DNA of 64,000 nucleotides from Haloarchaeobius salinus. GTDB lineage: Archaea > Halobacteriota > Halobacteria > Halobacteriales > Natrialbaceae. The stretch spans positions 1 through 64,000 of the forward strand of contig NZ_JANHAU010000005.1 of the NCBI RefSeq assembly GCF_024464185.1. Reading direction: 5' to 3'. The notes below the pieces were generated by a model. It was not told where the DNA came from and searched no databases. It saw only the letters and a program-made list of their open reading frames with translations. Each line of letters opens with the position of its first letter. Position 1 is the first letter of the stretch. Below, in pieces: positions 1 to 64,000 of this stretch. Made by a program: the position numbers and the translations under genes.

Positions 1-167
1 CTACGTTCGGCGGCGTTCCCTCGCTCGGTCTCCACAGAGTTCGTCGAGAGATATTCCGAAACTCATTGCGAGACCGAATCAGTGGAGAGGTTCAACTCCG
101 AGAACGATTTGATTCGGCGTCTACTGTGAAGGGCGAGGATTCCCGACCGCCGTTGGGATATTGTGGT

Positions 168-1448
168 TTACGACGTAGCCTGTTCTTGAGGTGCGAATGC
201 ACCAGTTTCCTTGTCAAACAAGAACGTCGATGGCTGTGCCAACCAGCCGTTACTCCTATCTCCCCCATCAGAGGCGAGACTCGGAGATACTTTCTGTCGG
301 ATATTCTCAGCACCGTTCACATCAGCGTTAGCTACCGTACCGCACTCATCGCAGACGTACAACCCGCGTTCAACACGGTTCGACTCGCGCTTTCTTCCAC
401 AACACGAACACGACTTCGATGTATCCCGTTCGGACACCTGCTCAACTGTGATGTCCTCTATCTCTGCTTTGTAGGTGAGCATCGAGGTGAAGCGGTCGAA
501 CGCCCACGAGTGCAGATCAAGGTTCCCGTGCTTTCCCCAGTTCTTCGACTCGCCGTTCTCCCCGTCCTCGCGGATACCGGAGAGGTCGCCCACCACAATC
601 GTTCCAACTCCCTCTTCTACACACCGCTGGACGATGTGCTTGGAGAGCGTGTGGAAGTAGTGAGTGCGACGAGCCGACTTCTTCTGGTTCAGCCGGGTTG
701 CTTGTTCGGAATCAGAGTCGTCACAGCGAGCAATCCGCTTGCTGAAGTAGTAGTCGTCCTGCTTCAAGCAGTTGAGCGGGTACAGTTCGCTGTTGCCGTC
801 TTCGAAGGCGAGCGCGGCGAAGTTGTTGATACCGAGGTCAACACCCACGGTCTTCTCACCGGGTGATTCGGAAACCTCGATTGCGACTTTGCACACGAAG
901 TGCAGTTCCCACTCATCACCTGTCCAGACTGCTCGAACCTGTTGGACGCTCTCCATGGTGGAGAGGTCAACGTCGGGCCGGGTCTGGTATTCGCAGAGGA
1001 TGAAGTCCGACCAGTAGTCTTTCAGGGCCGAGCCTTTGCTGAGTCTGACCCGCTGGTATTTAGTGTCAATTTTGAAGCCTGCGGCTTTGAACGTGACCGT
1101 GGAACGCGGGTGGTTGTCACCGTGTTTGCGATACTTCGGCGGGTTCGCGTTCGTGTCTCCGTTGCGTCGGTTGCCGTACCAGCCGTTGAACGCCTCAGCG
1201 AGTTCTTGAAGGACTCGCTGACTTGACTGAGAATGCAGGTCATCATAGCGTTCGTGCGACTTCAGGTAGGTGGTGAGTTCGTTGTGACCGGGAATATGGC
1301 CTATCTCAGACCAGACGCGGTCGCACGTCCACCGTCCGACGTTCCAGAGTTTCGAGGCGGCGAACCCGAGCGAATCAAGGTCGTCGGACACCTGTTGCTG
1401 GTTCCGTATGGAAGCAGTGTAGGTGCGGGTGACGACCTGTCTCACCAT
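168..1448 (-). CDS. tnpB: TnpB, RNA-guided endonuclease-like protein of an IS200/IS605 element
   Basis: A 426-residue protein of normal TnpB size. An N-terminal wedge/REC-like part is followed by a split RuvC nuclease: D204 in VGVDLGIN and D376 in NADVNGAEN, with a zinc ribbon between (C347/C350 and C366/C369). The RuvC-II position that is Glu in well-studied TnpBs (pattern EDL) reads GDL here at about 287-289, so that catalytic residue is not obvious. TnpB family proteins cut DNA guided by an RNA made from the right end of their own element; the guide would be copied from the flank just below position 127. Start chosen at the first ATG, inside the left-end hairpin. No tnpA partner is present. 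Confidence 0.9.
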   Translation of the reverse strand: MVRQVVTRTYTASIRNQQQVSDDLDSLGFAASKLWNVGRWTCDRVWSEIGHIPGHNELTTYLKSHERYDDLHSQSSQRVLQELAEAFNGWYGNRRNGDTNANPPKYRKHGDNHPRSTVTFKAAGFKIDTKYQRVRLSKGSALKDYWSDFILCEYQTRPDVDLSTMESVQQVRAVWTGDEWELHFVCKVAIEVSESPGEKTVGVDLGINNFAALAFEDGNSELYPLNCLKQDDYYFSKRIARCDDSDSEQATRLNQKKSARRTHYFHTLSKHIVQRCVEEGVGTIVVGDLSGIREDGENGESKNWGKHGNLDLHSWAFDRFTSMLTYKAEIEDITVEQVSERDTSKSCSCCGRKRESNRVERGLYVCDECGTVANADVNGAENIRQKVSPSLASDGGDRSNGWLAQPSTFLFDKETGAFAPQEQATS

Positions 1449-1552
1449 ACGTAACCTATGTCTGTATTATTACTTGAAGGTATGGACGGCGTGACGTGGA
1501 ATATCCGGTCTTGCCATCGCCCGGCGGGTGCGGAGAGTATTGTCGGATTCAT

Positions 1553-1572
1553 CCCCGTCCTGAAGGGCGGGG
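1553..1572 (-). repeat. Left-end stem-loop of the tnpB element
   Basis: CCCCGTCC, loop TGAA, GGGCGGGG: eight paired bases with one G-T pair, 105 nt before the tnpB start. IS200/IS605 elements carry such subterminal hairpins, which the Y1 transposase recognises. The same GCCCTTCA core appears in the right end at 127-143. Confidence 0.7.
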
Positions 1573-1654
1573 CTTTCTCCTTGACTCTCCGTAATGCCAC
1601 GTTTCCAGTTATCAGTAGTTCATAATTTTGTGTGAGAGGAACCGACGGACACGC

Positions 1655-2488
1655 ATGGCGAGTCGACGCTCGCGGGCGGACGACGGTTCGGGGTATCACC
1701 TGTGGAGCCGGCGACACTATCTCGTCGCCACGGCGGGGATCGGGGCGCTGAGCGGTTGTCTCGGCGGTGACGGGGACGACGCAGACGGCACCACCGTCGT
1801 CGAGACGACGACGATGGCGGCCGATGATACGGACGATGATGCGGACGACGGTGAGGACGACGACGACGAGGAGCTGCCGGAGGGCGTCTCACGGGAGGAG
1901 TTCGAGAGCGGTCCCGTCCCCGACGTCTACCTATCGGCGACCTCTATCGGCGGTGAACAGCGGGGGAGCGAGGAGCTGTTCCCGAAGGCGGACGTCCAGT
2001 TCTCCGAGTACGAGGAGGCACAGGAGAACAACGCCCATCAGCCGGGTCGGTGCTGTGCGAACTGTCACGAGTACATCTACGACCGGAACGGCGACGCGTT
2101 CGGTGCCTGTGTGACAGTCGAGGGCTACATCGACGGCGCGGACTGGTGTACCGTCTGGGAGGAGCTGCCCGAGCCGAGTGTGCCGGAGGGCCTGACGGAG
2201 GACGAGCTGCCGACCGCACAGGTCCCGGAACAGTACCGGACCGCCAGCTCACAGGGTGGTGGGGAACGTGACCCGACCGACCTCCAGACGCAGGAGGACG
2301 TTCGACTGATGGAGTCGGTGGACGCCATCGCCGACGGCCTCGGACAGCCGGGGCAGTCCTGTGGCAACTGCGCGGAGTTCATCCCGGACGAGAACGGCGA
2401 CGGCTGGGGTGCCTGTGCGAAGGTCGAGGGCTACGTCGCGGCCGAGGACTGGTGTGCGATCTGGGTCCACATTACCGACGCACTCTGA
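1655..2488 (+). CDS. Tat lipoprotein with two tandem HiPIP-type [4Fe-4S] domains
   Basis: A 277-residue exported protein. Residues 18-35 form a Tat signal with RR at 19-20 and a lipobox ending at C35 (LSGC), followed by a long Asp/Thr-rich linker (about 36-80). Two similar domains follow, each with CxxC-x14-C-x12-C ending in a DWC motif: C134, C137, C152, C165 and C236, C239, C254, C267. This spacing is that of high-potential iron-sulfur proteins, small electron carriers acting outside the membrane. Single-domain HiPIPs are the norm; a tandem is less usual. An extra Cys (C133) adjoins the first cluster. An upstream in-frame start at 1628 exists, but 1655 places the Tat motif better. It converges with the UspA gene, one base between the two stops. 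Confidence 0.85.
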   Translation: MASRRSRADDGSGYHLWSRRHYLVATAGIGALSGCLGGDGDDADGTTVVETTTMAADDTDDDADDGEDDDDEELPEGVSREEFESGPVPDVYLSATSIGGEQRGSEELFPKADVQFSEYEEAQENNAHQPGRCCANCHEYIYDRNGDAFGACVTVEGYIDGADWCTVWEELPEPSVPEGLTEDELPTAQVPEQYRTASSQGGGERDPTDLQTQEDVRLMESVDAIADGLGQPGQSCGNCAEFIPDENGDGWGACAKVEGYVAAEDWCAIWVHITDAL

Positions 2489-2489
2489 T

Positions 2490-3347
2490 TCAGCGCGTCC
2501 CAGTCGGGGGAACGAGCAGCACGTTGCACTGTGCCCTCGCGGTGACGTCCTCGGAGACACTGCCCAGCAGCAGGCGTCGCATCCGGCTCCGACCACGCGA
2601 GCCCATGAGGATGGTCGTGGGCTCGAACTCCTGCTCGGCGGCGAGGATCTCCTCGACGGCCGCACCCTCACGGACGACGGTCCGCGTCTCGATGCCCAGC
2701 TCCTCGAGTTCGGCGGCGAGTTCGGCGAGCCGGGCCTCGGCGTCGGCGACGGCGTCGGGGTCGCTTCCGGACCGGCGTTCGGGCGGGGCGACGTGGAGCA
2801 GCGTCACCTCCTTCGCCGCGTGCTGGAGGTGCTGGAACTGGTCGAACGCCCGCTCGGCGTTCTCCGAGAAGTCGGTCGCATAGAGGACGCGCTGGAAGAG
2901 GTGCTCGGCGGCGACCTCGTGTTCCTCCTCGCCGTGTTCGAGGATGCGCTGTACCAGGAGCGGTCGGCTCGCGGTGCGGGCCACGTTCTTCGCGGTTCCA
3001 CCGATGAACCGCTGTTCGAGCGGGCTCTGCCCGCGGGACCCGATGATAACCAGATCCGCGTGCACGCGGTCGGCGAGCCCGTTGATGCGCCGGTGTGGCG
3101 TGCCCCGCATCACGTGCGTCCGCACGTCGAACCCCTCCTCCTCGAGCAGCCGGCGCTGGCGTTCGAGTCCGCGCTTCGTGCGAGCCCCGATGTCGCTACC
3201 GGGCATCCCGGATGTGACGTTCGGACTGGTGACCGTGACGAGGTCGATCTGGTCGATGCCGTACCGTTCGAGACACTCGAGACAGGTGCGTGAACTGATC
3301 GCGGTCTCGATGGCGTCGGACAGGTCGGTCGCGAGTACTGCGCGCAT
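2490..3347 (-). CDS. Tandem UspA universal stress protein
   Basis: A 285-residue cytoplasmic protein with two UspA domains (about 1-135 and 150-283). Each ends in the nucleotide-binding loop of the family: GSRGQSPLEQRFIGG in the first and GSRGRSRMRRLLLGS in the second, matching G-x2-G-x9-G-S/T. ATP-binding UspA proteins are general stress modulators; haloarchaea have many and their individual targets are unknown. The gene stands alone, converging with the HiPIP gene. Its promoter region holds the sequence CAGTATTGTGC on the opposite strand (3375-3385), which recurs before the regulator gene at 11984. Confidence 0.9.
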   Translation of the reverse strand: MRAVLATDLSDAIETAISSRTCLECLERYGIDQIDLVTVTSPNVTSGMPGSDIGARTKRGLERQRRLLEEEGFDVRTHVMRGTPHRRINGLADRVHADLVIIGSRGQSPLEQRFIGGTAKNVARTASRPLLVQRILEHGEEEHEVAAEHLFQRVLYATDFSENAERAFDQFQHLQHAAKEVTLLHVAPPERRSGSDPDAVADAEARLAELAAELEELGIETRTVVREGAAVEEILAAEQEFEPTTILMGSRGRSRMRRLLLGSVSEDVTARAQCNVLLVPPTGTR

Positions 3348-3374
3348 ACGTTCATCTACGAGGACCGAGCTATT

Positions 3375-3391
3375 CAGTATTGTGCAAAATT
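3375..3391 (+). promoter_or_regulatory. Shared upstream motif CAGTATTGTGCnnAATT, copy 1
   Basis: CAGTATTGTGCAAAATT lies 28-44 nt before the start of the leftward UspA gene. The same motif with only two changes occurs at 11928-11944 before the winged-helix gene of the sulfur locus. Position over the core promoter suggests an operator. The binding protein is unknown; the linkage is an inference from the shared sequence. Confidence 0.4.
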
Positions 3392-3592
3392 GTGTTTATT
3401 GTTGGTGGTCTATCGGGCGCTCCTGCAGGGGCCTCTGCGAGGGGCCCTACTGTACTCAGAAATCACACACCTGACAGACAACCTATCGGAGTAGTATTGA
3501 AGGGACATCGCAAAAATGATGGTGGAAGATCCGGAAGCTGGAGCTATGAACGGTCGCACGGACACACCGGTCCCTGTGGTGGTGTGCTGGTG

Positions 3593-3757
3593 ATGATCGA
3601 AGTGTTCGGTGGGACAGGGATTGGCGTGCTCATCATCGCCCTGGTCGTCCCCGCGGTCCTCGTCGCCTTCGGGACGTACGTCGGAGTACTGATGGCCCTC
3701 CAGGAGTTCTTCGGTGCGGAATCGTGGACGGAAGTCGCGGAGCGAGCGGACGAGTGA
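3593..3757 (+). CDS. Small single-pass or hairpin membrane protein, 54 aa
   Basis: A 54-residue protein with a long hydrophobic stretch at about 8-40 and an acidic tail ending ESWTEVAERADE. I do not recognise a named family. ATG at 3593 fits best, since the region upstream in frame is Arg/Gly-rich and not protein-like. It converges on the amidotransferase gene, the stops being one base apart. Small integral membrane proteins of this form are common and mostly uncharacterised in haloarchaea. Confidence 0.6.
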   Translation: MIEVFGGTGIGVLIIALVVPAVLVAFGTYVGVLMALQEFFGAESWTEVAERADE

Positions 3758-3758
3758 G

Positions 3759-4496
3759 TCAGTAGCGACGGCCTTCGAGCGGCGCTGTCCCCGGCTGGTG
3801 TGAGTCGACGAAGTCAAGGAAGTTCGGGAATACGGCTTTCGCTGCCTCGGCTTCTGCCACGGTCTCGTCCGTGATTGCGTCGAGGACCGCCTGGATGCGT
3901 TCGTCGGGGAGGTCCTTGCTCTCGGTGACCCAGACTGCCGTCTGCCGGTCGTACTCCGGGTGGAACTGCACGCCGTACGCACTGCCCACACGGAACGCCT
4001 GGACGCCGTAGTCGTTTCGCGCCAGCACGCTCGCCCCCGGCGGGAGCTCCGCCACCCGGTCGGAGTGCGTCTCGAAGCTGACGAACTCAGTCGGAACCTC
4101 GTCGAACAGTGGGTCCGTACCGACCCTGGAGAGCTCGCGGTATCCGAGCTCGTACTCCCCCATGTCGACCACGCGACCGCCCAGTGCCTGAGCGATGAAC
4201 TGGTGACCCCAGCAGATGCCCAGCATGGGGACGCCAGCAGCGTGGCTCTCCCGTAGCCAGGCCGTCGCGTCGTGGATCCACTCCCGGTCCTCGTAGACGG
4301 AGGTCTGGGAGCCACTGACGACGACACCGTCGTAGTTCCACTCCGGGCTGGCCGCGGTAGGAGGAAGCGCCCCGGTGGGTAGCTTGTACACGTCGACGAC
4401 GACGTCCTCGGCGGCGGCCGCGAGTTCGCGCCGGAGGTTGCGCTCGGCGGGCGTGTCGCCGAGCGACGCGTCGAGCACTGCGATGTGGCGGGCCAT
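3759..4496 (-). CDS. Class I glutamine amidotransferase (GMP-synthase-like GATase1)
   Basis: A 245-residue stand-alone GATase1 domain. The catalytic triad is visible: nucleophile Cys in GICWGHQ, His in FHPE and the following Glu. The domain would release ammonia from glutamine or, as in related stand-alone members, cleave gamma-glutamyl compounds. No synthetase partner is adjacent, so the acceptor is unknown. The ORF extends to 4580, but a TATA box on the minus strand at 4531-4540 would start transcription near 4510, leaving ATG 4496 as the first usable start; this also matches the conserved beginning MARHIAVLD. Confidence 0.88.
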   Translation of the reverse strand: MARHIAVLDASLGDTPAERNLRRELAAAAEDVVVDVYKLPTGALPPTAASPEWNYDGVVVSGSQTSVYEDREWIHDATAWLRESHAAGVPMLGICWGHQFIAQALGGRVVDMGEYELGYRELSRVGTDPLFDEVPTEFVSFETHSDRVAELPPGASVLARNDYGVQAFRVGSAYGVQFHPEYDRQTAVWVTESKDLPDERIQAVLDAITDETVAEAEAAKAVFPNFLDFVDSHQPGTAPLEGRRY

Positions 4497-4530
4497 GCTC
4501 ACACGTACGAGCCGGAGCGCCATAGTATTT

Positions 4531-4540
4531 CGTATTATAC
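4531..4540 (-). promoter_or_regulatory. TATA box of the amidotransferase gene
   Basis: The minus strand reads GTATAATACG, about 35-44 nt before ATG 4496. Archaeal TATA boxes lie near -26, so the transcript would begin about 12 nt before the start codon. This decides against the longer ORF start at 4580. Confidence 0.55.
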
Positions 4541-4697
4541 ACACGATGGTGAACGTCGGGGGAACGTCATGAGTGGGCAAAAAGGCGTGAATAGCCTCAC
4601 AAATCCGTTCTATCCTGTCACCTGTCTATTTTCGTAGCCACTATATTGTACGACTACAGCACAACACCTAAGTTCGAGGAGCGACAACCAACTGGTG

Positions 4698-5120
4698 ATG
4701 AGTGGAGATAGTACAATCGAGGACATCCGCGAGCAGAAGAAGAAGGAACTCCAGAACCAGACCGAGGGTGAGACCACCGACGCGGTGGCTGACGGAGCCG
4801 CTCCGGCCGACCCCGTGTACGTGAACGGCGTCGACGAACTGACGTCGACCACCGACGAGTACGACGTCGTCCTCGTCGACTTCTACGCCGACTGGTGTGG
4901 CCCCTGCCAGATGCTCGAGCCCGTCGTCGAGTCCATCGCCGAGAGCACGGACGCCGCCGTCGCGAAGGTCGACGTCGACGCGAACCAGCAGCTCGCCGCC
5001 CAGTTCGGCGTCCAGGGCGTGCCGACGATGGTCCTGTTCGCCGACGGCGAGCCGGTCGAGCAGATGGTCGGGTTCGAGGACGAGGGCACCCTGCGCAGTC
5101 TCATCCAGCAGTACAGCTAA
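4698..5120 (+). CDS. Thioredoxin
   Basis: A 140-residue cytoplasmic thioredoxin. Residues 1-35 are an acidic and Lys-rich extension (begins MSGDSTIEDIREQKKKEL), and the remainder is a normal thioredoxin fold with the active site WCGPC in FYADWCGPCQM and the cis-proline loop GVPTM. It reduces protein disulfides as part of cytosolic redox control. GTG 4695 is directly before ATG 4698; the ATG is preferred. A TATA-like sequence (ACTATATTGT, 4639-4648) lies upstream. The N-terminal extension is absent from bacterial thioredoxins and may be a binding tail. Confidence 0.93.
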   Translation: MSGDSTIEDIREQKKKELQNQTEGETTDAVADGAAPADPVYVNGVDELTSTTDEYDVVLVDFYADWCGPCQMLEPVVESIAESTDAAVAKVDVDANQQLAAQFGVQGVPTMVLFADGEPVEQMVGFEDEGTLRSLIQQYS

Positions 5121-5355
5121 CGGCTGATTCCCTTCCCGGGTGACCGTCCCGCCGCCCCCGACCCGTCTCTCCGGTCCGACGGGCACTCCGCAGTCACTCC
5201 CGCTGTCCGTCGGTGAGGACGTCGTCCGACCCGTCGACGAACAGCAGGTCGAACGCGACCACGTCGGGGTGATCCCGGACTGACTATACAGGAGGGGCGG
5301 CACGGATTCCGAGAGATCCAGTGGCCGGCCGCCGGGTGACGGCGGGTTTATCTGG

Positions 5356-6378
5356 ATGCCCTTCGGAGACGGTGGTGTGCGCCCCGCCGTGCGGTTCCTC
5401 GTCGGTGTGACGTTGGGTGTGACGGCGATAGCCGCGTATCTCTGGTTCGTCGGTGTCGGCACCGTCGTCAGCCGGGCAACGACGCTCGCACCCTTGTTCG
5501 CGCTGCTGGTGCTCGTACTGGTCCTGGCCGAGGGAGCCGCGGACGGTATCGGCGTCTGGGCCTCGCTTCGGCCGCTCAACGGTGGGATTTCCCCGGGGAG
5601 GAGTGTCCAGTTCGCGTTCGCCGGGGACTTCTTCGACACCCTCAGCCCGGCCGGTCCGGTGACCTCGGAGCCGATCATGGCGCGGTTCATCGCCGTCGAG
5701 ACCGAGACGACCTACAGCGAGGCGCTGGGTGTCCGAGGCGTCGCCAAGTACGTGAAGTCGGGCTCACAGCTGTTCGTCTCGACGCTCCTCGTCCTGGTGT
5801 TGGTCCTGCTGGGTCCGACCCCGTCGTTCCTCGTCTACACGCTCGGTGGGGCGGTCGGGGTGCTCCTCGTCGTCGGCCTCCTGCTGGCTGTGACTCACGC
5901 CCGGTTGAGCGATGGTCTCGTCGTCCTGCTGGCCCCACCGGTCAGCTTCGTCTCGTCGCTCTACCGTTCGGACCCGCACGACGGTGAGACCGTGGCGGCC
6001 GCCGTCGACCGGTTCTGGATGCGCGCGGGGGAGTTCCGTGACGCCCCGGGGCTGGTCGCCCTCATCGCGGTGGGTGGCATCGTCGAACAGCTGCTCACCG
6101 CGGTGACCCTCTGGGTGGCCCTCGGCGGCATGGGGACACCGGTTGCGCTGCTCCCCATCGTCGCAGTCATCCCGCTTCCGCAGGCGGCCAGTGTCTTCCC
6201 AATCCCGGCGAGTCTGGGTGCATACGACGTACTCCTGGGGGCCGTGCTGGGACTGCTCACCGCCGCCAGCCAGGCGGACGCGGCGGCTGCCGTGTTCGCG
6301 ATGCGGACGTTCAGCATCGGCTCCGCACTCGCGGTGGGTGGTGTCTCGACGGGATTCCTGCGGGGCTGGCGTCCCTGA
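5356..6378 (+). CDS. UPF0104/LPG-synthase-type integral membrane protein (flippase-like)
   Basis: A 340-residue protein made of about eight hydrophobic helices, of the YbhN/AglD-tail family (lysylphosphatidylglycerol synthase TM domain). The Gly-rich motif GDFFDTLSPAGPVTSEPIM at about 90-108 and the C-terminal pattern FPIPASLGAYD are typical of that family. Members are lipid or glycolipid translocases, or the membrane half of lipid-modifying enzymes; the catalytic soluble half is absent here. A TATA-like GGTTTATC precedes the start. The 235 nt between the thioredoxin and this gene hold no convincing gene. Confidence 0.8.
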   Translation: MPFGDGGVRPAVRFLVGVTLGVTAIAAYLWFVGVGTVVSRATTLAPLFALLVLVLVLAEGAADGIGVWASLRPLNGGISPGRSVQFAFAGDFFDTLSPAGPVTSEPIMARFIAVETETTYSEALGVRGVAKYVKSGSQLFVSTLLVLVLVLLGPTPSFLVYTLGGAVGVLLVVGLLLAVTHARLSDGLVVLLAPPVSFVSSLYRSDPHDGETVAAAVDRFWMRAGEFRDAPGLVALIAVGGIVEQLLTAVTLWVALGGMGTPVALLPIVAVIPLPQAASVFPIPASLGAYDVLLGAVLGLLTAASQADAAAAVFAMRTFSIGSALAVGGVSTGFLRGWRP

Positions 6379-6476
6379 GGCGACCCGCCCGTCAGCCCCG
6401 GGTTTCCGGTCTGCCCGAACACGACCATCCGCTCCACCCCCGACATTATTGTCGTGCGACGACGAATCAACGGACG

Positions 6477-7343
6477 ATGTTCGACGAGATACTGGTCCCG
6501 ACCGACGGCAGCGAGTGTGCGACGGCGGCCGTCGGCTACGCGGAGGACCTGGCCCGTCACTACGATGCCGCAGTCCACGTCCTGCACGTCGTCGATTCGC
6601 GCACCGCCGAGAACGTCCCACAACAGGAGGAGAGAGGTCTTCGCGCTGAGGCCATCGTCGAGGAGGTCACCGAGGAGGTCGAGGCGGCCGACCTCGAGGT
6701 CGAAGGGGCCGTGCGGACCGGCGTCCCCCACAGGACCATTCTGGAGTACGTCGAAAAGAACGACATCGACCTGGTGGTGATGGGGACCCACGGTCGGACC
6801 GGCGTCGAACGCTACCTGCTGGGGAGTGTCACCGAGAAGGTGCTCCGTCGTTCGGACGTGCCGGTGCTGACGGTCAGGGACACCGACGACGGCTCGGTCC
6901 ACTACCCGTTCGAGTCGGTGCTCATCCCGACGGACGGGAGCGACGCAGCCGACGCGGCTGCGGACGTCGGCCTCGACGTGGCGGCCCGGTACGGCTCCGA
7001 GGTCCACGTCGTCTCCGTCGTCGACGCGTTCTCGATGGGTCTGGACGTACGTTCCCAGCTGATGACCGACGCACTGGAGGACGCTGCAGCGGAGGCGGTC
7101 GAGAGCATCGCCGGACGGGCCGACGACTCGGTCGCCCGTGTCGAGAAAACGGTCGGCTACGGTCGGCCGTACAGGAAGCTCCGACGGTACGTCGAGGAGA
7201 ATGACATCGACCTGGTGGTGATGGGGACCCACGGTCGAACCGGGCTCGAGCGCTACCTCATCGGGAGCGTCACCGAGAAGATCGTCCGCACCTCGCCCGT
7301 CCCGGTTCTGACCGTCCGGGATCCGGACCTCGACGCTGACTGA
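6477..7343 (+). CDS. Tandem UspA universal stress protein
   Basis: A 288-residue protein with two well-matched UspA domains (about 1-142 and 148-286). Both start with the ILVPTDGS or VLIPTDGS strand-loop and both end with the ATP-binding loop MGTHGRTGVERYLLGS or MGTHGRTGLERYLIGS. The two halves are far closer to each other than in the UspA gene at 2490, suggesting a recent internal duplication. The complete ATP-binding motifs suggest nucleotide binding. It is monocistronic, 98 nt after the membrane protein gene, with ATTATTGTCG upstream as a weak promoter candidate. Confidence 0.92.
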   Translation: MFDEILVPTDGSECATAAVGYAEDLARHYDAAVHVLHVVDSRTAENVPQQEERGLRAEAIVEEVTEEVEAADLEVEGAVRTGVPHRTILEYVEKNDIDLVVMGTHGRTGVERYLLGSVTEKVLRRSDVPVLTVRDTDDGSVHYPFESVLIPTDGSDAADAAADVGLDVAARYGSEVHVVSVVDAFSMGLDVRSQLMTDALEDAAAEAVESIAGRADDSVARVEKTVGYGRPYRKLRRYVEENDIDLVVMGTHGRTGLERYLIGSVTEKIVRTSPVPVLTVRDPDLDAD

Positions 7344-7436
7344 CACCCACCGTTCGCGGGGGGCCGGCTCTCACCGTCTCGGAACTGTCGTCTTGTTTTA
7401 TCTTGTCTCGGTGAGAAGTCCGAACGGTGTTCACAG

Positions 7437-8204
7437 ATGTCACTACTCGATGACGAGATCGCGGTCATCACGGGCGGGAGTTCCGGAATCGGTCGCGGAA
7501 TCGCACTCACGTTCGCCGAACACGGCGCGGAGGCCGTGGTCGTCGCAGACGTCCGCGAGGACCCCAAGGAGGAGGGGAAAGCAACCCACGAGAAGATCGA
7601 GACGGAGACCGACGCCGACGCCGCGTTCGTCCACTGTGACGTGACCGACCGGGACGACCTCACGGTGGCCATGGACGCTGCAGACGAGTTCGGCGGCGTC
7701 TCCATCATGGTGAACAACGCGGGCGTCTGGCGCGCCGAGGACTTCTTCCAGGTCAGCGAGGAGGACTACCGCTGGCTGATGGACATCAACCTCTACGGCG
7801 CGTTCTTCGGCTCGCAGGTCGCGGCCGAGCGGATGGCGGAGGGCGACGGCGGCAGCATCATCAACATCTCGAGCATCGCCGGCCTGTTCGGGAACGGCAA
7901 CTGGCCGACGTACTCCGCCTCGAAGGGCGGACTCACGATGCTGACGTACTCGCTCGCCCACAAGCTCGCCGAGCACGACATCCGTGTCAACGCGATCCAC
8001 CCCGGCGGCATCGAGACGATGATCGGTGGCGACCAGGAGAGCAGCGACGAGGCGGACGCGTCGTTCGCCCAGCAGGTCCCCCTCGGTCGACAGGGTCGGC
8101 CCGACGAGATCGGCGGGGCGGCGACGTTCCTGGCGAGCGACCTCGCGAGCTACGTCACGGGCGAGTCACTCGTCGTCGACGGCGGCTGGACGAGCTGGCG
8201 GTAG
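7437..8204 (+). CDS. Short-chain dehydrogenase/reductase (SDR)
   Basis: A 255-residue classical SDR. It has the cofactor loop TGGSSGIGRGIA (about 11-22), the NNAG motif, a catalytic Ser in ISSIAG, the YSASKGG active site (Tyr and Lys), and the C-terminal signature LASDLASYVTGESLVVDGG. The ADV after the second strand (VVVADVRED) favours NAD(H) over NADP(H). Family members include 3-oxoacyl-ACP reductases and glucose 1-dehydrogenases; the substrate cannot be told from sequence alone and there is no pathway partner nearby. Confidence 0.9.
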   Translation: MSLLDDEIAVITGGSSGIGRGIALTFAEHGAEAVVVADVREDPKEEGKATHEKIETETDADAAFVHCDVTDRDDLTVAMDAADEFGGVSIMVNNAGVWRAEDFFQVSEEDYRWLMDINLYGAFFGSQVAAERMAEGDGGSIINISSIAGLFGNGNWPTYSASKGGLTMLTYSLAHKLAEHDIRVNAIHPGGIETMIGGDQESSDEADASFAQQVPLGRQGRPDEIGGAATFLASDLASYVTGESLVVDGGWTSWR

Positions 8205-8241
8205 CTCGTCGGCTGGCCCCGAAAAATTGTCTCGCGCGGTT

Positions 8242-8931
8242 TCAGTCCTTGACCTCGATGCCACCGAACGCGGTGAAGCCACCGACGACGAGGTCGACCT
8301 CGTCGTTGATGGTCTCGTAGCGCCGACGGGAGTCCTCGGCAGCACCGAGGACCGGCAGGACGTCCATCTGGACGTTCCAGTCGCGAGGGACGATGACCTC
8401 GGCTGCACCGAACAGTGCCACTGCGTTGATACGGGCCGGTCGGTCGGTGACCTCTGCGTCGCGGAGGTCGATCTCTGCACCTCCGAAGAGAGCGGTGAGG
8501 TCGGCCCCCGTGAACGCCTTCGAGGTGTTCCGCCGTTCGACGCCACCGAAGGCCGCGAACATCGAGGTGTACGCGTCGTCGATTGCGACGGTCTTCGCCC
8601 GGTAGGTCCCGAGGACCACCGAGAGGCCGAACGCGATGACCAGCACCGGCCAGAAGACGATGACGTCGTCGACGGTCGCGAAGTCGAGCGCGACGGCCTG
8701 CCAGGCCGCTCCGATGGTGACGAGGACGACCGGGCCGACGATGTTCCGGAGTCGGCTCTGGAACAGCGCCCAGAGGCCGACGACGACGAACAGCGACGGG
8801 GCGTACAGTAGCAGGTCGGTCGTCGGGAACACGCCGGTCGTGTCGAGCAGCAGTAACGCTCCGAGGACGACGACGAGCGCGCCGAACAGTACCTGGACGG
8901 ACGGGATTCTACGGGATGAAGTGGTGCTCAT
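8242..8931 (-). CDS. LiaF-like membrane protein with C-terminal beta domain
   Basis: A 229-residue protein with four hydrophobic helices (about 13-125) followed by a soluble domain containing repeated GG(A/V)E turns: FGGVERR, FGGAEID, FGAAEVI, FGGIEV. This layout is that of the LiaF/DUF2154-type cell-envelope stress proteins, in which the C-terminal part forms a beta-helix-like fold. In Firmicutes LiaF restrains a two-component system; no such system is nearby here, so the role is open. The gene converges with the SDR gene (37 nt apart). Confidence 0.8.
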   Translation of the reverse strand: MSTTSSRRIPSVQVLFGALVVVLGALLLLDTTGVFPTTDLLLYAPSLFVVVGLWALFQSRLRNIVGPVVLVTIGAAWQAVALDFATVDDVIVFWPVLVIAFGLSVVLGTYRAKTVAIDDAYTSMFAAFGGVERRNTSKAFTGADLTALFGGAEIDLRDAEVTDRPARINAVALFGAAEVIVPRDWNVQMDVLPVLGAAEDSRRRYETINDEVDLVVGGFTAFGGIEVKD

Positions 8932-9050
8932 GGTTTAACATACGTCAGCTGATAAGATAAAGCCGCACTATCTGTCCCGTCGACTGAGAACCGGCACATC
9001 CGGTTCCCCGTGTCGGAGCGTGAGTCCGCGATGGGTCGCCTCGCCAGGTC

Positions 9051-9767
9051 TCACTTCCGGAGGTCCTCGAACCTGAGTTCGCCCCGCGCACGCCAGGTCC
9101 GGGGACGGAAGGCAACGAACAGTGCGGCCGCGTAGAAGACGGCCACCGACAGCGCGACGGTCGACCCAGGTATCGCGCCGACCCTGGCGGTCGCGAGCCA
9201 GGAGTCCGTCGCGAACGCGGTGATGCGGACGGCCCAGGCGACGAGCAGGAGGCCGAACAGCGGCAGGTAGATGCGGCGCAGCCGGTGTGCGATGGCCTCC
9301 TCGGTCGTGATCTTCAACGTCGGCCGGCTGTAGTCCGCCGCCAGCCCCGTCCGCCAGTCCGGGTTCGCGAGGTCGATCTCCGGGTCGAGCCCCTTCGCGA
9401 ACACGTTCTGCTGGAGCGAGCGGACCCGGGTCCGCCAGATGTCGTACCCCCGGTAGCGGCGCGCCTCGATGACGAGGAAGACGGTCAGCGTCGCGATACC
9501 GATGAGGATGACGTAGTGTGGCGTGTCCGAGGAGGAGAACGACCACGTCAGGAGCGCGGAGATGACGACGACGGCCCAGTTCGTCGTCCGGTCCAGTCGC
9601 TCCCGCCAGAACGTCATCCGATGGATCTCGCCACGGTAGAGGTGGGCCATCGACGAGCTCGGCCCCATCTCCTCGTCGAGCATGCCCTCGCCCACCAGTG
9701 GGTCGGTAGCATCCCGGCTGTCCGTCTCGGCCTGCTGCGTCCGCTCGTCGGGGGATTCCTGTGTCAT
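9051..9767 (-). CDS. DUF2270 membrane protein
   Basis: A 238-residue protein of the DUF2270 family, recognised by the block MAHLYRGEIHRMTFWRERL (about 40-58) followed by two helices, the cytosolic segment RRYRGYDIWRTRVR, and two more helices near the C-terminus. The acidic N-terminus (1-38) is probably disordered. No biochemical role is known for the family. It is the last gene of the leftward cluster tusA-dsrE-DUF2270, 15 nt after the dsrE-like stop, so it may be cotranscribed with sulfur-relay genes. Confidence 0.85.
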   Translation of the reverse strand: MTQESPDERTQQAETDSRDATDPLVGEGMLDEEMGPSSSMAHLYRGEIHRMTFWRERLDRTTNWAVVVISALLTWSFSSSDTPHYVILIGIATLTVFLVIEARRYRGYDIWRTRVRSLQQNVFAKGLDPEIDLANPDWRTGLAADYSRPTLKITTEEAIAHRLRRIYLPLFGLLLVAWAVRITAFATDSWLATARVGAIPGSTVALSVAVFYAAALFVAFRPRTWRARGELRFEDLRK

Positions 9768-9782
9768 GAAGGAACTGGTCGG

Positions 9783-10367
9783 TCAGACCAGGAGCTGGAT
9801 GTCGGCCTCGGCCATGTCCTGGATGGCCGTCGCTGCGCCGACGCCGGTCGTGACGCCGTCGAAGAAGTCGTCCTCGTCGTAGTCCATCAGGTCGATGGTC
9901 ATCTGGCAGGCCTGGAACTCGACACCCATGTCGAGCGAGGTGTCGATGAGCTCCTGGATGGTCGCGGTGTCGTTGTCCGCGATCTGCTTCTCCATCATCT
10001 TGGTCGTCATCCGGTCCATGCCCGGCAGCGCGCCGATGACGTTCGGGACGGGCATGCTGGGGTTCCCGACCGAACTCAGCTGGAGCTTCTTGGACTTCTC
10101 CTCGTGCAGGATGTCGAGGCCCCAGAACGTGTGGAACACGGTGACCTCGTAGCCGAAGGCGGCCGCGGTGCTCGCGAGGATGAGCGGCGGGTACGCCATG
10201 TCGAGGGTGCCCTTCGTCGCGATGATGGACATCTTCGGGGTGTCGTCGGCCGTGTCGGCCTCGACGTCGGAGAGCCGCTGCTCGAGCGCTTCGACCTGTG
10301 CGGCCAGCTCGGCACGCGACGGCTCCTCGGCGTCGGACCCTGCGGCGTCTGGTGTGTCGGTCGACAT
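9783..10367 (-). CDS. DsrE/DsrF-family sulfur-relay protein
   Basis: A 194-residue protein. Residues 1-45 are an acidic coiled-coil-prone segment (ELAAQVEALEQRLSDVEAD); the rest is a DsrE-like fold beginning MSIIATKGTLDMAYPPLILA, with a Cys in EFQACQMT at the place of the sulfur-carrying residue. DsrE/F proteins accept persulfide sulfur, here probably from the TusA protein encoded 2 nt upstream. ATG 10367 is preferred over GTG 10373, because the latter would overlap the TusA stop and gives only two extra residues. Confidence 0.88.
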   Translation of the reverse strand: MSTDTPDAAGSDAEEPSRAELAAQVEALEQRLSDVEADTADDTPKMSIIATKGTLDMAYPPLILASTAAAFGYEVTVFHTFWGLDILHEEKSKKLQLSSVGNPSMPVPNVIGALPGMDRMTTKMMEKQIADNDTATIQELIDTSLDMGVEFQACQMTIDLMDYDEDDFFDGVTTGVGAATAIQDMAEADIQLLV

Positions 10368-10369
10368 GG

Positions 10370-10612
10370 TCACTCGGTCTTGCGCACGTAGTGCGTGTAG
10401 AGGCCGTCGCCCTCGACCTGGTCGACGAGCTCCACGCCGGGCGTGGAGTCCGCCCAGCCCGCGAGGTCGCTCATGCTCCCGGAGTCGGTCGACAGGACCT
10501 CGAGCACCTCACCGGCTGCGAGGGTGTCGATGTTCTGCTTGGTCTTGACGACCGGCATCGGGCAGTTCTCTCCTTTCACGTCGAGCGTCTCGGTGGTTTC
10601 GTACTCCGTCAT
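10370..10612 (-). CDS. tusA: TusA/SirA-family sulfur carrier
   Basis: An 80-residue protein with the conserved ENCPMPVVKTK motif near residue 15-25; the Cys carries persulfide sulfur. TusA proteins pass sulfur between rhodaneses, DsrE-type partners and tRNA-thiolation or molybdenum cofactor routes. The gene opens the leftward tusA-dsrE-DUF2270 cluster and is divergent from the YeeE/YedE genes, forming a sulfur import and relay locus. The ORF extends upstream to 10684, but ATG 10612 fits the family length. An inverted GTATTG core lies at 10631-10640 just before the start. Confidence 0.92.
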   Translation of the reverse strand: MTEYETTETLDVKGENCPMPVVKTKQNIDTLAAGEVLEVLSTDSGSMSDLAGWADSTPGVELVDQVEGDGLYTHYVRKTE

Positions 10613-10805
10613 GGTATTGGCTTCACCACCCAATACTGGTGGGTCAGTAAAAAGGGTGTCGGTAGCAGTTCGTGTTCTGAACACGACTGCCCATGGTCAC
10701 GTAGGCGTAACCAGATATTTGAACGCTTTCGGTGGCGGTCTGCCTCTCCGGTATTGTGTAGCAATAGAATTACTATGCAAAGTCTTATCTGTGCGTCCGC
10801 TGTAG
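10613..10805. promoter_or_regulatory. Divergent control region between tusA and the YeeE/YedE genes
   Basis: This 193-nt stretch should contain both promoters. It holds CCACCCAATACTGGTGGG (10627-10644), an imperfect inverted repeat close to the tusA start, and TATTGTGTAGCAATA (10752-10766), a perfect TATTG/CAATA inverted repeat. The latter lies directly before the TATA-like AATTACTATG (10768-10777) of the rightward transcript. Both contain the GTATTG core also found at 3375 and 11928, suggesting joint control. No gene was found in it. Confidence 0.45.
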
Positions 10806-10937
10806 ATGGAACCGACAATGACAGACGGACGGTACACCGGCCGCTCGACGGTCGGCGACCACGGTCCGGGCATCGACGCCAGCACCGCCCGGCGAACCGA
10901 CACCGGAGACAACCGGGGGGGTGTCACCGCGAGATGA
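10806..10937 (+). CDS. Possible 43-aa leader ORF coupled to the YeeE/YedE gene
   Basis: The ORF starts MEPTMTDGRYTG and ends VTAR; its TGA overlaps the next ATG as ATGA (10934-10937), the coupling used throughout this locus. A TATA-like AATTACTATG at 10768-10777 would start transcription around 10800, so ATG 10806 would be almost leaderless, whereas the permease ATG would otherwise have a leader of about 130 nt. The peptide is hydrophilic, rich in Gly, Thr, Asp and Arg, with no recognised family. It could instead be an untranslated leader. Confidence 0.4.
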   Translation: MEPTMTDGRYTGRSTVGDHGPGIDASTARRTDTGDNRGGVTAR

Positions 10938-11428
10938 CCGAACTCACACCGCTGCTCGCCCTGGGTGAACTCTTCCCCCGCGGGATACTCCCGTACGCCA
11001 TCGGCGGCTTGCTCGTCGGGCTGGGAGCGTCGATAATCTACCTCTCGACGGGCATCATCGCGGGCGCGAGCACGTTCCTCGAGTCCACACTCTCGTACGT
11101 CTCGGACGTGGACCGGTTCAACCGCTTCAAGTACGTCCAGTCACGCGACTGGCGGCTCGTGTTCACCGCGGGTATCGTCAGCGGTGCGGCGATCTGGGGG
11201 CTCGTGTTGAACCCGGGTATCTGGACCACCGAGGTGCAGTGGTGGCGGCTCCTCGGCGGCGGCTTCCTCGTCGGGGTCGGCACCCGGCTCGGCAAGGGCT
11301 GTACGTCCGGACACGGCGTCTGTGGCGTCGGCTCGCTGTCGAACACCTCGCTCGTGAACGTCGCGACGTTCATGGCGTTCGCAATCGGGACAGCTCAGCT
11401 CGTGATGGCGCTGGGGGTGAACCCATGA
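10934..11428 (+). CDS. YeeE/YedE-family permease, first half
   Basis: A 164-residue membrane protein with about four or five helices and the family signature GTRLGKGCTSGHGVCG near 110-125. The Cys residues of this motif line the substrate path in thiosulfate transporters of the YeeE (TsuA) type. Full-length YeeE proteins are about 350 residues; this and the next gene are each half-size and probably pair. ATGA overlap with the next gene supports equal expression. With TusA and a DsrE-type protein nearby, transport of thiosulfate or another reduced sulfur compound is the likely role. Confidence 0.9.
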   Translation: MTELTPLLALGELFPRGILPYAIGGLLVGLGASIIYLSTGIIAGASTFLESTLSYVSDVDRFNRFKYVQSRDWRLVFTAGIVSGAAIWGLVLNPGIWTTEVQWWRLLGGGFLVGVGTRLGKGCTSGHGVCGVGSLSNTSLVNVATFMAFAIGTAQLVMALGVNP

Positions 11429-11904
11429 GCACCGCAGAGCGGAGCCCGCTGTTCCTGCCCGCCATCTACCTCGGCGGCATCGTCTTCGGGCTCGGGCTCG
11501 CCATCAGCGGGATGGCCCGGCCGGAGGTCGTGCTCGACTTCCTCCAGTTCCAGGACTTCGGACTGCTGTTCGTGATGGGCGGTGCGGCGGTCGTCACGGG
11601 CGTCACGTTCTTCGTGGCGACGACGTTCCTCGACCGCGCGCCCATCACCGGCGACGAGTACAAGCGCCGCGTGAAGTCGTTCGACCGCAACGTCGTGATC
11701 GGTGGCTCCATCTTCGGCGTCGGCTGGGGTCTCTCCGGAATCTGTCCCGGGGCCGCCTACGCGAGCTTCGGCGTCGGCAACTACCCCATACTCTGGGCCA
11801 TCGGGGGCATGTTCCTCGGCGCATACGCCCAGGGCTACTGGCGGTCCATGCGGTCCGCTGACAGCGCAGAGCAGGGTGCAGATCACGCCTCGTCGCAGGA
11901 CTGA
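11425..11904 (+). CDS. YeeE/YedE-family permease, second half
   Basis: A 159-residue membrane protein, partner of the preceding gene with which it overlaps by ATGA. It has four helices and the second-half signature GWGLSGICPGAAYASFG at about 100-116, whose Cys matches the second conserved Cys of YeeE/YedE proteins. The N-terminus begins MSTAERSPLFLPAIYLGG and the C-terminus is a short charged tail. The pair probably forms one transporter from two polypeptides. Confidence 0.9.
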   Translation: MSTAERSPLFLPAIYLGGIVFGLGLAISGMARPEVVLDFLQFQDFGLLFVMGGAAVVTGVTFFVATTFLDRAPITGDEYKRRVKSFDRNVVIGGSIFGVGWGLSGICPGAAYASFGVGNYPILWAIGGMFLGAYAQGYWRSMRSADSAEQGADHASSQD

Positions 11905-11927
11905 GCCCCTGTATTCGACGTTGCCGG

Positions 11928-11944
11928 CAGTATTGTGCCGAATT
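11928..11944 (+). promoter_or_regulatory. Shared upstream motif CAGTATTGTGCnnAATT, copy 2
   Basis: CAGTATTGTGCCGAATT lies 40-56 nt before ATG 11984. It matches the copy at 3375-3391 at 15 of 17 positions and shares GTATTGTG with the site at 10751-10758. It could be an operator for the regulator encoded immediately downstream (autoregulation), which is an inference. Confidence 0.4.
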
Positions 11945-11983
11945 TGCAAACACTTTTGAGTGGGCAGCCCCTACGTTCATCAA

Positions 11984-12388
11984 ATGGCTGACTCGATGAG
12001 CGAGATGCTCCGGCAGGACATGTACTGCGAGGGCCTGCTGGAGTGCTTCCACGACCTGAAGGGCATCGACAAGGAGATCTTCCAGCTGCTGAACCAGCGC
12101 GACGAGGGACTCACCGTCGACGAGATCGCCGAGGAGATCGACCGCGAACGCTCCACCGCGTACCGAGCGGTCCAGCGCCTGCTCTCGGCGGGCTTCCTGC
12201 AGAAGGAGCAGATCAACTACGACCAGGGTGGCTACTACCACGTCTACCGGCCACGTGATGCCGAGGAGATCGCCCAGGAGATGCAGCGCATGCTCAACGA
12301 CTGGTACGCGAAGATGGGCAACCTCATCGGCGAGTTCAGCGAGAAGTACGCCGAAGGCGAGACGCAGTCGCCGCCGGCCCAGAGCTGA
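11984..12388 (+). CDS. Winged-helix transcriptional regulator of the sulfur locus
   Basis: A 134-residue protein with a TrmB/MarR-like winged helix (about 28-95): LTVDEIAEEIDRERSTAYRAVQRLL is the recognition part and GGYYHVYRPRD forms the wing. The remaining C-terminal part is a helix that probably dimerises. Cys-containing MYCEGLLECFHDL near the N-terminus could sense persulfides or oxidants, in line with its location after the sulfur permease genes. ATG 11984 is favoured over the upstream 11960 start, since the TATA-like CACTTTTGAG at 11951-11960 would make it leaderless. Confidence 0.85.
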   Translation: MADSMSEMLRQDMYCEGLLECFHDLKGIDKEIFQLLNQRDEGLTVDEIAEEIDRERSTAYRAVQRLLSAGFLQKEQINYDQGGYYHVYRPRDAEEIAQEMQRMLNDWYAKMGNLIGEFSEKYAEGETQSPPAQS

Positions 12389-12389
12389 C

Positions 12390-14657
12390 TCAGTTCCCGA
12401 ACAGCTTGTCGAGGAAGCTCTTCTCGCGTGCCCGCTCCGCCAGGAGCACCGAGCACGACACCTCGTCGACCACGTCCAGCACGAGCGAACGCCTGACCAG
12501 CCGGGAGAGCAGCCCCTGTTCGGTCGCACCGACGATCATCATACTGGCGTCCTCGGCGGCCCGCGCGATGGCGTCCTCGACGTCACCGGACTCGACGAGC
12601 AACTCGGCGTCTTCGAGGCCGTGTCTCTCCGCCCAGTCGGCGAGGAACTCCCGGCCGGCGTCGGTGTCGTCGGCGACGTGGAGCAGCCGGATGGTCGAGC
12701 CGTACTCGGCCTGGAGCAGCTTCGCGACCTCGGCCGAGAGGTCCGAGTCCGGGCCGCCAGACGTCGGCACGAGAATCTCCGAGGCGTCGAAACCGCGATC
12801 CTTCAGCACCAGGAAGTCACAGGGCAGGTCCTCGGTCAGCTCGTCGAGTGCGCTCTCGACGCGCCCGGGCGAGCCGTGAGCGTCCTCGTCCCAGCCCATC
12901 ACGACCATGTCCGCGTCGTGTGACTTCGCGGCGTCGAAGATTTGCTCGAACAGCCGGTGCGAGAGGATTGTGTGGGTCTCCACGTCGACCCCGAACGTCT
13001 CGGCGTTCTGTTCCGCCGCGTCGAGTATCCCGTGGTAGTCCTCCTCGAACACCTCGGGGTTCTCGGCTGCGTACTCCAGCGAGGTCTGGTCCGGGGCCTT
13101 GACTATGTGGACCGCGTCGACGGTGCCGCCCTTCTGCTTCGCGATGGCGCTCGCCAGCGTGATGAGGTCCTTCTCGGTCTTCGGGTTCGCGAGTGGGACC
13201 ATGACGGAGAAATCGTCGTCCTCGTTCGGGGCTACCGCGTCAGCCGCGTCGACGACACCGTCCGGTAGCTCGTCCTCGCGCCGCGTGACGTACTCCGAGA
13301 GGACTCCCTCCTGCGTGGTTTCGTCGCGGGCGTAGAGGAAGTACCACACGATGGCGGCGAGGACGAACGCGCCCGACAGTGCGATCTCGATCTGATCCAT
13401 GAACGCGACGAGACCGAGTGAAAGGAACCCACCTACTATCGGTGTGACCGGGTAGAACGGCACCGTGAACTCGGGGTCGTACTCCGGGTCGGCCTCTCGG
13501 AAGACGATGAGGGCCACGTTCATCAGTGCGTAGACGATGAGGTGGAGCACACTGGCGGCCTTCGCCAGGACTTCGATCTCCTGGCCGAGTGCCGCGATGA
13601 AGACGATGATGAGCGCACCGGTGACGAGGATCGACCGGTAGGGCGTCGCGTAGCTGGGATGGATCTCGTTGAGCCAGTTGGTGACGATCCGGTCCCTGCC
13701 CATCGCGAAGTTGATGCGTGCGGAGGCGAGGATGGACGCGTTCGCCGAGGAGGCGGTCGCCAGCAGCGCACCGAGGGTCATCACCGAGGCCGCGACCGCT
13801 GCGACCCCGCTGAAGCCGAGGAGGCTGCTGGGGAACGCGATTTCGGCGGCCTGCGCGACCGGTGCGTCCTCGACCAGATCCCGCCACGGGACGACGCCCA
13901 GCATCGTGCTGACCAGGATGGCGTAGATGGTCGTGACGATGGCGACGCTCCCGATGATGGCGATGGGGAGGTTGCGACCGGGATTCTTCAGCTCCTCCGC
14001 GACGGTCGCGATCTTCGCGTAGCCCAGGAAGGAGACGAAGACGAGTGCGGTTCCGGGGAGGATGACGCCGTACCCGTTCGGCGTGAGCCCTCCGTCGCTG
14101 GTGAGGATTCCGTAGTCGAACGAGAAGAAGCCGGCGACGGCGAAGGCCGCGAGGATGGCGAGCAGGAGCGTGACGATGACTGTCTGGACCCCGCCGGTCT
14201 CCTTCGCGCCGATGTAGTTGACGGCGACGAACACCGCCCCCGCGACGAGTGCGCCGACCTGGATCGGCGAGAGGAACGCGAGCGAGGGGAGTCCGACGAA
14301 CACCGCGAGGTACTGCCCGAAGCCGATGCAGTAGAACGCGGACGCGAAGGCGAGCCCCATCCAGTCGCCCATCCCAGCGATGGAGCCGAACATCGGCCCG
14401 AGGGACTTGTTGATGTAGTAGTAGCCGCCGCCGGCCTTCGGCATGGCCGTCCCGAGTTCGGAGATCGAGAGCGCGTTCACCATCGCGATGACGCCCCCGA
14501 CGAGGAACGAGACGACGACGATGGGGCCGGCGTCGTTGGTGTTGGCGGCGACGCCTGGCAGGACGAAGATACCCGCACCGATCATCGTCCCGATACCGAT
14601 GGTCATCGCGGAGACGAGCCCGAGGTCCTTGGCGAGTTCCTCGTCGCCCTCCGTCAT
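12390..14657 (-). CDS. APC-family amino-acid permease fused to two UspA domains
   Basis: A 755-residue protein. Residues 1 to about 460 are an APC permease of about 12 helices, opening with the family signature GIGTMIGAGIFVLPG. Residues about 478-620 and 630-738 are two UspA-like domains (start SVMVPLANPKTEKDL and SEILVPTSGGPDSD). The family imports amino acids or exchanges them; the cytosolic UspA pair probably senses nucleotides or stress and tunes transport. The gene overlaps the UspA gene upstream by ATGA, and an Lrp-type regulator precedes both, so the three make a coherent amino-acid uptake module. Confidence 0.92.
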   Translation of the reverse strand: MTEGDEELAKDLGLVSAMTIGIGTMIGAGIFVLPGVAANTNDAGPIVVVSFLVGGVIAMVNALSISELGTAMPKAGGGYYYINKSLGPMFGSIAGMGDWMGLAFASAFYCIGFGQYLAVFVGLPSLAFLSPIQVGALVAGAVFVAVNYIGAKETGGVQTVIVTLLLAILAAFAVAGFFSFDYGILTSDGGLTPNGYGVILPGTALVFVSFLGYAKIATVAEELKNPGRNLPIAIIGSVAIVTTIYAILVSTMLGVVPWRDLVEDAPVAQAAEIAFPSSLLGFSGVAAVAASVMTLGALLATASSANASILASARINFAMGRDRIVTNWLNEIHPSYATPYRSILVTGALIIVFIAALGQEIEVLAKAASVLHLIVYALMNVALIVFREADPEYDPEFTVPFYPVTPIVGGFLSLGLVAFMDQIEIALSGAFVLAAIVWYFLYARDETTQEGVLSEYVTRREDELPDGVVDAADAVAPNEDDDFSVMVPLANPKTEKDLITLASAIAKQKGGTVDAVHIVKAPDQTSLEYAAENPEVFEEDYHGILDAAEQNAETFGVDVETHTILSHRLFEQIFDAAKSHDADMVVMGWDEDAHGSPGRVESALDELTEDLPCDFLVLKDRGFDASEILVPTSGGPDSDLSAEVAKLLQAEYGSTIRLLHVADDTDAGREFLADWAERHGLEDAELLVESGDVEDAIARAAEDASMMIVGATEQGLLSRLVRRSLVLDVVDEVSCSVLLAERAREKSFLDKLFGN

Positions 14658-15070
14658 TCGTCGTCCTCCGAGGGGAGGGAGATGACCGGAATCGGTGACT
14701 GCGTCACGAGACGGAGCGAGTGGTCACCCGAGAGGAACCGGACGATGCGCCCCTCCTCGCGGGGCCTGAACGCGATGGCGCTGGCGTCCTCCTGTTCCGC
14801 GAGGTCGATAATGCCCCCGACCACGTCACGCCGGTAGGCGAGTGCGTCGTCGGCGTCCGGGAAGGTCTCGCGAAAGGCGGCGAAGGAGGCCTCGGCGATC
14901 TCCTCGGACTGCTCGACCGGGGTCTTGTCCGGTGCACCACCGGCCTTCTCGACGACGTGGACGACGACGACACGGTCGACGTCGTACGGTTCGAGGGCCG
15001 CTGCGGTCTTTCGGGCGTCCGATTCGTGTGCGACTGGAACGACTACTGTGTCGGTGAGTCTCTTGCTCAT
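14654..15070 (-). CDS. UspA-domain protein coupled to the APC permease
   Basis: A 138-residue single UspA domain beginning MSKRLTDTVVVPVAHESD and ending in SIPVIS-like strands (SPIPVISLPSEDDE). The canonical G-x2-G-x9-G-S loop is not intact (RPREEGRIVRFLSGDHS), so ATP binding is doubtful. Its stop overlaps the permease start (ATGA), so the two proteins are probably made together and may interact with the two UspA domains of the permease. ATG 15070 fits the domain start; the longer ORF is not family-like. Confidence 0.85.
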   Translation of the reverse strand: MSKRLTDTVVVPVAHESDARKTAAALEPYDVDRVVVVHVVEKAGGAPDKTPVEQSEEIAEASFAAFRETFPDADDALAYRRDVVGGIIDLAEQEDASAIAFRPREEGRIVRFLSGDHSLRLVTQSPIPVISLPSEDDE

Positions 15071-15119
15071 ACGTGGATCTCCTGGTCCGTCGTTTCGGTC
15101 GGTCTCGCTGTCTGTCGGT

Positions 15120-15899
15120 TCATCCGTCGACGACCTCCGGATTGCCGCTACGGAACGTCTCCAGCACTCTCTCGTTCGCCGAACTGCGTGACAGTACGGT
15201 GACGATGTCGTCCGGCCGGACCTCGGTCCCACCGTGGGGGGTCAGCTCGGACTCCTCGCGTTCGATACCGATGACGAGCGTGTCCGAGTCGAGGATTCCC
15301 TCGGCGCTCGCCTCTTCGAGGCTTCGGCCGGCGATGGGGGCGTTCCCTTCGACGGTTATCTGGACGATGTTCGCCTCGCCGGTGAGGCTGATGACGTCCT
15401 CGGGGGCCCGGTCGCTACCGTCCCCATCGGGGTCGAACGGGGCGTAGGGGCTGAAGAACTCGTCCTCGACGAGGTCCTCGTCCTCGATCTCGATACCGAG
15501 CTGGGAGAGCTTCCGGGCGACCCGTTGCAGGTCGTTCGTCGTCTCCCCGACGGCGACGACGTGGAGGTTCTCCCGCCCCGTCATCAGGGCCCTGACGTTG
15601 ATGACGCCCGGGATGGCTCGTGCCCGGTGTGCGAGCGCCTCGCGCTCCGGCACTGGCACGTTACAGAGGTAGAGGTTGGTGAGGTTCCCGCCCGCGCGCT
15701 CGAAGTCGATGTGTGCCGTGTACCCGCTGATGACACCCGCCTCCTCGAGGTTGCAGATCCTGTTCCGAACGGTCGCGCCGGAGACGTTGACCGTCTCGGC
15801 GATGGCCGCCGCCGTCGTGTGACGGCTCTCGCGCATCAGCATGTAGAGTATCCGGCGGTCGATGTCGTCGAGACGGTACTCGGTGTCGTGCTGTGGCAT
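15120..15899 (-). CDS. Lrp/AsnC-type regulator with C-terminal TrkA-C (RCK_C) domain
   Basis: A 259-residue regulator. Residues about 8-60 are an AsnC-type helix-turn-helix (DDIDRRILYMLMRES, then NVSGATVRNRI), followed by an Lrp dimerisation/ligand region (about 65-140), and residues about 170-250 form a TrkA-C domain with the usual VEGNAPIAGRSLEEA and RPDDIVTVL segments. Lrp proteins sense amino acids; TrkA-C domains bind small ligands such as nucleotides. It is the first gene of the cluster with the UspA and APC genes and likely controls them. The start is set by the family-like sequence DTEYRLDDIDRRIL. Confidence 0.9.
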   Translation of the reverse strand: MPQHDTEYRLDDIDRRILYMLMRESRHTTAAAIAETVNVSGATVRNRICNLEEAGVISGYTAHIDFERAGGNLTNLYLCNVPVPEREALAHRARAIPGVINVRALMTGRENLHVVAVGETTNDLQRVARKLSQLGIEIEDEDLVEDEFFSPYAPFDPDGDGSDRAPEDVISLTGEANIVQITVEGNAPIAGRSLEEASAEGILDSDTLVIGIEREESELTPHGGTEVRPDDIVTVLSRSSANERVLETFRSGNPEVVDG

Positions 15900-16027
15900 T
15901 CCTGGTCTCCGTGATGTTTCGGTTCTACAAACAGACGAACCCTGAATTCACTTAATGCTTGCTAGAGCGGCCCCGGATTACGCATTTCGAAACGACACCG
16001 CCCGACGGTCGATGACAAATCTTCACC

Positions 16028-17122
16028 TCAGTCGATGACGTGAACGTCTCCCGGTGAGATGGTCAAGGAGACGCTGTCACCCAGTTCGAGGGTGAGCCGG
16101 TCGACCATCGTCGGCGCGACCGTCGCGGTCAGTTCCACCGCGTCCGTCGTCACGCCGGTCGGGTTTCCCCCGTCCTGGCTCTCGTCGACCGGTTGGACGA
16201 CGACCCGGTACTGGTCGCCCTCGTTGACCAGCCGACGGACCGTCCCGTGGAGTCGGTCATGCCGTCCGGTCGTCCCCGTCGATGGCGGTCCGAGTTCGAG
16301 TCGTGCGGGGTGGACACTGACGGTGACGGTCTCACCCACGGCGGGGCCGGAACCCGGATCGACGGCCCTCGTCGAGAGCCGTCCGTCCCCGACATCGAGG
16401 AGTAGACTGTCCGCCTTCCGCTCCACGACCCGCGCTTCCAGGACGTTCTCGCTGCCAGTGAACCGGGCGACGAACGGCGTGGCCGGTCGCTCCAGCACCG
16501 CTGCCGACGGGCCGACCTGTTCGACCTGCCCGTCGTGTAGCACCGCCAGACGGTCGCCGAGTGCACTCGCCGTCCGCTGGTCGTGCGTGACGTAGACGAC
16601 CGGGATGTCGAGCGACTGGAACAGATCGTGGAGTTCCAGTCGGAGTCGTCGACGGATCGGCGCGTCGAGGCTCGAGAGCGGTTCGTCGAGCAACAGTGCA
16701 TCCGGTTCGGCGGCGAGCGTACGCGCCAGTGCGACCCGCTGTCGCTCGCCACCCGAGAGCGCCCCCGGCCGGCGGTCGAGCACGTCGGCTATCTCGAGCA
16801 GTCCCGCCAGCTCGTCGACGCGTTCCGCGTCGGTCGCGGCGTAGGCGACGTTCTTCCGGGCGGTCATGTGGGGGAACAGCGCGCCCTCCTGGAACACCAC
16901 ACCGGTACCGCGGGCCTCCGGTGGCCTCCCGGTCAGGTCGCGACCGTCGAGACCGACCGAGCCGCCGGAGGCATCGACGATGCCTGCAACCGTGGACAGG
17001 AGCGTCGTCTTGCCACTGCCGGATGGCCCGAGTACCGCGAGCACCTCCTCGTCGACCGTCAGGTCCACGGGGCCGAACGTGAAGTCGCCGTACCTCGTTT
17101 CGAGGGAGTCGAGTTCGAGCAT
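16028..17122 (-). CDS. wtpC: ABC transporter ATPase with TOBE domain, tungstate/molybdate type
   Basis: A 364-residue ATPase. It shows Walker A GPSGSGKTT, the Q-loop VVFQEGALFPHMT, signature LSGGERQRVALA, Walker B LLLDEPLSSLD and the H-loop YVTHD. Residues from about 240 on form a TOBE-type regulatory part. It energises uptake of molybdate or tungstate together with the permease (17125) and binding protein (17906). The ORF runs upstream to 17353, but ATG 17122 begins the usual MLELDSLETRYG; the preceding Arg/Pro-rich stretch is a shadow of the permease gene. Three nt separate it from wtpB. Confidence 0.9.
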   Translation of the reverse strand: MLELDSLETRYGDFTFGPVDLTVDEEVLAVLGPSGSGKTTLLSTVAGIVDASGGSVGLDGRDLTGRPPEARGTGVVFQEGALFPHMTARKNVAYAATDAERVDELAGLLEIADVLDRRPGALSGGERQRVALARTLAAEPDALLLDEPLSSLDAPIRRRLRLELHDLFQSLDIPVVYVTHDQRTASALGDRLAVLHDGQVEQVGPSAAVLERPATPFVARFTGSENVLEARVVERKADSLLLDVGDGRLSTRAVDPGSGPAVGETVTVSVHPARLELGPPSTGTTGRHDRLHGTVRRLVNEGDQYRVVVQPVDESQDGGNPTGVTTDAVELTATVAPTMVDRLTLELGDSVSLTISPGDVHVID

Positions 17123-17124
17123 GG

Positions 17125-17922
17125 TCAGTCGAGTGGGTTGGTGCCGAGGAGGTTCAGGACGACGAGGCTGACGACCGCGACGGCGAGGAGGACGACGGCG
17201 ACCGGGAACGCCTCGGACAGGCCCGCGGTGCTGAACGAGACCCAGATCTGGACCGGCATCGTCCGTGGGTAGTACGCCAGCATGATGGTCGCCCCGAACT
17301 CGCCGATGGCCCGGGCGAACGCCAGCGTCACCCCGGCGACGACGCCGGGCCATGCCAAGGGGAGCGTCACTCGTCGCACCGTCGTCGCCCTGCTCTTGCC
17401 GAGTGAACGGGACGCGGCCTCCAGCTGGTCGTCGACCCCTTCGAACGCCGCCTTCGCCGTGACCACGATGAACGGCGAGGCGACGAACGTCTGGGCGAGC
17501 ACCACGCCCGCGAACGAGCGCGTGAGCGGGAGCCCACCTGCCGCCGCCAGACTCCCCACGAGCGTGTTCGGGCCCACGACCGTCAGCAGTACCATCCCAC
17601 TGACGATGGGGGGCAGGACGAGCGGCAGGACGACGAGCGCGGTCAACAGCGTCTCGACCCGGCCCTCGGTCCGTGCCAGCCAGTACGCGAGCGGGAGTCC
17701 GAACGTCGCACCGATAGCTGTACTCACGGCCGACGTCGCGACGGACGTCGTCGTCGCCCCGACGACCGCCGGATCGTCCAGCCGCGAGAGGACGGTCCCG
17801 GGTGACTGGCTCGCGAGCAGCGAGAGCACCGGGACGAGGTAGTAGCAGAGCAACAGCGCCCCGAGCACGGTCGCGACGGCGAGCCAGTCCGGCCCGCGTT
17901 CCGACTCAGTTCGCGATGCCAT
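17125..17922 (-). CDS. wtpB: ABC transporter permease, tungstate/molybdate type
   Basis: A 265-residue membrane protein with six hydrophobic helices. The cytosolic coupling loop EAASRSLGKSRATTVRRVTLPLAW (quoted in part: EAASRSLGKSRATT) is the EAA motif contacting the ATPase. Its start overlaps the binding-protein gene by 17 nt, so it is the middle gene of a wtpA-wtpB-wtpC operon. The family imports oxyanions (molybdate, tungstate, sulfate); the wtp assignment rests mainly on the binding protein. Confidence 0.9.
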   Translation of the reverse strand: MASRTESERGPDWLAVATVLGALLLCYYLVPVLSLLASQSPGTVLSRLDDPAVVGATTTSVATSAVSTAIGATFGLPLAYWLARTEGRVETLLTALVVLPLVLPPIVSGMVLLTVVGPNTLVGSLAAAGGLPLTRSFAGVVLAQTFVASPFIVVTAKAAFEGVDDQLEAASRSLGKSRATTVRRVTLPLAWPGVVAGVTLAFARAIGEFGATIMLAYYPRTMPVQIWVSFSTAGLSEAFPVAVVLLAVAVVSLVVLNLLGTNPLD

Positions 17923-18811
17923 CCGGTAGCTGTCCCGTGTAGCGGGGATACGATTCGGGGACGGCGAACCCGAACTCGGGCAGGTAGCCGTCGCCGATCA
18001 GTGCATCGAACACCGTGGTCGTGGCCGGAGACTCGTGTCGCTGTGTCGCCGCGTAGCTGATGGGGGCACCGCTCACGACCGTCCCGCCGGGCAGTTCGTA
18101 GCTCGTCGAGGCGTACTGTCCGGCCAGCCCGGGGTCACCGAGGTCGATAGCTGCGGGCAGGTCGACGAACTCGTAGCCACGGTCGACCGCCATGCTCCGG
18201 TAGGTGAAGGCCGCCTCGACCGCGCCGGTCTCGAACTGGCTCACGAGCTGGGTCTCCGGGTAGAGCTGGTCCGGGGAGGGTATCGCGGCCCTGAGGTCGG
18301 TGCCGGTATCGTAGTGGTCGGTCGCCAGTTCGAGCGCGAACAGCGTGCGGTAGCCCAGCGGGTCCAGGTCCGGGTCCGTCCGCCCGAGGGAGACGTCGTC
18401 GTTGAGCAGCGGCCGCCACCAGCCGTCCGTACCGGCGTCGGCGACGCGGCGGCCACCGGGGCTCTCCCCGTCGTAGGCGAGGACGACCGAGTTCGTCGCG
18501 AACTCCGCGTACCACGGCGGCGTGAGTGTCGACTCGAACAGCGCGACGTCCGCGACGGCGACGATGTCGGGGTCCTTCTGTCCCTCAGCGACGAGTCTGG
18601 CCACCCGGGCGGAGCCGTGTGCTTCGACCGTCACGCGCTGGGCCACTCGCTCTCGGAGCCCGTTCTCCAGTGCGTCGTTCAGGCTCCCCGCCGCGAGCAC
18701 CGACACTGCCGACCCGGCACCGAAGAGGCCGCTGCAGCCCGCGAGACCGGCCGTCCCCCCCGCCACCCCGGCGAGAAACGCCCGCCGTCGGGGTGTGCCT
18801 CCAGTCGTCAT
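17906..18811 (-). CDS. wtpA: Tat lipoprotein, tungstate/molybdate-binding protein
   Basis: A 301-residue lipoprotein. RRR near residue 8-10 and the lipobox LAGC (about 23-26) make a Tat signal. The mature part starts with VLAAGSLNDAL, a binding-protein entry strand, then GSARVARLVAEGQKDPDIVAVAD, and SLGRTDPDLDPLGYRT, which are close to the WtpA/ModA pattern for oxyanion binding. The protein would catch tungstate or molybdate outside the cell for wtpBC. The gene is divergent from the DUF2071 gene at 18931; the 119 nt between hold the promoter. Confidence 0.88.
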   Translation of the reverse strand: MTTGGTPRRRAFLAGVAGGTAGLAGCSGLFGAGSAVSVLAAGSLNDALENGLRERVAQRVTVEAHGSARVARLVAEGQKDPDIVAVADVALFESTLTPPWYAEFATNSVVLAYDGESPGGRRVADAGTDGWWRPLLNDDVSLGRTDPDLDPLGYRTLFALELATDHYDTGTDLRAAIPSPDQLYPETQLVSQFETGAVEAAFTYRSMAVDRGYEFVDLPAAIDLGDPGLAGQYASTSYELPGGTVVSGAPISYAATQRHESPATTTVFDALIGDGYLPEFGFAVPESYPRYTGQLPDGIAN

Positions 18812-18930
18812 GGCCTCACCTCGGGAGGGTCGACCAATAAAGGTACCTCACGGACGGACCGTCCTGGCCGCCCCGATTCAGCAGCGGGCTCGGGAGAGGA
18901 GTTTTCCACGCACGGTCCCAACTGGCAGCT

Positions 18931-19620
18931 ATGCTACCACTGGCGATGGGCTGGCGGAACCTCCTCTTCGACAACTACCCCGTCGCGCCGGAGGTCGTGG
19001 ACGCACACCTCCCTGACGCTATCGACGTCGACACGTACGATGGCGATGCGTGGCTCTCGGTCGTCCCCTTCACGAACGTCGACGTGCGGCCGAAGGGCGT
19101 GCCCGAGGGATGGGGGATGGCCCTCCCCGAGTTGAACCTCCGAACCTACGTCACCTGTGACGGCGAGCCGGGGGTCTACTTCTTCAACCTCGACGCACAG
19201 GGAGTTCTGGGCGTGACCGGCGCTCGGCTCTTCCATCACCTCCCGTACTACTACGCCCGTATCTCGCTGGATGACGTCGACGGCAAGGTCAGGTTCCTGA
19301 GCCGACGGCTCCACCCCGGAGCCCGGCCCGCACAGTACGAGGCGACGTACTGGCCGACGGGCGAAGCATTCAAAGCCCCCGACGACCCGCTCGCACGGTT
19401 CCTGCTCGAACGGTACCGGTTCTACACCGAGGCACCCGACGGGACGGTGCGCTACTCGAACGTCGACCACGAGCCGTGGACGCTCTATCCGGCCAGTGTC
19501 GAGGAGGGGACGAACACGCTGTTCGCCGCGAACGGCTTCGACTCCCCCGACAGCGAGCCGGTCAGGTACTACAGCCCGGGAGTGGACGTCACCGCGTCGC
19601 GGTCGAGGCGCTGGGACTGA
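18931..19620 (+). CDS. DUF2071 (YqjF-like) protein
   Basis: A 229-residue protein of the DUF2071 family. The blocks MGWRNLLFDNYPV, WLSVVPFTNVDVRPKG, ELNLRTYV, GVYFFNLDA and HHLPYYYARI follow in the usual order. The fold is acetoacetate-decarboxylase-like but the catalytic Lys of true decarboxylases is not evident; the role is unknown. A start at M6 (18946) is also possible and would remove only five residues. It stands alone between wtpA (divergent) and the GGGP-synthase-like gene (convergent, 6 nt apart). Confidence 0.87.
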   Translation: MLPLAMGWRNLLFDNYPVAPEVVDAHLPDAIDVDTYDGDAWLSVVPFTNVDVRPKGVPEGWGMALPELNLRTYVTCDGEPGVYFFNLDAQGVLGVTGARLFHHLPYYYARISLDDVDGKVRFLSRRLHPGARPAQYEATYWPTGEAFKAPDDPLARFLLERYRFYTEAPDGTVRYSNVDHEPWTLYPASVEEGTNTLFAANGFDSPDSEPVRYYSPGVDVTASRSRRWD

Positions 19621-19626
19621 CCGTCC

Positions 19627-20388
19627 TCAGGGGAGCGTGTCGAGGTATCGCTCCGGGTCGTCGTGGAAGCAGTCACCGACGACGACCGCGTCCGCGCCGG
19701 CGTCGAGGACCTCCCGCGTCTGTCGCTGGCTCGTGATGCCGCCGCCGTAGAGCAGGACCGTCTCGTCGAGGTACTTCGCGGCGGCCGCGACGTCCTCTGT
19801 TCCGCCGTACGTTCCCGAGTACTCGATGTAGAAGATGGGGAACCCGTAGAACGACTCGGTGGCGAGTGCGGCCCCGGCGACCTCGTCGGGACTGTACGTC
19901 GTCTCGACGCCCGAGACGGACGCAGCCTTCGAGTCGAGGTTCTGGATGACGTAGCCCTCGCCGACTATCCGCTCCGATATCTCCGTAATCGCCTCCCGGC
20001 CACGCGCTGCGATGAACTCACCGACGACCGGCAGTCCCGTTCCGACGACCTCCGCCGGCCTGGTGCCGATCTCCGTGAAGAAGTCGACGTGTTTCGTGAC
20101 GAAGCTCTCCCGGTCGCCGTTGTACACAGCGGGTACCGAGAGGTAGTCGGCCGAGTCGACGGTCTCCGTCGAGACGTGATTCGAACTGTAGGGTTCCTGG
20201 AACACTGGCAGGTCCGGAAACCGGGACTTGATGCGCTCGATCGCCTCGAGGGAGTTCTCCCGTGTCACGCCGTCGGACCCGCCGACGATGACGAGGTCCG
20301 TCCCGCCGAGGATGTCGAGGTCCCGCGGGAGCTGCTCCGCCGGGTCGACCTTCGTGACGTGGGAGATGCCGCGCCAGTCGAGTGGCAT
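19627..20388 (-). CDS. Geranylgeranylglyceryl-phosphate synthase-like (PcrB family)
   Basis: A 253-residue TIM-barrel protein. The GGGP synthase patterns HVTKVDPAE at the start, VGGSDGVT, FYIEYSGTYGG, LLYGGGI and VVVGDCFHDD (phosphate-binding end) are visible in order. The enzyme joins sn-glycerol-1-phosphate to geranylgeranyl diphosphate, the first committed step of archaeal ether-lipid synthesis, near the membrane. It is slightly longer than typical (about 230) through an inserted loop. No lipid genes are adjacent. It is monocistronic. Confidence 0.88.
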   Translation of the reverse strand: MPLDWRGISHVTKVDPAEQLPRDLDILGGTDLVIVGGSDGVTRENSLEAIERIKSRFPDLPVFQEPYSSNHVSTETVDSADYLSVPAVYNGDRESFVTKHVDFFTEIGTRPAEVVGTGLPVVGEFIAARGREAITEISERIVGEGYVIQNLDSKAASVSGVETTYSPDEVAGAALATESFYGFPIFYIEYSGTYGGTEDVAAAAKYLDETVLLYGGGITSQRQTREVLDAGADAVVVGDCFHDDPERYLDTLP

Positions 20389-20580
20389 GTTAGCGCGTGT
20401 TGACGGCTAGGAGCCTTGATTCCACCGAAGTTGGACCGGTTCCGTTCGGCCCGTGATACTGGCAGTGAGGGTGAACGTCCACCGTCATCGGTGGACGGAA
20501 CACCGGAACGAGGAGGCTACTCCGTCAATAGCTCGTCCCGCCCTACTGTTTGACAATCCACTGGCTGGATAGGCTACACA

Positions 20581-21834
20581 ATGGTCGATCCTACCACGGG
20601 TCCCCTCGCGGAGACCATCTTCCATCTCCTGCTCGCGGGCGGCCTGGGGGCACTCATCGGTCTGGAACGGGAGCAGAGCGAGTCGGGCGGGTCGTTCGCC
20701 GGGAGCCGGACGTTTCCACTGATCGCGCTGTATGGGGCGCTCGTCCAGGGGTTCTTTCCGTCCACACTCCCGCTCGCCGTTGGAACGCTCGTCGTACCGC
20801 TCACCGTCGCGTACGTCGGGAAGATCTGGTACGAGGGCGATATCGGCCTGACGACGCTCGTGGCGGCCCTCGTCACAGTCATCCTCGGTGCGCTGGTGAT
20901 GCATTCCGACCGCGGGGCAACCGTCGCCATCGTCGTCGGCGGGGCCGTCACAGTACTGCTCTCCGTGAAGGACCCGATACACGAATTCGCCGACCGGATC
21001 GAGGAGAGCGAACGGCGGGCGTCGGCGAAGTTCATCCTCGTCGTCCTCGTCGTCCTCCCGGCGCTCCCCGACCGTTCGCTCGACGTCCTCTACGGACTCA
21101 ACCCGAGATTCGTCTGGTTGATGGTCGTCTTCGTCACTGGGCTCGGGTTCGTGGCGTACGTGCTCGGACAAACGCTCGGTCCCGAACGAGGGATCGCTCT
21201 CACGGGGATCGTCGGGGGGTTCGTCTCGTCCACGGCAACGACGGTCTCGATGGCTGAGAAGACGACCCGGAACGCGACACTCTACCACGTCTGCGCGTTC
21301 GCGGTCGTCACCGCCTCCATCGTGATGTTCCCCCGTGTGCTCATCGAGATCGCGGTGGTCAACCCCGACCTGCTCTCGAGCGTCGCACTGCCGCTGGGAG
21401 CGATGACCGTGGTCGGTGCGGTTGCCGCCGGGGTGTTGTACTGGCGGACCGCGTCAGACGAGACGGTCGAACCGGAAGAGCTCAAGAACCCGTTTCGCCT
21501 GCGGCCGGCCCTCATCTTCGGGGGAATCTTCGCTGCCGTCTTGCTCGTCTCCGAGTACGCCAACGAGTGGTTCGGAGCGTCGGGCGTGTATGCGACCGCG
21601 TTCTTCTCCGGACTCGCGGACGTCGACGCGATGGCGATCACGTTGAGTCGACTCGCAGCCGAAGGGGCTGTCTCGACAGAGGTCGCCACGACCGGGATCG
21701 TCATCGCGGCTATCGCGAACACCCTGGTCAAAGCCGGGTTAGCGTGGATCCTCGGCAACCGCAGGTTGGGAAGGCTCGTGTCGATCGTACTCGGCGTCGT
21801 CGTCCTGAGCGGTCTGGTTTTTCTCGTCGTGTGA
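20581..21834 (+). CDS. MgtC/SapB plus DUF4010 membrane protein
   Basis: A 417-residue protein with about 11-12 hydrophobic helices. The N-terminal third is MgtC-like (GGLGALIGLEREQSES, SRTFPLIALYGAL) and the remainder is DUF4010 (GIVGGFVSSTATTVSMAEKT, YATAFFSGLADVDAMAIT). This two-part architecture is found in bacteria and archaea; a transport role is likely but the substrate is unknown. The start follows an AT-rich stretch ATAGGCTACACA. It is upstream of an SLC13 gene (262 nt gap) and may not be cotranscribed. Confidence 0.88.
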   Translation: MVDPTTGPLAETIFHLLLAGGLGALIGLEREQSESGGSFAGSRTFPLIALYGALVQGFFPSTLPLAVGTLVVPLTVAYVGKIWYEGDIGLTTLVAALVTVILGALVMHSDRGATVAIVVGGAVTVLLSVKDPIHEFADRIEESERRASAKFILVVLVVLPALPDRSLDVLYGLNPRFVWLMVVFVTGLGFVAYVLGQTLGPERGIALTGIVGGFVSSTATTVSMAEKTTRNATLYHVCAFAVVTASIVMFPRVLIEIAVVNPDLLSSVALPLGAMTVVGAVAAGVLYWRTASDETVEPEELKNPFRLRPALIFGGIFAAVLLVSEYANEWFGASGVYATAFFSGLADVDAMAITLSRLAAEGAVSTEVATTGIVIAAIANTLVKAGLAWILGNRRLGRLVSIVLGVVVLSGLVFLVV

Positions 21835-22096
21835 ACCATCCTGGAATCCACGGACGGTACCGTCGAACGTCGTCCCGCAACGTTGCGTCGGGCAAGCCCC
21901 TTCGATTCTCCCCCGATATCGTGTGAATGGTAGTCTTCGAAGTTCTGCCGGTGCTCCTCGATCTGGAATCGGCCCCCGTCTCGAACCACGTCTTCGGTGG
22001 ATGCGCTGACAGCGGCGAATCCAGACAGTGGGAGGGGGAGTGGTGAACCCTAGTTCTATGACCCCATCCGAGCAACCTCTCAAGGAGAACTGATAA

Positions 22097-24103
22097 ATGA
22101 GTGCTGTCGTAGCCACCTCCTCTTGGAGCTCCGGATGGCCGCTACAGATACTCCCCGTGCAGCTTCCGGTGTCTCTCGACGTGGTCGTCGTACTGGCGCT
22201 CATCGCCGCGGTCTTCGTCCTCTTTTTCACCCAGCCGGTACCGATCGACGCCACCGCGGTCGGCCTCGTGGTCGCGCTCGTCCTCCTCGGCGAGTGGACC
22301 GGCGTGTCGCCGGAACAGGGGGTCTCGGGCTTCTCGAACCCCGCGACACTCACCGTCCTGTCGATGTTCGTCCTGAGCGAAGGCGTCCGACGGACCGGAG
22401 TCATTCAGATCCTCACTCGGAAACTGGTCGCGTTCGCCGGGGACGACGAGTTCCGGCAGTTGCTCGCCACGGTCACGCTCTCCGGGCCGCCCGGCGGGGT
22501 CGTCAGCAACGTCTCTGTCGTCGCCGTGTTGATACCTGCGATAATGAACCTCGCTCGGCAGACGAAAACCTCACCGTCCAAGCTCCTGATACCCCTGTCG
22601 TTCGCCTCGATGCTCGGCGGCATGCTCACCGTCGTCGGCACGATAACGAACCTCCTGGCGAGCGAGGTGTGGGTCCAGGTGGGCGGCCCCGACGCACAGC
22701 CGTTCGCGCTGCTCGAGTTCACGCAACTGGGTGCCATCGTCTTGCTCGTCGGGATCGTGTACCTGCTCACCGTCGGCCGATACCTCACGCCGGCACGGAT
22801 CAAGCCGGCGGAGTCGCCAACCGACGCGTTCGGCATGACCGACTACCTCACCGATGTCGTCGTCATGGAGGACTCGCCGCTCGTCGGTTCGCGGGTCGGG
22901 GAACTGAGCGAGCGGGACCTCGATCTCGACGTGTTCCAGATCGTTCGTGGCAACCGGACGCTCACCCGCGGACTCGGAGCGGAGCGGATCGAGACCGGCG
23001 ACGTTCTCTCCGTCAGGGCCGACCAGGAAACCCTCCAGGAGGTCATCGAGCAGGACCACCTGCGGCTGTTACCGGAGGTCCTGGAGGCGGCCACGGAGGA
23101 GGACGCGTCCCTGCCGCCCGGCTTCTCACCACGGCGTCATGGCTGGGAGCCGTCCGACGCGGAGCCCAGCGACTCACTCGCCGGGGACGAGGAGTCGAGC
23201 GAAGACACGGAGGAAGCCGGCAACGAGACAGCCGAGGAGGCCCCCGACGAGGAGATCGAACTCACAGAAGTCGTGCTACTGCCCGGCCCGTGGTCGAGTC
23301 GACGCAGCGGTGTCACGGACTTCGAGCGGGACTACGACGTGACAGTGCTGGCGATCCGGCGCGGCGACGAGGTGATTCGCCAGCGTCTCCGTGAGGTCCG
23401 GTTACAGGCGGGCGACGTCATCCTCGTCCAGGCGCGCGACCAGGTGTTGGACCACATCGCGAGGGATACGAACGTCGCCATCGCGAGCGGGGACGGGTGG
23501 GAGGACTTCGACCGGTCGAAGATCCCCATCGCGCTGGGGATCCTCGCCGGCGCCCTCGGACTTGCGGCACTCGACATCCTCGGGCTCATGGTGAGTGCGC
23601 TGACGGGCGTCGCGGCGATGTTCTTCACCGGCGTCCTCACACCCGAAGAGGCGTACGAGGCCATCGACTGGGAGGTGATATTCATGGTCGCGGGTGTCAT
23701 CCCACTCGGTATCGCAGTCGAGGCCTCAGGCACGGCGGATCTCATCGCCGACCTCGTCGTTTCAGTCAGCGTTCTCCTCCCCGTGATTGCGGTCCTGGGT
23801 CTGTTCTACCTTGGGACGGCGATTATCACGGAGATGATCAGCAACTCCGCCAGCGTCGTGTTGCTGTTGCCGATCGGGGTCGAGGTCGCCGGTCAACTCG
23901 GCGCGAACCCCTTCGCGTTCGCCATGGCCGTGACCTTCGCCGCCAGCACACCGCTACTGACCCCCGTCGGCTACCAGACGAACCTCATGGTCTACGGACC
24001 AGGCGGGTACAAATTCACTGATTTCGCACGCGTCGGTGCCCCATTACAGTTGATCCTGACGGTCGTCACTACAGCCGGCATCGCTTATTTCTGGGGACTC
24101 TGA
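22097..24103 (+). CDS. SLC13-family permease with two TrkA-C (RCK_C) domains
   Basis: A 668-residue transporter. Two halves of hydrophobic helices (about 25-245 and 475-668) flank a cytosolic middle with two TrkA-C domains (about 252-322 and 385-455: VVMEDSPLVGSRVGELS and VVLLPGPWSSRRSGVTD), joined by an acidic linker. The SLC13/DASS motif NSASVVLLLPIGVEVA near 597-612 is intact. The family cotransports sulfate, phosphate or dicarboxylates with sodium; TrkA-C domains probably gate it. A Shine-Dalgarno-like AAGGAGA at 22081-22087 precedes the start. Confidence 0.9.
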   Translation: MSAVVATSSWSSGWPLQILPVQLPVSLDVVVVLALIAAVFVLFFTQPVPIDATAVGLVVALVLLGEWTGVSPEQGVSGFSNPATLTVLSMFVLSEGVRRTGVIQILTRKLVAFAGDDEFRQLLATVTLSGPPGGVVSNVSVVAVLIPAIMNLARQTKTSPSKLLIPLSFASMLGGMLTVVGTITNLLASEVWVQVGGPDAQPFALLEFTQLGAIVLLVGIVYLLTVGRYLTPARIKPAESPTDAFGMTDYLTDVVVMEDSPLVGSRVGELSERDLDLDVFQIVRGNRTLTRGLGAERIETGDVLSVRADQETLQEVIEQDHLRLLPEVLEAATEEDASLPPGFSPRRHGWEPSDAEPSDSLAGDEESSEDTEEAGNETAEEAPDEEIELTEVVLLPGPWSSRRSGVTDFERDYDVTVLAIRRGDEVIRQRLREVRLQAGDVILVQARDQVLDHIARDTNVAIASGDGWEDFDRSKIPIALGILAGALGLAALDILGLMVSALTGVAAMFFTGVLTPEEAYEAIDWEVIFMVAGVIPLGIAVEASGTADLIADLVVSVSVLLPVIAVLGLFYLGTAIITEMISNSASVVLLLPIGVEVAGQLGANPFAFAMAVTFAASTPLLTPVGYQTNLMVYGPGGYKFTDFARVGAPLQLILTVVTTAGIAYFWGL

Positions 24104-24355
24104 GCGATGTCGGCTACTGCCGCGGGTGTTCACCTGCACCATCTACACCAGGGTGGTGGACAACTCTCGACGTCCACTGCTGTGCTGGGAAGGCGGTCCC
24201 CCATCAACGAGGTTCATCGGCCGAATTGGTACGACTCCAGTTAGTTCCACACCGATACGTCGGTCCAAACCTTCAGTCGACAGATAGGCTACTCCGAGGG
24301 GAACGATTCATATCGTTTGCACCAAACTGGGACTAGTGAGGTTCGTTACCGAACG

Positions 24356-24577
24356 ATGGAACCGAAAACCGTCTTCTACAAGCATCCCTACGCTACCATG
24401 GTCACAGCCGTCTTTCTAGTCTCCATCGTGATAACCACGATGTACTACTTTCGGTTGATTCCCGGCGTCCCGGAACCCCGGCCCAAGCTGGACGGCTTAC
24501 TCATGATGACAGCGATCCTTCTGGTGACAACGGTCGTGAGCTGGACCACGGCGATGATTATGCGGCCGAACGAGTGA
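24356..24577 (+). CDS. Small two-helix membrane protein, 73 aa
   Basis: A 73-residue protein with two hydrophobic helices (about 10-30 and 45-65) separated by a short Pro-rich loop (LIPGVPEPRPKLDG). I do not recognise a family. The ATG at 24356 starts MEPKTVFYKHPYATM; the ORF upstream of it is not protein-like. The preceding 252 nt contain no gene but include an AT-rich promoter-like segment (ATTCATATCG, 24307-24316). Confidence 0.65.
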   Translation: MEPKTVFYKHPYATMVTAVFLVSIVITTMYYFRLIPGVPEPRPKLDGLLMMTAILLVTTVVSWTTAMIMRPNE

Positions 24578-25191
24578 GATCCGAATCCCCGAGCCCACCT
24601 ACTCGTTCAGTACCAGCGCCTTCGAGGAAAGAGACCATCGACGGTCGACCAACCGAGAAGTTTGCTGCTGGTCTACTGCGTGTATGTAACCGACGGTGTC
24701 CGGTGCGACTGACCGGACGGGCGTCCCACTCGTCGAGCAGGCACCGGAGCACGGTCAGTCGGTCGTGGACTCCAACCGCTCATCCGCGAGTCTCGCCATC
24801 GAACGCGAGCGACCTGGAGTGATGGTCGGAGGTGGCGTCGGTAACAGGAGCTCTCTATCAGTAGCCGGTTCGACGGGACGGGGCTCCAGAGGGCGGTGCT
24901 CCGTGCCGAACGACTGAACGATGGGGATAGGGCAACAGCTTTCGGACCAGGGATCGCGACGATAGCTTCGAGAGGGTCGTCCGTGCAGACGTGGCCACAT
25001 TCTTCGCGTCCTTTTAAGGCTACAAATGAAACTGGGAATTCTGGGAGTTGGTGAGTCCACAATCGCCCGAACACAGAACAGAATCGACTTACCGAGTGAC
25101 CATCGCTCGAACTACTGACAGATACCGCGAAATACGCGAAAATGAACAGCGCAGCCGCTACCGAATCGGAGAACCCGGCGTGAGAAAAGCG
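24578..25191. other. 614-nt gap without a recognised gene
   Basis: All six frames were read. No start-to-stop frame gives a protein-like sequence, and nothing resembles a tRNA or a known family. The right part (about 25060-25191) presumably includes the downstream end of the IS4-type element; a candidate GGAGTT end at 25046 pairs only weakly with the other side, so its limit was not fixed. A TATA-like CCTTTTAAGG lies at 25010-25019. Confidence 0.5.
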
Positions 25192-26898
25192 TTACCCGAA
25201 CTTCCGTAGGAAGTCACCTAACGCCCGTACGAACGTCTTTGCCGTGATCACTGGCGGTGACCGGATCGGTTTATCGAGTGCGACCTTGATCAGATAGTCT
25301 GTGAGCCGCCACAGGTTATAGATCAACGTCGACAACGCGAAGTTGCATAGCCGAAGCCGATAGTCCGTCGACGATGTCTTCGGCAGAAAGTCCTTGATTG
25401 ACTTGTACTGGTTTTCGATGTCCCACCGCCGACTGTACCCGTTCACCACGCTCGCAATCTCCTCCGGCTCAACGCGGTCCTCGTTCGTCACGAACACCGC
25501 GTACTTCCCGTCAGCATCATCGCGTGTGCTCTGCGCGTAGAGAAACTCCGCCTCGTGATGAACCTCGCCGTCGATTCCCAGCGGCACATCGTGTTTGACA
25601 GCTGCATCCGCCGTCGGATGCTCCTGAATCTCCTGAATCGCCGCCAAGTCATCCTCGTACGTCGGAACTGGCGAGAGGTACGTCAGGTCCCGGTCATGAA
25701 CGTCTGCGTACACCTGATTCACGTAGAATCCTCGGTCGAACACCACCGTGTCCAAATCGACGAACCGCTCGGCACTGTCCAGTAGTCGGCTCACCAGGTC
25801 GGCTTTCGAGTACGACGGGGAACCGTCAGGCTCCCACTCGGAATCCTCTTTGACCGGCTCGATACCGAGGACAATCGGTGCATGGTCTCCGACCAGGGTG
25901 ATGGTCGCGTACTTGTACCCTCGCTTGTACTCGCCGTCTTTCTTGTACCCGCTCACCATCTTCGGATAATCTGGCTTGGCGACGCCTGCTTCCTTGTCTT
26001 CCCACGGCCAGACGTGGAACTGCTCGTGTGTGATGTCGATAGCTGCAATCGTCTCACGAGCGCTGAAAGGGTTCTCTCCGCGAATCGAGTTGATGATGTT
26101 GTCCGTCGCGGCGTCGAACGCCGTCATGATAGAGTCTCTAATCCGGTCGATTTCCAGCATCGAATCGTCATCCTCGAAGGTGAGTTGGCTGTCCGAATCG
26201 TCGGGTGTCGCTATCTTCTTAATCGCACGCAGGAACGTCGAGTCGTCGCAGATGAGGTCGTCTGTGAGCCAGCCGTACTCCGATTCAGAATGAGCACTCC
26301 CCTTGTTTGCACAGATTCGTGCGAACATGTCGAGTATCACTTCGTCGGAGTAGGTCTTGTGGGCCGCTCGGTGTGTGTCGAACTCGGGAAGGACGTGCTT
26401 TCGAGCGAGCGTCAGCGTCTTCTGGGCTTACTCCTTCTTGTACTCGTTCTCGCTCTTCGAGTTCTCCTCCTCGAGTTCAGTTGGACCGGTCGGAACCAGT
26501 CCCTCTGTAATCACGCCGTGGTCGAGTGCAGCCTGTCGCACGCCCGCAACCGTCCTGTTGAGAACCTCTTGCGTGTCCTCGCTGAACTTCCCGTGCGTGT
26601 ACGAGAGGTCTTGTTGGGTGGGTGTGTTGGAGAGATCAGTAATGTCGAATTGGAAACTCTTTGTCAAGGCCGGACTCTGTCCTAATCTAGCCGCGAGTTT
26701 GTTCTGGGAGATGCCGCGGACCCCCATGAACAGCAGCGCACGAAACATCTCGTCGGTTCCGTAGGTGACGCGGTTCTGGTCGCGTGCGTCCTCAAGTTCG
26801 CTAACGGGAATCGAGAGCCTTTTGATGACGTCCCAGAGGTGGTCTTCACGCTCACAGAGCGTCTCTGCGTGAACAACGATGCCCTCCGCAACAGTCAT
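25192..26898 (-). pseudogene. IS4-type DDE transposase interrupted by one in-frame stop
   Basis: One frame runs from ATG 26898 to 25192 (568 codons) with a single TAA at 26428-26430 (after NEYKKE). The sequence resumes directly with AQKTLTLARKHVLPEFD. No frameshift is present. The second part holds the catalytic residues: Asp in AIDITH, Asp in VVFDRGFY, and YSRRWDIENQYKSIK, which matches the IS4 Y-x2-R-x3-E-x6-K signature exactly. A single base change explains the loss. The C-terminal part still has its catalytic core, but it lacks the N-terminal DNA-binding region unless the stop is read through. Confidence 0.85.
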
Positions 26899-26965
26899 TC
26901 GTCTTTTGACACCCTACTAAAGTAGAGTCCTAATCAACGGCTCTGATAACTCCTATCGACTCGTC

Positions 26966-27406
26966 TCACAGAAGCCCGGCAACGACGAGCAGCGCTATCG
27001 AGACACCGCTCGCACCAAGGAACCACGGTCGCGCTCGTGTTGCATCTGCGACCGCTGACGTCTCCGATTGGCTGCCAGTCAGTCGACGGAACCCGAAGAA
27101 CAGCACGGTTGCGAGGACAAGCCACAGGCCGACCATCGTCAGGACGAGGTTTCCTCGGCTCGTCGCCTGGAGCGATTCGGCAGTATAGAGCGTCCCTGCG
27201 AGATGGCCGCCGCTGAACAACAGTAGCAGGACTGAGGCCACCGTAAGATACCAGAATCTTCTTGCGATAAGCGTCACCCCTTCTGTACTCAGCAAATCGT
27301 TGCGTGCTGCCGGGATGACGGCCCCTGCAACCACGAGTGTCCCGCCCGTCCATAATGCGGCGAAGACCGTGTGGATAGTCATTACCACATCAAGCATAGT
27401 TGTCAT
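26966..27406 (-). CDS. CopD-like four-helix membrane protein
   Basis: A 146-residue protein with four hydrophobic helices. Its pattern (VVMTIHTVFAALWTGGTLV, then RRFWYLTVASVLLLLFSGGHLAG) resembles the small CopD/DUF2269-type proteins that carry His residues within helices and are linked to copper or heme handling. A Shine-Dalgarno-like GGAGGTG (minus strand, 27413-27419) precedes ATG 27406. A ATTGT/ACAAT inverted repeat at 27426-27438 may be an operator. It is next to the broken IS4 gene. Confidence 0.72.
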   Translation of the reverse strand: MTTMLDVVMTIHTVFAALWTGGTLVVAGAVIPAARNDLLSTEGVTLIARRFWYLTVASVLLLLFSGGHLAGTLYTAESLQATSRGNLVLTMVGLWLVLATVLFFGFRRLTGSQSETSAVADATRARPWFLGASGVSIALLVVAGLL

Positions 27407-27752
27407 TGTCGCACCTCCGCGATCAATTGTGTGACAATCGAATTAGGGTTGCTCGATCGGCGTTTTGTCCTGGATTCTTCACTCCCCGCGTCTCGCAGGT
27501 TGATTCGTTTATTAGCTTCGTGTGTCATCAGTCGATTATTCGAGGCTGGCCATATACACCAAAGGAGGTGTCCCAGAGTCTGGGAGTAGTACCTATAAAC
27601 GACCAAAAACAGCATTAACGCACCACAGCGTGCTATTCCAGCAACTTGGGAATAATCGGGGACTCTAAACCCATCGCGCCGAATCAATTAAACACTACAA
27701 AATACGCTGTTTATGAAATGCCACAGCACCTCTACAATATATAGCACCTGAG
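27407..27752. promoter_or_regulatory. 346-nt AT-rich divergent intergenic region
   Basis: It separates the leftward CopD-like gene from the rightward winged-helix gene. It contains the ATTGTGTGACAAT inverted repeat (27426-27438), a TATA-like CCTATAAACG (27591-27600), TTTATGAAA (27711-27719), and ACAATATATAG (27734-27744). The AT content is clearly above that of the core genes around it. No ORF of interest was found. Confidence 0.4.
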
Positions 27753-28208
27753 ATGACCGAACAAAACGTTAATCCGAATCGGCTATCACTAATCCCGTCG
27801 AAGAATTCATTCCGCAATTCATCTACTGAAATGGATCGATGGTCGTCCGAGGAACTCGGCGATCCCGGCCTCCCGACGGTATTAAAATCCCTCGACGACG
27901 ATAAATGTCGAACCATACTCACGCTACTGGCTGAACCGAAATCTGCCAGCGAACTCTGTGAGGAGTGCGGTCTCTCAAGCTCGACGGTGTATCGGAAGCT
28001 CGACTTGCTCCGTGAATCGATGCTCGTCCGTGAATACACCGAGGTTCGACGTGACGGACCCAACGTGACTCTCTACGAACGCGATTTTACTGATATCTCA
28101 ATTAGCGTCACCGATGACGAGTTCACGATAGAGGTATCCCGACCCAAAGAAGACCCAGAAGACCGCATGGCAACGTTCTGGTCTGCAATGAAGGAGGATT
28201 CAAAATGA
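27753..28208 (+). CDS. Winged-helix regulator of the DUF7521/RND module
   Basis: A 151-residue protein with an ArsR-like winged helix at about 40-105: LKSLDDDKCRTILTLLAE, then CGLSSSTVYRKLDLL as recognition helix. It resembles the HTH protein at 52607 (both have STVYRKL or PTVYRRL). The first 26 residues (to M27 at 27831) are low in conservation; the TATA ACAATATATAG only 10 nt before ATG 27753 would favour a start at 27831, but a second TATA-like box at 27711 fits 27753. The stop overlaps the next gene by ATGA. Likely controls the module that follows. Confidence 0.82.
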   Translation: MTEQNVNPNRLSLIPSKNSFRNSSTEMDRWSSEELGDPGLPTVLKSLDDDKCRTILTLLAEPKSASELCEECGLSSSTVYRKLDLLRESMLVREYTEVRRDGPNVTLYERDFTDISISVTDDEFTIEVSRPKEDPEDRMATFWSAMKEDSK

Positions 28209-28480
28209 ACCTCTCTATCGTGTTACTCGGCGTCGTGAAGATCACTGCTCTCATTCTCGGGGGAATTGTGTCTCTGATGGCGTACAGAGCATACAATCGC
28301 ACGCGAATCGCGGGCCTCCAGTTCTTTGCGATAGGATTAGCAGTCATCACACTTGGAACGTTTCTCGTCGGAGTCTTCCATCACATCGGTGGAGCGTCCA
28401 CTATCACCGGGATGACTCTTGAGAGTGTGATCATCAGCATTGGATTCGTCGTGATGATCTACGGGCTCAAGCAAACGTAG
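28205..28480 (+). CDS. Small three-helix membrane protein (DUF7521-like)
   Basis: A 91-residue protein with three hydrophobic helices and the charged loop YRAYNRTRIAGLQ between the first two. In haloarchaea such small proteins often follow a winged-helix gene, with the pair acting as a membrane-linked regulatory unit; the function is unknown. Overlap ATGA with the winged-helix gene and a GGAGG at 28193-28197 point to cotranslation. Confidence 0.8.
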   Translation: MNLSIVLLGVVKITALILGGIVSLMAYRAYNRTRIAGLQFFAIGLAVITLGTFLVGVFHHIGGASTITGMTLESVIISIGFVVMIYGLKQT

Positions 28481-28600
28481 AATCCGATCTGTCGTTGCCG
28501 ACGGTCGCTACTCCAGCAGGGACGTTCGAAGCTACGACTGGTTCTCCCACATCTTGGGACGCTTCCATCGCTCCTTATCAATCCCTATTGGAATACGCAT

Positions 28601-28678
28601 ATGGACACGTCCGATACAGAACGAACTCGATTAGACATCGTATTTTCTGGTATAGCTGGGGGTGTCAGTAATCGATGA
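28601..28678 (+). CDS. Possible 25-aa leader ORF coupled to the RND gene
   Basis: The ORF MDTSDTERTRLDIVFSG... of 25 codons ends with TGA inside ATGA that also starts the RND gene (28675-28678). A TATA-like CCTTATCAATCC at 28573-28584 lies about 20-28 nt before its ATG, allowing near-leaderless translation. The same leader-plus-ATGA layout occurs before the permease gene at 10934. The peptide has no recognised family and the ORF could be fortuitous. Confidence 0.35.
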   Translation: MDTSDTERTRLDIVFSGIAGGVSNR

Positions 28679-31275
28679 AGCGAAGCCTTACTTCTGAGTA
28701 CGCAGATTTCGTCGCATCGCGGAGCAGGTTGGTTATTGTACTGTTGCTCGTCATCAGTGCCGTCATTGGTGCTGGCGCGATTGTAGGCACCACTGCGGAA
28801 GGCCAGATTGGCCAAGCCGGAATCAATTCTCCGGAACAGGCGGCGCTTGACCGTATCGAAGCGACGTACGAGACGGACGATGCAGTTGTTGCACAGGTCG
28901 TGATCAGGGACGAAGGAGGTAACGTTCTCACCCGCGAATCATTACTTAAAAGTCTACGTCTTCAGCAGGAGCTCCGAGAAAACGAATCGGTCAATGCGAC
29001 ACTTCGTGACGGAACGGGGATGGTCGGCATTGAGAATATCGTTGCAAACGTTGCGTACTCACACCAACAGAGCAGCGGTTCGTCAGCTACCGGCGATGAT
29101 TCTGGAAACAATACGTCGATGGCAAGACAGGGTCAGTCGTCAGCACCGACACTTGACCAGCAGATCACAGCACTTGAATCCAGCACCGACGAGGAAGTGG
29201 AAACGTATCTCAGCCGAATCCTCGACCCAGACACGTCTGTTCCCGGCAACGAGCCAACTCAATTTCTACCGACGGATTACGAACCAGGGACGACGAGTGC
29301 AGACGCGAGAACGACTCTCGTCTTTCAACAGAGTCCGAGCAGTTCGACTACAACCACCGAATCGGTGAACGATGCCCAGCTGGTCATCAGCTCTCTCGTC
29401 GAGAAGCGCTTCGACGACGCGTTCGTGTTCGGGCAGGGTCTCATCGAAGCGGAATCCTCCCAGGCCATCGGCGACACGTTCATCATCATCACGCCCGTCG
29501 CAATCGTTCTCTTGCTCACCGTCCTCACGATTGCCTACCGGGACCTCATCGACGTTCTCGTGAGCATATTCGGCGTGGCCGTCGTGCTGGTGTGGTACGC
29601 TGGCATACAGGGGTGGCTCGGGATTCCGTCGAATTCGACCCTGATCGCCGTTCCGTTCTTGCTTATCGGCCTGAGTATCGATTACTCGCTCCATGTCGTC
29701 ATGCGCTACCGCGAAGCCCGAGAGGGAGCGCTCGACACCGACGATGAGAACGTCGATCGACGAGATCCCACGACAGCGATGCGTCTCGGAATCGCTGGGG
29801 TCGTTCTCACCCTCGCTACCGCCGCGTTCTCGACGGCTGTCGGGTTCCTCTCGAACTACGTCAGTCCGCTGGGCTCAATTCAGGATTTCGCCATCCTGAG
29901 CGGTGTGGGAATCGTCGCCATCTTCGTCGTTTTCGCCGCGCTTGTACCAGCCGTCAAACTTGAACTCGAACAGTTTTTCGACCGCCGTGGCCGCGACCGG
30001 CATACCCCCGCCGTCGGCGTCGGTTCGGGGCGGCTGAACCGTGTTCTCTCGGGTACCGCTACGCTTGCTCGGCGAGCCCCCCTCGTCGTCATCGTTCTAT
30101 CGTTACTCCTCGCCTCCGCAGGGGCGTACGGCGCGACCAGTATCGACACCGAGTTCAACCAAGCCGATTTCATCCCGCAGGATGCGCCGTCGTGGATGGA
30201 TTCTCTCCCGGAACCGTTCGCACCCGGTGAATACGAGGTGAGTGAGAATCTTGCATACCTCAGCGACAATTTCCGCCAACGTGGAGAGGGATCAGAAGGT
30301 CAAATATTGATACATGGGAACGTGACCGCGCCAGCACTCCTTACCGCGACCGACGATGTGGTCCGCAATACTAAGAGCAGCGGGACAGTCGTCATCGGTT
30401 CCGATGGAAGACCAGCTATCGAAAGTCCAACATCTGTCCTTCGAGCTGTCGCTTCGGAGAATCAAACGGTTGCGGATGCAATCGCAGCCCGTGACACGGA
30501 TGGTGATGGCCTCCCAGACAGAGACGTCGCGGCAGTCTATGACCTGATGTTCAATGTTGCTCCCGAACAAGCATCGTCGGTTCTCTATCGTGCCGAGAAC
30601 GGGTCATACGAATCTGCCCGGCTAACTGTCGGCGTGCAGGGGGACGCCTCGGCTCAGTCGGTCGCAAGGGACGTACGAGACATCTCCTCGACCATTGAAC
30701 AGGACGCCCCAGTACGAGCTACTGCAACGGGTGGTCCGGTCATCACTGCTGTCGTCCAGAGTGCTCTGTTCGAAACGCTCGTCGAAGGATTCGCTATCAC
30801 CTTAGGGGTCATCCTTGCCCTTCTTATCAGTATGTACTGGTGGCGGTACCATGCACCGGGGCTGGGTATCGTGACGCTCGCACCCGTCCTAATCGCGCTC
30901 GCGTGGTTGCTCGGCACCATGTCCGTGCTCGATATCCCATTCAACAGCGAGACCGTCGTGATCACGAGTTTAGCCATTGGTCTCGGCGTGGATTACAGCA
31001 TTCACGTCAGTGAGCGGTTCGTCGATGAACGCGCTCGCTACGATTCGCTCGCCGAAACGCTGGGGACAGCACTTGAGGGAACTGGTGGTGCGTTACTCGG
31101 AAGTGCGGTGACGACTGCGGCGGGCTTTGGGGTGCTCGCACTGGCGCTATCACCCCCGCTCCAACGCTTTGGCATCGTCACAGGCTTGAGTATCGTCTAC
31201 GCTTTCATCGCGTGCGTGACGGTACTTCCGTGTCTGCTCGTGGTTCGGGAGCGCGTGCTCACACGAATGGCCTGA
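28675..31275 (+). CDS. MMPL/RND-superfamily exporter
   Basis: An 866-residue membrane protein with the RND two-repeat layout: one helix, a large extracytoplasmic domain (about 45-255), five or six helices (about 260-435), then the same pattern again. The second half closes with helices (about 690-866). Motifs IGLSIDYSLHVVMRYREAREG and IGLGVDYSIHVSERFVDERA match the conserved Asp-containing helix 4 of MMPL exporters, giving proton coupling. Substrates of haloarchaeal members are unknown; lipids and hydrophobic compounds are typical for the family. Codon usage has more A/T than neighbours, suggesting transfer. Confidence 0.9.
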   Translation: MKRSLTSEYADFVASRSRLVIVLLLVISAVIGAGAIVGTTAEGQIGQAGINSPEQAALDRIEATYETDDAVVAQVVIRDEGGNVLTRESLLKSLRLQQELRENESVNATLRDGTGMVGIENIVANVAYSHQQSSGSSATGDDSGNNTSMARQGQSSAPTLDQQITALESSTDEEVETYLSRILDPDTSVPGNEPTQFLPTDYEPGTTSADARTTLVFQQSPSSSTTTTESVNDAQLVISSLVEKRFDDAFVFGQGLIEAESSQAIGDTFIIITPVAIVLLLTVLTIAYRDLIDVLVSIFGVAVVLVWYAGIQGWLGIPSNSTLIAVPFLLIGLSIDYSLHVVMRYREAREGALDTDDENVDRRDPTTAMRLGIAGVVLTLATAAFSTAVGFLSNYVSPLGSIQDFAILSGVGIVAIFVVFAALVPAVKLELEQFFDRRGRDRHTPAVGVGSGRLNRVLSGTATLARRAPLVVIVLSLLLASAGAYGATSIDTEFNQADFIPQDAPSWMDSLPEPFAPGEYEVSENLAYLSDNFRQRGEGSEGQILIHGNVTAPALLTATDDVVRNTKSSGTVVIGSDGRPAIESPTSVLRAVASENQTVADAIAARDTDGDGLPDRDVAAVYDLMFNVAPEQASSVLYRAENGSYESARLTVGVQGDASAQSVARDVRDISSTIEQDAPVRATATGGPVITAVVQSALFETLVEGFAITLGVILALLISMYWWRYHAPGLGIVTLAPVLIALAWLLGTMSVLDIPFNSETVVITSLAIGLGVDYSIHVSERFVDERARYDSLAETLGTALEGTGGALLGSAVTTAAGFGVLALALSPPLQRFGIVTGLSIVYAFIACVTVLPCLLVVRERVLTRMA

Positions 31276-31631
31276 GCATCTCCTTGGGACGCACACGCGT
31301 TCTTTTTCCACTCGGGATGTAGTTTCTCAGCCAGGTTGATCACTTTGCGGTTCAGAGACCAGTCTGAAGTGTAGCCGATTGTGCACATCTGCCACGGTTG
31401 ATGTACGAGGAACTATCTACTCCGTGCCTGTGTTGAAGTTGACGCGAGCACCTATTGATTCCCGTCCGCAGGATAAATGTTGGAAGATTGGTGGTTTGTA
31501 GGAGTATAAACGCAGAATCTGTGAGTGGCACCCTTCGTTCTAGATATCGTGAATATTGGTTTATACATCTGCGAACTCCCCAAGGCTGGTCGGTCGGGAG
31601 CGCCTCGCAATCGAGCGGTGACTCGTGTCCG
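31276..31631. other. 356-nt region without an assigned gene
   Basis: A minus-strand frame ending near 31276 contains SLNRKVINLAEKLHPEWKK, which is protein-like, but the frame overlaps the RND gene end and has no recognised family; it may be a remnant. Two TATA-like TATAAA/TTTATA sequences at 31504 and 31558 are present. The region lies between the RND gene and the frameshifted NmrA pseudogene. Confidence 0.4.
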
Positions 31632-32448
31632 GACCGGGTCCTCGTCACCGAGGCGACCGGCACGGTCGGTAGTCACTCCGTGCGGAGCTCGCGGCGTACG
31701 AGGGCCCGACCGCCCGTGACCCGGATGGACACGATGGGCCTGCAGACGAGGCATCCCGTTCGACTTCACCGACCCCAAGACGTGTCGAGACGCGTTCGCC
31801 GCCGCGGATTCCTCGTTCCTGGTCGGGCCGCCCGCGATTTCGCGGGTCGAGCGGGAGAGGGTCCCCGCTCTCGCCGCCGCGGTCGGTGCCGGCATCGGCC
31901 ACATGGTCTTCCGCTCGGACATCGGATGGAGCGCAACCCGGTGGTCCCGCACGCGATGATCGAGTCCTGGCTCAGCAGGAGCGGTGTCGAGACCACGGTC
32001 CTCCGAGCACCGTTCGTACAGAACCTCGTCGCCGAGCACCTGGCCGAGGTTCGCGCGGGCGTACTGTTCATCCCCGCTGGTGATGGTGGAACGAGTTTCG
32101 TCGATGCACGCGACGTGGCCGCTGTCGCGGCGGTCGCACCCACGACAGTTCGCACGGGCCACGTACGACCTCCCGGGTCCGATTCGCTCGGGTACCACGG
32201 GGTCGCCGGGGTTCGTCCCTGAGCTGGATCACCCCGTCCGGTACGTTTGGCTGTCCCTTTCCCGGTTCTGTTGGCGTCGGGTACGTTCCGGTCGTGATCT
32301 CCGCCCGGTGCCCGTCAGGTCTGCTCTCGACCCGACCGCGCGTCTGGGGTTCGATGTTCGGGCGTCTAGAATCGTGCGTCATCTGCTCGGCCGTGATTCC
32401 CGTTCGTTCTCGGCGTTCGTTCGTGACTCGAGGGGCGTGCTGTCGTGA
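31632..32448 (+). pseudogene. Frameshifted NAD(P)-binding NmrA-type oxidoreductase
   Basis: The three plus frames together spell one NmrA-family protein. VLVTEATGTVGSH (31638, Rossmann start) is in frame 1; DFTDPKTCRDAFAAADSSFLVGPP to HMVFRSDIG (31753 to about 31910) in frame 2; MERNPVVPHAMIESWLSRSG to FVDARDVAAVAAV (about 31925-32140) again in frame 1; and RYVWLSLSRFCWRR to SFSAFVRDSRG (about 32240-32448) in frame 2. At least three frameshifts are needed. The order and content match intact NmrA proteins, which bind NAD(P)H and act as oxidoreductases or redox sensors. Confidence 0.75.
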
Positions 32449-32506
32449 TGTTCAGTCGGTCGGTAGCCTCCATGAAACACCACCAGAATCGACTCCCGTA
32501 CCGACA

Positions 32507-32610
32507 TTCATCTTCTGTGTTCATCGACCATATTCACTAGTTGTGTTCATAAGATACATTCATCTATGTAGTTCCATCATTGTGTTCATTGCTGCAATTC
32601 ATTGGTGAAT
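32507..32610 (+). repeat. Array 1 of eight 13-bp direct repeats, TTCAT-n8
   Basis: TTCA occurs at 32507, 32520, 32533, 32546, 32559, 32585 and 32598, and TTCC at 32572: eight exact 13-bp steps. Most units read TTCAT, three are preceded by TGTG, and the remaining bases vary. The repeat lies about 290-390 nt before parA in AT-rich DNA. Such direct repeats at fixed spacing upstream of parA are typical of partition sites or replication iterons. The binding factor is not known. Confidence 0.75.
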
Positions 32611-32736
32611 TGAGTAGCATATAAGATGAGAGTGGAACACTGAATACAGACGATGAATGTAGCGCCTTACTGTAGGCCGTTGGTGTACTTTATTACTGGA
32701 AGGTGTTGCAGTACGTAGTTGTTGAGAAAAGTTGTG

Positions 32737-32840
32737 TTCGTTGATTGCTGAAAGTTGTTGAGTTCAAGAGGCGAATTCAGTACATGTGCTCGTTAGGTGT
32801 GTTCAACGTTCGTGTTCACTTGTCACGTTCACCACCGGAA
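32737..32840 (+). repeat. Array 2 of 13-bp direct repeats before parA
   Basis: TTCA occurs at 32763, 32776, 32802, 32815 and 32828, TTCG at 32737, with degenerate units at 32750 and 32789; all are on one 13-bp register. It ends 53 nt before ATG 32894, so it overlaps the likely parA promoter. It is not in phase with array 1 (139 nt from the last unit there). Two inverted TGAA copies 13 nt apart (32641, 32654) lie between the arrays. Confidence 0.7.
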
Positions 32841-32893
32841 GTCACGAATGCGTCTGACGAACATTCAAGATGAATGGGTGTGATGAACCGAGC

Positions 32894-33769
32894 ATGTTAG
32901 CGTACTCGACGTACAGCGAGGCCGGCGGGGTCGGCAAGACGACGACCGCCGCCAACCTGGCAGTGGCGCACGCTCGCGCCGGGCTAAAGCCACTCGTCGT
33001 CCCGCTCGACCCACAGGACGGCGACCTCTCCCGGCTGTTCGGCGTCGACGACCAGCGGACGGAACCGGTCGACAACGTCGTCCGGCACATGATCCGACGA
33101 CCGAAAGGTGAGTTCGACGACCTCGTCAGAACCGTCGAGGGCGTCGACATCGTCCCCGAGCACAACATGCTCTCGGACCTCGCGGAGTACCTCCAGCGCG
33201 AGAAGGACCAGGCCGAGGCGATGGGCGAGGCCTTCGGGATGCACGCCCAGCTCCTCCGGGTGCTGCGCGAGGCCGGCGTCCCCGAGAAGTACGATGTCCT
33301 CATCTGTGACCCGCCGGCGACGGAGGGCCCGCACCTCTACAACGCCATCCACGCCACGCGCTCGCTCGTGATCCCCGTGGAGCCGAGCGCGAAGGGCCGT
33401 GCCGCAGTCGAAGGTCTCGAATCCCTCGTGGCGGGGCTGGAGGAGCAACTGGAGGTCGACGTCGGTGTGCTCGGTGCCATCCCCATCGGGTTCAAGGACA
33501 CGCGCGACCAGCGGACCATCCTCGACGAGATCCAGTACCCGATTCCGGAGATCATCGGCGAGCGAGCGTCGATGATGGAGGGCTGCTGGATGCAGCAGTG
33601 CTCGGCGTACCGGTACGTGCGCGAGCACCGCGACCGACAGCGTGACTACGAGGTGGAGACGCTGGCCCAGTTCGACCGCATCGCCCGCCATCTGGAACGC
33701 GAGGTCGGACTGCAGGCCCCGAACCCGCCCGAACCTGGCGATCTCGAACACGAGGTGCTCGCCCCATGA
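32894..33769 (+). CDS. parA: ParA/Soj-family partition ATPase
   Basis: A 291-residue P-loop ATPase. The deviant Walker A reads SEAGGVGKTTT (residues 8-18), the A' motif VVPLDPQDGDLSRLFG, and Walker B VLICDPPATEG. The signature lysine before the first Gly pair in ParA/MinD (KGG) is Ala here, as I recall for other haloarchaeal members. ParA ATPases move plasmid or chromosome copies together with a DNA-binding partner. ATG 32894 gives the usual MLAYSTYSEAGG; the ORF start at 32870 adds an unrelated tail. It overlaps the partner gene by ATGA, and the repeat arrays lie upstream. Confidence 0.9.
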   Translation: MLAYSTYSEAGGVGKTTTAANLAVAHARAGLKPLVVPLDPQDGDLSRLFGVDDQRTEPVDNVVRHMIRRPKGEFDDLVRTVEGVDIVPEHNMLSDLAEYLQREKDQAEAMGEAFGMHAQLLRVLREAGVPEKYDVLICDPPATEGPHLYNAIHATRSLVIPVEPSAKGRAAVEGLESLVAGLEEQLEVDVGVLGAIPIGFKDTRDQRTILDEIQYPIPEIIGERASMMEGCWMQQCSAYRYVREHRDRQRDYEVETLAQFDRIARHLEREVGLQAPNPPEPGDLEHEVLAP

Positions 33770-34194
33770 CGGGGATGAAAGAGGGTGCCGGAGAGGACCC
33801 GTTCGCGGAGGAAACGCCGGAAGACACTGGGCCGTCCGGAAGTTCGAGCACAGGCACGACGACGGGGGCAGCGTCAGGCGAATCGAGCAGCACCGAAAGC
33901 GCCGACCACTCCTCCTCGGGCAGTAGTCGGAGCGGCGGTCGCCGCTCGATGTCCATCCCGTACAAGTTCCGGCGCGACGGCGTCCAGGACGGGCGTGACC
34001 GTGTCCCGCTGTTCCTCAAGCCCGAGACGAAGAGCGCCGAGCGAGACGCACTCCGGGAGCTGGAGGAGCGCTTCGACGCCGACGTATCGCTCACGGACCT
34101 CCGAGAGGCGCTCGTGATGGTCGGTCTCGAGCATCTCGACGAGGTCGAGGGCGAGCTGGAGGAGTGGGGCTACGGGATGACGTTCGACGAGTAG
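33766..34194 (+). CDS. Putative DNA-binding partner of ParA
   Basis: A 142-residue protein. Residues about 1-65 are Ser/Thr/Gly-rich, acidic and probably disordered. The rest (SIPYKFRRDGV, then RVPLFLKPETKSAERDALRELEERF and VSLTDLREALVMVGLEHLDEVE) forms a strand followed by two helices, a layout compatible with a ribbon-helix-helix or similar small DNA-binding fold. I did not recognise a named family. Its start overlaps the parA stop (ATGA), so it would be made together with ParA and may bind the 13-bp repeats upstream. Confidence 0.8.
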   Translation: MTGMKEGAGEDPFAEETPEDTGPSGSSSTGTTTGAASGESSSTESADHSSSGSSRSGGRRSMSIPYKFRRDGVQDGRDRVPLFLKPETKSAERDALRELEERFDADVSLTDLREALVMVGLEHLDEVEGELEEWGYGMTFDE

Positions 34195-34393
34195 CCTACG
34201 ATAAACCGTTATCGACGATATCGTTTCGAAAGTGGCCTGCCGGCGAACGACGCCATAGAGCTCTCCAGGAGGATCCCCTTTCCACGACCACAGAACGGTA
34301 CTCAAAGCAGGAGGTGTCCTCGCCCTCATCGGTCACGGTGCGGGTACAGCGGCCGGCGATCCGTCGGAACAGGCCGGGACCAGCAGTGACCCG

Positions 34394-35143
34394 TTGAACG
34401 AACTCTACACGGAGGAGCTCAACGGTGGTGCCACCGGCGACACCGCACTGACGGACGTCACGGGGTCTGGCCTGACGATCAACGGGGCCGGCGAACTCAC
34501 CGTGTCCGGCGTCAGCAAGTGGGCCGAGGGCGACGACACGGCTCTGTTGGAACCCACCTCGAAAGACGGCGTCGAGGTCGACACGACCACCGCCATATCC
34601 GGCCAACGCGTCTGTCGGAACTTCAGCCGGACGCTGTTCGGACTCAGCCAGGGTGATACCCTAGAGGTGGAGGTAACCGTCAACGTGAACGTTACCCTCG
34701 CTACCGACGCAACCCAGGCCGCGAACTACACCGTCGCGCTCTACGTCGACGGTGTACACGTGGGGAACGAGACGGTCAGCCTCCCTGCCGAGGGGAACCG
34801 GACTATCTCACTGAGTCACAGGTTCGCCGAGCCCGGTGAGTACGCATTCGCTATCGACAACCAGTCGGTCGGATCGGTCACCGTCGAATCCGCAGGGACC
34901 ACGACGACGAGAACCACAGCCGACCCGTCCCAGACCACTGAAGTCACCGATGGACCCACCCAGACGACGGGAACCACAGGTGTACCTGCCCAGACGACGC
35001 GTCCCACTGAGGGAGAGGCGACCAGTGCTCCTGCGTCGTCGCCGACCGAGCCGGCCACCGACGGGGACGTGCCAGGCTTCGGCGTACTTGCGGCGGTGCT
35101 GGCACTACTGGCGACCGCGCCCCTCGCACGGCGGTGGTACTGA
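34394..35143 (+). CDS. PGF-CTERM surface protein lacking its normal start
   Basis: A 249-residue frame from TTG 34394. The middle is a beta-rich secreted domain (VNVNVTLATDATQAANYTV..), followed by a Thr/Pro-rich linker and a C-terminal PGF-CTERM signal: VPGFGVLAAVLALLAT then a basic end (ARRWY). Archaeosortase ArtA cuts such proteins and attaches them to lipid. The same frame upstream (34259-34393) encodes a signal-peptide-like HRTVLKAGGVLALIGHGAG but has no ATG, GTG or TTG after the stop TAG at 34256; a GGAGGA at 34268-34273 sits where a ribosome site would be. Either an unusual start is used or the gene lost its start. Confidence 0.7.
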   Translation: MNELYTEELNGGATGDTALTDVTGSGLTINGAGELTVSGVSKWAEGDDTALLEPTSKDGVEVDTTTAISGQRVCRNFSRTLFGLSQGDTLEVEVTVNVNVTLATDATQAANYTVALYVDGVHVGNETVSLPAEGNRTISLSHRFAEPGEYAFAIDNQSVGSVTVESAGTTTTRTTADPSQTTEVTDGPTQTTGTTGVPAQTTRPTEGEATSAPASSPTEPATDGDVPGFGVLAAVLALLATAPLARRWY

Positions 35144-35316
35144 CGGGTCCTGTGGCCGTCTGTTGCGGTGATCGATGGCTGTGGACACCGGATTGATCGG
35201 TCGGCCGCCTCCGTCGTCTGCGACCTCGTCTGTGCGACCGATGCCGGTGTGGGCGTCCGGAACGCTGTGCTCTGGGGGAGTCGACCCCTGGTGGACTGGA
35301 CTCGATTCCACCGACC

Positions 35317-35363
35317 TCGATTATAGAAATCACGATTTCAGAAATCTACATTTCCATAATCGA
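35317..35363. repeat. 47-bp palindrome before the ATPase-nuclease gene
   Basis: Arms TCGATTATAGAAAT (35317-35330) and ATTTCCATAATCGA (35350-35363) match at 13 of 14 positions and frame a second perfect palindrome, GATTTCAGAAATC (35334-35346), with the same centre at 35340. Two direct AGAAATC copies lie inside. It overlaps the expected promoter (TATA-like CCATAATCG) of the gene starting at 35397, so it is either an operator or a cruciform-forming site. Confidence 0.75.
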
Positions 35364-35396
35364 AGCTTCCAAGTGTCGGGTTGACGCACGTGTCGT

Positions 35397-36779
35397 ATGG
35401 CGTCGTTCGTCGACCGGAAGAAGGAGGTAGCACGGCTCAGGGCCGCCTACGAGTCCGACGAGGCCGAGTTCGTCGTCCTGTACGGCCGTCGACGGCTCGG
35501 GAAGAGCGAGCTGGTGCGGCAGTCGATCCTCGACCGGAACGACGCGGTGTACTACCAGGCGACGGAGTCCACCGCGGAGAACCAGCTCGAGTACTTCGTC
35601 GAGGCGGCGACGGAAGCGGTACCGTCGGTCGGGAACGTCAGGCGGGACTGGGAGGCACTACTCGAGGCACTCGGCCGGGAGGAGGCCGTCGTCGTCATCG
35701 ACGAGTTCCCGTTCCTGATCGACGCCGACGAGTCGCTGCCATCGCGGCTCCAGCGCGTCTGGGACACGCAGCTGGAGGAGACAGGGATGACGCTGGTCCT
35801 CATCGGTTCGTCCATCAGCGTGATGGAGGAGAAGGTCCTCTCGGGGGGCAGTCCCCTCTACGGTCGGCGAACCGCGACGATAGACCTCGGGCCGCTCTCG
35901 GTCGGCGACGCCCGCGAGTTCTTCCCCGGGTACGACGCCGAGACCGCCGTCGAGACGTGGGCCATCTTCGGCGGGACACCGTACTACCTGCGGACCATCG
36001 ACCCGGAGCAGCGGCTCGCCGAGAACGTCCGGGAGAACATCCTCTCGGAGCAGGGATTGCTCTACTCCGAGCCGGAGTTCCTGCTGCGGACGGAGCTGCG
36101 CCAGCCGAACACGTACTTCAGCATCCTCCGGGCGCTGGCACACGGCCGCCGGACGCCGAACGAGATCGCCGGGATGGCGGGCATCGAGTCAGCGTCGTTG
36201 AGCACGTACCTCCAGAAGCTCCGCAGACTCAGACTGGTCGAACGGCACATCCCGGTCACTGAATCACCGACGTCGTCGAAGCGCGGCCGGTACCGGATCG
36301 CCGCCCCGCTGTTCCGGTTCTGGTTCCGGTTCGTCTACGGTCAGCAGGACAGGCTACGCCTGCTTGGGGAAGATGCCTTCGAGGAACTGGTCGCGCCGGC
36401 GCTCGCGGACTACGTGAGCCCACTGTTCGAACGCCTGTGTCAGCAGACGCTGCCGCAGCTGCTCGACGGCCAGTACCGGGCCGTCGGCCAGTGGTGGTAC
36501 AAGGAGCACGAACTCGACGTGCTGGGGTTGAGCGACGCGGGCCTGGTCGCGGGCGAGTGCAAGTTCACCGAGTCGCCGGTGGGCGAGGGGGTACTTGCCG
36601 ACCTCGAGCGGACCACGACGGAGGTCCGCTGGTCCGAGGAGCCGGCCGACGCGACGACGCGGTACGCACTATTCAGTCGTTCGGGGTTCACCGACGACCT
36701 GCGGGCGACGGCACGGGAGCGAACGGACGTCTCCCTGTTCGAACTCGAGGATGTCCTCGGGGCCACCGGCGGTCGTTGA
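35397..36779 (+). CDS. Archaeal ATPase with C-terminal PD-(D/E)XK-like nuclease domain
   Basis: A 460-residue protein. Residues about 1-220 are an archaeal-type AAA ATPase (PF01637 family): Walker A GRRRLGKS (30-37), Walker B VVVIDEFPFL, sensor GSSISVMEEK. A winged-helix part follows (about 230-310: RTPNEIAGMAGIESASLSTYLQKL). The C-terminus matches DUF234, with ELDVLG and VAGECKF giving a D...ECK nuclease-like motif. Members are common in archaea, some in mobile or defence-like contexts, but without a proven role. The palindrome at 35317 overlaps its promoter. Start ATG 35397 begins with the usual FVDRKKE. Confidence 0.88.
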   Translation: MASFVDRKKEVARLRAAYESDEAEFVVLYGRRRLGKSELVRQSILDRNDAVYYQATESTAENQLEYFVEAATEAVPSVGNVRRDWEALLEALGREEAVVVIDEFPFLIDADESLPSRLQRVWDTQLEETGMTLVLIGSSISVMEEKVLSGGSPLYGRRTATIDLGPLSVGDAREFFPGYDAETAVETWAIFGGTPYYLRTIDPEQRLAENVRENILSEQGLLYSEPEFLLRTELRQPNTYFSILRALAHGRRTPNEIAGMAGIESASLSTYLQKLRRLRLVERHIPVTESPTSSKRGRYRIAAPLFRFWFRFVYGQQDRLRLLGEDAFEELVAPALADYVSPLFERLCQQTLPQLLDGQYRAVGQWWYKEHELDVLGLSDAGLVAGECKFTESPVGEGVLADLERTTTEVRWSEEPADATTRYALFSRSGFTDDLRATARERTDVSLFELEDVLGATGGR

Positions 36780-36800
36780 GGGGTCCGGGACTCGCCCCGG

Positions 36801-38018
36801 TCAGTTCAGGAGGTCGACTTCGTATCCGGCGTCGCGCAGCGACGCGAGGATGCGTTCGGTCTGGCCGGTCCCGCTGGTCTGGACGTGGAACTGGAGGTAG
36901 GCGTCGCCGACGTCGAGCTCCTTCGCGGAGCGCTCGTGGGTCACGTCGTGGATGTTCGCCCCGCAGTCGGCGATGAGGGCGGAGACGCGGCTCATCTCCC
37001 CGGGGCGGTCGACGATGTGTACCTGGAGGTGGACGAGCTGGTTGCGATGGGTGAGCCCGTGGGTCAGCACGGTCTGGAGGTCGGTCATGCTGAGGTTCCC
37101 GCCACAGAGCAGGGGGACGACCACCTCGTCGCTCACGTCGAGCGCGTCGCTCCGGACGGCCGCGACCGACGTCGCCCCGGCCCCCTCGACCATCTGCTTC
37201 GTCCGTTCGAGCATGAACAGCACGCTCTCCGCGATCTGGGTATCGGTGACGGTGACGACCTCGTCGACGTGCGCCGAGATGAGCTCGTAGGTCAGCTGGG
37301 AGATACCGCCGGTCGCGATGCCGTCGGCGATGGTCTGCATGGAGTCGATGGTCACCGGGAAGCCCTTATCGAGGCTCTCGGGGACGGTCGCAGCGGACTC
37401 GGCCTGTACGCCGACGACGCGAGTCTCGGGCGACCGTGCCTTGACGGCGGTCGCGATACCGCCGATGAGCCCGCCGCCGCCGATGGGAACGACGACGGTG
37501 TCCACGTCGGGCACCTGTTCGACGATCTCCAGCCCGAGGGTCCCCTGTCCGGCGACGATGTCGGGGTCGTCGTAGGCGTGGACGAAGACGCTGTCGTCGT
37601 CGTTCAACGTCTTCGCGTGCCGCATCGCCGCCTGGAAGTCCTCGCCGTGGAGGACGACCTCGGCACCGTAGCTCTCCGTCGCGTCGATCTTCGCCTGCGG
37701 AGCGCCCTTCGGCATCACGATGGTCGCGTCGAGGCCGACCTTCGTCGCGGCGAGGGCGACGCCCTGTGCGTGGTTCCCCGCGCTGGCGGCGAGTGCACGG
37801 GTCGCGTCGCTCCCCGAGGCGACGACCTGCGTGAGCTTGTTGTACGCACCGCGTGTCTTGAACGAGCCGGTGCGCTGGAGGTGCTCCATCTTCAGGCGGA
37901 CCGCGGCGTCGGCCTCGGCGGCGAGCGAGCGGTTCGTCTCGATGGGTGTCTCGCGGACGACGGAGTCGTCGTCGAGCCGCTCGCGGGCCGCTTCGATGTC
38001 GGTGACGGTGACCTGCAT
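36801..38018 (-). CDS. ilvA: Threonine ammonia-lyase with ACT domain
   Basis: A 405-residue PLP enzyme. The PLP Lys lies in SFKTRGAYN (about 58), the phosphate loop is GGGGLIGG, and the C-terminal part (about 325-405) is an ACT domain starting LVHLQVHIVDRPGEMS. It deaminates threonine to 2-oxobutanoate, feeding isoleucine synthesis; ACT domains give feedback by amino acids. The length fits the short archaeal class. The ORF runs to 38081, but a TATA-like GTTTTATGCC on the minus strand (38051-38060) places the start of transcription near 38030, supporting ATG 38018. Confidence 0.9.
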   Translation of the reverse strand: MQVTVTDIEAARERLDDDSVVRETPIETNRSLAAEADAAVRLKMEHLQRTGSFKTRGAYNKLTQVVASGSDATRALAASAGNHAQGVALAATKVGLDATIVMPKGAPQAKIDATESYGAEVVLHGEDFQAAMRHAKTLNDDDSVFVHAYDDPDIVAGQGTLGLEIVEQVPDVDTVVVPIGGGGLIGGIATAVKARSPETRVVGVQAESAATVPESLDKGFPVTIDSMQTIADGIATGGISQLTYELISAHVDEVVTVTDTQIAESVLFMLERTKQMVEGAGATSVAAVRSDALDVSDEVVVPLLCGGNLSMTDLQTVLTHGLTHRNQLVHLQVHIVDRPGEMSRVSALIADCGANIHDVTHERSAKELDVGDAYLQFHVQTSGTGQTERILASLRDAGYEVDLLN

Positions 38019-38192
38019 GGCGATTACTGCTACAGACCACCGGATGACTCGGCATAAAACTACATACTCGTTTTCAGACACGGGTTACTGGCTGCCGCGG
38101 GAGTGGCCGACGTCGCGGTGTGCCGTCGTGTGACGACGAGATTCGACCGACGAACCAGATTACACTTGTTCTCGTCGGGGCAAGTGTCGGGC

Positions 38193-38867
38193 ATGAAACG
38201 GCGGAACGTGCTCGCGACCGTGGGGACCGTCGCCGGTGGCAGCGCCCTCTCGGGCTGCCTCGGGGTTCTGAGCGAGGATTCGAACCCGAACGTCGTGCTC
38301 GGAGACCCCGGGAACCCGTTCGAGAGCGAGGACGTGGCTTACCCGGCCTGGGGCCAGCGGCTCCCGGACGTCACGCTCCCGGCTCCGCTCGAGACCCGGG
38401 ACGTCAAGCTCGCATCCATCGAGCGACCACAGCTCCTGACGTTCTTCTACAGCCACTGCCAGACCGTCTGTCCGGTCCTCATCTCGACGTTGCGGAACGT
38501 CCAGACCCACGCCCACAACAACGGCTACGCTGACGAGGTGGCGCTCCTGCCGGTGACGTTCGACCCGGAACGGGACACGGAAACCCGGCTGCGGAGCTAC
38601 GCCGAGGAGCGGAACGTCGCCGCGGACGCGGCGAACTGGCACTTCCTGCGGCCGTCGTCGACGGAGCGTGCGAAGGCCGTCGTCGAGGACGAGTTCGGGG
38701 TCGCGTTCCGGCGGACCGAGCCGGAGGACATGGAGATGTACATGTTCACGCACACGTCGCTCACGTTGCTCGTGAACGCCGACGGCTACGTCGAGCGGGC
38801 CTACCGCGACCAGTCCCCTGACGTCGACACCATCCTCTCGGACCTCGAACGGGTGAGGACGGCGTGA
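38193..38867 (+). CDS. Sco1/SenC-family copper-thiol lipoprotein
   Basis: A 224-residue exported protein. A Tat-type signal (RR near residues 3-4) ends in a lipobox LSGC. The mature thioredoxin-like domain has the Sco motif CQTVC and a distant His in MFTHTSL, which bind copper. Sco proteins deliver copper to cytochrome c oxidase CuA or reduce its cysteines. It opens an operon with a TlpA-like and a CcdA-like gene (stop-start overlap GTGA), a coherent extracytoplasmic thiol/copper assembly set. Confidence 0.9.
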   Translation: MKRRNVLATVGTVAGGSALSGCLGVLSEDSNPNVVLGDPGNPFESEDVAYPAWGQRLPDVTLPAPLETRDVKLASIERPQLLTFFYSHCQTVCPVLISTLRNVQTHAHNNGYADEVALLPVTFDPERDTETRLRSYAEERNVAADAANWHFLRPSSTERAKAVVEDEFGVAFRRTEPEDMEMYMFTHTSLTLLVNADGYVERAYRDQSPDVDTILSDLERVRTA

Positions 38868-39391
38868 ACAGACGGCGGGTCCTGACCGCGCTGGCGGGGG
38901 TGGGCCTGACCGGTGGGAGCCTGTGGGTCGCACGGAACGGGCTCGGGTCGTCGAGCAGCGACCGACTCCCGCTGACGGTCGAGACGCTCGACGCGAACGG
39001 GTCGGCCGCCGGGTCGGCCACGGTACCGACCCCCGGAACGGTGACCGTCGTTGACCTCTTCGCGACGTGGTGTGCACCCTGTGACGACCAGCTCGCCGAG
39101 TTGAACGAACTCGAACCGGCGTACGACTCCGTCTCGTTCGTCTCGGTCACCAACGAGCGGCCCGGCGAGACCCTGACCAGAGAGGACATCGCCGACTGGT
39201 GGAACCGGAACGGCGGCGACTGGACCGTCGGCGTCGACCCCGGGAGCGAGCTGCTGACCGCGTTCGGGGCGAGCGGACTCCCGTTCATCGTCATCGTCGA
39301 CGCGGACGGCGAACCCGTGTACGAACACGGCGGGCTCGCGAGCGCAGCGACGCTCCGGAGCCGGCTCGACCCGCTCGTCGGGGATGACTGA
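38864..39391 (+). CDS. TlpA/ResA-like thioredoxin, membrane anchored
   Basis: A 175-residue protein starting GTG 38864, overlapping the Sco gene by four bases. RRR near residue 3-5 and a hydrophobic stretch (8-25) make a Tat-type signal or anchor. The thioredoxin domain has the active site WCAPC in LFATWCAPCDDQ and the cis-Pro in GLPFIV. It would reduce apo-cytochrome or CuA cysteines outside the membrane, with electrons from the CcdA-like protein encoded next (8-nt overlap). Confidence 0.9.
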   Translation: MNRRRVLTALAGVGLTGGSLWVARNGLGSSSSDRLPLTVETLDANGSAAGSATVPTPGTVTVVDLFATWCAPCDDQLAELNELEPAYDSVSFVSVTNERPGETLTREDIADWWNRNGGDWTVGVDPGSELLTAFGASGLPFIVIVDADGEPVYEHGGLASAATLRSRLDPLVGDD

Positions 39392-40046
39392 ACTCGACCT
39401 CGCCGCGGTCGTCGCGTTCGCCGCGAGCGCCGGTGTCGCGACCTTCTTCGCCCCGTGTGCGTTCCCGCTGCTGCCCGGCTACGTGGGCTACTACCTGAGC
39501 GAGAGCGACTCGGAGACGTCGATGGTCCCCGTGGCGGTGGCCGCTGCCGTCGGTGCGCTGGCCGCACTGTCGGCCGTCGCCGGGCTGGTGCTCGCAGTCG
39601 GCGGCCCGGTCAGACGGTCGCTCCCGTTGCTGGAGCCTGTCGTCGGTGGGGGGATGGTCGTGTTCGGGCTCCTCACGCTGACGGGTCGCGGCCCGGAGCT
39701 CCGGCTCTCGCTCCCGAAGCGCCCGACCTCCGTGCTCGGGTTCGGCGTGTTCGGCGCGGTGTACGCCGTCGCCGCCGCGGGCTGTGTGGTCCCGCTGTTC
39801 GTCGGGGTGCTGACCCAGGCCCTATCGCTGCCGACGGGGGGTGCCGCGGTCGTGCTGGCGGTGTACGCACTCGCCGTCGCGCTCCCGCTAGTCGGCGTGA
39901 CGCTCCTCGCGGGAGTGGGTGTCGACGCGTGGCGGGAGCTGGGCGCGTACTCCCGGCACGTCCAGCTGGTCGCGGGCGTGGTGATGGTCCTCGCGGGGCT
40001 CGGCCAGGTGTACCTCGCAGTGTTCGAACTCGGGGTGCTGTCCTGA
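39384..40046 (+). CDS. ccdA: CcdA/DsbD-type thiol electron transporter
   Basis: A 220-residue membrane protein with six hydrophobic helices. The two redox cysteines are visible: FFAPCAFPLLPGY in helix 1 and AAAGCVVPLFVG in helix 4. CcdA carries electrons from cytosolic thioredoxin to an extracytoplasmic thioredoxin such as the TlpA-like protein encoded upstream. Its ATG lies inside the TlpA gene (8-nt overlap), so the three genes are expected to be cotranslated. Confidence 0.92.
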   Translation: MTELDLAAVVAFAASAGVATFFAPCAFPLLPGYVGYYLSESDSETSMVPVAVAAAVGALAALSAVAGLVLAVGGPVRRSLPLLEPVVGGGMVVFGLLTLTGRGPELRLSLPKRPTSVLGFGVFGAVYAVAAAGCVVPLFVGVLTQALSLPTGGAAVVLAVYALAVALPLVGVTLLAGVGVDAWRELGAYSRHVQLVAGVVMVLAGLGQVYLAVFELGVLS

Positions 40047-40172
40047 CGACGCTCCCACCAGGGTCGACACGGATTCCGCGACGCTCGGTGGTCGGTAAGC
40101 TGTGCTTAGGCAATAGTTGTCCCGGGTAGTCACTGTGTTCTATTGCGGGCCGCGGTCCAACCGGTACGGGAG

Positions 40173-40598
40173 ATGAACTTCGACGAGTTCACGGGTGAGG
40201 TACAGCACCGCCTCGAACTGCCGGGAACCGGCGAGACGGTCCGTGCCATCAGGGCGACGCTCACGACGCTGGGTCAGCGCATCCCCGCGGGCAACGCGGC
40301 GGACCTCGCGGCGTCGCTCCCGCTGGAGGTCAAGTGGTACCCGACCGGCGCGGTGGTGGAACACGGTCAGCGGTTCGACTGGTCCGAGTTCGTCGACCGG
40401 GTCGCCGAGATAGAGGGGACTGAGCGTCAGGAGGCGGCGTACCACGCGCAGGTCATCGTGGATCTGGTTGCGTCGCAGGTGCCGGCGTCCGACTTCCAGC
40501 ATCTCCGGGACCAGCTTCCACAGGCGCGGGACGACGAGAACTGGGGGAAGCTGTTCGCCGTGATCGACGCTGGCGGGTGGCAGGAGTCGACGGGATAG
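40173..40598 (+). CDS. DUF2267 protein
   Basis: A 141-residue cytosolic protein of the DUF2267 family: the pattern MNFDEFTGEVQHRLELPGTGE, then AIRATLTTLGQRIPAGNAADLAASLP, repeated in a second helical half (EAAYHAQVIVDLVA, then LRDQLPQARDDENWGKLF). The fold is two similar helical repeats. The function is unknown; haloarchaea have several copies. ATG 40173 gives the family start; the ORF upstream is not conserved. It stands alone between the ccdA operon and the zinc transporter operon. Confidence 0.88.
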   Translation: MNFDEFTGEVQHRLELPGTGETVRAIRATLTTLGQRIPAGNAADLAASLPLEVKWYPTGAVVEHGQRFDWSEFVDRVAEIEGTERQEAAYHAQVIVDLVASQVPASDFQHLRDQLPQARDDENWGKLFAVIDAGGWQESTG

Positions 40599-40772
40599 TC
40601 GGCGGAATCTGGTATGAGAGCTTCTACCCCGACTCGAGTGGAGGGATGGATACGCCGAAAAACGAGTTTAGACGTTAGTAATACAGGGAGGAGGAGCACT
40701 GATGGCGTGGGGGTAGTCACGCGAAAGGATAGTCAGCTCGTGACCGTCTCGGTCACCACTACGTAATATGGT

Positions 40773-40786
40773 TTAGATACGTCTAA
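40773..40786. promoter_or_regulatory. Inverted repeat before the zinc transporter operon
   Basis: TTAGATACGTCTAA has 5-bp arms (TTAGA/TCTAA) around a 4-nt centre, and a related GTTTAGACGTTAG lies at 40668-40680. Both are in an AT-rich leader of a metal-uptake operon, so binding by a metal-dependent repressor is plausible; no repressor gene is adjacent. Confidence 0.35.
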
Positions 40787-40807
40787 TTTCAGAGTTAGAA
40801 GATAATA

Positions 40808-40815
40808 GTTATATG
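40808..40815 (+). promoter_or_regulatory. TATA box of the zinc transporter operon
   Basis: GTTATATG lies 27-34 nt before ATG 40842, the expected distance for a leaderless or nearly leaderless transcript. Confidence 0.5.
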
Positions 40816-40841
40816 TTTTGAGAGACTAGCGTCGACCGAGT

Positions 40842-41891
40842 ATGAACGATACGAACGGGATTTCCTCCTCTCGTCTCTCTCGCCGGCAGGCACTCGCAGT
40901 CGGCGGTGGAGCACTGCTGAGCGGAATCGCGGGCTGTCTCGGTGGAACGAACGCCAGTTCCGACGATGGACTGACGGCCGCGGCCTCCTTCTTCAGCTTC
41001 TACGACTTCGCCCGGAAGATAGCGGACGGGACGGCCATCCGGATCGAGAACCTCGTTCCGGTCGGGATGCACGGACACGGCTGGCAGCCCAACGCACAGG
41101 TGACGCGGGACATCATCGAGGCCGACGCGTTCATCCACGTCGGGCCGGGGTTCCAGCCGTGGGCCGACCGTGCCATCCAGACGCTCGAGGACGACAACGT
41201 GGACACGCAGCTCATCAATGTCCGCGAGGGCGTGGAGCTGGTCGACCTCGCTGCCAGCCTCGACCCCGACGAGGAAGGTGTGGGCGAACAGAAGGGGAAG
41301 GACCCACACTTCTGGCTCGACCCCCACCGCGCCCGGAAGTCGGTTGACAACATCACCGAGGGGCTCGTCGAGCTCGCGCCCGACGAGGAGGACACGCTGC
41401 GAGAGAACGCCCGCACCTACAAGAGCGAGCGACTCGCCCGGATCGACGCGGACTACCAGGCCATCTTCGACGCAGCCGACCGGCAGGTCGTCCAGCTGGC
41501 CGCCCACAACGCCTTCCAGTACATCGGGGTCCGGTACGGCGTCGAGATGCGACCGCTGGTGACGAACCTGGCCGCGAGCGGTGACGTGGCTCCGGAGGAC
41601 ATGCGACGGGCCCAGGAGACCATCCGGGAGCACGACATCAGGTACATCGCGAACGGCGTGTTCGAGACCCGTCGCCCGGCGGTCCAGCTGATGGAGGAGA
41701 CCGACGTGGAGGCGTACTTCCCGGTGACTCCGTACGCCGGTGTCAAGGAGGAGTGGGTCGCGGAGAACTGGGGCTACGAGGAGATCGCCTACAACATCAA
41801 CATGCCCACCTTCGAGGTCGTTCTCGGAAACAAGCCCCCCGACGAGGCCGGGCCGAACGGCTGGGCTTCCGAGTGGAGGAACTTCCAATGA
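40842..41891 (+). CDS. znuA: Zinc/manganese-binding lipoprotein (ZnuA-like)
   Basis: A 349-residue binding protein. A Tat-type signal (RR at about 14-15) and lipobox IAGC lead to a cluster A-I fold. Metal ligand positions are visible: His in VGMHGHGWQPN, His in KDPHFWLDP, and His in QLAAHNAFQYIG. The family takes Zn or Mn from outside the cell and hands it to the permease. The long acidic or His-rich loop of some ZnuA proteins is short here. It is the first gene of an operon with znuC and znuB; overlaps by ATGA. Confidence 0.92.
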   Translation: MNDTNGISSSRLSRRQALAVGGGALLSGIAGCLGGTNASSDDGLTAAASFFSFYDFARKIADGTAIRIENLVPVGMHGHGWQPNAQVTRDIIEADAFIHVGPGFQPWADRAIQTLEDDNVDTQLINVREGVELVDLAASLDPDEEGVGEQKGKDPHFWLDPHRARKSVDNITEGLVELAPDEEDTLRENARTYKSERLARIDADYQAIFDAADRQVVQLAAHNAFQYIGVRYGVEMRPLVTNLAASGDVAPEDMRRAQETIREHDIRYIANGVFETRRPAVQLMEETDVEAYFPVTPYAGVKEEWVAENWGYEEIAYNINMPTFEVVLGNKPPDEAGPNGWASEWRNFQ

Positions 41892-42694
41892 GTGCCGAAG
41901 ACGCGGAGGAAACGGTGGAGAGAGGGGCAACGGCCGACGTTCCAGCATCGGCGACGGGTGGGACCGTCATCGAGCTGCGCGACGTCGAATTCGGCTACAC
42001 CGCCACGCCGGTCGTCGAGGACGTCTCCCTCTCGATAACCGAGGGGGAGTACGTCGCGGTCGTCGGGCCGAACGGGTCGGGCAAGTCGACGCTGATGCAG
42101 CTCATGCTCGGCCTGCTCGAGCCCGACAGCGGCGAGGCACGACTGTTCGGCGAGCCAGCGCATCGGTTCGACGACGGGGAACGGCTCGGCTACGTCGCCC
42201 AGCACGCCAGCGCCTCGAAGGAGATGCCCATCACGGTCCGCGAGGTCGTGAACATGGGTCGGTTCCCACACGTCGGCTTCGGCCGCCTCTGGGAGGAGGA
42301 CAGGGAGATCGTCGACGAGGCGCTGGCGACGGTCGGGATGTCGGCGTTCGCGGACCGGCGCATCACGCAGCTCTCCGGGGGCCAGCGTCAGCGAGCCTTC
42401 ATCGCGCGTGCGCTGGCGGGCGAGGCCGAACTGCTGGTGCTCGACGAGCCGACGGTCGGCGTCGATGCGGAATCGGTGCAGGCGTTCTACGAACTCCTCC
42501 AGTCGCTGAACGACCGGGGAATCACCGTCCTGCTCATCGAACACGACCTCGGTGCCGTGACCGAGCACGCCGAACGCGTCGTCTGTCTCAACCGCGAGGT
42601 GTACTTCGACGGTCCCACCGACGAGTTCGTCGAGAGCGACGCGCTCGGCCGCGCCTTCGGGACGGCCGCGAACTTCCTGGGTGAGCGACAATGA
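41888..42694 (+). CDS. znuC: Zinc ABC transporter ATPase
   Basis: A 268-residue ATPase with Walker A GPNGSGKST, signature LSGGQRQRAFIA, Walker B LLVLDEPTVGVD and H-loop LIEHD. Residues 1-27 are an acidic extension not needed for the domain. It energises metal uptake with ZnuA and ZnuB. ATG 41888 overlaps the znuA stop, and its own stop overlaps znuB (ATGA), so the three are tightly coupled. ORF starts further upstream are out of family. Confidence 0.92.
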   Translation: MSAEDAEETVERGATADVPASATGGTVIELRDVEFGYTATPVVEDVSLSITEGEYVAVVGPNGSGKSTLMQLMLGLLEPDSGEARLFGEPAHRFDDGERLGYVAQHASASKEMPITVREVVNMGRFPHVGFGRLWEEDREIVDEALATVGMSAFADRRITQLSGGQRQRAFIARALAGEAELLVLDEPTVGVDAESVQAFYELLQSLNDRGITVLLIEHDLGAVTEHAERVVCLNREVYFDGPTDEFVESDALGRAFGTAANFLGERQ

Positions 42695-43713
42695 CGGGGA
42701 CGCTCGCGGCAGTGTGGCTCCAGTCCACCCCGAACGAGACGCTCGATACGGCGTTGGCACCGATGTACTGGCTCCTCGACCTCTGGTCGGGTGCGATGTC
42801 GTGGCTCGCCCGGACGGCCGGCATCGAGATGCTGAGCTACGGCTTCATGCAGCGGGGCATCCTCGTCGGCCTCTGCATCGGGGTCATGGCACCGCTCATC
42901 GGGACGTTCCTGGTGCACAGACAGCTCGCACTCATCGGCGACGCCCTCGCCCACACCGCGTTCGCGGGCGTCGCGGTCGGGCTGTTCCTCAACGCGGCCA
43001 TCGACCTCGGGGTGACGCCGTACCTGACGGCGGTCGTCGTGGCGATGATCGCCGCGCTGTTCATCGAACTCATCTCGGAGGTGACCGACGCGTACAACGA
43101 CGTGTCGATGGCCATCGTGCTGTCGACCGGTTTCGCCATCGGGACGACACTCATCAGCATCAACGCGGGCGGATTGACGGTCAGCGTCGACCAGTACCTC
43201 TTCGGGAACCTCTCGACGGTGACCTCCCAGAGCGCCGCCATCCTCCTCGTGCTGTTCGCCATCATCGTCGGCGTCGTCGCCCTGACGCGCAACCAGTTGC
43301 TCTACGTCACCTTCGACGAGACGGCGGCGGAGGTCGCCGGCATCTCCGTGAGCTGGTACAACCGTATCATGGTGATGCTGACCGCGCTCGTCGTCGTCGG
43401 CGCGATGCAGATAATGGGCGTCATCCTCGTGGCGGCGATGCTCGTGGTCCCCGTGGCGGGCGCATCGCAGGTCGCCAGGAGCTTCAACGAATCGTTGCTC
43501 GTCTCCATCGTACTCGCCGAGCTCTCGGTGCTGCTCGGCATCGCAGTCTCGTACGAGATCGGCGCGACTGCCGGCGGTGTGGTCGTCCTGTGTGGCGTGG
43601 GTATCTACGCGGTCGCCGTGGCCATCGGGAAGCTCCAGACCAGCCTCGGGGACCAGTCCGCGCCCGAGATGGGGAGCATCGACGTTACCGAGGGCCAGTC
43701 GAAGGCGGACTGA
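42691..43713 (+). CDS. znuB: Zinc ABC transporter permease
   Basis: A 340-residue membrane protein of the ABC-3 family, with about eight or nine helices and the coupling motif near TFDETAAEVAGIS. It forms the metal channel with ZnuC. The N-terminal 45 residues include an extra hydrophobic stretch that is longer than in bacterial members. The C-terminus is acidic and soluble (about 315-340). Confidence 0.92.
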   Translation: MTGTLAAVWLQSTPNETLDTALAPMYWLLDLWSGAMSWLARTAGIEMLSYGFMQRGILVGLCIGVMAPLIGTFLVHRQLALIGDALAHTAFAGVAVGLFLNAAIDLGVTPYLTAVVVAMIAALFIELISEVTDAYNDVSMAIVLSTGFAIGTTLISINAGGLTVSVDQYLFGNLSTVTSQSAAILLVLFAIIVGVVALTRNQLLYVTFDETAAEVAGISVSWYNRIMVMLTALVVVGAMQIMGVILVAAMLVVPVAGASQVARSFNESLLVSIVLAELSVLLGIAVSYEIGATAGGVVVLCGVGIYAVAVAIGKLQTSLGDQSAPEMGSIDVTEGQSKAD

Positions 43714-43823
43714 TGGGACGAGTCCGGACCGACTGTCGGTCCTGCAAACCCGTCGTCGGCGACCGGACGTCGAGCGTGCAACCCCAGCGCCAGACGCTCC
43801 ACACGAGGGGCTCCGGAGGCAGG

Positions 43824-44696
43824 TCAAGCGTCCGGGAGCCCGCGCCGTGAGCGGTCTGCAACGTCGTATTCGACCGCCGTGACACGCGCTCGCCAGTACG
43901 GTGACGCCCCCGTGGAGGTCTCCCACTCGACGCGTGCTTCGGTCGGAACACGGACGCCGTCGTGCCACTCGTACTCGCCGAAGTGGCCCGTCCACGGGAG
44001 GAAGTCGTCGTCTTCCTGCCGATAGCGGCGCTCGGCGGTGACCCGTTCGACCAGGCCGGCATCGTCGAAGTGGAACACGAGCGATGCCGCCGTCGAGCCG
44101 TCGACGATAGTCGCCTTCGCGCGATTCTCGTCCACGGGCTCCCACGCGACACCGTTGGACGGGAGCAATGCGGACGGTACCCAGGGGCCCTCGGCGAGGT
44201 ACCGCAGCAGTTCGCTCCGGTCCATCTCCGGGTTCGACGGCGCGGTCGCGACCGGAACGACACCGAGGGCGAGTGCCCGGAGCGAGCCCGCACCGCCCTC
44301 GTAGGCGTCGACGACGCGGACCGGAACGAGCGGTGCCGCGTGGATGCTCGCGTCCCAGACGAACCCCGGCGGGTCGACGGTGACGTGCTGGGTCGCGGTC
44401 ATCGGCCGCCACTCGTCGCCGAGCAGGAACGACCCCTGCTGGTGCAGCCGTGCGGTCCGAGGGAGTGCTCGCTCCGGAGCCAGCACCGCGTCGAAGTACC
44501 GACGGACTGGAGACGGGAGGTCGGACAGCCCGTCGACCGCATCGAGTTCGACTGCCGGTCGCCCCGCGGCTGCGAGGAGACCGTCGACCCGGCGACGTGT
44601 CGACCGTTCGGTCCGGACCCGACCGACCACGAGACCGACAGCACCGACCAGCAGGCCGCCGATGGTGACCAGGCCCAGGCGTTTCCGCAGCGTCAT
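43824..44696 (-). CDS. DUF6544-like protein with N-terminal membrane anchor
   Basis: A 290-residue protein. A single N-terminal helix (about 8-26) anchors a soluble domain with LPSPVRRYFDAVLAPERAL, GDEWRPMTATQHV, DPPGFVWDASI, LLRYLAEGPWVPSALLPS and RVPTEARVEW, the order seen in DUF6544 (formerly DUF6920) proteins. Their role is unknown. The start overlaps the stop of the small membrane protein gene (44693) by ATGA, so they are one transcript. The gene ends 110 nt from znuB, convergent. Confidence 0.8.
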   Translation of the reverse strand: MTLRKRLGLVTIGGLLVGAVGLVVGRVRTERSTRRRVDGLLAAAGRPAVELDAVDGLSDLPSPVRRYFDAVLAPERALPRTARLHQQGSFLLGDEWRPMTATQHVTVDPPGFVWDASIHAAPLVPVRVVDAYEGGAGSLRALALGVVPVATAPSNPEMDRSELLRYLAEGPWVPSALLPSNGVAWEPVDENRAKATIVDGSTAASLVFHFDDAGLVERVTAERRYRQEDDDFLPWTGHFGEYEWHDGVRVPTEARVEWETSTGASPYWRARVTAVEYDVADRSRRGLPDA

Positions 44697-44893
44697 GCCG
44701 TTCGTCCCCCGCCGTCGGCGTTGCGCGTCGCGGCCCCGACGCCGACGAGTACGAGGGCGAGCGTTCCGAGCACGGGGAGCGGGACCTCGACCTGGTAGTC
44801 GAACACCACGACCGACGCACCGGCGACGAACAGCAGCAGTCCGAGGAGTAGCGTCAGGTTCCCTGCGAGTGACCGATTGCTCCGTTTGTTCAT
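44693..44893 (-). CDS. Small two-helix membrane protein, 66 aa
   Basis: A 66-residue protein with two hydrophobic helices (about 12-32 and 36-56) and a short acidic or polar tail. I do not recognise a family. ATG 44893 begins MNKRSNRSLAG; the ORF upstream is not conserved. It overlaps the DUF6544-like gene by ATGA, so both probably act in the membrane together. Confidence 0.65.
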   Translation of the reverse strand: MNKRSNRSLAGNLTLLLGLLLFVAGASVVVFDYQVEVPLPVLGTLALVLVGVGAATRNADGGGRTA

Positions 44894-45038
44894 ACGTTGT
44901 GATACGTCAGGTGACCACATCTGACTACTGCTGGCTCCCACCACCTGAGAACCAGAACGAGGGCTCTCGGGGCCCCGTCGTTCCCATCCGGTGAGACGGA
45001 CCGTCCGAGTTCAAGTCCACTCACGGCGTCTCTAGAGC

Positions 45039-45629
45039 ATGGAAACTACCGTCACCACCAGAACCAAAAAGCGGCCCCGCAGGGAGGGCGGATTCCCGGC
45101 GTACGGCCCCGTCGACGCGGCCCTCGGCTACTGGCTGTTCTACGTCGTCGTCGATCGGGCGACACCGACCGTCGTCGACCTGTTCGCCGGGCGCGTGCTC
45201 GAACTCTCGCCGTCGCTGGTCCGGCTCGGACTCGCGGCGCTGCTCTGGTTCGTGCTCGCCGTGACGCTGCTCGACCAGCTACGGACACAGTTCGACGCCC
45301 TCACCCGCCGCTCGGTTCCCGAGCGTGACTGGTGGTCCGTCTCCCGGCTGGTTCCGGATCAGTACTGGATGCTGGCGTACGGCCTGGGGACCGTGCTGGC
45401 CGGTGCGACGGCACTCGTCACCTTCGAGGTCGGCACTGCTGCGGCGGTGACACTCATCGAGAGCGTCGCGACGGTCGACGTGGCGGCCATCTCCCTTCTG
45501 GACGTGGTCGCAGTCGTGGTGTTCTTCGTCTCCTTCGCGGTGGCCTCGTTCAGCCTCGACCGACTGGCGATTCGGGCCATCCGCGTGCTGCTGGCCGGGG
45601 AGCGCGTGTCCACTGCACCGAAACGCTGA
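45039..45629 (+). CDS. Four-helix membrane protein of unknown function
   Basis: A 196-residue protein with about four hydrophobic helices (about 25-45, 60-85, 105-130, 145-175). The N-terminus is basic (METTVTTRTKKRPRREGG) and the loops carry DRATPTVVDLFAG and RSVPERDWW. I do not recognise a family. It is followed at 90 nt by the Ca/Na antiporter gene on the same strand. Confidence 0.65.
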   Translation: METTVTTRTKKRPRREGGFPAYGPVDAALGYWLFYVVVDRATPTVVDLFAGRVLELSPSLVRLGLAALLWFVLAVTLLDQLRTQFDALTRRSVPERDWWSVSRLVPDQYWMLAYGLGTVLAGATALVTFEVGTAAAVTLIESVATVDVAAISLLDVVAVVVFFVSFAVASFSLDRLAIRAIRVLLAGERVSTAPKR

Positions 45630-45719
45630 GGGGGGCCGACGTGGACAGACCAGTCACGGAACCGGTCCGGCGGACGGTGGCGACCCCACCAACGAGTAGA
45701 CCGGCGTGAGGTCCAGCCC

Positions 45720-46637
45720 GTGCTCGAACAGTACATCCTCTTCGTCGGCGGGCTCGCACTCCTCGTGGTCGGTGCGGAGCGGGCCGTCTCCTCGGCGGGC
45801 GACCTCGCGCTCTACTACGGCGTCTCGAAGCTGTTCGTCGGCGTCAGCGTCATCGCCGTGGGGACGTCCGTACCGGAGATGACGACCTCCGTCTACGCCG
45901 CTTCGTACGGTGCAGGGGACCTGCTGGTCGGGAACATCGTCGGGTCGGAGACCGCACAGATCACGCTCGCCATCGGGGTGGTGGCGCTCATCTCCCCCAT
46001 CGTCGCCCAGCGGCGGAACGTGATGGTGTACGGCGGGGCGATGGTGCTCTCGATGATCATCATGATACTCACCATCGAGGACGGCGAGATTATCCGTTCC
46101 GAGGGGTTCCTGATGATGCTCTCGTACGTCTTCTTCATCTACACGATGTACACCAACGAAGGTGGCGAGGAGATCACCGAGGAGGTCGTCGAGCGCGAGC
46201 CGCCCCGGCGGACGGTCCCGTGGATCGTCCTCGGGCTCGGGATGGTCGTCCTCGGCGGCCACATCATGGTGACCGCCGGCGTCGAGATCGCACGCGCCGT
46301 CGGCATCTCCGAGTACATCGTCGGCCTGCTCACCGGGCTGGGAACGACCGCGCCGGAGATCGTGGTCGCGGGTATCGCGGCCCGCGGGGGTGAGGAGGGC
46401 ATCTCTGTGGGAGCCATCCTCGGGAGCAACATCACCGACCCCGTCTTCTCCCTCGGCATCGGACCGCTGTTCTACGACGTCGCCCTCGAGGACCCCGGCG
46501 GCGTCGTCTCCTCGGCGCAGTACATGCTCGTCGTCTCGTTGCTGGTGCTCGGCCTGTTCTACTGGCAGCGGGGCATCGACCGCCGGGCGGCGGTGCTCTG
46601 TCTGTTGCTGTATCCACCGAGCTTCTACATCGCCTAG
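45720..46637 (+). CDS. Ca2+/cation antiporter (YrbG/CaxA-like)
   Basis: A 305-residue membrane protein with ten hydrophobic helices in two inverted repeats. Each repeat has the alpha-motif of the family: VIAVGTSVPEMTTSVYAAS with GNIVGSE in the first, and GLGTTAPEIVVAGIAA with GAILGSNITDP in the second. The Glu residues in PE bind the cation. The protein exchanges Ca2+ against Na+ or H+. It starts at GTG 45720; no ATG lies near it. Confidence 0.9.
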   Translation: MLEQYILFVGGLALLVVGAERAVSSAGDLALYYGVSKLFVGVSVIAVGTSVPEMTTSVYAASYGAGDLLVGNIVGSETAQITLAIGVVALISPIVAQRRNVMVYGGAMVLSMIIMILTIEDGEIIRSEGFLMMLSYVFFIYTMYTNEGGEEITEEVVEREPPRRTVPWIVLGLGMVVLGGHIMVTAGVEIARAVGISEYIVGLLTGLGTTAPEIVVAGIAARGGEEGISVGAILGSNITDPVFSLGIGPLFYDVALEDPGGVVSSAQYMLVVSLLVLGLFYWQRGIDRRAAVLCLLLYPPSFYIA

Positions 46638-46870
46638 CAGACGGGAGATGGAGTCCGGTCTCGACCGTTCAGGGGCTCCAGAATCGTCGGGAACGGGCGG
46701 TTCGTCCTCGGTCGTGCTCGAGTGTGTCTCCGTGGTCGGCCCGTCCTCGCGGCGGTTGTACCGGGAGACCCCACCGACGACGGCAGCACGAGGATGGCGA
46801 GCGGGACGACGAGAACGAACAGGACGACGAGTATCTCCAGAAGTCCGAATGTCCGTAGTGGTCTCCTCAC
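46634..46870 (-). CDS. Possible small membrane protein, 78 aa
   Basis: The frame starts at GTG 46870 with VRRPLRTFGLLEILVV followed by one strongly hydrophobic helix and a basic tail. Its stop overlaps the antiporter stop on the opposite strand (shared CTAG). The hydrophobic stretch is convincing, but the Arg/Thr-rich tail is unlike usual acidic haloarchaeal proteins, so it may be fortuitous. Family unknown. Confidence 0.35.
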   Translation of the reverse strand: MRRPLRTFGLLEILVVLFVLVVPLAILVLPSSVGSPGTTAARTGRPRRHTRARPRTNRPFPTILEPLNGRDRTPSPVC

Positions 46871-46905
46871 CCACGTGCCCCCGTCCACAGTCCGAACTCC
46901 CCTAG

Positions 46906-47067
46906 CAGGGAGCCGCGGCCATCGCCATAGCAGCCGCCAGTTCGAGCGGCGGCCGGCCCGACGCGGCGGACATCGCACGGGAGGCTGGGCGCTCGTCGTC
47001 GACCGCCAGCGAAGACCTCCAACGCGCCGAATCCGTGGTGCTCGCGGCGCTGTTCGACGGCCGAGAT
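46906..47067 (+). pseudogene. Fragment of an HTH_10 (Bat-type) DNA-binding domain
   Basis: After a TAG at 46903, one frame reads AIAIAAASSSGGRPDAADIA, then REAGRSSSTASEDLQRAESV and VLAALFDGRDE. The DIAREAG...STASEDLQRAE pattern resembles the C-terminal HTH_10 domain of bacterioopsin-activator proteins (compare SGEDIAEEMDITQPTLNKHL at the end of the gene at 48345). No start codon precedes it and the frame continues as unrelated sequence, so it is a remnant of a lost regulator. The reverse strand of the next gene begins at 47072. Confidence 0.4.
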
Positions 47068-47071
47068 GAGA

Positions 47072-48235
47072 CTACCCACGAGGGCTCGGGAGGAACTCGC
47101 CCCCGAGGTCGAGCGCACGGAGCGTCGCGTCCACACACAGCGAGACCTCTCCATCCGGTACGAACGATTCGAACCAGGACTGGACATCGTCACGTGTCGC
47201 CTCCCTGATGCCGAGCGTCCGGGCACGCCTGTCCCTCGCGTAGTGTTCTATCGCGGCTGTACAGTCCTCGGCCGTCCGAAGCGAGGACGCGAGCACCATG
47301 GCGTCCTCGACGGCGAGCGTCGTGTCGAGCCCGCCCGCCCAGCCGAGCGGTGTGGCCGCTGTTCCGCAGAACACCACGGACCCGGCGAACCACGTGGATT
47401 CGACGGTCGGGTCGGGGAGCAGCCGGTAGGTGCTCCGGTCGGGGATGCGTCCGCCGAGGACGGTCGCGATCGAGTCGTCGGTAGCATCGAGGACCGCGTC
47501 CGCGCGGCCACGCGGGTCGGAGTCGGAGCCGGGACGCCGTGGAAACCTGACGCTGACTGCGAGTTCGTCCGACACCGATGCCGCGGACAGGAGTGCGCGA
47601 CGGTCCCATCGCTCCCAGAGACACTCGTCCCACGACGACGGCCGCTCGGTACGAACGGTCCACTCGTGCATTCCCGTCTCGAACTCGTGAACCGTGTCCG
47701 TGAGGGTTCCGAGGAACGAGTTCGGTCCGTCGGCCGCGACGACGAGATCGAACGTCGTGCGCGACCCGTCGTCGAACGATACAGCCACGCCATCCGGCGT
47801 CTCCCGAACGGATGTGACGTCTGCCTGTCGCTGCGGACTGTCACACGACCGGCGGAAGCGACGACGGAGTTCTCGACGTTCGACCAGGACCGGTGGGGAT
47901 GCGTCGTCCACCGGGGAGAGTGTCGCCGACTCGACGCCGCTGGCGACGCTGAGACGGTCGACCGGTGAGCCGACGCCATCGAGGTCGACCGCGGGAACGA
48001 CCGTGGCGAGTGCGTCGAACGTCGAACGGGAGAGGCGGACGACGTCGGCGGAGATGGCCGCTTCGTGTCGCCCGGTCACGAGCGTCGGTCGGTGACCGGT
48101 CCGTTCGAGGAGTGCGGTCACCACGAACGCGGTCACGGTTCCACCGACGACGAGGATCCGAGCGTCGCTGGGGGGGTCGTCAGCAGGCTCGAAGGGGGTG
48201 ACGCCAACGAGCGGCGGAGGGAGGCGGCTCGACAT
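47072..48235 (-). CDS. FAD-binding monooxygenase-like protein
   Basis: A 387-residue protein with the overall layout of PHBH-type FAD enzymes. A Rossmann start (ILVVGGTVTAFVVTALLERTG, about 27-47) lacks the strict GxGxxG; a middle DG motif is VVAADGPNSFLG, and the second FAD signature is CGTAATPLGWAGGLDTTLA followed by VEDAMVLA (about 310-340). Weak first motif and an Asp-lacking GTAATP make FAD binding likely but not certain. It is divergent from the Bat-like regulator gene (109 nt between starts). ATG 48235 begins MSSRLPPPLVG; the longer frame is a shadow. Confidence 0.75.
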   Translation of the reverse strand: MSSRLPPPLVGVTPFEPADDPPSDARILVVGGTVTAFVVTALLERTGHRPTLVTGRHEAAISADVVRLSRSTFDALATVVPAVDLDGVGSPVDRLSVASGVESATLSPVDDASPPVLVERRELRRRFRRSCDSPQRQADVTSVRETPDGVAVSFDDGSRTTFDLVVAADGPNSFLGTLTDTVHEFETGMHEWTVRTERPSSWDECLWERWDRRALLSAASVSDELAVSVRFPRRPGSDSDPRGRADAVLDATDDSIATVLGGRIPDRSTYRLLPDPTVESTWFAGSVVFCGTAATPLGWAGGLDTTLAVEDAMVLASSLRTAEDCTAAIEHYARDRRARTLGIREATRDDVQSWFESFVPDGEVSLCVDATLRALDLGGEFLPSPRG

Positions 48236-48344
48236 CGATGGGAGACAGTCTTTCGTCTCGGGGGATAAGTCGGTGAGCGCGGTTTCTGAACCTGAAACGG
48301 GACCGTCCGGGAGTACTTTGCCGCTGGATACTGAATCTCGGCCC

Positions 48345-51300
48345 ATGTCAGGGTTGGACGACCGAGGGGGAGTGCTTCTCGTTGGGGACGAGGGGGGACC
48401 CGTCGCGACACTCCTCGGCGGTTCGAACACCGGAGGGGGATGGGGTGGGTCGGTCGAGTTGTCCCGGCTCTCCCCGTCGTTCGACGGCGACCTCGACCAG
48501 TACGGGGTCGCGGTGATCGATGGAACGGACGCCGTCGGAACGGCCGGGGCCAGTATCGTGGAGGCTGTCTCGGCACTGCAGTCGGCAGACGGTGAACTAC
48601 CCGTGGTCCCCATTCTCCCCGAGGACGAGGAGACGCCGGCCGACGAGTTGCTCTCGACGGGTGCGACCGTGGTCCTACCCTGGGTCACGGCCCGTGAGCA
48701 GCCGGCGACGACCGTCGAGCTGCTTGCTGACGTTGCGCGTCGGGCGGCTTCAGACGGGGTACTGGAGCGGACGGGTGGGAACACCGAACAGCGAGCGCGC
48801 AGGGTGGAACAAACGCACCTCGACGCTGCATTCGAGGCGAATCCGGACCCCGTGGTCGTCGCCGAGACGGAGACGGGGGATATCGTTCACGCGACGGGGG
48901 GCTTCGCCGACCTCGTCGGGTTCGACACCGCGGAGATACGCGAACGTGGTTTCGAGGGCCTCGCCGCCTCGTCGGCCGGCGATGGGCGGACACCGCTTTC
49001 GGCGCTCGAGGCCGTCACCGCCGGCGAAGGTCCGGTCAGGGTCGAGTGGGAGGTCGCAACCGCGAGCGGCCACCGGCGATGGCTGGAGGCGGCGGTGGAC
49101 GAGACCGAGGTTGCCGGGGAGCGATTCCTCGTCTCGGCCATGCGCGACGCGACGCGCCGCCGTGCCGAACGACCCGACCTCGACCACATCATGGCCGCCT
49201 CCAAGACGGCGACGACGTTCCACGACCCGGAGACCGCCGCCATCATCGAGACCAGCAGCGGTTTCGCGGAGGCGCTCGGCTACGAGGACCGCGATGCGGT
49301 GCTGTCGGCCGGGCTCGATGCCGTCGAACCGGTAGGGGAGTCGGACACACTCACGGCGTTCCGCGAGACAGTGCGCCAGGTGGGCCAGAGTGCGACGATG
49401 GAGACCGAGGAGTGGGCGACGACCGATCGTGACGGCGACACCGTCCGGTTCCAGCTGTTCCTCTCGCCCGGCGTCGCCGAGGGAGAGCCGATCGTCATCT
49501 GCCAGTGGACTGATGTGACCGAACGCCGGGAGCTGGAGCGGACGTATCGGGAGGTGTTCGAGAACGTGAGCGACGGCCTCGTCGTCCACGAGCCCGGGAC
49601 GGGCGAGATAGTCGAGGTCAACGGCCGGTTCTGCGAGATGATGGGGTACGACCGCGACGAACTCATCGGTGAGAGCGTCGGTATCATCACAGCCGGCGAC
49701 GAGGGCTACTCGTTCGAGCGGGCACGGAGCCTCATCGGTCGCGCAGAGGAGCGAGGCCCCCAGCTGTTCGAGTGGCAGAACGAGCACGCGGACGGCCACA
49801 CGTTCCCGGTCGAGGTCCACCTGTCATTGGTCGAGATTCACGGGAGTGAGCGCGTCCTCGCGAGCGTCCGCGACATCACGGAGCGGAAGCGCCGAGAGCG
49901 GGAGTTCGAGCAGATATTCAACAACGTGAACGACGCCATCGCGGTGCACGACCCCGAGACCGGTGAGTTCATCGACGTGAACGACTCCTACGTCGACCAG
50001 TTCGGGTACGACCCCGAGACGATCCGGGAGCTCGGTGTAGCGGGCCTGAGCCTCACGGAGGACGGGTTCACGACGGAACAGAACCAGGGCATCATCCAAC
50101 GCGTGGCGGCGACCGGAGAGCCGGAGACGGTCGAGTGGCGGGTCGAACACGCCAACGGCGACGAACGCATCTACGAGGCAAAGGCGACCGCGGCGACCAT
50201 CGACGGGGAGCACCGCGTCGTGGTCATCAACCGTGACATCACGGAGCGGAGAGAACGCGAGAGGGAACTGCGGCGGACACAGCGTCAGTTCCGGCAGATC
50301 TCGGAAGCAGTCGACGAAGTCATCCATCTCGCGTCCGCGGACCTGTCGGAGACCCATTACCTCAGCCCGTCGTACGAAGATATCTGGGGCCGCCCTGTCG
50401 AGGAGATGTACGAGGATTCGTTCTCCTTCGAGGAGACGGTCCACCCCGACGACCGAGCGGGCTTCCTCGCGTTCCTCGACGAGGTGACGACCGAGTTGAC
50501 CGACCCCGATATCGACGAGGCCGACCAGTACAGCTACGACTACCGGGTCCAGCGCGACGACGGCGAGGTCCGCTGGGTCTCCGGACGGCTCTACCCCATC
50601 CACGACGCCGAGGGCCGGGCGATCCGGCTCGTCTCCGTGAACCGCGACGTGACCGAGACGAGACAGCGCCAGCAGACGCTCGAATCGTTCCAGGACGCGA
50701 CGGCCGAACTGACGACGGCCGATTCGACCGACGAGGCTTGCCGGACTGCTGTCGAGGCCGCGAGCGACGTGTTCGGCCTGCAAGCGGTGTCGGTCCACAC
50801 GTACGACGGGGACGACGGGCGACTGGTTCCAACCGCCGCGACCGATGCACTGGGACCGGCCGAGGCCCTCCCAACCTGGGACGCCAGCGATACCGTGCCG
50901 TGGGAAGCCTTCGTCGATGAACGGGTGGTCCGAACCGACGTGGACGACGATCCCGCGTTCTCGTTCGGCCCCGAGCGCCCCCTCCTGATGATGCCGCTCT
51001 CCGGCCACGGTGTGATGACGGTCTGGGCCGAGGACGAGACGCCGGTCGAGACCGCTCACCTCATCGCAGCGACACTGGAGGGAGCCCTCAACCACGTCGT
51101 CGGGGAGCGCCGGCTGGAGTCCCAGCGGGCGGAGCTCCAGGCGCAGACGGAACGCGCGGACCAGCTCGCACGGATCGCCGAACTGAACAGGCGCGTCGAG
51201 GCCGCGATAACCGACCAGTCGACCCGGGTGGGCGTCGCGAGAGCAGTCTGTGAGCGACTCGTGGAAATCGAGTCGTTCGCTCACGCGTGGGTCGCCGAGG

Positions 51301-52346
51301 ACGGGGCCGGTGGTGGAACGCTCGAACCGATGGCCACGGCAGGTATCTCCCGAGAGACGGTCCAGCAGTGGCTCCACGCGGACGGGGAGCGGGAGGTAGA
51401 CGTCCACCCAGCTGTGGCGGCCTGGAACAACGACGAGGTGACGGTCGAGGACGACCTGGTCAGTGCGGCCGGGACTGGGTGGCGGCGCGACCTGCTCCGC
51501 CGCGGCGTCCAGACCGTCTGTGCCCTGCCGCTCTCGTACGAGGGTATCGTCCACGGTGTACTCGTGGTCAACGCGACGGTCCCCGGGGCGTTCGAGGGGC
51601 GGGTCCACGAGACACTCGACCAGCTCGGTAGCTCCATCGGGTACTCGGTGACCGCGATCGACCGCCGGCGCGCGCTCGAGTCCGACGAGACGTTCGAACT
51701 GGAGTTCCGGGACGACGGTGCCTCGCTCCCCTTCGCGCGACTCGCGGAGGAGACTGGCTGCCAGGTCCGGCACGAGCGCACCGTCCGCAGACAGGACGGC
51801 TCCATCCGTGTCGTGTACCGAATCGTCGGTGAGGTGCCGTCGGACGTGGCTTCCACGGCTGCGGAGACCTTACCAGGTGAGACGGAGGTCCTGACACGGG
51901 AGGCCGACCACGCCGTGATCGAACGGAGCGGAGCGACGTGGTTCGGGTCCATCGTCTCGGAGTACGGGGGCGTGCTCAGACGTGGACACGCGACGCCCAG
52001 CAGGACGACGGTCGTCGTCGAGCTCCCGACCGAGGCGAACACGCGCCGGTTCGTCCGACGGCTGGAGGAGACGATCCCCGGAATCGACCTCCACGCGCAA
52101 CGACAGCAGGGGGCTAGCGATCCAGCCCCCGGTGCGCTGACCGAGCGCATAGACCAGCGCCTGTCACCTCGACAGCGGGAGGCACTCGAGACGGCGTTCC
52201 GGATGGGCTACTTCGACTGGCCACGGGAGCACAGTGGCGAGGACATCGCGGAGGAGATGGACATCACGCAGCCGACGTTGAACAAGCACCTCAGGGTCGG
52301 TGAACGCAAACTGCTGGAGACCATCCTCGACGAGCCAGCCGGGTAG
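48345..52346 (+). CDS. Bat-like HTH_10 regulator with many PAS and GAF domains
   Basis: A 1333-residue protein. An N-terminal receiver-like segment (about 5-110) lacks a clear phosphorylation Asp. Five PAS domains follow (about 150, 275, 400, 520 and 650 onward; each with a motif like NVSDGLVVHEPGTGEIVEVN), then two GAF-like domains (about 785-925 and 940-1090), a BAT-type GAF-HTH associated domain (about 1110-1255) and an HTH_10 domain at the C-terminus (LSPRQREALETAFRMGYFD, then EDIAEEMDITQPTLNKHL). No histidine kinase is present, so it is a direct sensor-regulator. Signals may be light, redox or oxygen. Start at ATG 48345 gives a short leader; the ORF start at 48198 is less likely. Confidence 0.9.
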   Translation: MSGLDDRGGVLLVGDEGGPVATLLGGSNTGGGWGGSVELSRLSPSFDGDLDQYGVAVIDGTDAVGTAGASIVEAVSALQSADGELPVVPILPEDEETPADELLSTGATVVLPWVTAREQPATTVELLADVARRAASDGVLERTGGNTEQRARRVEQTHLDAAFEANPDPVVVAETETGDIVHATGGFADLVGFDTAEIRERGFEGLAASSAGDGRTPLSALEAVTAGEGPVRVEWEVATASGHRRWLEAAVDETEVAGERFLVSAMRDATRRRAERPDLDHIMAASKTATTFHDPETAAIIETSSGFAEALGYEDRDAVLSAGLDAVEPVGESDTLTAFRETVRQVGQSATMETEEWATTDRDGDTVRFQLFLSPGVAEGEPIVICQWTDVTERRELERTYREVFENVSDGLVVHEPGTGEIVEVNGRFCEMMGYDRDELIGESVGIITAGDEGYSFERARSLIGRAEERGPQLFEWQNEHADGHTFPVEVHLSLVEIHGSERVLASVRDITERKRREREFEQIFNNVNDAIAVHDPETGEFIDVNDSYVDQFGYDPETIRELGVAGLSLTEDGFTTEQNQGIIQRVAATGEPETVEWRVEHANGDERIYEAKATAATIDGEHRVVVINRDITERRERERELRRTQRQFRQISEAVDEVIHLASADLSETHYLSPSYEDIWGRPVEEMYEDSFSFEETVHPDDRAGFLAFLDEVTTELTDPDIDEADQYSYDYRVQRDDGEVRWVSGRLYPIHDAEGRAIRLVSVNRDVTETRQRQQTLESFQDATAELTTADSTDEACRTAVEAASDVFGLQAVSVHTYDGDDGRLVPTAATDALGPAEALPTWDASDTVPWEAFVDERVVRTDVDDDPAFSFGPERPLLMMPLSGHGVMTVWAEDETPVETAHLIAATLEGALNHVVGERRLESQRAELQAQTERADQLARIAELNRRVEAAITDQSTRVGVARAVCERLVEIESFAHAWVAEDGAGGGTLEPMATAGISRETVQQWLHADGEREVDVHPAVAAWNNDEVTVEDDLVSAAGTGWRRDLLRRGVQTVCALPLSYEGIVHGVLVVNATVPGAFEGRVHETLDQLGSSIGYSVTAIDRRRALESDETFELEFRDDGASLPFARLAEETGCQVRHERTVRRQDGSIRVVYRIVGEVPSDVASTAAETLPGETEVLTREADHAVIERSGATWFGSIVSEYGGVLRRGHATPSRTTVVVELPTEANTRRFVRRLEETIPGIDLHAQRQQGASDPAPGALTERIDQRLSPRQREALETAFRMGYFDWPREHSGEDIAEEMDITQPTLNKHLRVGERKLLETILDEPAG

Positions 52347-52447
52347 CTGACGACCTGCTCCCCGGACGGCGGCGGCACTGGCCCGTGTCACACCGTGTCG
52401 TATCTATACGTATAGCCCTGGGAACCCCTCACAGACTTCTCACGTAG

Positions 52448-52467
52448 CGCCCACGCTTCAGTGGGCG
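52448..52467. repeat. Hairpin resembling a solo IS200/IS605 right end
   Basis: CGCCCAC, loop GCTTCA, GTGGGCG is a perfect 7-bp stem, followed by GAGGACGTCG. The right ends of haloarchaeal tnpB elements usually combine such a hairpin with AGGA(C/T)GTCA. No tnpB is near, so this may be a remnant end or a chance hairpin in the 260-nt gap before the HTH gene at 52607, which otherwise holds no gene. Confidence 0.35.
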
Positions 52468-52606
52468 GAGGACGTCGGTACTGTTGCGATGAGCCAGTAC
52501 AGGAAAGCGATCGTGACTGACGGCCACTCCCTCCAGCCATTCCACCACGAGATACCCACGCCGTCCGTCACGTCCGACGTCCATACCCCGCCGGAGGTGT
52601 CGGTCG

Positions 52607-53065
52607 ATGGTCGGTAAACAGCTACGTCGAAGCCCGGAACGCCGGGAAGACGAATCGACCCCTCGTGGCAGTGCGACCGCACGTGCAGGTGCGGCCTGTG
52701 ACCAGACCGAACGTCGCTTCACGGCCGAAGACGACGACGCGTCCGACATCCTGGAGCTGCTCGACGACGACTACGCCCGACGAATCCTCGAGGTGCTGGA
52801 GGACGGTCCCCTCCCGGCTCGAGCCCTCGTCGACCGGTGCGAAGCGTCGAAACCCACCGTCTACCGCCGGTTGAACCGACTCGAGGAACAGGGCTTCGTC
52901 TCGGTCGATATCGACATCGACCGGGACGGCCATCATCGAAAGGTGTTCGAATCTACCCTGGTCAGTGCCACCTTCGAACTCGATGGTGGCACCGCGGCCG
53001 TCCAGGTCACGGTCGAGGCTGCCAGCGCCGGCCCCGGCTCCAAGCTGATCCCTCCATCCGACTGA
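52607..53065 (+). CDS. Winged-helix regulator
   Basis: A 152-residue protein. Residues about 1-45 are charged and probably disordered. A winged helix lies at about 48-110 (LELLDDDYARRILEVLEDGP, then CEASKPTVYRRLNRLEEQG), close in pattern to the regulator at 27753. A beta-rich tail follows (STLVSATFELDGGTAAVQV). A Shine-Dalgarno-like GGAGGTG (52593-52599) lies 7 nt before ATG 52607, supporting the start. Targets are unknown; it has no operon partner. Confidence 0.82.
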   Translation: MVGKQLRRSPERREDESTPRGSATARAGAACDQTERRFTAEDDDASDILELLDDDYARRILEVLEDGPLPARALVDRCEASKPTVYRRLNRLEEQGFVSVDIDIDRDGHHRKVFESTLVSATFELDGGTAAVQVTVEAASAGPGSKLIPPSD

Positions 53066-53324
53066 TTCCCCTGCTTCGGCTCTCCGAATTCAGCAGCTGT
53101 GACTTCCGAAGTAGGCGACTCCGTTGTACTTGCCGCAAGTTCCGCCACCGAACCTGCTGACGGGGACTCGTCTGAAGGAGGCGTAACCAGTGACGTACGG
53201 TGTGGCGGCTATCCGAATCGATGAACGACGACAGACGCCATACCGTTTCGTCACGCCGGCCAGGAGCGCGTCTTCGGTGACCACCACCGGGACGGCGGAG
53301 AACGAGTGGTCTGGACCGACGACG

Positions 53325-53807
53325 TCAGCGGTGGTTCGACCGTGGCTCCCACTCCTCCAGCACGTAGCCGTCGAACTGCGTCTCGGAGACCAGCACCCAG
53401 TCGTCGCGGTCGAACTCGGGGAAGTGTGCATCGCCCTCGTACTCGCCCTCGATACGACTCAGGAGCATCCGGTCGTAGTGTGGCAGCAGCGCCTCGTATA
53501 TCGAACCCCCACCGAGGACGTACAGCACCGGTGCCCCTCGCTCCCGGGCGATCTCGAGCGCCGCGTCGACGCTCCCTGCGTGTGTCACGTCGGGATTCTC
53601 GTACTCCCGGTCGCTCCGGCTCAGGACGAGCTGCGTCGCGCCGGGTGGGTCGTCGAACATCTCGAACGTGCGACGGCCGATGAGTACCAGGTCGTCCGCG
53701 ACGCGCTCTCTGTACCGGCGGACCTCCTCGGGGAGACTCCAGGGGAGCGTCGGCCCGTCTCCGATGACACCGTTCTCGCTGACAGCCGCGACCGCGATGA
53801 CGTCCAT
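53325..53807 (-). CDS. folA: Dihydrofolate reductase
   Basis: A 160-residue DHFR. The pattern is standard: MDVIAVAAVSENGVIGDGPTLPW (substrate and Met20 loop), LVLIGRRTFEMF, and VLYVLGGGSIYEALLP. It reduces dihydrofolate to tetrahydrofolate with NADPH for thymidylate and purine synthesis. Haloarchaea have one or two such genes (hdrA/hdrB type). The gene is monocistronic; the 259 nt downstream hold no recognised gene. Confidence 0.92.
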   Translation of the reverse strand: MDVIAVAAVSENGVIGDGPTLPWSLPEEVRRYRERVADDLVLIGRRTFEMFDDPPGATQLVLSRSDREYENPDVTHAGSVDAALEIARERGAPVLYVLGGGSIYEALLPHYDRMLLSRIEGEYEGDAHFPEFDRDDWVLVSETQFDGYVLEEWEPRSNHR

Positions 53808-53894
53808 AGCTGGGATTACATCTCCACCGAGTAAGCCCCATCGTTCACGGACGGTCGTTCCAGCCAGTTCTCACGTCGGGAGAGACAGGAGTCG

Positions 53895-53903
53895 GTTATA
53901 AGC
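53895..53903 (+). promoter_or_regulatory. TATA box of the gene at 53927
   Basis: GGTTATAAG lies 24-32 nt before ATG 53927, so the transcript begins at or next to the start codon (leaderless). Confidence 0.5.
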
Positions 53904-53926
53904 ACGTGGCTGACCTATCAGTAACC

Positions 53927-54343
53927 ATGAACGGTACACTACGAAAGTTCGGGGCTGGTATCGGTATCCCGCTCGGCGCGGGTATCGGCAGCACGGTCGC
54001 CGTGGTGACGGGACAGTCCGCGGACCTCGCGCTCCTCGCCGGCTACGGCATCTCGGGTGGGCTGCTCACCGGCGCGTTCGTCGGTCGGTTCGCCGACACC
54101 TACAGCGGGGAGAGCGACTGGGCGAGCCGTGTCTTCGGCGTCGCGGTGCTCGTCGGCCTGCTCGTCGGCACCGCGCTGGGCCTGCTCGTCGCCTGGTCAC
54201 TCGACGCCGCGTTCGCGAACGGGGCAGCGGTCGGTGCGGTGGCGGGGGTCTCGCTCGGCGTGCTGCTGGGCGGTATCCTCCTGACGTCCGCGCGGACCAG
54301 TGAGAAGCCGACACAGGGGAACGTCGGCGGCTCCGAGCAGTGA
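53927..54343 (+). CDS. Four-helix Gly/Ala-rich membrane protein
   Basis: A 138-residue protein with four hydrophobic, Gly-rich segments (GAGIGIPLGAGIGSTVAVV, LLAGYGISGGLLTGAFVG, FGVAVLVGLLVGTALGLLV, VGAVAGVSLGVLLGGILL). I do not recognise a family. ATG 53927 is favoured over 53906 by the TATA box at 53895. It is followed by an ABC cassette on the same strand at 54473 with its own promoter. Confidence 0.7.
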   Translation: MNGTLRKFGAGIGIPLGAGIGSTVAVVTGQSADLALLAGYGISGGLLTGAFVGRFADTYSGESDWASRVFGVAVLVGLLVGTALGLLVAWSLDAAFANGAAVGAVAGVSLGVLLGGILLTSARTSEKPTQGNVGGSEQ

Positions 54344-54441
54344 TCCGGGGGTCCGTCACCACCGCCGCCGCCGAGGTCGGGACCGACGCATTGACACGGT
54401 AGCATCCCACAAACTTTCAGAGTCGGAAACCGGAGGGTGTC

Positions 54442-54450
54442 GATTATAAG
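54442..54450 (+). promoter_or_regulatory. TATA box of the ABC cassette at 54473
   Basis: GATTATAAG lies 23-31 nt before ATG 54473, giving a leaderless transcript and deciding for this ATG over the ORF start at 54437. Confidence 0.5.
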
Positions 54451-54472
54451 TCTGCCGTCAGATGGTCGATGC

Positions 54473-55390
54473 ATGAATGCCATCGACGCGACGAACGTAT
54501 CGAAACACTACGGCTCGACCACGGCCCTCGACCGGGTCGACCTCACCGTCGAGGAGGGCGAGACGTTCGGCTTCCTCGGCCCGAACGGCGCCGGGAAGTC
54601 GACGTTCATCAACATCCTGCTCGACTTCGCGAAGCCGAGCGACGGGCACGTCGAGATCTTCGGCACCGACTGCCAGCGCAACGGCGTCGAGGCACGCGAC
54701 CGGATCGGCGTGCTGCCGGAGGGCTACTCGGTCATCGAGCGCCTGACCGGCCGCCAGCACATCGAGTACGCCATCCGGTCGAAGGACGCCCACGACACGA
54801 ACCCGCTCGACATCCTCGACCGGGTGGGCATCCGCGACGCCGCCGACCGGAAGGCAAGCGGGTACTCGAAGGGGATGGCACAGCGGCTCGTCCTCGGGAT
54901 GGCCCTCGTCGGCGAGCCCGACCTCCTGCTGCTCGACGAGCCGAGCACCGGGCTCGACCCAAACGGCGCGGCCGAGATGCGCCAGATACTCCGCGAGGAG
55001 AACGAACGCGGCGCGACCATCTTCTTCTCCTCGCACATCCTCGAGCAGGTCGAGGCGGTCTGTGACCGCGTCGGCATCCTCCAGCGGGGCGAACTCGTCG
55101 CCGTCGACACCATCGAGGGACTGCGCGACTCGATGGGCGGTGGGACGAAGCTGGTGCTCACGCTCGACGAGCTGCGCGACAGCACGCTCGCCGAGATCGA
55201 GACCATCGACGGGGTCGAGACCGTCGTCTCACAGGGTGACTCCACCATCGAGGTCACGTGTACGAACGACGCGAAGATGGACATCGTCGTCGCCCTCCAC
55301 GAGGCCGGCATCGAGGTGATGAACTTCAAGACCGAGGAGGCCTCGCTCGAGGACATGTTCATCGAGTACACGGGTTCCAGAGGCCGATGA
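54473..55390 (+). CDS. ABC-2-type transporter ATPase
   Basis: A 305-residue ATPase with Walker A GPNGAGKST, Q-loop LPEGYSVIERLTGRQH, signature YSKGMAQRL, Walker B LLLLDEPSTGLDPNG and H-loop SSHIL. The C-terminal part (about 220-305) is the regulatory DUF4162-like tail. It energises two permeases encoded next (55387 and 56193). Genes overlap by ATGA. The export substrate is unknown. The closely similar ATPase at 60419 shares most motifs. Confidence 0.92.
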   Translation: MNAIDATNVSKHYGSTTALDRVDLTVEEGETFGFLGPNGAGKSTFINILLDFAKPSDGHVEIFGTDCQRNGVEARDRIGVLPEGYSVIERLTGRQHIEYAIRSKDAHDTNPLDILDRVGIRDAADRKASGYSKGMAQRLVLGMALVGEPDLLLLDEPSTGLDPNGAAEMRQILREENERGATIFFSSHILEQVEAVCDRVGILQRGELVAVDTIEGLRDSMGGGTKLVLTLDELRDSTLAEIETIDGVETVVSQGDSTIEVTCTNDAKMDIVVALHEAGIEVMNFKTEEASLEDMFIEYTGSRGR

Positions 55391-56193
55391 GCTGGCAGAT
55401 CATCGCGCGGCAGGACTGGTCGGACACCGCCGACCAGCGGTCGACGAAGACCCTGCTGGCGCTCGTCTCCTTCGTCGTCCTGCTCTCGGGCTACGTCTAT
55501 CCGGTGTTGACCGAGGGACCCCACACCACGGCGACGTTCTCCAGCTACGCCGTCGGCTGGCTCACGACGCTGGTCCCGCTCGTCGGCGTGCTGCTCGGCT
55601 ACGGTGCGGTGGTCGGTGAACGCGAGACCGGCTCGCTGTTGCTGTCGCTCTCGCTCCCGATCAGCCGCGAGGACATCGTCCTCGGGAAGTACGTCTCGCG
55701 GACCGGGCTGCTGGCCGCGACCATCGTCGGCTCGATGGCCGGCGCGGGCGCGCTCGTCGTGTACCCGTTCGGGACGCTCGACCTGCTCCCGTTCATCGGG
55801 TTCGTCGTGCTGACCGTCCTCTTCGGTGCCATCTGGACGGGGATCGGCATCGCCGTCTCGCTCCTGGTCTCCACGAAGCGCCGGGCCCTCGTCCTCGGCG
55901 TGACGGTGTTCTTCGTGCTCGTCATCGTGTGGGACACCGTCGTGGGCGCGCTCGCGCTCGCCCTCGAGGCACTCGGAATCACGGACGGTGACCTCCCGGA
56001 CCCCCTCCAGTTCGTCGTCGGGCTGGAGCCCGGCCGCCTCTTCCGCCGCCTCACCGAGGGGTTCGTCGATCCGAGCACGACGGTCGACGGTGCGTGGTAC
56101 CTCAGTGAGTGGATCGCACTCGTCCTGTTCGCCGTCTGGCTCGTCATGCCGCTCGGGCTCGCCCATCTCCGCTTCTCGGGGGTGGATCTCTGA
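55387..56193 (+). CDS. ABC-2 permease subunit 1
   Basis: A 268-residue membrane protein with six hydrophobic helices, starting MSWQIIARQDWSDTAD, the same pattern as the next gene and the gene at 61354. The loop GERETGSLLLSLSLPISREDIVLGKY is typical of ABC-2 permeases (GSLLLLLSLPVSR...). It overlaps the ATPase gene by ATGA and shares a TGATG junction with the next gene. Confidence 0.9.
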   Translation: MSWQIIARQDWSDTADQRSTKTLLALVSFVVLLSGYVYPVLTEGPHTTATFSSYAVGWLTTLVPLVGVLLGYGAVVGERETGSLLLSLSLPISREDIVLGKYVSRTGLLAATIVGSMAGAGALVVYPFGTLDLLPFIGFVVLTVLFGAIWTGIGIAVSLLVSTKRRALVLGVTVFFVLVIVWDTVVGALALALEALGITDGDLPDPLQFVVGLEPGRLFRRLTEGFVDPSTTVDGAWYLSEWIALVLFAVWLVMPLGLAHLRFSGVDL

Positions 56194-57017
56194 TGAGCTG
56201 GCGCGACATCGCCCACAAGGACATCAACGACGCGGGCCGCTCGAAGAGCATCTGGCTCCTCGTCGGCATCCTGCTTGTGCTCTCGCTGGGGTACGCCTAC
56301 GTGCACCAGTACCTCGGCGACGAGACGTTCGAAGCCTTCGTCAACGGGCTCGCAGGCGTGATGGCACTCGTCGTCCCGCTGCTCGCCATCATGCTCGGCT
56401 ACAAGTCCATCGTCCACGAGCGGACCAGCGGGAGCCTGCTGCTCACCCTGTCGCTCCCGCACGACCGTCGCGACCTGGCCGTCGGCACGTTCGTCGGCCG
56501 GGCGGTCGTCCTGCTCGTCCCCACACTCGTCGCGCTCGTCCTCGCAGGCGGATTCGGCGTGGTCCTCTACGGGACCGAGGGCCTCGCGATGTACCCCTGG
56601 TTCCTGCTCGCCACCGTGCTGTTCGGCCTCTCGTTCGTCGGTATCGCGGTCGGACTGTCGATGTCGACCACCCGGGACCGCTGGATCACCTTCGGCGCAC
56701 TCGGCGGCTACCTGCTCCTCGTGAACTTCTGGGGGCTCCTGCACACGATGACGCTGCTCATCCTGCACCGGTTCGACGGCACGGTACTGCTGCCACAGAA
56801 CCTGCCGGAGTGGGCGTACCTCTACCGACTGCTCGAACCCGGCCAGTCGTACTACCGGCTGCTGGAGGTCGGGTTCGACGGGCAACTGGCCAGTCTCTAC
56901 CTCCGGGAGGGCGCACCGTTCTACGTCGACTGGTGGATGGGCGTCCTGCTGCTGGTGCTCTGGGCCGTCGTCCCGATGCTATTCGGCTATCGACGGTTCG
57001 TCAGGCAGGACATCTAG
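56193..57017 (+). CDS. ABC-2 permease subunit 2
   Basis: A 274-residue membrane protein with six hydrophobic helices, starting MSWRDIAHKDINDAGRSK. The loop VHERTSGSLLLTLSLPHDRRDLAVG matches the other permeases of this type (in part quoted: SGSLLLTLSLPHDRRD). It is a paralogue of subunit 1; the two probably form a heterodimer with the ATPase at 54473. It ends the cassette. Confidence 0.9.
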   Translation: MSWRDIAHKDINDAGRSKSIWLLVGILLVLSLGYAYVHQYLGDETFEAFVNGLAGVMALVVPLLAIMLGYKSIVHERTSGSLLLTLSLPHDRRDLAVGTFVGRAVVLLVPTLVALVLAGGFGVVLYGTEGLAMYPWFLLATVLFGLSFVGIAVGLSMSTTRDRWITFGALGGYLLLVNFWGLLHTMTLLILHRFDGTVLLPQNLPEWAYLYRLLEPGQSYYRLLEVGFDGQLASLYLREGAPFYVDWWMGVLLLVLWAVVPMLFGYRRFVRQDI

Positions 57018-57078
57018 CGCCTTCATCTCCCCAGCCGACACCGAATCGAGGCGCGCGCTCTCCAAGTTCGAACGACGT

Positions 57079-57216
57079 TCAGTCCTCGGACGGGATGCCG
57101 CCGTCGCCAGCGTCGACCAGGACAGACGCGGTCTGGTCCGGAACGTCCCCCCTGAGACGGATGAGGACCGACTCCGCGTCAGAGTCTGGGTCCGCGTGCT
57201 GAAAGCTCGCTTCCAT
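57079..57216 (-). CDS. Possible small acidic protein, 45 aa
   Basis: The frame starts MEASFQHADPDSDAESVLIR and ends DAGDGGIPSED. Its acidic composition is that of a haloarchaeal protein, unlike the Arg-rich shadow ORFs. No TATA box or Shine-Dalgarno sequence is visible before ATG 57216 and no family is known. It is the only candidate in the 339 nt between the ABC cassette and the glycosidase gene (57018-57356). Confidence 0.35.
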   Translation of the reverse strand: MEASFQHADPDSDAESVLIRLRGDVPDQTASVLVDAGDGGIPSED

Positions 57217-57356
57217 TCGGTTCGTCCTCAGTTGGTGGCCCCAGAAGCAACATTCTACCCGGACCAGGGGCGAAGATTGGTGGTCCGAATCCCGAATCGG
57301 CAAACGCCTCACGGCGACGGGACGACCAGACTCTGAGAGCGGCGGCAGTTGCGCAG

Positions 57357-59201
57357 TCAGGAGTCGTCTGGAGCCGTGAGCGAGAGTTCGTAGTCGCTCG
57401 TCCCGGGTCTGTTCAGAACGACGTGGTCGGTCCGTTCGCCGTCGAGGGAGACATCGACCTCGACCTCGACGAACGGAACCGGCTGCCCGGTGAGCACTGC
57501 CGTGTCGGCAGCCTCGAGTGGGGCCTCGACGAACATCGTCGTCCGGGCGTCCGCGCCGCCGAACCAGCGCCAAGAGGAGTCGTCGTCCGACGAGGCTCCG
57601 TACACACCATCCAGGTAGATCGGTTCCGACGCGTCGCCACCGATATCGTACGAGACGACCGTCTCGCCGTCGGACTGGAACGATAGTTCCGTCGCCTGGA
57701 ACGCGAGTTCCCGGCTGTCGTCGCTGTCGGACCGGTGAGCTGCCGGAGCCGCCGTCCGGTTGAACGCGAGCGAGAACGTCGCGCCATCCGGGTCGAACCC
57801 CGCGGACTGGCCCGTTGCGAGTCGGTCGCGTGTGAGTTCCAGATACCGGGTGCCGAACTCCTCGTCGGGTTCGACCTGGGTGTTCTCGTACCACTCGTTG
57901 AACGAGGTGACGAGCACTGCGGGGGCCGTCGCGAGGTGGGGGTCGACCTGCTCGAGCACGCGCTCGTACCGTTCCGGGGTCGAGGAGAGTATCGGGTTGT
58001 CCTCGCGAATCGATGCGGGGAGTCCGGTGTCGTTGAACCCCGGCATGACGACGGGAACGTGGTCCGCGTCGAGTGCCTCCGCGCCGAGCTCCAGCACCTC
58101 GTTGCCGCGCTCGTAGCGGTCGTGGAAGATCGATTCGATGTCGGACCGGGCGAAGTACGGGTTGTACGCGGTGAAGCCGTCGGCGACCTCCCCGACCGGC
58201 GCGGTTCCGGGTGCGCCCCCGAACGCCACGTCCGCCAGGATGTAGGGTCGGACACCGATGGCCTCCTCGACCGCCTCGAACGCTTCCACGAGGTCACCCC
58301 GGAGGTTATCCGCGAGGTAGACGAACACGACCGGCCGCTCGTCGAGGTGGAGGTAGTTCTCCCTGCCGAAGTAGTGCTCCGCGAGGTAGCGGAAGTCGTC
58401 GACGAGGATACCCCGACCGATGGCGTCGTCGAGGTCGTAGTCCCGACCCTCGAGGCGGCCCTTGGTCTCGTAGAGGATCGAGAACTCCAGGTCGTCGAAC
58501 CGCTCGCGCGGGAGGAGGGTGCGCTGGATGACGTCGTCCGTGCCCGTGTCAGGGCCCCACCAGCTCAGCGAGAGCCAGCGGATGCCATGTTCCAGACACC
58601 ACTTGAGGTGCTGGTCGACCACGGCCGGGTCGCTCCCCGCGTACTCACCGAGCACCGGCTCGGAGACGATCCGGTCCGTCCAGTTCGCGTGTCCACGTGT
58701 CTCGTACCACGGGTAGTAGTGTGCACCCACGAGCCGGTCCGTATCGACGGGGTCGACGTGAATCGGTACGTGTTCGGTACGGATGCTGGTCGTGGCCTCG
58801 GCACCCGACTCGTCCGTTGCCGTGACCGTGACCTCGTACCGCTGGCCACCGTCGACCGCGACGGTCGTGTCGAGTTCGAGCCGATTCGCTGCCTCGGCGT
58901 CGACCCTCCGGCGCTGGTCTGCCACCGCTATCGTCACGGCCTGAAGCGCAGTGGTGGCCTCGACTGTCCCGGTTACCGAAAGCTGTGTGGCGTCCCCACC
59001 CAGTTCACTGGCGGTCTGCAGCGTGAACGCCACCTCGCCTCCCGACTCAGTCGTGGCCCGCGTGCTGGTCGGTGTGGTCGGGCTCCCGGTGGCGGCGCTC
59101 TCGACCGCCGGGTCCTCGCTTCCCCCCTGACAGCCTGCGAGCGCCGAGATCCCGAGCACCCCGGCTGACTGGAGTAGATCCCGGCGGCGTCTGTCGGGCA
59201 T
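57357..59201 (-). CDS. Tat lipoprotein, GH99-like glycosidase
   Basis: A 614-residue exported protein. RRRRDLL at 4-10 and lipobox ALAGC (C24) make a Tat lipoprotein signal; a Thr/Ser-rich linker and a beta domain (about 45-145) precede the catalytic part, which starts at VGAHYYPWY (about 162) and includes HLKWCLEHGIRWLSLSWWGPD, LDERPVVFVYLADNLRG, MPGFNDTGLPAS and TSFNEWYENTQVEPDEEFG. That is the pattern of GH99-like endo-alpha-mannosidase/mannanase proteins. A second beta domain closes it. It probably trims extracellular glycans, but the target is unknown. It is divergent from the HTH gene at 59420. Confidence 0.85.
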   Translation of the reverse strand: MPDRRRRDLLQSAGVLGISALAGCQGGSEDPAVESAATGSPTTPTSTRATTESGGEVAFTLQTASELGGDATQLSVTGTVEATTALQAVTIAVADQRRRVDAEAANRLELDTTVAVDGGQRYEVTVTATDESGAEATTSIRTEHVPIHVDPVDTDRLVGAHYYPWYETRGHANWTDRIVSEPVLGEYAGSDPAVVDQHLKWCLEHGIRWLSLSWWGPDTGTDDVIQRTLLPRERFDDLEFSILYETKGRLEGRDYDLDDAIGRGILVDDFRYLAEHYFGRENYLHLDERPVVFVYLADNLRGDLVEAFEAVEEAIGVRPYILADVAFGGAPGTAPVGEVADGFTAYNPYFARSDIESIFHDRYERGNEVLELGAEALDADHVPVVMPGFNDTGLPASIREDNPILSSTPERYERVLEQVDPHLATAPAVLVTSFNEWYENTQVEPDEEFGTRYLELTRDRLATGQSAGFDPDGATFSLAFNRTAAPAAHRSDSDDSRELAFQATELSFQSDGETVVSYDIGGDASEPIYLDGVYGASSDDDSSWRWFGGADARTTMFVEAPLEAADTAVLTGQPVPFVEVEVDVSLDGERTDHVVLNRPGTSDYELSLTAPDDS

Positions 59202-59419
59202 GTACGGGTCCTGTATCTGGGCTGTCAAAAATCCATGGGCCGCCCACAGGGACCCGATATCCTCGCCCGGTGAGGTGACCGTCCACGTGCGGTCGGTCCG
59301 CGTGGACGACTCGACGATGCGGGTCGTGTCGGTGCCAGCCGACACCGGGACGTGGCGGTGACCGGTCGTTCCCAGCAGCGAAACCCTTAGGCGGTCGCTT
59401 CGACTCAGACAGCACGTAC

Positions 59420-60280
59420 ATGGGCTCCGAGACCGATGCGGACCCGGGTGATGCCTTCGCCGCGCTCGGCAACGAGTTGCGGGTCGCCATCCTCCGGACA
59501 CTGGCGGAAGCCGCTGAGGCCGACCGGGGCGGGTTGACCTTCACAGAGCTGTATGACGGGCTGGCCATCGACAGTACCTCCCAGCTGTCGTACCACCTGG
59601 GTCAACTGGAGGGACGCTTCGTCCGGAAGTCGAACGACACCTACGTCCTCACTCAGGCCGGGGAACGGGTCATCAGGGCGGTCCGGTCGGGGACCTACGA
59701 GCGCGAGCCCTCGTTCGAACCCACGACGGTCGAGGGTGCCTGTCCACGCTGTGACTGCACGACGTTGTCGGTGTCGTACCGTGAGCGACTGCTGACCGTG
59801 GCGTGTGCGGACTGCGACACGACCGTCGTGACCTACGACCTGCCGCCACCCGCGACGGGCGACCGGACCAGCGAGGAGGTCCTCGCGGCCTGCGACCGGC
59901 GAGCGCGGAATGAGTACGCGGTCGCAGTAGCGGGCACCTGCCCGAAGTGCGGCGGGGCGATGGAGCGCTCGGTTGAGCCGGCTGACGCCCCCGCGACCTA
60001 CAGTTGTCGTGCCGACTGCTCCCAGTGTGGACTGTGCCTGTTCGCACCGGTGGAGGCCAGTCTGCTGTACCACGCGGGGGTCATCGCCTTCCTCTGGGAG
60101 CACGACGTCGACGTGACGAGCCTTCCCTTCTGGCGGTTGCTGCCGCTCATCGAGGAGTGGGAGGTCGAGCGGGTCGGTGCCGAACCATTGCCGCTGCGGG
60201 TCACCGTCGTCGAGGGGGACGACAGCCTGGTCGCGACCATCGACGAGGACCTCGGCGTGCGGTTGCTCAAAGATCTTTGA
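59420..60280 (+). CDS. Winged-helix regulator with zinc ribbons
   Basis: A 286-residue protein. Residues about 10-90 are an ArsR-like winged helix (AFAALGNELRVAILRTLAE, then STSQLSYHLGQLEGRFV). Two Cys-rich parts follow: CPRCDC...CADC (about 107-135) and CPKCGG...CSQCGLC (about 172-203), probably zinc ribbons. The rest is a haloarchaeal domain of unknown function (DUF7351 type, tentative). It precedes the ABC cassette at 60419 and is the likely regulator of it. Start ATG 59420. Confidence 0.85.
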   Translation: MGSETDADPGDAFAALGNELRVAILRTLAEAAEADRGGLTFTELYDGLAIDSTSQLSYHLGQLEGRFVRKSNDTYVLTQAGERVIRAVRSGTYEREPSFEPTTVEGACPRCDCTTLSVSYRERLLTVACADCDTTVVTYDLPPPATGDRTSEEVLAACDRRARNEYAVAVAGTCPKCGGAMERSVEPADAPATYSCRADCSQCGLCLFAPVEASLLYHAGVIAFLWEHDVDVTSLPFWRLLPLIEEWEVERVGAEPLPLRVTVVEGDDSLVATIDEDLGVRLLKDL

Positions 60281-60418
60281 GTAGTATACCCGATAATATA
60301 TAAAATCCTCGACAATATTTATCCCCGGACCGGCACTACCGGTCACCGTGACCCGACACCGACGAAGCGTACGCATTCGAATCAGAGGACGACGTACCGA
60401 CTGGGAGGCGGGCCGAGC

Positions 60419-61357
60419 GTGACGGCCATCGAGACCGACCACCTGACGAAACGCTATGGCGACGACGTCTACGCCGTCAACGACCTCTCGTTGACCGTCG
60501 CCGAGGGGGAGGTCTTCGGCTTCCTCGGCCCGAACGGCTCCGGGAAATCGACGACTATCGACATGTTGATGGACTACGTCAGACCGACCGCTGGCTCCGC
60601 GTCCGTCCTCGGATACGACGCACAGACGGAGGCGGACGAGATCCACCGACGAGTCGGGATCCTTCCGGACGGCTACAGCCTCTACGACCGGCTCAGCGGC
60701 CGGGCACATATCGAGTACGCGATCCGTCTGAAGGGCACCGACGACGACCCCGATGCCGTCCTCCGACGGGTCGGCCTGGACCCCGACGCGGCCACCCGGA
60801 CCGCCGGGACGTACTCGAAGGGGATGAGCCAACGGCTCGCACTGGGTATCGCACTCGTCGGGGACCCGGAACTGCTCATCCTCGACGAGCCCTCCAGCGG
60901 CCTCGACCCGGACGGGATACGCGACATCCGCGATCTGACCCGTGCACACGCGGAGGACGGTGGGACCGTCTTCTTCTCCTCACACATCCTGAGCCAGGTG
61001 GAGGCGGTCTGTGACAGGGTCGGCATCCTGAACCGCGGCCGACTGGTCGCGGTCGACACCATCGACGGCCTGCGGGACTCGCTGGGCACGGGAGCGACCA
61101 TCTCCGTCACGGTCGACAGGATGCCAGCCGACCACGGCCTCGACGAACTCGCCGGTGTCTCCAGTGTCCTCGCGGAGGGCGACGAGGTCGCGGTGACCTG
61201 CACGGAACCGACGGCGAAGCTCGCGGTCCTGGACCGGCTCAGGGAGACGGGCGCGAGCATCCGCGACTTCGACACCCGGAAGTCGTCGCTCGAGGACCTG
61301 TTCTCCGCCTACACGCACCCCGACGAGACACGCCCACGGGTGGAGGCAGGGCGATGA
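60419..61357 (+). CDS. ABC-2-type transporter ATPase (second cassette)
   Basis: A 312-residue ATPase starting GTG 60419 (MTAIETDHLTKRYGDDVYAV). Walker A GPNGSGKST, Q-loop LPDGYSLYDRLSGRAH, signature YSKGMSQRL, Walker B LLILDEPSSGLDPDG and H-loop SSHIL are all present. It is about as long as the ATPase at 54473 and similar to it throughout. It overlaps the permease gene by ATGA. A strong AT-rich stretch (60281-60325) before it holds a likely promoter or terminator of the HTH gene. Confidence 0.92.
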   Translation: MTAIETDHLTKRYGDDVYAVNDLSLTVAEGEVFGFLGPNGSGKSTTIDMLMDYVRPTAGSASVLGYDAQTEADEIHRRVGILPDGYSLYDRLSGRAHIEYAIRLKGTDDDPDAVLRRVGLDPDAATRTAGTYSKGMSQRLALGIALVGDPELLILDEPSSGLDPDGIRDIRDLTRAHAEDGGTVFFSSHILSQVEAVCDRVGILNRGRLVAVDTIDGLRDSLGTGATISVTVDRMPADHGLDELAGVSSVLAEGDEVAVTCTEPTAKLAVLDRLRETGASIRDFDTRKSSLEDLFSAYTHPDETRPRVEAGR

Positions 61358-62190
61358 ACTGGCGTATCATCGCCCGGAAGGAGTTCGAGGACGCCGTCCG
61401 GTCGCGCCTGCTCTGGGGGGTCGTCGCGTTCGTGACGGTCATCGTCAGCGCGACGTTCCTCATCCCGCTGCTCGTCCCCGCACTCGATACGGGGGTCCTC
61501 TCGGCACTGGGTGGGGCGAGCGAGTTCGCGTCGATGCTGGTTCCGGTCGTCGCCCTCGTGGCGGCCTACCTCGCCATCGCCGGCGAACGGGAGTCGGGGA
61601 GCCTCCGCATCCTGCTGGGGCTCGAACCGGACCGCCGCACCGTCGTGCTCGGCAAGTTCGCCGGACGGAGCGCCGTGGTCATCGTCGGCCTCGTCGTTGG
61701 CTTCGTCCTCGCGGGTGTCGTCGCCATGGCCGTCTACGGGTCCGTTCCGGTCGTCGGCTTCCTGTCGGTCGTCGGGCTGACCGTCGCACTCGGCGTCAGT
61801 TTCGTGGGCATCGCGGTCGGCGTCTCCGCGGCCGTCGCGACACGCTCCCGTGCGATGACCGTCGGTATCGGCCTGTACCTCGGGCTCGCTCTCCTCTGGG
61901 ACCTCGTCCCGCAAGGAGCCTACATGGCGACGAACGGGTCGCCGCCGGGTGGCGCGGTACCGGCCTGGTTCGTGTTCCTGCAGGGCCTCAGCCCGTCCGG
62001 CGCGTACAGCTCCCTCGTGATGACGGCCATCCACGCGACGGACCCTGCCTACCCCGCGGCCACGGCGGCCGTGCAGGGGCCGGTGCCGTTCTACGTCGAA
62101 CCGTGGGTGTTCGCGGCCGTCCTGACCGCGTGGACGGTCGGACCGCTGTGTATCGGGACGTTGCTGTTCGAGCGAGCCGACCTCAACTGA
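61354..62190 (+). CDS. ABC-2 permease (second cassette)
   Basis: A 278-residue membrane protein with six hydrophobic helices, starting MNWRIIARKEFEDAVRSRL. The loop AGERESGSLRILLGLEPDRRTVVLGKF matches ABC-2 permeases (shortened: ESGSLRILLGLEPDRR). The cassette has one permease gene against two in the first cassette, so a homodimer is likely. The substrate is unknown. Confidence 0.9.
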   Translation: MNWRIIARKEFEDAVRSRLLWGVVAFVTVIVSATFLIPLLVPALDTGVLSALGGASEFASMLVPVVALVAAYLAIAGERESGSLRILLGLEPDRRTVVLGKFAGRSAVVIVGLVVGFVLAGVVAMAVYGSVPVVGFLSVVGLTVALGVSFVGIAVGVSAAVATRSRAMTVGIGLYLGLALLWDLVPQGAYMATNGSPPGGAVPAWFVFLQGLSPSGAYSSLVMTAIHATDPAYPAATAAVQGPVPFYVEPWVFAAVLTAWTVGPLCIGTLLFERADLN

Positions 62191-62296
62191 CGGTCCAGCC
62201 GCGACGACACAGTCGGCCGCGTGAGGGAGTCACCTGCCCCCGGGAACGGTCGTCCCGGAAACTAAGTGAGCGGGAGCAGTAGGGTTCGGACACGAG

Positions 62297-63622
62297 ATGG
62301 TCCCCGACCTCCCCTCCCCCGACAGACGACAGTTTCTCGGTGGCCTCGCGGGTCTCGGTGCCATCGGGACGGGTCTGACCGTGGCCGTCGGCGCGTCGGA
62401 GCCCACGGCGTTGCCCGACCCGCTCACCGATGCAGCCACCAGACACTACCCGACCCCACCGGAGGTGACGGCACACTGGCGGCCGACCGTGACCGAGGAC
62501 CACGCTTCCTTCGCGGTCGAACTCCTCGCACGGACCGTCGAACGAGCAGCGCCGCTGTGGGAACAGCTCGAGACGGACAGACCGTTCACCGGTGCCGGCG
62601 GCTGGCTCGAGGATGCCCGACGGGACCTCCGGTCGGGCAGGACCCACGACGCGCTCTGGAAGGCCACCTACGGACTCCAGTTCGCGGGTGAGTACCTCGG
62701 CGAGGCCCGCTGGGAGCTGGACCGTGTCGAGCTCGACGAACTGGCCGCCCGGGGTCGGTCGGTGCGCGACCGGGTCGAGACCGTCGTCGACGGCCTCGAG
62801 CCGTACCCGGTCTCGGACCCGGCGACCGACCTGTCGTGGTACCTCGAGATCGAACAGGAGGCGCTGCGGGCCGGCCAGCGAACCGACCGGTGGGCGACGG
62901 ACGACGACGGCGAGACGGAGGGCGGTCCCGACAGTGTCGACGCGGACGACGTGGGCGAGGCGACGGCAGCCCTCCTCCTGGCCGAGGTCAACGTCGAGAG
63001 CGCAGAGCGGTTCCAGCGGCACCTCACGGACCGTCTCGGCGAGGATACGCGGCCGTTCGCAGAGCGGTTGGAGTCAACCACAGAAGGGTTCCGGCTGGCG
63101 CTCTCGGAGGTGCCAACCAGCGACGAGGCGCTGGCCCGGTTCGGACTGGCGGAGCGGGACCGAAGTGGACCCTACGCCTTCGCCCACTACCGGCTTGCGG
63201 ACTGGTGCTACCCGACGGCGGCCCCGATGCCGTGGACGACCACGGTCGACCGGCAACTGCGTGTCGTGACGGCCGTCGGTTTCTCGCAGGCTGTGGCTCG
63301 CGCCCGCGCCCATCGCTTCGCAGTGGGCGAACTCGTCGTCGGCGAGGACGACACCGGGTTCGACTCCGGGCACGTCCTCGCCGAGAAGCGCCGCGCCCGG
63401 TCGGTGTATCGGTCGGTCGTCGGGTCGGACCCACCGCCGCTGCTGACGCGGCAGGCCGGGCGTGCCATCGAGGACCTCCAGGTGGCCGAGGTCGACGGTG
63501 GCGGCGGGTCGGAGTGGGAGATGTGGCGCGAACGACTCCAGGCGTACCTCTACGCACTGGTCGGGCGTGCGAAGCTGCGGGAGTACCCGGCCGTGCACCA
63601 GCGACTCGTGGACGACGGGTGA
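62297..63622 (+). CDS. Tat-secreted protein of unknown function
   Basis: A 441-residue protein. DRRQFLGGLAGLGAIGTG (about 9-26) is a Tat signal without a lipobox Cys. The mature part is helical and rich in Glu, Arg and Asp (about 60-441), for example VDELLAR-type stretches and HDALWKATYGLQFAGEYLG; there are no Cys or clear catalytic motifs. I do not recognise a family. It stands between the ABC cassette and a sulfatase-like gene and might act on the cell surface with the latter. Confidence 0.75.
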   Translation: MVPDLPSPDRRQFLGGLAGLGAIGTGLTVAVGASEPTALPDPLTDAATRHYPTPPEVTAHWRPTVTEDHASFAVELLARTVERAAPLWEQLETDRPFTGAGGWLEDARRDLRSGRTHDALWKATYGLQFAGEYLGEARWELDRVELDELAARGRSVRDRVETVVDGLEPYPVSDPATDLSWYLEIEQEALRAGQRTDRWATDDDGETEGGPDSVDADDVGEATAALLLAEVNVESAERFQRHLTDRLGEDTRPFAERLESTTEGFRLALSEVPTSDEALARFGLAERDRSGPYAFAHYRLADWCYPTAAPMPWTTTVDRQLRVVTAVGFSQAVARARAHRFAVGELVVGEDDTGFDSGHVLAEKRRARSVYRSVVGSDPPPLLTRQAGRAIEDLQVAEVDGGGGSEWEMWRERLQAYLYALVGRAKLREYPAVHQRLVDDG

Positions 63623-63701
63623 CCGGCACGGCTCCGTCTCGGGCCGACACGTCCGGTCCGGTATCGAAGTTACTATGCGCCGCTTTCACCTCGGAGGGAA
63701 C

Positions 63702-64000
63702 ATGGGCGAGATCCGTTCGGTCGTCGACGAGAGCATCAAGAACCTGCGCGGTGCGGGGTTCGGTGCCGTCCGGGAGGTCGTCTCCCGGTCCTACCTGCGG
63801 TACGCCCGCAGTCTCGACGCCGACGACATGTTCGCCGAGGACTGGGACATGCTGGTCGTCCTCGACGCCTGCCGCGCGGACCTCTGGGACGAGGTGGCCG
63901 GCGACTACGACCTTCCGACCGGCGAGTCGCGCATCTCTCCGGGCGGCACGTCGACGGAGTGGCTCGACTCGACGTTCGGCTCCCGCGACGCCGACGAGCT
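63702..64000 (+). CDS. Sulfatase-like hydrolase, N-terminal part (cut by window end)
   Basis: The frame is open to the window edge (99 codons and two bases). MGEIRSVVDESIKNLRG leads to WDMLVVLDACRADLWDEV, the start of the alkaline-phosphatase/sulfatase-like fold, in which D and the Cys or Ser beside it are metal and catalytic positions. Haloarchaeal proteins of this type often belong to extracellular glycan pathways. ATG 63702 is preferred: a Shine-Dalgarno-like GGAGGG lies at 63692-63697 and the in-frame ATG 63675 only adds MRRFHLGGN. Confidence 0.75.
   Translation, partial: MGEIRSVVDESIKNLRGAGFGAVREVVSRSYLRYARSLDADDMFAEDWDMLVVLDACRADLWDEVAGDYDLPTGESRISPGGTSTEWLDSTFGSRDADE

Follow-up and report, generated by a model that had tools for sequence, protein, structure and literature searches.

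The two arrays of 13-bp repeats in front of a parA gene of Haloarchaeobius salinus are, judging from their sequence layout, very probably both the centromere (parS) and the promoter operator of a ParA-type segregation cassette. The window, that is, the whole stretch of DNA analysed here, comprises 64,000 nt (positions 1 to 64,000 of NZ_JANHAU010000005.1, contig C5 of genome G000), and its numbering is used throughout unless a contig is named (Table 1). What can be read from it and its relatives is a 13-bp grid, a switch from direct to inverted units towards parA, overlap with the promoter, a two-gene operon of parA and a small downstream gene (here called the adaptor), a core word specific to the cassette type, and satellite arrays on the same replicon. 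The three-part system of the original prediction (repeats, a ParA with the altered P-loop SEAGGVGKT, and an adaptor of ~140 aa) is real and recurrent.

Table 1. Features of the parA cassette in the window, and related features elsewhere in the same genome
Feature	Location	Strand	Description
Array 1	32507..32610	+	eight direct units of 13 bp; core TTCA, in one case TTCC
Inverted unit pair after array 1	32641..32657	-	TGAA at 32641 and 32654, on the array 1 grid, offset 4 mod 13
Array 2	32737..32831	+	direct units sharing a 13-bp register
Inverted continuation of array 2	32845..32887	-	CGAA at 32845 and 32858, TGAA at 32871 and 32884
TTCAAG	32864..32869	+	-30..-25 from the parA start, inside the array; putative TATA-like promoter element
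parA	32894..33769	+	291 aa, ParA-type Walker ATPase, P-loop SEAGGVGKT, without N-terminal HTH extension
Adaptor gene	33766..34194	+	142 aa, 4-bp overlap with parA; proposed centromere-binding protein
Adaptor N-terminal motif MTGMKEGAGEDPFA	33766..33807	+	K5, G7 and P12 invariant
Adaptor C-terminal folded domain	33952..34191	+	strand-like segment and three helices
Second parA-adaptor cassette (L075)	G000 contig C7:101809-103265		own 13-bp arrays, core TCTGTAAC
Isolated mini-array (L074)	G000 contig C5:173089-173131		three TTCA units in GC-rich DNA

Repeat arrays in front of parA

All repeat positions given in the original prediction were correct, and the exact 13-bp step of TTCA was confirmed both by a 13-mer layout and by shuffling. 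In the layout, array 1 has TTCA at 32507, 32520, 32533, 32546, 32559, 32585 and 32598, with TTCC at 32572; array 2 has TTCG at 32737 and TTCA at 32763, 32776, 32802, 32815 and 32828, its slots without TTCA being degenerate (32750, and CTCG at 32789). Array 2, which had been thought to end at 32840, runs on as inverted units to 32884; these keep the same 13-bp grid at an offset of +4 (a TTCA/TGAA axis), and the last ends 7 bp before the parA start. The sequence TGTGTTCA is present in both arrays. The segment 32507-32893 holds 13 TTCA, with 8 pairs at lag 13, 6 at 26, 6 at 39 and 5 at 52; 5000 dinucleotide shuffles of this segment gave at most one TTCA pair at lag 13 and at most three at any lag. 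Tandem Repeats Finder did not list the arrays in the window, because only ~4-6 of the 13 bases are fixed, and the short-repeat search breaks them up. The 13-bp spacing had been called non-helical; this holds for neighbouring units (1.24 turns) and fails for four units (52 bp), which make ~5 full turns. GTG tends to precede alternate units of array 1 (32507-32610), a 26-bp sub-period.

The TTCAAG within the array is probably a TATA-like promoter element, and it is the best-conserved non-coding element at the 46 loci of the TTCA clade (T 98%, A 96%). A coding reading of the stretch before parA, with RTFK in frame, was rejected, this stretch being the promoter-proximal part of the array. The start of parA, previously placed at 32870, is most likely the ATG at 32894, because MLAYSTYSEAGGVGKT is conserved in homologues and the sequence before it is not.

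Elsewhere in the window, 31452-32450, upstream of the arrays, holds fragments in several frames, apparently remnants of a short-chain dehydrogenase/epimerase gene that has decayed. On the minus strand, 25192-26898 encodes a DDE transposase (DDE_Tnp_1) and a DUF772-type N-terminal piece as separate ORFs, resembling a split or decayed IS element, and 168-1448 encodes an IS605 OrfB / TnpB-type protein with a Cas12f1-like TNB domain.

Conservation of the 13-bp period

The prediction was to be given up if homologous parA genes had no conserved 13-bp repeats upstream; class-wide, they do have them, and the cassette shows the cis-acting repeats near the operon by which ParA-type partition cassettes are recognised. 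Upstream of parA, z13 exceeded 4 in 70 of the 83 cassettes sampled across many genera of haloarchaea and in none of 200 AT-rich controls, and it is on these controls that the argument rests, the per-locus z being taken against block shuffles and carrying no formal p-value. In the other 13 cassettes z13 was 4 or less. Mean z over the 83 cassettes was 6.2 at lag 13, 5.1 at 26 and 3.4 at 39; other lags gave ~0, except for weak secondary lags at 13n±4 (~1). A second, newly drawn set of 20 loci, mostly from genomes having several cassettes, contained 17 with a recognisable parA, and z13 was above 4 in 14 of these.

Close relatives of the adaptor were found at ~45 further haloarchaeal loci. Across the TTCA clade (n=46) the units stand at fixed distances from the parA ATG, the direct ones at -131, -118, -105, -92 and -79 and the inverted ones at -49, -36, -23 and -10. 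The consensus unit is TRTTCAYYRnnWN, and inverted units are offset from direct ones mostly by 4 mod 13, with minor registers of 7 and 8. Distant relatives (adaptors ~30-43% identical) have no TTCA arrays and keep the 13-bp period with other words.

Core words and cassette types

The step is constant and the core word varies by cassette type (TTCA, CTTAG, TCTGTAAC, TACTG, TTAGGC). The match of word to type is descriptive, gene type being confounded with phylogeny: RVPLFL adaptors go with TGTTCA, TVQLHL adaptors with TCTTAG/CTAAG, MIPYTVW ParAs with TACTG, MLTYTTY ParAs with TTAGGC, and ESGGxxKT ParAs with TCTGTAAC. The last type includes the second cassette of the H. salinus genome, whose ParA has the P-loop SESGGTYKT, Tyr replacing the glycine before the P-loop lysine. 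In those genomes examined that have two or three cassettes, the words differ among co-residents, with one near-exception (L138 and L139 of G098); such divergence within one cell is as compatibility would predict. The 378-kb plasmid NZ_CP099393.1 (G094) carries two cassettes, at C3:88020 (GTTCA) and C3:264882 (ACTGG), as if two replicons had fused.

Mini-arrays away from parA

The pattern TTCA(N9)TTCA(N9)TTCA has five matches in the 3.85-Mb H. salinus genome, none of them outside C5. Four belong to the arrays; the fifth is the isolated mini-array, which is separated by ~140 kb from parA and by ~22 kb from the one Orc1/Cdc6 gene that was found on C5. When 32 genomes and three named plasmids were scanned for distal arrays, matches were concentrated upstream of parA; of the distal clusters, 17 shared a contig with the cassette and 5 did not, 3 of these 5 being in drafts of at least 40 contigs. 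A reversed control pattern matched once in the whole scan. For the eight genomes with known contig sizes, the probability that all ten distal clusters would fall on the cassette contig by chance is ~1e-10, an estimate that ignores plasmid base composition, which the reversed control covers. Some replicons of the scan yielded no distal array. Seven distal sites were inspected: each forms a compact island of 3-6 units, and the ORFs predicted over some of them include no par gene. Sites so largely confined to the cassette's replicon are expected for a centromere and not for an operator alone.

A ParA lacking the signature lysine

The parA product matches the ParA/Soj family of Walker ATPases (Pfam AAA_31, 9e-19; Thermus Soj, 1e-11; PHROG ParA-like, 3e-25). 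We call it ParA-type but variant because the signature lysine of the deviant Walker A motif (KGGxGK[T/S]) is missing; Ala stands in its place, and Ala or Ser in distant cassettes, so that NQKGGVGKTT of Soj aligns with SEAGGVGKTT. All 71 ParAs of one set have SEAGGVGK[TS], the set having been selected by a motif requiring E[AS]GG; plasmid loci chosen without that motif agree with it, having SEAGG, SESGG, NEAGG, AESGG and NQSGG. We assume normal ParA chemistry despite the missing lysine. The related ParA of virus phiH1 was considered as a member and rejected: it has the canonical lysine (NQKGGVAKS) and no 13-bp period upstream (z -0.7), and belongs to a different branch.

This ParA is found on 183 complete haloarchaeal plasmids, including pNRC200, H. 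mediterranei pHME132 and H. walsbyi PL100. Some cassettes lie on contigs of main-chromosome size (G153, G001, and C1 of G287), and 'plasmid' partition is therefore too narrow a term. In Haloferax massiliensis (NZ_CSTE01000004.1, L022) the parA start and upstream region are tandemly duplicated: the two SEAGGVGKT starts are separated by 185 bp, and one of the copies is truncated.

The adaptor, a putative centromere-binding protein

In the loci examined, parA and the adaptor gene overlap or adjoin. The adaptor has an invariant MKxG...DPF start, then an acidic, Ser/Thr-rich disordered linker, and then the C-terminal domain; we propose the N-terminal motif as the ParA contact and the C-terminal domain as the site of DNA binding and dimerisation. 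No match was found in Pfam (including ribbon-helix-helix (RHH) families), NCBIfam, PHROG or PDB sequences. The AlphaFold2 model of the domain has low-confidence strand-like segments followed by a confident helical core (helices 24-40, 47-57 and 62-71; mean pLDDT 80), a monomer being a poor test of an obligate dimer. Foldseek searches with the full adaptor model and with the domain returned only chance matches, with no confident DNA-binding fold. An RHH fold is possible on the model, and we do not claim it since no fold match was found among solved structures in the PDB. The family occurs in 250 of 391 sampled Halobacteria genomes and in none sampled outside the order; it is a Halobacteria-only family.

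Alternatives to a centromere

The original prediction had left the choice between a partition site and an iteron-type origin. The partition site is favoured because no Rep or Orc1 gene is conserved adjacent to the cassettes and because mini-arrays are scattered over the same replicon. An origin at which the 13-bp repeats bind a replication initiator, with the parA cassette merely adjoining, we consider highly improbable: iterons are indeed tandem repeats of similar size, and Orc1/Cdc6 genes adjoin a few cassettes (L081, L087, L088), but most annotated neighbourhoods of relatives have no adjacent Rep or Orc1 gene, and no adjacent cognate initiator gene of the kind that marks an iteron origin was found here, the only Orc1/Cdc6 gene found on C5 (273 kb) lying at 195 kb, ~162 kb off. 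Moreover, the core word varies with the cassette type and the position of the arrays is fixed to the parA start codon.

The arrays might instead serve only for cooperative autorepression of the parA operon, with no centromere role. Inverted units and the TATA-like TTCAAG do overlap the promoter at fixed positions, but the arrays reach to about -400, far past the size of an operator, and isolated arrays are found at distances of tens to hundreds of kb, away from the par genes and for the most part on the replicon of the cassette; a pure operator is accordingly very unlikely. There is similarly little to be expected of a binder other than the adaptor, be it ParA itself or a host protein. The fold of the adaptor is not assignable to a DNA-binding family, which leaves room for such a binder, but the ParA has no DNA-binding extension, its P-loop region starting ~8 residues from the N-terminus, and a single host protein would not give different core words in co-resident cassettes.

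Proposed mechanism and significance

For a centromere that doubles as an operator, we propose that each adaptor dimer would use its C-terminal domain to bind a single unit and that the dimers would row up every 13 bp, with ~90 degrees between neighbours (1.24 turns); as four units make about five turns, the protein would wind round the DNA. The exposed N-terminal MKxG...DPF tails of the bound row could then touch nucleoid-bound ParA-ATP and stimulate its ATPase, and the replicon would be moved by the ParA gradient. The same binding would cover the promoter and start region and repress the operon, and different core words would let several replicons per cell be sorted independently.

Whether the cassettes form a separate class of segregation system, one that occurs solely in Halobacteria and is among the chief systems of their large plasmids, is to us an evenly balanced question. 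Such a class would combine a lysine-less ParA branch, a binder whose fold is unassigned, an invariant 13-bp step, core words diversified into compatibility groups, and satellite mini-centromeres over the replicon.

Archaeal centromeres were named as an outstanding question in a 2016 review (PMC5120986). The arrays had been predicted not to be a described haloarchaeal partition site, and our search, which covered the open-access literature, indeed turned up no paper describing the adaptor or a haloarchaeal centromere with a 13-bp step. The cassette offers a concrete, class-wide candidate for the segregation of the many haloarchaeal megaplasmids, with a defined site, a putative binder and an apparent specificity code. 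It occurs in manipulable model organisms (Halobacterium pNRC200, Haloferax mediterranei). With it, centromeres could be tagged, stable vectors for haloarchaea built and plasmid incompatibility predicted, and one could test how a ParA functions when its signature lysine is missing.

Comparison with known partition systems

In type Ib bacterial partition (ParF-ParG, pB171 etc.), a short ParA without HTH works with a small binder that has a disordered N-terminus, and repeats upstream of parA serve as centromere and operator. The haloarchaeal cassette resembles these systems in its short, HTH-less ParA, its small partner with a disordered segment and its repeats upstream of parA, but differs in the missing signature lysine, in an adaptor that belongs to no known family and in the strict 13-bp grid.

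Among archaeal systems, AspA-ParB-ParA of plasmid pNOB8 includes a site-binding protein that spreads along DNA (PMC9178275, PMC5120986). Like it, the haloarchaeal cassette pairs an archaeal partition-type ParA with a putative site-binding protein, but has only two genes, whereas pNOB8 has three proteins, with a ParB/CENP-A-like adaptor. The nearest archaeal analogue, as far as layout can be compared, is SegAB of Sulfolobales, in which a ParA is followed by a small site-specific DNA-binding protein, the genes overlap, and SegB sites lie upstream of segA and elsewhere on the replicon (PMC12284271, PMC5120986). The same arrangement is found here: an archaeal ParA, a small downstream protein, overlapping genes, and sites both upstream of parA and elsewhere. 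SegB recognises 13-bp palindromes (TCTAGASTCTAGA) that are scattered, for the most part within chromosomal genes, and not arrayed in tandem (PMC12284271, PMC5120986), whereas the haloarchaeal units are tandem TRTTCAYYRnnWN and not this palindrome, and a PDB search at E<=10 with a profile of 48 adaptors yielded no SegB chain.

The nearest working analogue, again by likeness of layout, is the delta-omega system of pSM19035, in which a ParA acts with the RHH-type ParB omega on a parS of 7-bp WATCACW heptads (PMC9499535). In this parS, 7-10 short, non-palindromic units follow one another without gaps, in either orientation, and overlap promoters; the plasmid has several parS sites, and full ATPase activation takes at least four contiguous heptads, in various orientations (PMC9499535). 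The haloarchaeal unit is by contrast 13 bp long with a ~5-bp core, and several core words are in use. Omega has a known RHH fold; the adaptor family is restricted to Halobacteria, and no sequence relation between the two was found. Both systems nevertheless have a ParA with a small binder (putative in the haloarchaeal case), contiguous short units in both orientations, overlap with the promoter, and several sites.
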